Positions 1-20,690 of a stretch of 20,690 nucleotides of DNA are shown piece by piece. The notes under the pieces were generated by a model. It was not told where the DNA came from, searched no databases, and worked only from the letters and a program-made list of their open reading frames with translations. Source of the stretch: a virus; the IMG/VR virus record IMGVR_UViG_3300009170_000035, positions 1 to 20,690 of that record; one strand, given 5' to 3'. Both the position numbers and the translations under genes were made by a program. How positions within the stretch are numbered: the stretch's first letter is position 1; each line of letters opens with the position of its first letter.

Positions 1-3000
1 TATGTGATAACCTGTAGAGATCCTACATCTACAGTTACTACATTTACTAGGACTCAGACTATAAGTAAAGCTAAGAAAGGTGTAATTGGTTTAACTGGTG
101 CATCCGCAATCACTGGTGTTCTTACAAATGAAGCTCATGATATTCCTACCGATAGCGCTGGCAATAATCCTTTATTTGCTGGTGCTGTTACTACCATGTA
201 TGTATATGTTGGCAGTAATGATGATTCTGCTAACTGGACATATAATGCGGTAAAAACTAATGTAACCTGTGCTGAAGCTGCAACGAGTCGCACTCAAACA
301 GTTAATGGTATAAGCGCAGATGTTGGTTATGTAGATATCACTGCTTCTCGTAGTGGTTATTCTAATATAACTAAGCGCTTTACATTGACTAAAACTAAGC
401 AAGGTGCTGCTGGTAGTACAGGAACTCCTGGTGCTGCCGCTACGGCATATTGGTTAACAGCCTCTGTTGCAGCTTTAAAGAAGAGCCAAACAAACGTCTT
501 TACACCTACCACAATTACAGTATATGGTTATTCAGCTACCGGTGCCAATCCTCCAGCGTTATACTCTGGTATCTTTAAGATATATGAGAATGGTTCAGGA
601 ACTCCAAGTTATACTTCTGGCAGTGCTCAATCTTCTTATACGTATACCCCGAGTGGTTCTAATGTAACTACTATAAAAGTTGAATTTTATTTGAATGATG
701 GTACAACTAAAGTAGATGAGCAAACTATACCAGTTGTCGTAGATGGTCCTCAAGGTGCTACAGGTACTACGCCGACAGTTTATTATATAAAGCCCACAAC
801 CGGTACAGCGATTAAAAACCATACTGGTACTTTAACGGTAGAAGCGCGTCAGATTGCAAATAGTGTTGATAGCCTAATGTCTGCTGCATCTGATCCTAAT
901 GATATTCAATTGTATGTTGGAACTACGCTTGTAACTACTGGAAACGGTTATGCAACAGGCTCTAATGGTTATACAGGTGTATTCGATTCTGGGGATATCA
1001 ACGGTAGTGTAATAGTTTATTTAACAGATGGCGGAACTGGCGGTACGACTACTTATCAGGTAGAAGTCGCTAACCACGACTCTTGGCAGACTACGGTTGC
1101 GGGTGATATTAGCCCCAGAGGCTTCAATTATGGAGTTTCAGGAAATACAAATAATTTAGTTATTATAAGTATTACTGCCGAAGATGTAGCTATTGATGAT
1201 GTTTTTACAATAGCTTACGATGGTGTTGCCGGTACGAAGATAGGTAATACGACGAGCATTACAGGTTCTGGTACTACACTAGCTATGCGAACCTTTGTTT
1301 GGACAGAAGCAATGCTGTCTGGAAGAAATAAAGGAACTAGTTATAATATAACTACTAGTGGTCTTACTGGAAATGCTAATCAAATTTTCTCCGCACGCTG
1401 TCTTAAGAATGCTCTTCAATCTACAAGTATAACGGTTAGAGAAAATACTAATCCAGGCGGTTCTGGTGGTACTGCATATCCCTTAACTTTGACACATAAC
1501 GGTACTGGTACAACTGTAATCACTACTAACAATGCTAGGAAAAGTGCTGGTAGTGACTGGACCGCTGGTGTCCACTCTACAGAATCTTATACAGGTGGCT
1601 GCTTAGTTGAATGGCAATCTAATATTCTTACAGGTACTATTGTTGGTCTTCAAGATGCACTTGGTACTACAAGCTATGATGACATTAACTTTGCTATCTA
1701 TACTTACGGTACAGGAGCTTCTTGCCAAGCACGTCAAAATGCTGCTAACGTTTATGCCTTTGAAGATATGGATTCTCCAATTGGAAGTGGAAATATCTAT
1801 AACGCTAATACAGTCTTCAAAATAATTTATACTGGTGATCGTGTAAGATATTACATGAATGGTAGGTTCCAATATGAGAATTCCTCGCCAGGTACTAACT
1901 TAACCCTATACATGGATTCTATTATCCAAGGTAATGAAGCTACTATTAACCACATTAAGAATGTTAGATTTATGCCGTTCTCAGCCATTACGTTTAACTC
2001 GTATGGAACTGGAACGATGTCTATCTCTAACGGTACTTTCAGAAAGTCTGCTGGTAGCTCCGCTTGGGATACCGGCATGTATTCTACGCAAGGCTATTCT
2101 GGTGGTTTCCACTTAGAATTTAATATGCCTGCTGCAACAGCTACTTATAAGTTTGGTGTATCTTCTAATCCTACAAGTTCTAGTAGCGCATCTGATTTAA
2201 TTTATGCAATTCATGTTGATACAAGTTATATCCATTTTCGTAAAAATGATACTTATGTTGCAAGCTTTTCGGGTAATCCTGTTACTTATCCTCCTTTAGG
2301 TAATACTACTTTAGCGATTATCTATGACGGTTCTGCCGTTCGTTTTTATGTAAACGACGTAGAAGTTACTGCTGCAGCTGATACTAATCCAGGCTCTTTG
2401 GGTACAGTATACATGGACTCTTGCTTCTACAACGTCACTACAGCATGGGCTGTTGATGCTGTTGTATGGAAGTCTTATCCAGCTACGGATCCTTCTGCTG
2501 TTACCTTCTTAGAGGACACTATTAATGCCACTCCTGCAAACTCTCTCGTTTTAGCTGATGCAGCTACGACAACTGCTTCTTCGGGTACGACATGGACCAG
2601 TGCAACTGAGTATCAAGATTTTACATCTAATGGCTACTTATCTTATTCTTCTGCCTATAATATTGTTGGTGCAACAACTGGAAATAAGACTATTCGCTCT
2701 ACTTTAACATCTACGATTAAAGCTATTCTTAGACTATTCCAAGTAGCGCCAGCTTCTGTGAGTATTCCCGGAGGTACTATTTATGATTCCATCACATTAG
2801 TAGACGTTGCAGATGGTGAGAGCGGTGAAGGTACTGCCGCAGTTGTTGGTTCTATTGAGCCATCTAATGGTTTAGCATGGACGCGTGCTCCCAATGCAGG
2901 CTCTTGGACTCCTACAGCTACTACGACAAATTTAGTTTGTACTTTTTACCAAAGTGGTGCTTCTATTGCTACAGCGACAGTCACAGTTACAAGGGCAACA

Positions 3001-4686
3001 GATGGTACTTTAACTTATACTGCTAATGGTAGTACAGGAAGTGGTGCCGCTGCAGTCTCCTGGACATCTACAGGAACTGGCACGACTGCCGCTACAACTA
3101 TATTTACGCATACAGCAAGCGGTACTAAAGTTGCCGAGACAGTTAATTCTGTCCAAGGTGGCACAGATGGTTCTAGCTCTGTAGTTGTAATACTTAGTAA
3201 TGAAACTCATGCATGTCCATCTGCATATGATGGCAGTGCTCCTGTATTTGATAATTCTGGTACAGCTATTCGAGTCTATGAAGGCGGCACTGAATTAAGT
3301 TACAATGCTGCCGGTACAAGTCCTTCTACTTGGACTGTTTCTAAAGCAGCTAGCTCTGGTGTAACATCTCCACATCCGCCTACTGATAGTGGTACTTATG
3401 CAACATACGGCGTTCTTACTGGACTTACTGTTGATACCGGTTATATTGACTTTACAATAACTGGCCAAAGAGCTAATGGAGCTTCTTTTACCGTTGTAAA
3501 AAGACAAACACTATCTAAGGCCAGAGCAGGCGCGCCAGGAAGTGGTTCAAATGCATCTGTGATCATTCTTAGTGCAAGTTCTCAGATTTTTACTTTTGAT
3601 GGTTCTAATTCGCCTTCTCCTACGTCGCAAACAATTCGCTTTACTGCTAATAAGCAGAATATTGCTAACTCTACAGTCTGGTCTGCAAGTCCTAGTGTTA
3701 CATTAACTACTATCAGTTCTGAAATACGTGATCTTACAGTCGCTAACTTTGGAAGTAACGAAGCAGTAACTGTTACGGCAACTGCGGGTACTTATAGTGA
3801 TAGTGTTACTGTCGTAAAGGTTGCAGATGGTCCCCAAGGTCCTCAAGGACCTACAGGCCCCACAGGACCGACAGGGCCAACTGGTCCAACTGGTCCAAAT
3901 GGCCAACGTGGTTCTGGACATTATTCTTTCTGGTCTGACCAAGTTACTGGCTTCTATAATAACGGTGGTACTTATCCTACGGCTAACGGTTGTTATTATG
4001 CTATGTCTTTTGTAATAGGTATCTATAATGGCGATGGCTATATTACACCTGGCGATATAGTGACCATGTATTATGGTAATCTTTCTTGCACTAGAATTTA
4101 TCACGGTCCGAGAGTTAATTACACAACCTTTACTACTACCAATTGGTCTTCTCCTGTAGTACAAACCATTGACGGTAGCCTTATTGTCACTGGAACGGTA
4201 CATGCGAATCGTATTGTCACGGGCTCAATTACTACGACAAGTGGCGCATTAGGCGATAATGGGATTAACACTAATAGTATAAATAATAATGCTGTTACAC
4301 AAGCGTGGTCAGATACACATCCAGGTACTGTCGCGTGCAGTCCTGGAAATCTAAATTATTTTAATCTAGCCGGTGGCAACTTATACACTTATGTAAGTGG
4401 AATTACAAATACAGCTTATGCCAAAGTACTTATAACATTATATTATTCAGCTCAAGTAGACAGTGGTTGGGATAGCATGCTCTATACAAAAATGTTTAGG
4501 AGCGATGGTACCTGGCTAACTGAAGTTTACTACACAGCTATAGGTAGTGTAAAAGCCATGGTGTTTATTGATCAAGCTCCATTAACTTCTACTTATTATT
4601 ATATGCCATATATTGCGATGGGAGGCATCGGTCCGACTTTTTCAACTTATGCGCACACAATGGTCGCGGTGGTGTACAAAAAATGA
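1..4686 (+). CDS. Tail-tip / receptor-binding tail protein, 5'-partial
   Basis: Large virion protein that probably forms the tail tip and contacts the host surface. The frame is open at the left edge, so the N-terminus is missing; about 1560 residues are visible (numbered from the GTG at 4). The visible part is a chain of beta-rich modules. Ig-like modules of the kind ending in SKAK.G..G occur at about 32-140 and 1057-1178 (each with an NE(A/T)H motif). Two tandem concanavalin/SPRY-like modules lie at about 490-657 and 660-827, a collagen-like run of Gly-X-Y triplets at about 1276-1303, and a gpJ-type C-terminal motif (DGSLIVTGTVHANRIVTGSI) at about 1390-1409. A Tyr-rich terminal domain of about 120 residues follows. 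The lambda J-like C-terminus suggests a siphovirus-type tail rather than a T7-type one. The domain order is read by eye; exact receptor and fold are unknown. Its stop overlaps the next start (ATGA). Confidence 0.85.
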   Translation, partial: YVITCRDPTSTVTTFTRTQTISKAKKGVIGLTGASAITGVLTNEAHDIPTDSAGNNPLFAGAVTTMYVYVGSNDDSANWTYNAVKTNVTCAEAATSRTQTVNGISADVGYVDITASRSGYSNITKRFTLTKTKQGAAGSTGTPGAAATAYWLTASVAALKKSQTNVFTPTTITVYGYSATGANPPALYSGIFKIYENGSGTPSYTSGSAQSSYTYTPSGSNVTTIKVEFYLNDGTTKVDEQTIPVVVDGPQGATGTTPTVYYIKPTTGTAIKNHTGTLTVEARQIANSVDSLMSAASDPNDIQLYVGTTLVTTGNGYATGSNGYTGVFDSGDINGSVIVYLTDGGTGGTTTYQVEVANHDSWQTTVAGDISPRGFNYGVSGNTNNLVIISITAEDVAIDDVFTIAYDGVAGTKIGNTTSITGSGTTLAMRTFVWTEAMLSGRNKGTSYNITTSGLTGNANQIFSARCLKNALQSTSITVRENTNPGGSGGTAYPLTLTHNGTGTTVITTNNARKSAGSDWTAGVHSTESYTGGCLVEWQSNILTGTIVGLQDALGTTSYDDINFAIYTYGTGASCQARQNAANVYAFEDMDSPIGSGNIYNANTVFKIIYTGDRVRYYMNGRFQYENSSPGTNLTLYMDSIIQGNEATINHIKNVRFMPFSAITFNSYGTGTMSISNGTFRKSAGSSAWDTGMYSTQGYSGGFHLEFNMPAATATYKFGVSSNPTSSSSASDLIYAIHVDTSYIHFRKNDTYVASFSGNPVTYPPLGNTTLAIIYDGSAVRFYVNDVEVTAAADTNPGSLGTVYMDSCFYNVTTAWAVDAVVWKSYPATDPSAVTFLEDTINATPANSLVLADAATTTASSGTTWTSATEYQDFTSNGYLSYSSAYNIVGATTGNKTIRSTLTSTIKAILRLFQVAPASVSIPGGTIYDSITLVDVADGESGEGTAAVVGSIEPSNGLAWTRAPNAGSWTPTATTTNLVCTFYQSGASIATATVTVTRATDGTLTYTANGSTGSGAAAVSWTSTGTGTTAATTIFTHTASGTKVAETVNSVQGGTDGSSSVVVILSNETHACPSAYDGSAPVFDNSGTAIRVYEGGTELSYNAAGTSPSTWTVSKAASSGVTSPHPPTDSGTYATYGVLTGLTVDTGYIDFTITGQRANGASFTVVKRQTLSKARAGAPGSGSNASVIILSASSQIFTFDGSNSPSPTSQTIRFTANKQNIANSTVWSASPSVTLTTISSEIRDLTVANFGSNEAVTVTATAGTYSDSVTVVKVADGPQGPQGPTGPTGPTGPTGPTGPNGQRGSGHYSFWSDQVTGFYNNGGTYPTANGCYYAMSFVIGIYNGDGYITPGDIVTMYYGNLSCTRIYHGPRVNYTTFTTTNWSSPVVQTIDGSLIVTGTVHANRIVTGSITTTSGALGDNGINTNSINNNAVTQAWSDTHPGTVACSPGNLNYFNLAGGNLYTYVSGITNTAYAKVLITLYYSAQVDSGWDSMLYTKMFRSDGTWLTEVYYTAIGSVKAMVFIDQAPLTSTYYYMPYIAMGGIGPTFSTYAHTMVAVVYKK

Positions 4687-5258
4687 TATACACAAAATAT
4701 TCAAAAGAAAACGGGGCTATTCTCGGTTATCGTGAAATAACTGGTGAGCCTATTATTCATGAAAATGCGCTTATAGGTGTCTGGCCTGGACGTCATGATG
4801 CAGATACTCTTTACTTTGCTGTATCCGGAGAGCCGCCAGTTCCACGTGAATTGGTAACTGGTTTGTCTGCAAATAAGACAACGATACTTGCCAATGGCAT
4901 AGATCAATTAGTCATTTCAAATCTCCCTTTAGACTGTTGGCTAAATGTAAATGGAGCAGCCATTCATGTAACAACAGGTACTTATACATTTACTGCAACT
5001 GCTAACGGAATTGTTGTTCTTAAACTAATAGGAAAATACTATACCAATGCAGATCTTTATATTAAAGTTATTACTCTAATTGAAAATGCTAGAGAAAATG
5101 ACATTCGTTGGACTGCTGTAAAGACTGCTACTCCAGCTGAAATTGATACTTGGATAAATAATAACATTATAGATCTTCCTTCTGCACGTAATCTTTTGAA
5201 AGCCTTGGTATTGGCTGTTCGCGCACTCCATGACAAAATAGAGGGACCAAACAGCTAG
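4683..5258 (+). CDS. Hypothetical tail-associated protein downstream of tail tip
   Basis: A protein of 191 residues translationally coupled to the tail-tip gene (ATGA at 4683-4686). The N-terminal part looks like a small beta domain that mentions no known enzyme motif. The middle (about residues 60-120) reads as a beta-sandwich-like stretch (Ala/Asn/Gly/Thr-rich, e.g. TGTYTFTATANGIVVLKLIG). The C-terminal 50 residues are predicted helical and contain a TPAEID.WI..NI pattern followed by a Leu/Ala helix, a pattern I recognise loosely from small proteins that follow tail-tip genes in siphoviruses. Its position suggests a minor tail component or an assembly partner of the tail tip. No catalytic residues are visible, so the role is inferred from context only. 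An overlapping +1 frame continues open past its stop (see findings). Confidence 0.75.
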   Translation: MIYTKYSKENGAILGYREITGEPIIHENALIGVWPGRHDADTLYFAVSGEPPVPRELVTGLSANKTTILANGIDQLVISNLPLDCWLNVNGAAIHVTTGTYTFTATANGIVVLKLIGKYYTNADLYIKVITLIENARENDIRWTAVKTATPAEIDTWINNNIIDLPSARNLLKALVLAVRALHDKIEGPNS

Positions 5259-5373
5259 GATTGCACACCAGGCCACCGGAGACATTCGCTGCGAGGCGTT
5301 TGTCTCTGGGGGATCCTGGGGCCATGGGGTGATCCTGCACTTCACCTGCGACCCCTGGGAAGTGACTATTTTT
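5259..5373 (+). other. GC-rich, hairpin-rich intergenic island
   Basis: A gene-free stretch between the tail and lysis genes. Bases 5259-5364 are about 63% G+C by hand count, in strong contrast to the AT-rich flanks. It holds three inverted repeats: CCGGAGACA (5276-5284) with TGTCTCTGG (5301-5309), nine pairs including one G-U, with an inner CGC/GCG pairing at 5287-5289/5296-5298; GGATC (5311-5315) with GATCC (5331-5335); and CACTTC (5338-5343) with GAAGTG (5359-5364), followed by ACTATTTTT, which could act as a weak terminator. One + frame (5242-5394) is open across it but has no usual start codon. It may be a structured RNA or a remnant of foreign coding DNA; I cannot tell which. Confidence 0.55.
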
Positions 5374-5429
5374 AGAAATATTTTAATATAGAGAAAGATA
5401 TATCGGAATAATATTTTGATATTAACAAC

Positions 5430-5434
5430 AAGGA
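5430..5434 (+). promoter_or_regulatory. Ribosome binding site deciding a TTG start
   Basis: The sequence AAGGA at 5430-5434 lies eight bases before the TTG at 5443. The more upstream in-frame TTG at 5416 has only AT-rich DNA before it and no Shine-Dalgarno match, so 5443 is the better start of the following holin-like gene. Confidence 0.6.
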
Positions 5435-5442
5435 ACTATCCA

Positions 5443-5739
5443 TTGGATTCCGATGCGACTGAGGGTAAGGTGTTTAAAGATAAAATAACTGAATATATCT
5501 TTGCTATTAGTTTTGGTCTTTGGGCTGGTGTGCTAGGTGTAAGCACCAAAATGATCCTAGACAAAATGGAAAGTGTGGCACAAGACGTCAGTGAATTCAG
5601 AATAGAATATATGCAACATAGGATTCTATCGACTCAAGATGTGATAGAATTAAGAGAACGTCAAGCGGCTGTAATGCTGCGAATAGTGAAATTAGAAACA
5701 GAAATGCACACACATAGAAGCAATCATGAGGTAGATTAA
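5443..5739 (+). CDS. Single-TM coiled-coil protein of the lysis cassette (holin or spanin candidate)
   Basis: Predicted 98-residue protein starting at TTG 5443, chosen because AAGGA lies eight bases upstream; an in-frame TTG at 5416 would add nine residues. One transmembrane segment is visible near the N-terminus (about residues 16-36, YIFAISFGLWAGVLGVSTKM). The rest is a charged heptad-like helix (about 40-90) with a His-rich end. One N-terminal membrane helix plus a coiled coil fits either a class III-like holin or an Rz-type inner-membrane spanin, and I cannot decide between them. The gene sits directly before another membrane protein (one base between stop and ATG) and the endolysin, supporting a lysis role. 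No homologue is named with certainty. Confidence 0.65.
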   Translation: MDSDATEGKVFKDKITEYIFAISFGLWAGVLGVSTKMILDKMESVAQDVSEFRIEYMQHRILSTQDVIELRERQAAVMLRIVKLETEMHTHRSNHEVD

Positions 5740-5740
5740 T

Positions 5741-6283
5741 ATGGCATTACCAGCGTTTTTAATCCCAATCCTAACTCAGGGACTTAACTTAATTGCTAAT
5801 GCTGCAATGGTTAAAGGTAAAAAGTGGGTTCAAGATAAGACTGGCGTTGATTTAGATAAGCCTGAATTAAGTTCAGAAGACTATGTTAAATTAAAGCAGT
5901 ATGAACTAGAGCATGAAGAAGAGCTTATTAAGCTTCGTCAAGAGGATGATAAACTTGCAGTAGAAGTTGATAGACTTTATCTTGCTGACGTTCAATCTGC
6001 ACGTATTATGCAGAATAAAGCTCTAGAACAAGAAGATCTTTTCTCTAAGAGGTTTGTTTATTACTTTGCAACATTTTGGTCTTTAGCTTGTGTTCTTTAT
6101 ATTGGTGCAATTACTTTTGGAACTATTCCAGAAGATAATGTTAGGTTTGCTGATACTGTTTTAGGTTTTCTCTTAGGTACTCTTGTTGCACAAATTATAA
6201 ATTATTTTTATGGTTCTAGTGTAGGCTCTAAGAAGAGCGGAGATACCATTAGGGAGGTAGTGAAGAATGTCGTTGGTAAATGA
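5741..6283 (+). CDS. Two-TM phage membrane protein, probable holin
   Basis: A protein of 180 residues. An amphipathic N-terminus (about 1-25) is followed by a long charged helix with the pattern LKQYELEHEEELIKLRQED (about 51-70), then two transmembrane helices at about 105-127 and 136-158, and a Gly/Ser/Lys tail. I recognise this layout (GKKWVQDKTGVDL, then EleHEeEL, then two membrane spans with INYFYGSS) from a widespread family of phage membrane proteins annotated as holins or holin-like. In that role it would form lesions in the inner membrane so that the endolysin can reach the cell wall. GAGG at 5728-5731 lies nine bases before the ATG. It overlaps the endolysin gene by 17 bases. The assignment rests on topology and neighbours rather than on a catalytic motif. 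Confidence 0.75.
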   Translation: MALPAFLIPILTQGLNLIANAAMVKGKKWVQDKTGVDLDKPELSSEDYVKLKQYELEHEEELIKLRQEDDKLAVEVDRLYLADVQSARIMQNKALEQEDLFSKRFVYYFATFWSLACVLYIGAITFGTIPEDNVRFADTVLGFLLGTLVAQIINYFYGSSVGSKKSGDTIREVVKNVVGK

Positions 6284-6605
6284 ACAAGCTGCATTCTTTC
6301 AAGACCTCCTCAAATTAGGTGCATTCATCAATACAACTGGTTTAGTGGTTGTGGGCAGAGAATTGCAGAGGCCTTATGAAATGCAAGAGATTTATATTAA
6401 AACGAAGCGCTCTAAGACCATGAATAGCATGCATCTTAAGAGTTGTGCAATTGACCTCTATTTCTTTAAAGACGGTAAATTGACTTATGACATGGCCGAT
6501 CTTAAGCCTATTGGAGATTATTGGCAATCGCTTAATCCAAAGAACCAATGGGGTGGTTTCTGGACAACGATTAAAGATATGCCGCATTTTCAACGTAGTG
6601 TCTGA
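6267..6605 (+). CDS. M15-family zinc D,D/L,D-peptidase endolysin
   Basis: A small endolysin (112 residues) that should cleave peptide bonds of the cell wall peptidoglycan. The hallmark of the M15 (VanY/phage L-alanyl-D-glutamate peptidase) family is present: SMHLKSCAID gives His56 and Asp63 as zinc ligands, and KDMPHF gives the catalytic Asp104 and the third ligand His107. Arg31 (GRE) takes the place of the substrate-binding Arg in the family's GYRS motif. The protein is close to the shortest length of the family and has no separate wall-binding domain. The start ATG lies inside the end of the holin gene and is preceded by GGAGG with a nine-base gap. A strong terminator follows six bases after the stop, so this is the last gene of the late unit. 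The exact bond cleaved (D-Ala-D-Ala type or L-Ala-D-Glu) cannot be told from sequence alone. Confidence 0.87.
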   Translation: MSLVNEQAAFFQDLLKLGAFINTTGLVVVGRELQRPYEMQEIYIKTKRSKTMNSMHLKSCAIDLYFFKDGKLTYDMADLKPIGDYWQSLNPKNQWGGFWTTIKDMPHFQRSV

Positions 6606-6610
6606 TACTA

Positions 6611-6639
6611 TCCCCTGGAGTAAAATCCAGGGGATTTTT
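6611..6639 (+). terminator. Intrinsic terminator after the lysis cassette
   Basis: A perfect eight-base-pair stem, TCCCCTGG (6611-6618) with CCAGGGGA (6627-6634), with an eight-base loop and a run of five T at 6635-6639. It closes the late (tail/lysis) transcription unit, and the promoter-like repeat starts only three bases later. Confidence 0.9.
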
Positions 6640-6641
6640 AT

Positions 6642-6671
6642 TGCGGGAAAATGGGTATCTTATATGATAAG
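6642..6671 (+). promoter_or_regulatory. 30-bp promoter-like repeat, copy 1
   Basis: Thirty bases identical to copy 2 at 7476-7505, while the flanks differ. It directly follows a terminator and precedes a small gene with a good ribosome binding site, so it is most likely a promoter. Two readings are possible. As a host sigma-70 type promoter, TTGCGG (6641-6646) and TATGAT (6663-6668) have a 16-base spacer. As a phage RNA polymerase promoter, strict conservation over a block of about this length is what T7-like promoters show. The 3' part also forms an interrupted palindrome, CTTAT-ATG-ATAAG. Confidence 0.75.
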
Positions 6672-6702
6672 CAAAACCCCAACCTATACCAAGGAGGTAT
6701 AT

Positions 6703-6906
6703 ATGGTTAATTTGGAAGTCGTTCGCACATTCACTATTACGGTGGATGAGGGTACGATCTACAGGCTCTATACGTATCTTGCAGAAGGTCTTTTCCGAGA
6801 TAAGGAGAATACCGTTCCTGAGGAACGTCTTGTAGAGCTTGCGCAGCTCAAGGAAGATCTGCGTAAACAACTGTTTCCAACGCACACTGGTGGGTCGCGT
6901 TGGTGA
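6703..6906 (+). CDS. Small hypothetical protein, first gene after promoter repeat 1
   Basis: A protein of 67 residues that I do not recognise. The start ATG at 6703 was chosen because AAGGAGG (6691-6697) lies five bases upstream; the same frame is open further left, but that part runs through the endolysin gene and the terminator. The sequence begins with a beta-like stretch (NLEVVRTFTITVDEGTIYRL) and continues as a charged helix (about 35-60). There is no signal peptide, membrane segment or catalytic motif. It is the first gene after the promoter-like repeat and is closed by its own terminator at 6915-6938, so it may be made early and act in the cytoplasm. Any host-takeover role is only an inference from position. 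Confidence 0.75.
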   Translation: MVNLEVVRTFTITVDEGTIYRLYTYLAEGLFRDKENTVPEERLVELAQLKEDLRKQLFPTHTGGSRW

Positions 6907-6914
6907 CACCGTTT

Positions 6915-6938
6915 GGGAGGTTGTGAGCCTCCCTTTTT
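6915..6938 (+). terminator. Intrinsic terminator between small early-like genes
   Basis: Stem GGGAGG (6915-6920) with CCTCCC (6928-6933), a seven-base loop, then TTTTT at 6934-6938. It lies right after the stop at 6906. The next gene's AAGGAG starts four bases after the T run, so read-through or partial termination may set relative expression. Confidence 0.85.
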
Positions 6939-6952
6939 CTCAAGGAGCTTCT

Positions 6953-7204
6953 ATGACGCATTGGTACGTGGCCCATCTGTTCTTGGGCGAGACTCAGATG
7001 CTTGTGTCTAATGATAAGAAAAAGGTATATCCTATTTCAGGACATGGCGAGTCGCATGAAGATGCGATTGAAGACATGGGTCTGACAGCAGAGAATCTTG
7101 ACAGCTTCAAAGATCTCGCTGCTTCGAATAGTTTGGAGCTGAAAATCGTTGTGACGGACATGTTCAAGTATGAGCGTGTTCTTTACAAGCCGGAGGGATT
7201 ATGA
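6953..7204 (+). CDS. Small hypothetical protein
   Basis: Predicted 83-residue protein of unknown function. The start at 6953 follows AAGGAG (6942-6947) with a five-base gap; open frame further upstream overlaps the previous gene and a terminator, so it is not used. The protein is soluble by appearance: a short beta-like N-terminus (HWYVAHLFLGETQMLV) is followed by an acidic middle with a DAIEDMGL helix and a C-terminal beta-like strand. No motif is recognised. The stop overlaps the next start (ATGA at 7201-7204), which implies coupled translation with the secreted protein that follows. The gene is visibly richer in GC than the tail and replication genes. Confidence 0.75.
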   Translation: MTHWYVAHLFLGETQMLVSNDKKKVYPISGHGESHEDAIEDMGLTAENLDSFKDLAASNSLELKIVVTDMFKYERVLYKPEGL

Positions 7205-7473
7205 GAAAGGCTTTCTACATCCTCGCCTTCATCTCCGGTTTCTTTTACTCATTTTACGCAAGAGGAGATGAAGTGGATATCACTAAACAAGAAGCCGTAG
7301 GTAAAGCGGCTATTGCTGTCGCATCTTCCGAAGAGAAGAAAACAGTTGGTGTACGACAGGTTAATCCCACCTCTTATGAGGTGACCACACGTACACCTAC
7401 AGGGACCGAGAGGAAAATCGTCTCTGTAAGACGAACGGTAGGCAGTACTTATGAGGTAATTACGCATAAGTAA
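7201..7473 (+). CDS. Small secreted or membrane-anchored protein with internal repeat
   Basis: A 90-residue protein coupled to the previous gene by ATGA. Residues 1-21 form a Sec-type signal or membrane anchor: positive start MRK, hydrophobic core YILAFISGFFYSF, then YARGDE. The mature part is basic and carries two similar segments, VGVRQVNPTSYEVTTR and VSVRRTVGSTYEVITHK, separated by a TPTGTERKI turn, suggesting a tandem beta-hairpin repeat of about 25 residues. There is no lipobox. An alternative ATG further in (at about residue 24) would remove the signal, but its own Shine-Dalgarno (AGAGGAG) is nearly adjacent, so the first start is preferred. Export to the periplasm or envelope is inferred. 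One option is an envelope factor such as superinfection exclusion, but nothing in the sequence proves this. Confidence 0.7.
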   Translation: MRKAFYILAFISGFFYSFYARGDEVDITKQEAVGKAAIAVASSEEKKTVGVRQVNPTSYEVTTRTPTGTERKIVSVRRTVGSTYEVITHK

Positions 7474-7475
7474 AC

Positions 7476-7505
7476 TGCGGGAAAATGGGTATCTTATATG
7501 ATAAG
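7476..7505 (+). promoter_or_regulatory. 30-bp promoter-like repeat, copy 2
   Basis: Identical over 30 bases to copy 1 (6642-6671). It starts two bases after a stop codon and is followed, after a C-rich leader, by a small gene with GGAGG. The -35-like hexamer here would be CTGCGG instead of TTGCGG, which weakens the sigma-70 reading a little and leaves the phage RNA polymerase reading open. Confidence 0.75.
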
Positions 7506-7541
7506 TACCCTTCCAACCACCCCTAGCCCAATGGAGGCAGT

Positions 7542-7652
7542 ATGCGTTACTACGCGTACATCCTTCATCAGGTGGAAGCGCTCCTGCCCAACTGGCAGGA
7601 ATGGTATTCCAACCTGATGGAGGCTGCTGTAGCACTGCGCGTGCTCCAGTAG
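7542..7652 (+). CDS. 36-residue small protein
   Basis: A short open frame of 36 codons beginning MRYYAYILHQVEALLPNWQE and ending in a Leu/Ala/Val helix (MEAAVALRVLQ). The ATG at 7542 is preceded by GGAGG (7533-7537) with a four-base gap. It is the first frame after the second promoter-like repeat, in the same arrangement as the gene at 6703. It may be an amphipathic helix pair with several aromatic residues. No family is recognised. It is short enough that chance must be kept in mind, but promoter, leader, ribosome binding site and position all agree. Confidence 0.6.
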   Translation: MRYYAYILHQVEALLPNWQEWYSNLMEAAVALRVLQ

Positions 7653-7876
7653 TTGGAACTGACATCTAAAGGATGTCCGGGTAACTCGCACCTGGGAACA
7701 GAAGCGAGTTTGTTTTAGGGTTCTTAGCACCCCTGATAATAGTGCTAAGCGTGGTGTTACCTGTCATTATGGCATCGAGGGTAACAACGGTATTCCAGAT
7801 GGCCAATGCCTGGGCAAACTGCAGTATAAAAAGGCCCACTAACTTTGTTCGAAATCCTTAACCATAAAGGTGATTT
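7653..7876 (+). other. Hairpin-dense intergenic region, possible structured RNA
   Basis: A 224-base stretch without a clear gene that holds a series of inverted repeats: GACATC/GATGTC (7661-7666/7672-7677); AACTCGC/GCGAGTT (7683-7689/7704-7710), followed by TGTTTT and thus a likely terminator; CTTAGCAC/GTGCTAAG (7723-7730/7742-7749); TGTTACC/GGTAACA (7755-7761/7780-7786); and TGGGC/GCCCA (7811-7815/7834-7838). A frame open from 7685 to 7861 contains a hydrophobic stretch, but its first usual start is GTG 7742, with no ribosome binding site. The density of stems suggests a structured transcript or processing sites. Confidence 0.5.
7683..7716 (+). terminator. Probable intrinsic terminator
   Basis: Seven-base-pair stem AACTCGC (7683-7689) with GCGAGTT (7704-7710), a 14-base loop, and TGTTTT right after the stem. 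It would end the transcript of the 36-residue gene. The long loop and interrupted T run make it weaker than the others in the window. Confidence 0.55.
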
Positions 7877-8065
7877 ATGAAATGGAAGGATTCAGAGTGG
7901 CATGCCACAAAAGAAAGAATGGAAGTTTTACGTGAGCTATCAGCACGTATTTCGCGTGAGACTCCGGCTAAAATCGTAGTCTCACGCGAATTTCTTGACG
8001 CCGTTGCACCCTTGGATAACATCGTAAGTTATCTGAGTCATACAATCTATACGGCGGAAGATTGA
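7877..8065 (+). CDS. Small hypothetical protein with an internal inverted repeat
   Basis: A 62-residue protein starting at ATG 7877, with AAGGTG (7866-7871... approximately five bases upstream) as ribosome binding site. The sequence is charged and helical at the N-terminus (KWKDSEWHATKERMEVLREL), with no membrane segment or known motif. The gene contains a perfect 13-base inverted repeat (7951-7963 with 7978-7990), which makes the encoded protein repeat the tripeptide SRE (ISRET and VSREF). It stands alone between the hairpin-rich region and the next coupled gene pair. Function unknown; a small cytoplasmic early protein is the simplest guess. Confidence 0.65.
   Translation: MKWKDSEWHATKERMEVLRELSARISRETPAKIVVSREFLDAVAPLDNIVSYLSHTIYTAED
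7951..7990. repeat. Perfect 13-bp inverted repeat inside a gene
   Basis: TTCGCGTGAGACT (7951-7963) and its exact complement AGTCTCACGCGAA (7978-7990) are separated by 14 bases, giving a long, stable stem in RNA. It is followed by TTTCTT, which is only a weak T tract. It lies within the coding region of the 62-residue gene. Confidence 0.85.
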
Positions 8066-8104
8066 CTTCTTTGTTGTGTCCCTAAATAGTCCAAAGGAGG
8101 ACTT

Positions 8105-8404
8105 ATGAAGTACGTTGTTGCGATCCTGCTGTTTGCCACCCTCGGTCTCTCAATCGGTCTGTACTACCAGAACGATCGAACTGACGACAAGGCGGCCAGC
8201 TTGGAAAATGCTACGCAGTCCTACATGGAGTGCATGGCATCGAAGGATGATCTCCAGGATGAGGTCATGGCGAAGAATGAACGGATCATTCAGTTGATGG
8301 CAGAAGTGCAGGTGATGGAAGCGAAGTACCAGAGGACGTACAGCTACCGGACTCGCACGCTGCTGTCGAAGATCAACCCGTTCGATGACAACTACACGGA
8401 ATGA
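8105..8404 (+). CDS. Small membrane-anchored coiled-coil protein (spanin-like topology)
   Basis: A 99-residue protein preceded by AAAGGAGG (8092-8099) with a five-base gap. Residues 4-21 (VVAILLFATLGLSIGLYY) form one N-terminal membrane anchor; the remainder is a charged helix with heptad character (about 30-80) that ends in a basic segment and the acidic tail DDNYTE. This is the topology of an inner-membrane spanin (Rz-like) and also of many unrelated phage anchor proteins. No partner lipoprotein with a lipobox is seen, and it lies far from the lysis cassette, so the spanin reading is weak. The codon use is visibly GC-richer than in neighbouring genes. It overlaps the next gene by ATGA (8401-8404). 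Confidence 0.7.
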   Translation: MKYVVAILLFATLGLSIGLYYQNDRTDDKAASLENATQSYMECMASKDDLQDEVMAKNERIIQLMAEVQVMEAKYQRTYSYRTRTLLSKINPFDDNYTE

Positions 8405-8625
8405 AGAAGAAAAAGAACAAGTATCCGACCTTGCGTGAAAGATGGTTAGCCATCCGAGCAAGGTCAACTTTTGACAGCCTAGTGACTTTTCTTTCGAGAA
8501 GTCGACAGATAAGAAAGGACTATGCGGATATCATAGATAGTATGTCCAAGAGCTATCCTGGCTACTCCTATGATCCGAAAGACTTCTTAGAAGAGATTAG
8601 ATCCGGCAGGATAAAAAGACGATAA
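8401..8625 (+). CDS. Small basic hypothetical protein
   Basis: A 74-residue, strongly basic protein (MKKKKNKYP at the start, SGRIKRR at the end), coupled to the previous membrane protein through ATGA. It appears helical and soluble, with a Tyr-rich middle (SKSYPGYSYD). The charge could serve nucleic acid binding or contact with membranes, or contact with the acidic tail of its coupled neighbour; no motif decides. A strong terminator follows ten bases after its stop, so it ends this transcription unit. Confidence 0.7.
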   Translation: MKKKKNKYPTLRERWLAIRARSTFDSLVTFLSRSRQIRKDYADIIDSMSKSYPGYSYDPKDFLEEIRSGRIKRR

Positions 8626-8634
8626 ACAAACCAT

Positions 8635-8667
8635 ACCACTACCCCTAAAAAGGTAGTGGTTTCTTTT
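8635..8667 (+). terminator. Intrinsic terminator before the RNA polymerase unit
   Basis: Perfect nine-base-pair stem ACCACTACC (8635-8643) with GGTAGTGGT (8652-8660), an eight-base A-rich loop, and the T-rich tail TTCTTTT. It separates the small-gene block from the RNA polymerase operon. A further run of eleven T follows at 8685-8695. Confidence 0.85.
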
Positions 8668-8699
8668 GAAAGTCTTAGGCCTTATTTTTTTTTTTCGGT

Positions 8700-8734
8700 G
8701 TCGTAAGTAATCCCATTTACGACGCAAGTCGTAA
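8700..8734 (+). promoter_or_regulatory. Mutually exclusive hairpins upstream of the RNA polymerase genes
   Basis: Three segments can pair in two ways. GTCGTAA (8700-8706, A) and GTCGTAA (8728-8734, A') are both exact complements of TTACGAC (8717-8723, B). A with B gives a seven-pair stem with a ten-base loop. B with A' gives a seven-pair stem closed by the GNRA tetraloop GCAA. The second stem ends one base before the GGGG of the ribosome binding site of the gene at 8746. This arrangement resembles a translational switch, attenuator or RNA-processing site. No ligand domain is recognised. Confidence 0.6.
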
Positions 8735-8745
8735 GGGGTTAGGTG

Positions 8746-8886
8746 ATGCAAGAAATGAAGGATGAGCTATTATTATTCTTTTTGTTTCTATTAGGAAGAC
8801 TAATATTTGGCGCATTCTATCTCATTGCTATATTCTTGTGTTTCCTAACGATCGGTCCTATCCTTCGTTGGTTAATAGGATTTTAA
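8746..8886 (+). CDS. 46-residue membrane protein coupled to RNA polymerase
   Basis: A small protein (MQEMKDELLLFFLFLLGRLI and onward) that is almost wholly hydrophobic after residue 7; it contains one long or two short membrane helices broken by GR (about residues 17-18) and by TIGP (about 35-38), with a basic RWLIGF end. The ATG at 8746 follows AAGGGG. Its stop overlaps the start of the RNA polymerase gene (TAATG at 8884-8888), so polymerase translation is probably coupled to it. Function unknown. It could be only a leader that carries ribosomes across the upstream hairpins, or a true membrane-active protein. Confidence 0.65.
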   Translation: MQEMKDELLLFFLFLLGRLIFGAFYLIAIFLCFLTIGPILRWLIGF

Positions 8887-11123
8887 TGAGAAATCAAATT
8901 ATTGAATCTCTCGTGTCCCGCATAAAAACAGAAATTCCAGAAAGAAGTACTTTGAAGTATCTTCAGAAACTAGATGTCGAAGATTATATCGACTCTGTTA
9001 TTTCTGTTTTATATCTATACACTCGCGTAAAAAGAGGAGCACATCGTAATAGTGTTTATCTCACTGAAGTTATTTGTGCAATTGGTCATAACATTCGTAA
9101 TAAATATAAGCTTAAAAGAGATTCTGCATTAGCTGCTAAGACTGGCGCATTTATCCTTTATACATTTGAGCTTGCGTGTATTCTTCAAGTCGTATTAGGG
9201 CAAGGTGCTAAAGGGCATGCTGCTTATATCATTCAGGTGTTAGATGATGATGAGCTTAGTAAATTGTGGGATAATCTTGAACCATCAAAAATTGAAAAAC
9301 TTCCATCAGAAGTTCCATATTCACCCTGGACAACAACTAAGCATGCAACTGGAATGCTGCTTGTAAAGACGGGTAATAAGGATGTACTTGATAAAATTAG
9401 CCTTGAAACACATCCCATCATTTTTGATTGTGTCAATAAAGCACAAACTGTAGGGTGGACTATTAATGAATATATTTACAACTTACATCTCTGGGCGCTT
9501 CGAAACAAAACGGAGGCATTCTCAGATATATGGGAATTACACAACCCTGAAGCTCGTGCTACCAAGATCCGAGAAGCAAAAGCTGTTGGAGGAATTGCTA
9601 AAAGATTCCTCGGAAAACAATTCTTTCACTTGTACTATTTCGATTTTAGAGGACGGAAGTATCCGGCCACCGCTTATCTCCATGAGCAAGGTTCAGACCT
9701 TGCCAGAGGGCTATTGCTCCGTAGAGATAAGAAGGCTATCGGGAAAGCAGGATTCTTCTGGCTATGTGTGTCAGTTGCCTCTAACTGGGCAGGGGACGCA
9801 GGACGTGAAGATGGGGCGAAAACCGACAAGATACCCCTTAAAGATCGATTTGAATGGACTATCGATAATGAAGAAATCATTATTTCCTATGCGGAAAACC
9901 CCAAAGTCAACCAAGGGTGGATGAAAGCTGATAAGCCTTGGCAGTTCCTTGCGGCATGTCATGAACTAATGCAAGTTAGAATTCATCAAGCTGCTGTTAA
10001 TGATCTTGAAGATTATTCTTACGAATCTAACCTTGAAGTTTATATCGATGGCTCCAATAATGGTTCTCAACATCTCTCTGCTTTAACTAAAGATGAGCTT
10101 ACGGCGCCTCATGTGAATCTCGTACCACTAGATTTACCAGGTGATCTTTATAAGTATGTAAGCGATCATGTTTGGGTAAGACTAAATAAAGTTTTAAGTG
10201 AGATGACTAAGAAGGAAATTGCTGATTGTGAAAAATTGATTGATGAGCTTATAGATCTTAAAAAGCAGATTAATGATTCAGAGCCTAAAAGTGAACGTCG
10301 TAGAGAGCTTATTTCAAAGATACAAAGCTTCAAAGATCGTAATAAAGAGCTAATGAATATCGCTGCTCCAGTCTATTGGGCTAGAATTAAAGACTTCAAG
10401 CAGAGACGTAAGATCGTGAAACGCAACGTTATGACACTTCCTTATGGAGGAACCGCTTATGGCCTTGGTGAGCAGCAGATCGATGATGCGCGAAAGCATG
10501 GTATTGAATTACTCCTACACATGGAACATCGATGGGGAGCCTACCTTGGACGTGAAGTCTTTGCAGATTGTAGAGTGTCTCTCCGCAGACCTATGCAATT
10601 GCTCTCTATATTTGAAAATGCTGGAAAGCGTGCTGAAAGCGAAGGTAGATTCCTTTCCTGGACAGTCCCCATTACAAATTTCCCTGTCGTTCAAAATTAC
10701 ACAGAAGGAAAGGTAAAGAAAATATGGGTGCAGTATGGACCGACAGATGGTGAAAAGACTAGCACTGGATATTACGATAATACTTTGCAGCTTGCAATTT
10801 GCTTTATTGAAGATGTTAAACCATCTAAAGGAAAGCAGTCCCAAGGTGCATCTCCTAATGCTATCCACAGTCTTGATGCTGCTCATCTCGCTCTTACTGT
10901 CCATAAGGCTTCTTTTCCAGTAAGCACTGTACATGATTCTTTCGGATGTCTTCTGGCTGATATGCCTGAATTATACACACTAATCAGAAAGACTTTCGTT
11001 GAGCTTTATGAAGCAGACCCTCTAACAAGTATTATGAAAGATATTAATGGTGATATCAGTGGTATTGAATTCGGTACCTTAGATATTAAACTCATCTTAA
11101 ATTCGGAGTACTGCTTTGCATGA
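8886..11123 (+). CDS. T7-type single-subunit DNA-directed RNA polymerase
   Basis: Transcribes phage genes from phage-specific promoters. Predicted 745 residues, shorter than T7 gp1 (883), mostly in the N-terminal promoter-binding part. All core motifs of the family are visible: DFRGRKYPA (T7 DWRGRVY), IDGSNNGSQHLSA with catalytic Asp388 (T7 Asp537), RKIVKRNVMTLPYGG with Arg508, Lys512 and Tyr520 (T7 Arg627, Lys631, Tyr639), and VHDSFG with Asp684 (T7 Asp812). The C-terminus YCFA resembles the T7 FAFA foot. Between Asp388 and Lys512 there are 124 residues against 94 in T7; the extra part is a charged helical insert (about residues 440-490). The ATG at 8886 is chosen because it overlaps the previous stop; an in-frame GTG at 8838 would sit within the small membrane gene. 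It ends in an ATGA overlap with the next gene. Confidence 0.96.
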   Translation: MRNQIIESLVSRIKTEIPERSTLKYLQKLDVEDYIDSVISVLYLYTRVKRGAHRNSVYLTEVICAIGHNIRNKYKLKRDSALAAKTGAFILYTFELACILQVVLGQGAKGHAAYIIQVLDDDELSKLWDNLEPSKIEKLPSEVPYSPWTTTKHATGMLLVKTGNKDVLDKISLETHPIIFDCVNKAQTVGWTINEYIYNLHLWALRNKTEAFSDIWELHNPEARATKIREAKAVGGIAKRFLGKQFFHLYYFDFRGRKYPATAYLHEQGSDLARGLLLRRDKKAIGKAGFFWLCVSVASNWAGDAGREDGAKTDKIPLKDRFEWTIDNEEIIISYAENPKVNQGWMKADKPWQFLAACHELMQVRIHQAAVNDLEDYSYESNLEVYIDGSNNGSQHLSALTKDELTAPHVNLVPLDLPGDLYKYVSDHVWVRLNKVLSEMTKKEIADCEKLIDELIDLKKQINDSEPKSERRRELISKIQSFKDRNKELMNIAAPVYWARIKDFKQRRKIVKRNVMTLPYGGTAYGLGEQQIDDARKHGIELLLHMEHRWGAYLGREVFADCRVSLRRPMQLLSIFENAGKRAESEGRFLSWTVPITNFPVVQNYTEGKVKKIWVQYGPTDGEKTSTGYYDNTLQLAICFIEDVKPSKGKQSQGASPNAIHSLDAAHLALTVHKASFPVSTVHDSFGCLLADMPELYTLIRKTFVELYEADPLTSIMKDINGDISGIEFGTLDIKLILNSEYCFA

Positions 11124-11506
11124 AAGTATACAAAGACTTCGAGGAATTGAAAGAAGCTCCAGAAACGATTTATAATTATTTTCGTAATTTGGAGGATTCG
11201 AAAGAGCTTACAAAGGTTCCTTTTATGGAATGGTACGGAGGTGATGTACATCTTATAGAAAATGAAATTGATCTCATAGAGATTCCTACAACGGTTGAAG
11301 CAGTAGGTGAAAATCGTTGGAAGAGTATTACAGAAGTTCCAGATTCCTATGATAGCTGCCGCTGGTTACCTGATAAGACTTATGTAGAGATTTTTATGGG
11401 TACTACTGATGCTGGTGGGCCTACTTTCTTTATTCCTGCTGAGATAGCAAAACAAGAACCTAATGTGTTAGAATCAATTAAAATGTCAAATGAGGCTTGG
11501 TCATAA
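11120..11506 (+). CDS. Hypothetical protein following RNA polymerase
   Basis: A 128-residue protein coupled to the RNA polymerase gene by ATGA. It is acidic, with no membrane segment. A helical N-terminus (DFEELKEAPETIYNYFRNLE) is followed by a beta-rich middle with a region rich in aromatic residues (WKSITEVPDSYDSCRWLPDK), a Gly-rich turn (GTTDAGGPTFFIP) typical of small alpha/beta phage proteins, and a short C-terminal helix. I do not recognise a named family or an active site. Because the gene lies between RNA polymerase and the replication genes, a role in transcription or nucleotide metabolism is possible but not shown. Confidence 0.75.
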   Translation: MKVYKDFEELKEAPETIYNYFRNLEDSKELTKVPFMEWYGGDVHLIENEIDLIEIPTTVEAVGENRWKSITEVPDSYDSCRWLPDKTYVEIFMGTTDAGGPTFFIPAEIAKQEPNVLESIKMSNEAWS

Positions 11507-11721
11507 TGGCTATCGAAGATTGGATTGATACTAGTGATTACTGGGATGATGAGGACAGAGCAGTATCGTGTAAATTCTGTGATGAGTATCCCTTATATTG
11601 GGAAAAAATTGAAAGTGGTTGGCGACTTTTTAACGAAGGCGGTGAACCGCATACTTGTGAGGAGTTTAAAATTGAAGATTACACGAAAGTCAATGATCTC
11701 GGGGGTAGTCAGGACCCTTGA
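11506..11721 (+). CDS. Small zinc-ribbon-like protein
   Basis: A 71-residue protein starting at ATG 11506, which overlaps the previous stop (TAATG); TGAGG (11490-11494) serves as ribosome binding site. A TTG three codons upstream is less likely. The pattern CKFC (Cys22, Cys25) and HTC (His49, Cys51), with aromatic residues around it, is that of small phage zinc-binding proteins (C-x2-C ... H-x-C). Such proteins are common in replication regions and may bind nucleic acid or proteins; the partner is unknown. Its 3' end overlaps the next gene by 29 bases in another frame. Confidence 0.7.
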   Translation: MAIEDWIDTSDYWDDEDRAVSCKFCDEYPLYWEKIESGWRLFNEGGEPHTCEEFKIEDYTKVNDLGGSQDP

Positions 11722-11878
11722 TCTAGATGTAGATGAGACTCTTCTCGCCAAGTATGAGAGGGGAGAGACTGGACTTATTCAAGTAACCTTCCCTAATCTG
11801 TCTCCTAGTGAACGTGAATTCATTATGACAGGTATTACAGACGATGAGTGGGAAGAAGCTCTTGGTCCTGAGGAATAA
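11693..11878 (+). CDS. Small acidic hypothetical protein
   Basis: A 61-residue protein whose ATG at 11693 lies within the end of the previous gene. The Shine-Dalgarno is poor (GAAAG), so the start is uncertain; a more upstream in-frame ATG at 11525 would overlap the zinc-ribbon gene almost completely. The product is acidic (about a quarter Asp/Glu) with a beta-like segment (TGLIQVTFPNLSPSEREFIM) and the C-terminus DDEWEEALGPEE. No motif is recognised. The SPSEREFIMTGITDDEWEE end reads like a compact helical pair. Function unknown; it may be an adaptor or inhibitor protein, but that is only a guess from size and charge. Confidence 0.6.
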   Translation: MISGVVRTLDLDVDETLLAKYERGETGLIQVTFPNLSPSEREFIMTGITDDEWEEALGPEE

Positions 11879-11911
11879 GGCATTATTTGTTAGATGATCC
11901 CGTTAACTTAA

Positions 11912-11926
11912 CCCTCATCATGAGGG
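11912..11926 (+). promoter_or_regulatory. Short hairpin in the leader of the SSB gene
   Basis: CCCTCA (11912-11917), loop TCA, TGAGGG (11921-11926). It lies about 30 bases before the GTG start of the SSB gene, without a T run. It could be a translational control site, for example an autoregulatory site for an RNA-binding SSB as known for T4 gp32, but only the stem itself is seen. Confidence 0.4.
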
Positions 11927-11944
11927 ATAAGAAACTTAAATTTC

Positions 11945-11950
11945 AAGAGG
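11945..11950 (+). promoter_or_regulatory. Ribosome binding site deciding a GTG start
   Basis: AAGAGG seven bases before GTG 11958. There is no ATG in this frame near the start of the domain, so this site supports GTG as the true start of the SSB gene. Confidence 0.65.
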
Positions 11951-11957
11951 CAATACT

Positions 11958-12470
11958 GTGCAAATTAAAGGTGCTGAACTTTACTTTTGTAAATTGGACC
12001 CGAAGCGTCCTAACGCAAAGTTTAATCGTGAGAATCCTACGTGGGAGGTTCAAATCCGGACTTCTGATCGCGAACAGAAGAAGGACTGGGAAGCACGTGG
12101 TCTGCTCGTGAAGGCTGTTGTCCCTGATGAAGAGGGCGCACAGCCGTATTGGCGAGTAAACCTTCGTAAGAAGTCAATCAAGAATAGCGGAGAGCTGTCT
12201 TCGCCTGTTCCTGTTGTTGACGGAAAATTGAAGGAGTTAGATCCTAATACGATCGGAAATGGTAGCATCGGAAACGTCCGTGTCTATCAGTATGAATATC
12301 CTAAAAAGGACAAGTCCGGCAAAGGCATTGTCAGTGTTCTTATGGGAGTACAGGTCACAAAGCATTTGGTCTATGTACCGAAGCCGCGTGATGATGACTT
12401 CGAAGAGTCTGACATGGAGACTATTGATCCTCCTGAAGAGGAAGAGGCAGAAGCCGGTAAGTTCGACTAA
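11958..12470 (+). CDS. T7 gp2.5-like single-stranded DNA-binding protein
   Basis: Coats single-stranded DNA at the fork and coordinates polymerase and helicase. The 170-residue product starts at GTG. The beta-barrel part (about residues 1-145) shows the order expected for the gp2.5 OB fold, with a Lys/Arg-rich face (WRVNLRKKS) and the late NGSIGNVRVYQYEYP and GVQVTKHLVYVP strands. The last 30 residues are highly acidic (EESDMETIDPPEEEEAE) and end in GKFD, matching the acidic tail with an aromatic residue near the end that T7 gp2.5 uses to bind polymerase and primase/helicase. It is shorter than gp2.5 (232 residues). The identification rests on the overall pattern and the tail, not on strict sequence identity. 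A terminator follows the stop. Confidence 0.82.
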   Translation: MQIKGAELYFCKLDPKRPNAKFNRENPTWEVQIRTSDREQKKDWEARGLLVKAVVPDEEGAQPYWRVNLRKKSIKNSGELSSPVPVVDGKLKELDPNTIGNGSIGNVRVYQYEYPKKDKSGKGIVSVLMGVQVTKHLVYVPKPRDDDFEESDMETIDPPEEEEAEAGKFD

Positions 12471-12480
12471 CGTCATCAAT

Positions 12481-12513
12481 GGGGGATTACTCGTAAGGGT
12501 AGTCCCCCTTTTT
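12481..12513 (+). terminator. Intrinsic terminator after the SSB gene
   Basis: Stem GGGGGA (12481-12486) with TCCCCC (12503-12508), then TTTTT (12509-12513). The 16-base loop can form an inner TTAC/GTAA pair. It lies just after the SSB stop and before the ribosome binding site of the next gene. It likely lets SSB be made in excess of the downstream enzymes. Confidence 0.8.
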
Positions 12514-12530
12514 AATGAAGGAGAAACCTA

Positions 12531-13196
12531 ATGAAATATATTTATGAAACATATAGACTAAAGTCAGAGCCACCTGAGAGAATTGATACCGCCACACGTT
12601 TTGAAGATATTGAAAATTGGATTCAAGAATTCGATAAAGAAACCTTTTCAACGTTCTTTAAAGAATATTCTATTCAAGTTTTCGATAGTGTTACTCTGAA
12701 CTGTATTGATTCTATCAATGACTATGATGATTTAGAAGCTTGGAGAGTACGTCTTGAAAGGGAAGCCGCTTGGAAGCCTGAAAAAGAGCATGCATTACCT
12801 TCGCACGCAAAGCATCAGTTTGTTGATGATACCGGGTTTCATGATAAAATTGATGGTACTATATTAAATAAATTTGCTACAAAAGGGAGCACTGAGAAAG
12901 ATCCTGTTAATCCTCCTCATTACCAAGCCTTTCTTTATGATCAAAATGTTAATTTTGAATTACAATGGTTGGAAGCTAAATGTCGAGAGCGGCGTTTCAG
13001 AGAAAATCCAGAGCATTTCATTTCAGCCTTAATGCTACAAGTTGACAAGTATCTTGATAGAGTAGGCTATAAAGATGAAGATCTTCAAGAGTTTGAAAAA
13101 GGGCTTTGGTATCTTAAGTTCTTGGTCGCATATATTAAGAATGGAAAGCAGCCAATCTTTGTACATGACATTGAGAACATACTTTCGAGGAAATAA
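12531..13196 (+). CDS. DUF3310 domain protein (T7 gp1.7-related C-terminus)
   Basis: A 221-residue protein with AAGGAG (12518-12523) before its ATG. The C-terminal part (about residues 124-203) fits the DUF3310 domain: DPVNPPHY near its start, then an F.I.A...QV.KYL.R.G motif and an EKGLWYLKFL helix, the features shared by many T7-like phage proteins including T7 gp1.7, a nucleotide kinase. Thus a role in nucleotide metabolism is possible. The N-terminal 100 residues (about 1-115) are acidic and helical and not recognised. Catalytic competence cannot be judged, because gp1.7 lacks a classic Walker A motif too. The stop overlaps the start of the DNA polymerase gene (TAATG), tying its production to the replisome. 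Confidence 0.82.
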   Translation: MKYIYETYRLKSEPPERIDTATRFEDIENWIQEFDKETFSTFFKEYSIQVFDSVTLNCIDSINDYDDLEAWRVRLEREAAWKPEKEHALPSHAKHQFVDDTGFHDKIDGTILNKFATKGSTEKDPVNPPHYQAFLYDQNVNFELQWLEAKCRERRFRENPEHFISALMLQVDKYLDRVGYKDEDLQEFEKGLWYLKFLVAYIKNGKQPIFVHDIENILSRK

Positions 13197-15067
13197 TGAA
13201 TAAGTGGATCTTTGATATTGAAGCAGATGAACTGCTTCTCAAAGCTACGACCACTTGGGTAATTGTTGCTTATAATGTAATTACAAAAGAAACCAAGCAT
13301 TGGTTGCAAGGTGATCTTGGCTGGAAGGAAGTCTTTAATAATGCTACTCATCTAATTGGTCATAATATCTGTTCTTATGATATTCCTTTGCTCTATAAAC
13401 TTTATAATTGGACACCGCCAAAAGACTGTAAGTTGCAAGATACGCTATTACTTTCTCAGGCTTTAGACTATAGGCGTTTCGGCAATGACGGTCATGGTTT
13501 AGATACTTGGGGTAAGGCATTAGGCTTTCCTAAAATAGACTTTACAGATTTCTCTCACTATTCTAAGGAGATGCTCGAATATTGTATTAATGACGTAAGA
13601 CTTAATTCTTTAGTTTATGAAGAAGTAATGACTGAGTTTAAACGAATTGTAAAGAAGTCGCCTCAATTTGTCAATTACATTTTAGCAGAACATTATGCTG
13701 CACGATGGTCCGCGATGGCAACTTTACATGGTTGGCCTTTCGATAAAGACAAAGGATATGAATTATTTGACATTCTTACAACAGAAATGGAAAAGACCCA
13801 GGAAACATTGTCTTCTAAACTTGGTTATATCTGTGAACCTAAAGACAAAAAGAAAGGTATTATAGAGACAAAGAAACCAAGATGGGTTAAGAGTGGTGCT
13901 TACGATCAGCATACTGCCAATTGGTTTGGCGTAGATCCTTTCTCTGGCTATGAAGGAGAGGAGAGACCTATCGCTGGAGAGTATTGCCGTGTTGAATGTA
14001 GACCATTGAGTTTAGATTCCGTTACCGATGTTAAAGTATTTCTGTTTAGAAATGGTTGGGAGCCAACTGAATGGAATTACAAAAAGGATGAAGAAGGAAG
14101 GAAAACTAAAGATAAAGCTACACCTAAAATTACTGAAGATAGCTTAGAATTCCTTGGTGGTGATGGTAAGCTTTATACTGATTATTTGATGGTAAAATCT
14201 CGCTATAGTATCTTAAAGACATGGCTAGAACATTTAGATGCTAATGATTATCTACATGGTGAGATGATGCTTATAGGTACGCCAAGTATGCGTGCACGGC
14301 ACTCTATTATTGTCAACGTACCTACTGCAGACAAGCCATATGGTAAAGAGATGCGTTCTTTATTTGTTTGTAAGCCAGGCTGGAAAATCATAGGTTGTGA
14401 CTCTAAAGGTAACCAAGCAAGAGGTCTTGCGCATTATCTCGCAAATAAAGAATATATCGACATTCTCTTGCATGGTGATATCCATCAATACAATGCAGAT
14501 AAGTTAACAATCGCATTAGAGGCTATGGGTATTATTCATGAAGTAAAGCGTCCACAAGCAAAGCGTATTTTCTATGCGTTGTTGTTTGGTGCTGCAGGCG
14601 GTAAACTCTGGAGTTACATCTTTGGTAAAACTAATCTTCAAAAGGGTGCAACCCTAAAGAAAGAATTCTTAAAGGCAGTTCCTGGATTTGCAGATCTTTT
14701 GAAGCGTCTGGAGAATATCTATGGCAGTACTAAGAAGTTCGGCGATGGATACATTCCCTCTATTGCTGGCAATCGTCTATATGTTGATTCTTTCCATAAG
14801 CTCCTCGTATACTTGTTACAGGGAGCGGAAAAGGTTACTTGTAGCACGGCTCTCATGCTTGCTGTCGAACAACTTGAAATGGCAAATATTCCGTATATCC
14901 CTCTCATTTACTATCATGATGAGTATGACTTTATGGTTCCTGAAGAATACGCTGAAGCTGCTGCAGAAATTGGAAAGCAAGCGTTTGCTGACGGCCCTAA
15001 GCTTTATGGCATTACTATAATGGACGGCGATGCTAAGATTGGAAGCAATTGGTATGAAACACATTAA
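13196..15067 (+). CDS. T7-like family A DNA polymerase with 3'-5' exonuclease
   Basis: Replicates the phage genome. A 623-residue protein against 704 in T7 gp5. The N-terminal proofreading domain shows FDIEAD (Asp7, Glu9), GHNICSYD and YCINDV (exo motifs I-III). The polymerase part shows motif A GCDSKGNQARGLAHY with Asp402, motif B (O helix) RPQAKRIFYALLFGA with Arg452, Lys456 and Tyr460, and motif C HDEYD with His574-Asp575-Glu576. Tyr460 matches T7 Tyr526, which favours ready use of dideoxynucleotides. The residue that is Glu480 in T7 (Pol I Glu710) is Gln407 here. The thumb region looks shorter than in T7, so binding of host thioredoxin as processivity factor cannot be assumed. Start and stop overlap the neighbours (TAATG; 14 bases with the next small gene). 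Confidence 0.96.
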   Translation: MNKWIFDIEADELLLKATTTWVIVAYNVITKETKHWLQGDLGWKEVFNNATHLIGHNICSYDIPLLYKLYNWTPPKDCKLQDTLLLSQALDYRRFGNDGHGLDTWGKALGFPKIDFTDFSHYSKEMLEYCINDVRLNSLVYEEVMTEFKRIVKKSPQFVNYILAEHYAARWSAMATLHGWPFDKDKGYELFDILTTEMEKTQETLSSKLGYICEPKDKKKGIIETKKPRWVKSGAYDQHTANWFGVDPFSGYEGEERPIAGEYCRVECRPLSLDSVTDVKVFLFRNGWEPTEWNYKKDEEGRKTKDKATPKITEDSLEFLGGDGKLYTDYLMVKSRYSILKTWLEHLDANDYLHGEMMLIGTPSMRARHSIIVNVPTADKPYGKEMRSLFVCKPGWKIIGCDSKGNQARGLAHYLANKEYIDILLHGDIHQYNADKLTIALEAMGIIHEVKRPQAKRIFYALLFGAAGGKLWSYIFGKTNLQKGATLKKEFLKAVPGFADLLKRLENIYGSTKKFGDGYIPSIAGNRLYVDSFHKLLVYLLQGAEKVTCSTALMLAVEQLEMANIPYIPLIYYHDEYDFMVPEEYAEAAAEIGKQAFADGPKLYGITIMDGDAKIGSNWYETH

Positions 15068-15206
15068 ACGCATTCTTTGTTTCTTTGGAATACATTGGTC
15101 TGGCTTATGTGGCTTAGGTATGTATGATGATGCATGTAAATGTGACATTTGTAAAGTAACCCAATATGACATGTTTGTAATAAAGAAAAGGTATCCTGAT
15201 GAATGA
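15054..15206 (+). CDS. 50-residue cysteine-rich small protein
   Basis: A short gene that starts inside the polymerase end (ATG 15054, GGAAG ten bases upstream) and whose stop overlaps the next start (TGATGAATGA region). The product MKHIKRILCFFGIHWSG... carries Cys9, His14, Cys19 and the cluster CKCDIC (Cys28, Cys30, Cys33), which suggests zinc binding; the LC..GIH.WSG start resembles small phage zinc-finger-like proteins. It is below the size that gene finders often keep, but the tight coupling on both sides supports it. Function unknown. Confidence 0.6.
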   Translation: MKHIKRILCFFGIHWSGLCGLGMYDDACKCDICKVTQYDMFVIKKRYPDE

Positions 15207-15453
15207 GCGAATTTACATATTCGCAGAAACATATGAGCATGCCCATAAGCATATAGCTGAACATGAGTTAGATCCAAGATACTGTGTGATTGTTAGAGAT
15301 ACCTCTACTATTCAAGGTCTCAAATTGAATTTAGGGCAAATGCATGCAATTGGACATTGGTATAACAATCACCAAGTATCTCTCGCATATGATTTTATGC
15401 TCTTTGATATAAAGAGAAGGAAGCAAGAGGATGCTAGCTATTATCGACGGTGA
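15199..15453 (+). CDS. Small hypothetical protein between polymerase and exonuclease
   Basis: An 84-residue protein whose ATG lies within the end of the previous small gene; its 3' end overlaps the exonuclease gene by 23 bases. AAAGG (15187-15191) serves as ribosome binding site. The sequence begins with a beta strand (RIYIFAETYEHAHKHIAEHE), holds several His residues and a RDTSTIQGL turn, and ends in a basic helix (KRRKQEDASYYRR). It looks like a compact alpha/beta protein without a membrane segment. The YIFAETYEHAHKHA-type start resembles small phage proteins of unknown role that sit beside polymerase genes. No reaction can be assigned. Confidence 0.7.
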   Translation: MNERIYIFAETYEHAHKHIAEHELDPRYCVIVRDTSTIQGLKLNLGQMHAIGHWYNNHQVSLAYDFMLFDIKRRKQEDASYYRR

Positions 15454-16276
15454 CGTACTCGCATATATGGCTTGCGAGTCAAGATGGAAAAAGAAAGCTA
15501 AGGACAATATTTCAATTATATCTCTTGATGAGAACGGTGATCGCATTCCTCTTCAATTTACAAAAGAAGAAGATCGATACTATCTAGAAGAGTCTTGGGA
15601 AAACTTTAAGGAAATGCTTCAAGCGCTATTAGATGAGGTCTTTTGTGAAGAGTTTTTAATGGCTGTTAAAGGTGAGAATAATTATAGAAATGCAATTCTT
15701 CCTACTTACAAGATGAATCGGCATAAAGATCCTAACAAACAAAACATCTTTGTGCCCACGTTAAGAAAGCTTGCAGTAGCTGAAGATCTTGCCATAGCAG
15801 CACATGGAATGGAAGCTGACGATCTAATAAGGATTTGGGCTGAAGAATGTAGAGCCTATGGAATAGACTATATAATTTGCTCTATTGATAAAGACTTGCG
15901 TTGTATTCCTGGAAATCACTTCTTAATGCGTGATAAGAAGATTATTACTATTAATGAGAAATCCGCAATACGACATTATTATTGCCAGCTACTCAAAGGT
16001 GATCCTACGGACAATGTTCTTGGAGTACCACGCGTTGGTGAGATCAAGGCAGATAGGATACTTACCGCTTGTAGCGATGAGGAAGAATATCAAGAAGCTG
16101 TCGTAGAACAGTACATGATAGCTTATGGTGAAGGTTGGTTTGAACAACTACTTGTTAATGGTAGAATGATTCATCTCCTACGAAGCCATAGGGATTTCTT
16201 TGATCCAAAAGAATGGCCTGTTGTTAAAGAGTTAAGAAAGGAGATTCTTTTACCGGTTGAGAAAAATGAAATTTGA
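15431..16276 (+). CDS. T7 gp6-like 5'-3' exonuclease (FEN superfamily)
   Basis: Degrades DNA from 5' ends, removing RNA primers and, in T7, supplying nucleotides from host DNA. The 281 residues are close to T7 gp6 (300). Metal-binding acidic clusters of the flap-endonuclease family are visible: IDGDVLAY (Asp6, Asp8), GMEADDLI (Glu128, Asp130, Asp131), CSIDKDLR (Asp153, Asp155) and GDPTDNVLGVPRVGE (Asp191, Asp194), the last leading into the helix-hairpin-helix that grips DNA. The start at 15431 has AAGGA nine bases upstream. The gene overlaps both neighbours, in keeping with one coupled replication operon. Nothing essential is missing. Confidence 0.92.
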   Translation: MLAIIDGDVLAYMACESRWKKKAKDNISIISLDENGDRIPLQFTKEEDRYYLEESWENFKEMLQALLDEVFCEEFLMAVKGENNYRNAILPTYKMNRHKDPNKQNIFVPTLRKLAVAEDLAIAAHGMEADDLIRIWAEECRAYGIDYIICSIDKDLRCIPGNHFLMRDKKIITINEKSAIRHYYCQLLKGDPTDNVLGVPRVGEIKADRILTACSDEEEYQEAVVEQYMIAYGEGWFEQLLVNGRMIHLLRSHRDFFDPKEWPVVKELRKEILLPVEKNEI

Positions 16277-16784
16277 AGGTGAATTACCAAGTGTTCCTAA
16301 TAATGTTGTAAAGTTCAGTAAGAAGAAGTTTGATAATGGACATTGGCACTTTTGTGAACAGATGGGTGGTAAGTACGCAGAGAAGAATTGTCCAGTAGGT
16401 TTTATATATGTCATCAGAGATAATTACTTAGAACGTTTTTATTTGGGTAAAAAGACATTCTTCGGAAATGGTATTAGTAACAAAGGTAAAGAGTCTAATT
16501 GGAGAACTTACTTCTCATCTTCGAAAGCACTTGCGGAAATGTTTAAAGAGAGACCAATGGAAGAATTTGATTTTATCTGCTTAGAGCAATATAAGACAAA
16601 GGGAACTCTATCTTATTCTGAAACTTGGTCTCTCTGTTTTGTTGAAGCACCTACGAATACGACTTGGTATAATACACTTATAGAGAAGGTCTCTTGGAAT
16701 GTCAAAGAGCCTATTACGCAAAGACATAAAGATAGGTTGGCTGACGTAATCAAAATGAAGAAATTCGAGGAACAACATGCGTAA
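16266..16784 (+). CDS. GIY-YIG-like endonuclease
   Basis: A 172-residue nuclease candidate. I read GFIYVI (45-50) and YLGKK (59-63) as the GIY and YIG elements, ESNWRTYFSSSK (76-87) with Arg80 as the basic catalytic region, and Glu119 (LSYSETW) as the metal-binding Glu; a WYNTLI segment follows. The order matches small phage GIY-YIG proteins related to the T4 Seg endonucleases. The N-terminal 40 residues are unrecognised. In T7 the resolvase gene 3 lies among the replication genes; here this protein might fill that role, or be a homing endonuclease, which is common for Seg-like proteins. The ATG at 16266 lies inside the exonuclease end. A TTG three codons earlier is a less likely start. Confidence 0.75.
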   Translation: MKFEGELPSVPNNVVKFSKKKFDNGHWHFCEQMGGKYAEKNCPVGFIYVIRDNYLERFYLGKKTFFGNGISNKGKESNWRTYFSSSKALAEMFKERPMEEFDFICLEQYKTKGTLSYSETWSLCFVEAPTNTTWYNTLIEKVSWNVKEPITQRHKDRLADVIKMKKFEEQHA

Positions 16785-16950
16785 CATTCTCTCTGTTATC
16801 TTTGTATTATCAGCGATCATGTGCGGTACTGCTGGTGCTGTAAATATTCTATTTGAAATTCAGAGAGGCGGCTTTCAATCGGATCATTTTCTTCCTTTAA
16901 CAATATACTCATTATTAGGTATAGCAGCGCTCCATCAAAAGAAGGAGTAA
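16777..16950 (+). CDS. 57-residue small membrane protein
   Basis: A short gene with GAGG (16767-16770) six bases before its ATG, starting within the last codons of the nuclease gene. The product has two hydrophobic segments: residues 3-25 (NILSVIFVLSAIMCGTAGAV) and about 41-52 (LPLTIYSLLGIAAL), with a short polar link containing QRGGFQSDH, and ends in HQKKE. It may therefore insert in the membrane as a hairpin. It sits one base before the primase/helicase gene, whose GAAGGAG is encoded by its last codons, so translation of the two is linked. No family recognised. Confidence 0.65.
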   Translation: MRNILSVIFVLSAIMCGTAGAVNILFEIQRGGFQSDHFLPLTIYSLLGIAALHQKKE

Positions 16951-16951
16951 G

Positions 16952-18607
16952 ATGGGAAAGATTGTAGTTAAAAATCAACCCTGCCTAGATCAGGTTAACT
17001 GTGGCTCGCATGATGCAAGACAAATCTATGAAGAAGGTAATTCCTTCTGCTTCTCATGCGAGACATTTTTCCCTGCACAAGAAGGAGAAGTTGTGACAGA
17101 AACAAAGGTATCAAAAAGAGTTTCTCCAGATGATATTAGGGACTATAGAAGCAAAGGTTTAGAAGATAGACAAATCTCAACCAAAGTAATGGAATTCTTT
17201 GGTGTAAAAGTTTCTTTTAATGCTGAAGGCGAAATGGATGCTCATTATTATCCATATGAGCAAGACATTTATAAAGTTAGAAAACTTCCTAAAGACTTTT
17301 ACTGGATTGGTAAATCGCATAAACTCTTTGGTCAAGAAAAGTTTAATGCATCTGGAAAGAAATTAGTTATTACTGAGGGTGAAATTGATGCATTATCGGT
17401 TGCACAAGCTTGGTATGAACGTTATAAACAAGTGTATCCTGTTGTGGCGTTGTCATCGGCGTCGGGAACTAAGGCGCTTCTTGAAAACCGCGATTGGATA
17501 AGATCTTTCGATGAAGTAATTCTTTGTTTAGATGAGGATGAGGCTGGTAAGAAAGCTCTTGAGGAGAGTATTAAGATTATTGGTATTGATAAGGTAAAGA
17601 TTACTAAATTACCTTTAAAAGATGCTAATAAAGTACTCACAGAGCAAGGTTGGAAAAGTCTTTTAAAATATATCTATGATGCAGCTCCGTATACTCCTAC
17701 TGGTATTATTAATAAAGAGGAATTATGGAAAGCACTAGAGGCCTATAATAGTATTCCCGCAGTACCTTATCCTCCTTGTTTAAGTGGTGTAAATCAAAAA
17801 CTTAAAGGAATGCGTCCAGGTGAAATCACTCTATTTATTTCTGGCACAGGTAGCGGCAAGAGTACGATACTCCGTGAGATCATACTCCACGTTTTGGCCA
17901 CAACGACTGATAAGGTTGGAATCGTATCTCTCGAAGAAAGCCCGGCAGAAACAGCAAGAAAGTTAGCTGGAATGGTATTACAGAGAAATCCTGCAAAAGA
18001 AGAGATCCCATTAGAGGAGCTCAAAGTTGGCTTTGATGAAGTCTTTGGGGGAGACCGAGTAATTTTGCTCGATCACCAAGGATCTATGAATGACAGTTCA
18101 ATTGTTGACAAATTGGAGTACATGTGCCTTAGTGGGGCTAAGTATCTCTTTATTGATCATATCACTATGCTTGTATCTGAAGGCGCTGCGGACTTAACTG
18201 GCAATGAAGCCCATGATAAGGTGATGAATGATTTACTTCGTTTGGTTAAACGCCATCCTGTGTGGATTGGTCTCGTTAGTCATCTTAGGAAGGCTGGTAG
18301 TGGTGCTAAATCTTTCGAAGAAGGGAAATTACCTTCAATTGATGACATTAGAGGAAGCGGTTCGATTAAGCAAGTCAGTTTTGATATTATCTCTTTCGCT
18401 CGTAATCTTACAGCTGCCGATGATAATGAGCGTAATACTATCCTAATGCAGATTCTAAAAGCACGGCAAACAGGACTTACAGGTCGTGTAAATAATGTTA
18501 AGTATTCATATGACACAGGTAGACTCTCTGCATGTGACAGCATGGATGATGCAGACGCTTTCGAAAAGGTCGAAGTTCCAACACTCCATACAAAAGGATT
18601 CGATTAA
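16952..18607 (+). CDS. T7 gp4-like DNA primase/helicase
   Basis: Primes lagging strands and unwinds DNA at the fork. The 551 residues (566 in T7 gp4A) show the full order: an N-terminal zinc site with Cys11, Cys17, Cys33 and Cys36; a Toprim primase core with VITEGEIDALS (Glu142) and CLDEDEAG (Asp194, Asp196); and a RecA-like helicase with Walker A GTGSGKST (298-305), the EES loop, Walker B YLFIDH, and later motifs GLVSHLRK and IKQVSFDIISFAR. The first zinc pair is C-x5-C, not the T7 C-x2-C, and T7 His33, which helps read the primase template, corresponds to Asn30. The acidic C-terminus ends in KGFD, similar to the SSB end GKFD. GAAGGAG lies five bases before the ATG. Confidence 0.95.
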   Translation: MGKIVVKNQPCLDQVNCGSHDARQIYEEGNSFCFSCETFFPAQEGEVVTETKVSKRVSPDDIRDYRSKGLEDRQISTKVMEFFGVKVSFNAEGEMDAHYYPYEQDIYKVRKLPKDFYWIGKSHKLFGQEKFNASGKKLVITEGEIDALSVAQAWYERYKQVYPVVALSSASGTKALLENRDWIRSFDEVILCLDEDEAGKKALEESIKIIGIDKVKITKLPLKDANKVLTEQGWKSLLKYIYDAAPYTPTGIINKEELWKALEAYNSIPAVPYPPCLSGVNQKLKGMRPGEITLFISGTGSGKSTILREIILHVLATTTDKVGIVSLEESPAETARKLAGMVLQRNPAKEEIPLEELKVGFDEVFGGDRVILLDHQGSMNDSSIVDKLEYMCLSGAKYLFIDHITMLVSEGAADLTGNEAHDKVMNDLLRLVKRHPVWIGLVSHLRKAGSGAKSFEEGKLPSIDDIRGSGSIKQVSFDIISFARNLTAADDNERNTILMQILKARQTGLTGRVNNVKYSYDTGRLSACDSMDDADAFEKVEVPTLHTKGFD

Positions 18608-18798
18608 TGGCAACATCTGAAAAGCTTGAAAATCGTATTGAGAAAGCAGTTGATGTTATTGTTGGTTATGGTGTTTATGATGGTTCTCATCACAAGCAAT
18701 GGGTTCTGAATAGAGTTTTAGAGATTCTCTGTGACGCAGATGAATATGAAGAAATTCTTAAAAATTACCCAGATTGGGATGTAGGCTTAGCGCCATGA
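18607..18798 (+). CDS. Small conserved phage protein of unknown function
   Basis: A 63-residue protein coupled to the helicase gene by TAATG. The sequence carries a helix (SEKLENRIEKAVDVIVGYG), the motif DGSHHKQWVLNRVLEIL, an acidic DADEYEEIL helix and a C-terminal GLAP. I recognise this DG.HHKQWV...L ... EEY... G(I/L)AP pattern from small proteins of many tailed phages, where no function is known to me. It ends in an ATGA overlap with the next gene and is the first of two small genes between the helicase and the ribonucleotide reductase, so a link to nucleotide supply is possible but unproven. Confidence 0.8.
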   Translation: MATSEKLENRIEKAVDVIVGYGVYDGSHHKQWVLNRVLEILCDADEYEEILKNYPDWDVGLAP

Positions 18799-19094
18799 CA
18801 ACTATCAAAGAACTTGCTGGAGAAATGGGCTTATTTAACGATGAGAAGCCTATCGTACGTTATGTAGAATGGATAGAGCCCTGGCATTATCATGACATTT
18901 CCTCGCCACATCCTGCTGAAGTTTATATAAACAGGACTATTAGAGTTACAGTAGAAGATGCGATTAAAATGCAAAAGGCTAATGCAGCATTTGAGAATAG
19001 AAAAAATAACCGACATTTTACGTACAAGTCTGATGAAATGGCTTTGAATGATTTTGTTGTAACATGTTGGGGAAAAATAGTTGAGGATTATTAA
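18795..19094 (+). CDS. Hypothetical protein upstream of ribonucleotide reductase
   Basis: A 99-residue protein starting at ATG 18795 (ATGA overlap with the previous stop) and ending in TAATG with the reductase start. It has a short helix at the N-terminus, an aromatic and His-rich middle (VEWIEPWHYHDISSPHPAEV), a beta-like segment (INRTIRVTVEDAIKMQKANA) and a C-terminal part with a conserved-looking FVVTCWGKIVED end. There is no membrane segment. The Tyr/Trp/His content and the DAIK.Q helix resemble small phage proteins that sit beside nucleotide metabolism genes. Function unknown. Confidence 0.75.
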   Translation: MTTIKELAGEMGLFNDEKPIVRYVEWIEPWHYHDISSPHPAEVYINRTIRVTVEDAIKMQKANAAFENRKNNRHFTYKSDEMALNDFVVTCWGKIVEDY

Positions 19095-20690
19095 TGACGG
19101 AAACAACAACGCCTTGGTCGTCCGTAGGTTACTTAACGTACAAGCGGACGTACGCAAGAAAATTTGAAGGAGAAACAGGAGCAGATGCTCCAACTGAAGA
19201 ATTTCCAGATACTATTGAACGTGTATTAGGTGCATGTAAAGATCAATTGAAAGTTGGTTTCACTGAAGATGAAGAGGATCGTATTCGTGAATACATGCTC
19301 GCGCTTAAGTGTTCTGTTGCAGGAAGATTCTTATGGCAACTTGGCACAAAGACTGTAGACAGACTGGGCTTAGCTTCACTCCAGAATTGTGCTTTCACTG
19401 TAGTAGATCGACCCATACGCCCTTTCTGTTGGGCAATGGACATGCTGGCACTTGGATCCGGTGTGGGCTACAACATTCAGAAAGTACACGTAGACAAACT
19501 TCCAGTAGTGAGGGATTGGTTCAAAGCACCTACAAGAGTTAATCATGCTGGTGCAGATTTCATAATCCCAGATTCTAGAGAAGGTTGGGTTAAGTTTCTT
19601 GGCAAAACATTAAAGGCAGCATTTTTAAGTGAACGACAAGAGAACGGGACCTTTACCTTCTCTACCCAAGTTGTACGTGGAAAAGGGTCTCCCATCGGAG
19701 GCTTTGGCGGCGTGGCTTCAGGCCCTGAAGATCTTGTGTGGGGCATCGGAAAAATCTCTGAAGTCCTTGAACGACGACGTGGAAAGAAAATAAGGCCCAT
19801 TGATGCTTTAGACATCATGAATATTATTGGCAAAATTATTGTTGCCGGTAATGTCAGACGTTCAGCGCAGATAGCAATAGGTGATCCTGATGACATCGAA
19901 TATTTATTGGCTAAGAGATGGGATATTGGCAATATTCCCCCTTGGAGGGATATGTCCAATAATTCTGTTGCCTGCGACGATCTCCGTGATCTTCATGAAT
20001 ACTTCTGGCATGGATATGAGGGTAAAGGAGAACCTTATGGTCTCATTAACCTTCGCTTATCGCGTAAGGTTGGAAGACTTAATGAGACTGAGTACCCTGA
20101 TCCGGAAGTGATGGGTTACAATCCCTGTGCAGAGCAGTCGTTGGCTCCATATGAGACTTGTTGTCTTGCTGAAGTTTTTCTTCCCAATGTGGAATCTAAA
20201 GAAGAATTCCTAGATATCCTTGAATTGCTTTATAGGATTAATAAACATTCTTTGATTCTTCCTTCTCATCACCCTGAAACGGGTCAAATTGTTCATAAGA
20301 ACATGAGAATGGGAATTGGTCTTACTGGTATCTTACAAGCCTCTAAAGAGCAAAATTCTTGGTTAGCTGATGGCTATAAATATCTTCGTGATTTTGACGC
20401 GCGTTACTCTACTATGCACGGTTTCAATCGCTCTATCAAGCTTACGACCGTTAAACCATCTGGTACTTTAAGTCTGCTTCCAGGAGTAACACCTGGTATT
20501 CATCCTGCATATGCACAGTATATGTATAGGCGAATACGTATTGCTTCTGATCATAAGCTAGTTGCAGTTTGCCGTGAGCATGGTTACCCTGTTGAATATC
20601 AATTAAACATAGATGGTTCTGAAGATTACGGTACAGTTGTTGTTACGTTCCCGTTTGCATATCCTGAAGGGACACGTCTTGCAAAGGACA
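19094..20690 (+). CDS. Class II (adenosylcobalamin-dependent) ribonucleotide reductase, 3'-partial
   Basis: Reduces ribonucleotides to deoxyribonucleotides for phage DNA synthesis, without oxygen and without a separate radical-generating subunit. The first 532 residues are present; the frame is open at the right edge. Key residues of the monomeric RTPR/NrdJ type are seen: Cys99 in SLQNCAF (first redox Cys), NPCAEQSL with the thiyl-forming Cys345 and catalytic Glu347, ETCCLAE with Cys356 (second redox Cys), and the TVKPSGTLSLLPGVTPGIHP segment. The distance of 11 residues from Cys345 to Cys356 matches that of Lactobacillus leichmannii RTPR (408 to 419). RPFCWAMDMLALGSGVGY also fits. The enzyme needs vitamin B12 from the host. 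The ATG at 19094 overlaps the previous stop; no stronger start is seen. Confidence 0.93.
   Translation, partial: MTETTTPWSSVGYLTYKRTYARKFEGETGADAPTEEFPDTIERVLGACKDQLKVGFTEDEEDRIREYMLALKCSVAGRFLWQLGTKTVDRLGLASLQNCAFTVVDRPIRPFCWAMDMLALGSGVGYNIQKVHVDKLPVVRDWFKAPTRVNHAGADFIIPDSREGWVKFLGKTLKAAFLSERQENGTFTFSTQVVRGKGSPIGGFGGVASGPEDLVWGIGKISEVLERRRGKKIRPIDALDIMNIIGKIIVAGNVRRSAQIAIGDPDDIEYLLAKRWDIGNIPPWRDMSNNSVACDDLRDLHEYFWHGYEGKGEPYGLINLRLSRKVGRLNETEYPDPEVMGYNPCAEQSLAPYETCCLAEVFLPNVESKEEFLDILELLYRINKHSLILPSHHPETGQIVHKNMRMGIGLTGILQASKEQNSWLADGYKYLRDFDARYSTMHGFNRSIKLTTVKPSGTLSLLPGVTPGIHPAYAQYMYRRIRIASDHKLVAVCREHGYPVEYQLNIDGSEDYGTVVVTFPFAYPEGTRLAKD

Follow-up and report, generated by a model that had tools for sequence, protein, structure and literature searches.

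Does the leader of the RNA polymerase (RNAP) operon in this phage act as a switch that decides when the polymerase is made? The question arises from three short segments in the window (the whole 20,690-nt stretch of the virus record analysed here). GTCGTAA occurs at both 8700-8706 (A) and 8728-8734 (A'), and TTACGAC at 8717-8723 (B) is the exact reverse complement of both copies. These letters and positions, together with a GCAA loop at 8724-8727, agree throughout with an earlier reading made from the sequence only (hereafter the sequence-only reading), which had suggested a translational switch, a transcriptional attenuator or an RNase III site.

The operon and the two competing folds predicted for its leader

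All the features of the leader and operon described here lie on the plus strand. The upstream gene block ends in a terminator-like hairpin (8635-8660) found by a terminator scan, and similar hairpins lie 5' of the RNAP operon in many relatives. A T11 tract (8685-8695; U11 if transcribed) adjoins the leader on its 5' side. The leader had been placed directly before the RNA polymerase operon, which is correct for the operon and not for the polymerase: the operon opens with an ORF for a small hydrophobic (membrane) protein (8746-8887; 46 aa from a start at 8746 or 43 aa from a start at 8755). Its stop overlaps the start of the polymerase (TAATG), a single-subunit T7-type enzyme of 745 aa encoded at 8886-11123 (phrog_414, E = 2.6e-110; PF00940, E = 1.3e-65). 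The small ORF had no match in Pfam or PHROGs; in nearly all relatives the RNAP gene is directly preceded by one or, in some cases, two short hydrophobic ORFs of about 34-60 aa. A near-identity search among annotated phages gave no match to the window. Elsewhere in the window, 16257-16784 and 19094-20689 encode a GIY-YIG homing-endonuclease-like protein (SegE family) and a B12-dependent ribonucleotide reductase. The lysis region contains an identical 30-base repeat, TGCGGGAAAATGGGTATCTTATATGATAAG, at 6642-6671 and 7476-7505, which might serve the phage polymerase as a promoter or be another control site.

Two folds were predicted for the leader. In fold 1, arm A, extended beyond its core to 8698-8708, pairs with the likewise extended arm B (8715-8725) in a stem of 11 pairs (-13.6 kcal/mol), and the anti-Shine-Dalgarno (anti-SD) arm UAAUCCC (8708-8714), with its CCC, is held in the loop except for its first base. 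In fold 2, the same arm B pairs with A' under the GCAA tetraloop (GNRA type), and the helix runs across a 2-nt bulge into the pairing of UAAUCCC with GGGGUUA (8735-8741), forming a 14-pair hairpin from 8708 to 8741. Six outer pairs (8698-8703 with 8744-8749) are added over the ribosome site, and fold 2 is the minimum-energy fold of the leader (-21.7 kcal/mol). The folds predicted are thus mutually exclusive, as the sequence-only reading held, and one of them lies over the SD or start; both stems are longer than the seven pairs it had counted, and the GGGG (8735-8738) that it had placed one base past the stem lies inside the second one. By its letters, GTG-TCG-TAA at 8698-8706 also forms a start-stop mini-ORF, beginning 2 bases past the T tract and overlapping arm A; we considered this and set it aside, the letters being the sole evidence.

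The order of folding was predicted from prefixes of growing length. A:B was the sole fold to about 8737, B:A' then replaced it, and the second fold was favoured once about 8740 had been made. For RNAs with 3' ends from 8745 to 8840, the folding model gave the second fold almost exclusively. With at least 160 downstream bases, the two folds were predicted to be comparable and the site mostly paired either way; this long-range prediction is unstable, because the balance between the folds swings with the 3' end. For the passage from fold 1 to fold 2 at 37 °C, findpath gave a barrier of about 12 kcal/mol, which is an upper bound in this model.

Two start codons are available. ATG 8746 is preceded by AAGG/GGGG, with GGGGUUA as its candidate SD, while ATG 8755 has the better one (AGGTGAT at 8741-8747, 7/7 bases, spacing 7). 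The protein read from ATG 8755 starts MKDEL, to be compared with MDEL in the relative L003. Fold 2 was predicted to bury GGGG and AUG 8746 and to leave AGGUGAU about 70% paired, all three being more open in fold 1; in both folds, most of the predicted pairing of AUG 8755 was high and involved sequence 3' of it. As our leading and still tentative reading, we propose that the small-membrane-protein and RNAP operon is controlled at translation by this leader, a hairpin that would occlude the ribosome-binding site (RBS) and pass through a transient open form.

Poly-T tracts and leaders in the relatives

RNAP-guided scans yielded 66 distinct upstream regions. Searches for homologues of the leader, using an exact 39-mer and a degenerate pattern tolerating stem changes, returned only an identical contig, and the protein-guided scans of viral and genome contigs found relatives and no variants of the leader. 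In the sister phage L003 (83% RNAP identity; tree support 100/97), a T13 tract is followed directly by GGAGCATGTAGAATG; its leader is 12 nt long and has no hairpin. From these comparisons, the hairpin appears to be specific to this virus and lacking in its nearest relative.

The poly-T tract is, by sequence comparison, a more conserved oddity than the hairpin. Tracts of 9-30 T on the coding strand were found upstream of RNAP in 36 of the 66 distinct relatives (L003, L006, L009, L016, L018, L065, L068, L071, L191-L202 and others), even in a phage of 62% GC. There they separate the terminator-like hairpin from the operon's first gene, and each genome has a few further tracts elsewhere. Among the 15 long records examined, ten genomes each contained T9 runs at a few sites, always confined to a single strand of the genome concerned. 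The RNAP sites, and most of the other sites read, showed a terminator hairpin, often TTA or similar, the poly-T and a gene start, in this order; in L192 and L201 the start codon follows the T tract immediately. The cultured phage DSS3_VP1 (Naomviridae) has a hairpin and CCCTTAATTTTTTTC just 5' of its RNAP, and its tract is shorter. Such tracts may be U-rich ribosome or S1 sites, of the kind described in PMC2176067, or else promoter/initiator elements or parts of terminators.

In an RNAP tree of 65 phages, long leaders (about 40-105 nt) were present in 21, this phage included, and the other 44 had a short leader or no recognised tract. Long leaders showed no phylogenetic clustering on this tree (at least 15 changes were forced, no better than with shuffled labels); leaders of both lengths occur dispersed across it, and such leaders are therefore gained and lost fast. 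The clade of six that includes this phage, L028 and L147 also holds the short-leader phages L003, L004 and L012. In another family of long leaders (L085, L159, L160, L179 and L181), the hairpin GATGCCTTCGGGCATC, located 3' of the T tract and 5' of the small ORF, is invariant while its flanks vary. In the match tables, the RNAP coding span is about 2.75-3.3 kb rather than 2.24 kb in L028, L033, L036, L037, L039, L040, L043 and L045, which suggests an inserted intron or intein.

As a group, the long leaders were structured (Fisher p = 7e-8; 1e-6 excluding this locus), while SD burial (p = 0.25) and refolding (p = 0.75) were not significant group-wide among them. A competing-stem score of -7.5 kcal/mol or lower was reached by 3 of the 21 long leaders (this leader, -8.2; L018, -14.7; L028, -7.8) vs. 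3 of 332 noncoding control windows (Fisher p = 0.003). In L147, the order A, anti-SD, B, tetraloop, A' and SD is repeated in unrelated sequence (refolding p = 0.007). The suggestion of a translational switch thus has on its side exclusive folds at the ribosome-binding site, their departure from chance and the same layout in L147; SD burial and refolding, not being group-wide, and the sister phage L003, which does without the hairpin, count against it.

Static hairpin, chance and other explanations

A simpler account, which we consider rather unlikely and the most serious of the alternatives, is that of a static hairpin that sequesters the RBS or protects the 5' end. Only the 20-pair fold 2 would then count, setting a low translation rate or guarding the mRNA; A would contribute nothing beyond its share of the outer stem, with A:B a by-product of the repeat. 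The near-exclusive presence of fold 2 in RNAs ending at 8745-8840 agrees with this account, and so does the group of long leaders, which has excess structure and no excess of refolding. A single SD-covering stem also exists elsewhere: in the homologous leaders of L009 and L214, a stem with the SD GGAG in its 3' arm is kept via two double compensatory changes and one change from G-U to G-C, and no rival stem is present. This comparison is a hand alignment of two sequences and the evidence is modest; in L149, which groups with L009 (92/91), a comparable stem ends at its own SD. The compensatory changes, like the structured state of the long leaders, also count in favour of the translational control hairpin proposed above. 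However, a static hairpin needs neither an exact 7-base copy of A nor its 11-pair extension with B. The copy of A recurs in L147, and competing stems remained enriched among the long leaders when this locus was left out (p = 0.028), both of which speak for the control hairpin with a transient open form.

It is improbable that the structure is neutral, i.e. the product of a recently inserted, fast-changing leader under no selection, even though conservation is absent and long leaders come and go with no phylogenetic pattern. A 7-mer triple of the form A, reverse complement of A, A within 40 nt occurred once in the 20,690-nt window, vs. a mean of 0.02 per dinucleotide-shuffled window. The minimum free energy of the leader had a z of -4.65 vs. 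shuffles, and a competing-stem score as strong as that of the leader was obtained in none of 200 shuffles. When the A/B/A' core was kept constant and only its surroundings were shuffled, the real flanks still folded better than the shuffled ones (p = 0.034) and burial of GGGG was above expectation (p = 0.011). Because these shuffle p-values concern a feature picked by eye, the tests excluding this locus matter more; rarity vs. genome controls, the group-wide excess of structure and the compensatory changes in another lineage also argue against a neutral origin. The A/B/A' pairing is real and not due to chance.

T7 early mRNA carries RNase III sites, which are irregular long hairpins near the polymerase gene. 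The leader resembles them: this phage has a T7-type RNAP, and the hairpin of roughly 20 pairs, made irregular by a bulge and an internal loop, lies near the polymerase gene and might be cut to free the 5' end of the operon. We regard such processing as very unlikely. Unlike the T7 sites, this hairpin holds the ribosome site, which cutting would damage, and it is not conserved, being absent in L003, the nearest relative. A literature search turned up no paper dealing directly with RNase III and the RNAP leaders of phages.

An equally small chance is given to a DNA operator, in which TTACGAC-GCAA-GTCGTAA would be an 18-bp palindrome bound by a regulator, with an extra half-site. The three GTCGTAA copies in 35 bp are what such an operator would look like. 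In the rest of the window, however, GTCGTAA occurs only as two isolated 7-mers, and a genome-wide repeated operator was rejected on this count; the pairing of UAAUCCC with GGGGUUA, in which there are a bulge and a G-U pair, beats shuffled flanks, which points to RNA.

Transcriptional attenuation was excluded because neither stem has a U tract behind it (AAGTCG follows 8725 and GGTGATG follows 8741), and the terminator scan gave only the separate hairpin at 8635-8660. The remark in the sequence-only reading that no named riboswitch is known to have this shape held up against the Rfam covariance models, none of which matched the leader; the best hit was sub-threshold and on the other strand (22.3 bits vs. 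a gathering score of 48).

Folding order and polymerase synthesis

We return to the RBS-occluding hairpin with a transient open form, which would work as follows if the RNA starts at or before 8698 and if the folds form in the cell and affect translation. In the nascent RNA, A would pair with B first, holding the anti-SD CCC in the loop, with the RNA from 8726 onwards left free. After synthesis of A' and the SD region, B would change partner and the hairpin at 8708-8741 would form; the freed 5' half of A would then close on 8744-8749, so that GGGG, most of AGGUGAU and AUG 8746 would be buried. Ribosome loading would be good on young transcripts and poor later, with ribosomes perhaps held ready at the upstream U11 tract. 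The TAATG overlap would couple the small ORF to the RNAP, and polymerase output would be limited or timed because of this coupling to an occluded small ORF. On this model, production of the small membrane protein and of the polymerase is probably slowed or timed by the hairpin; RBS occlusion would be the firmer half of the explanation, and selection on the early A:B fold the weaker half.

Similar arrangements have been described in other phages. For the MS2 maturation-gene leader, PMC6582335 (citing Poot et al. 1997) summarises how RNA folding is delayed: an early small hairpin postpones the formation of a stable fold that impedes ribosome binding. Going by that summary, an early small hairpin near the 5' side would precede the ribosome-hindering structure in both systems; MS2 is an RNA phage, whereas the present leader belongs to a DNA-phage transcript of unrelated sequence and its folding order comes from prefix-fold prediction. 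The lambda cIII leader, according to PMC4166951 (citing Altuvia et al. 1989), adopts two mutually exclusive conformations, one of which occludes the ribosome site. It is closer in that it is a DNA-phage mRNA with two exclusive folds, one covering the ribosome site; its balance is described as set by temperature, whereas the folds of the present leader would be ordered by transcription, with no signal known. U-rich or S1 standby sites upstream of the SD, as outlined in PMC2176067 (citing Boni 1991 and Zhang & Deutscher 1992), recall the U11 tract just 5' of the structured ribosome site. Unlike the sites outlined there, the tract follows a terminator hairpin and has a length of 9-30 in many relatives, and its U form presumes transcription. 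The best reading by analogy is that the leader would be an RBS-occluding hairpin with a transient open form, of the MS2 maturation or lambda cIII type.

A broader proposal, which we think doubtful, is that a poly-U tract with a fast-evolving competing-hairpin leader is a translational timer of the RNAP operon in this group of phages with T7-type polymerases. It would have been gained and lost repeatedly, in unrelated sequences built on the same logic of A, anti-SD, B, A' and SD (this phage and L147, with variants in L028, L018 and L006). The poly-T tract itself, for which an obvious explanation is lacking, may merit more attention than the hairpin. How phages time or limit the synthesis of their own polymerase has been little explored outside T7, and a throttle on polymerase translation that depends on folding order, present in one phage but not in its sister, would be a compact natural experiment.
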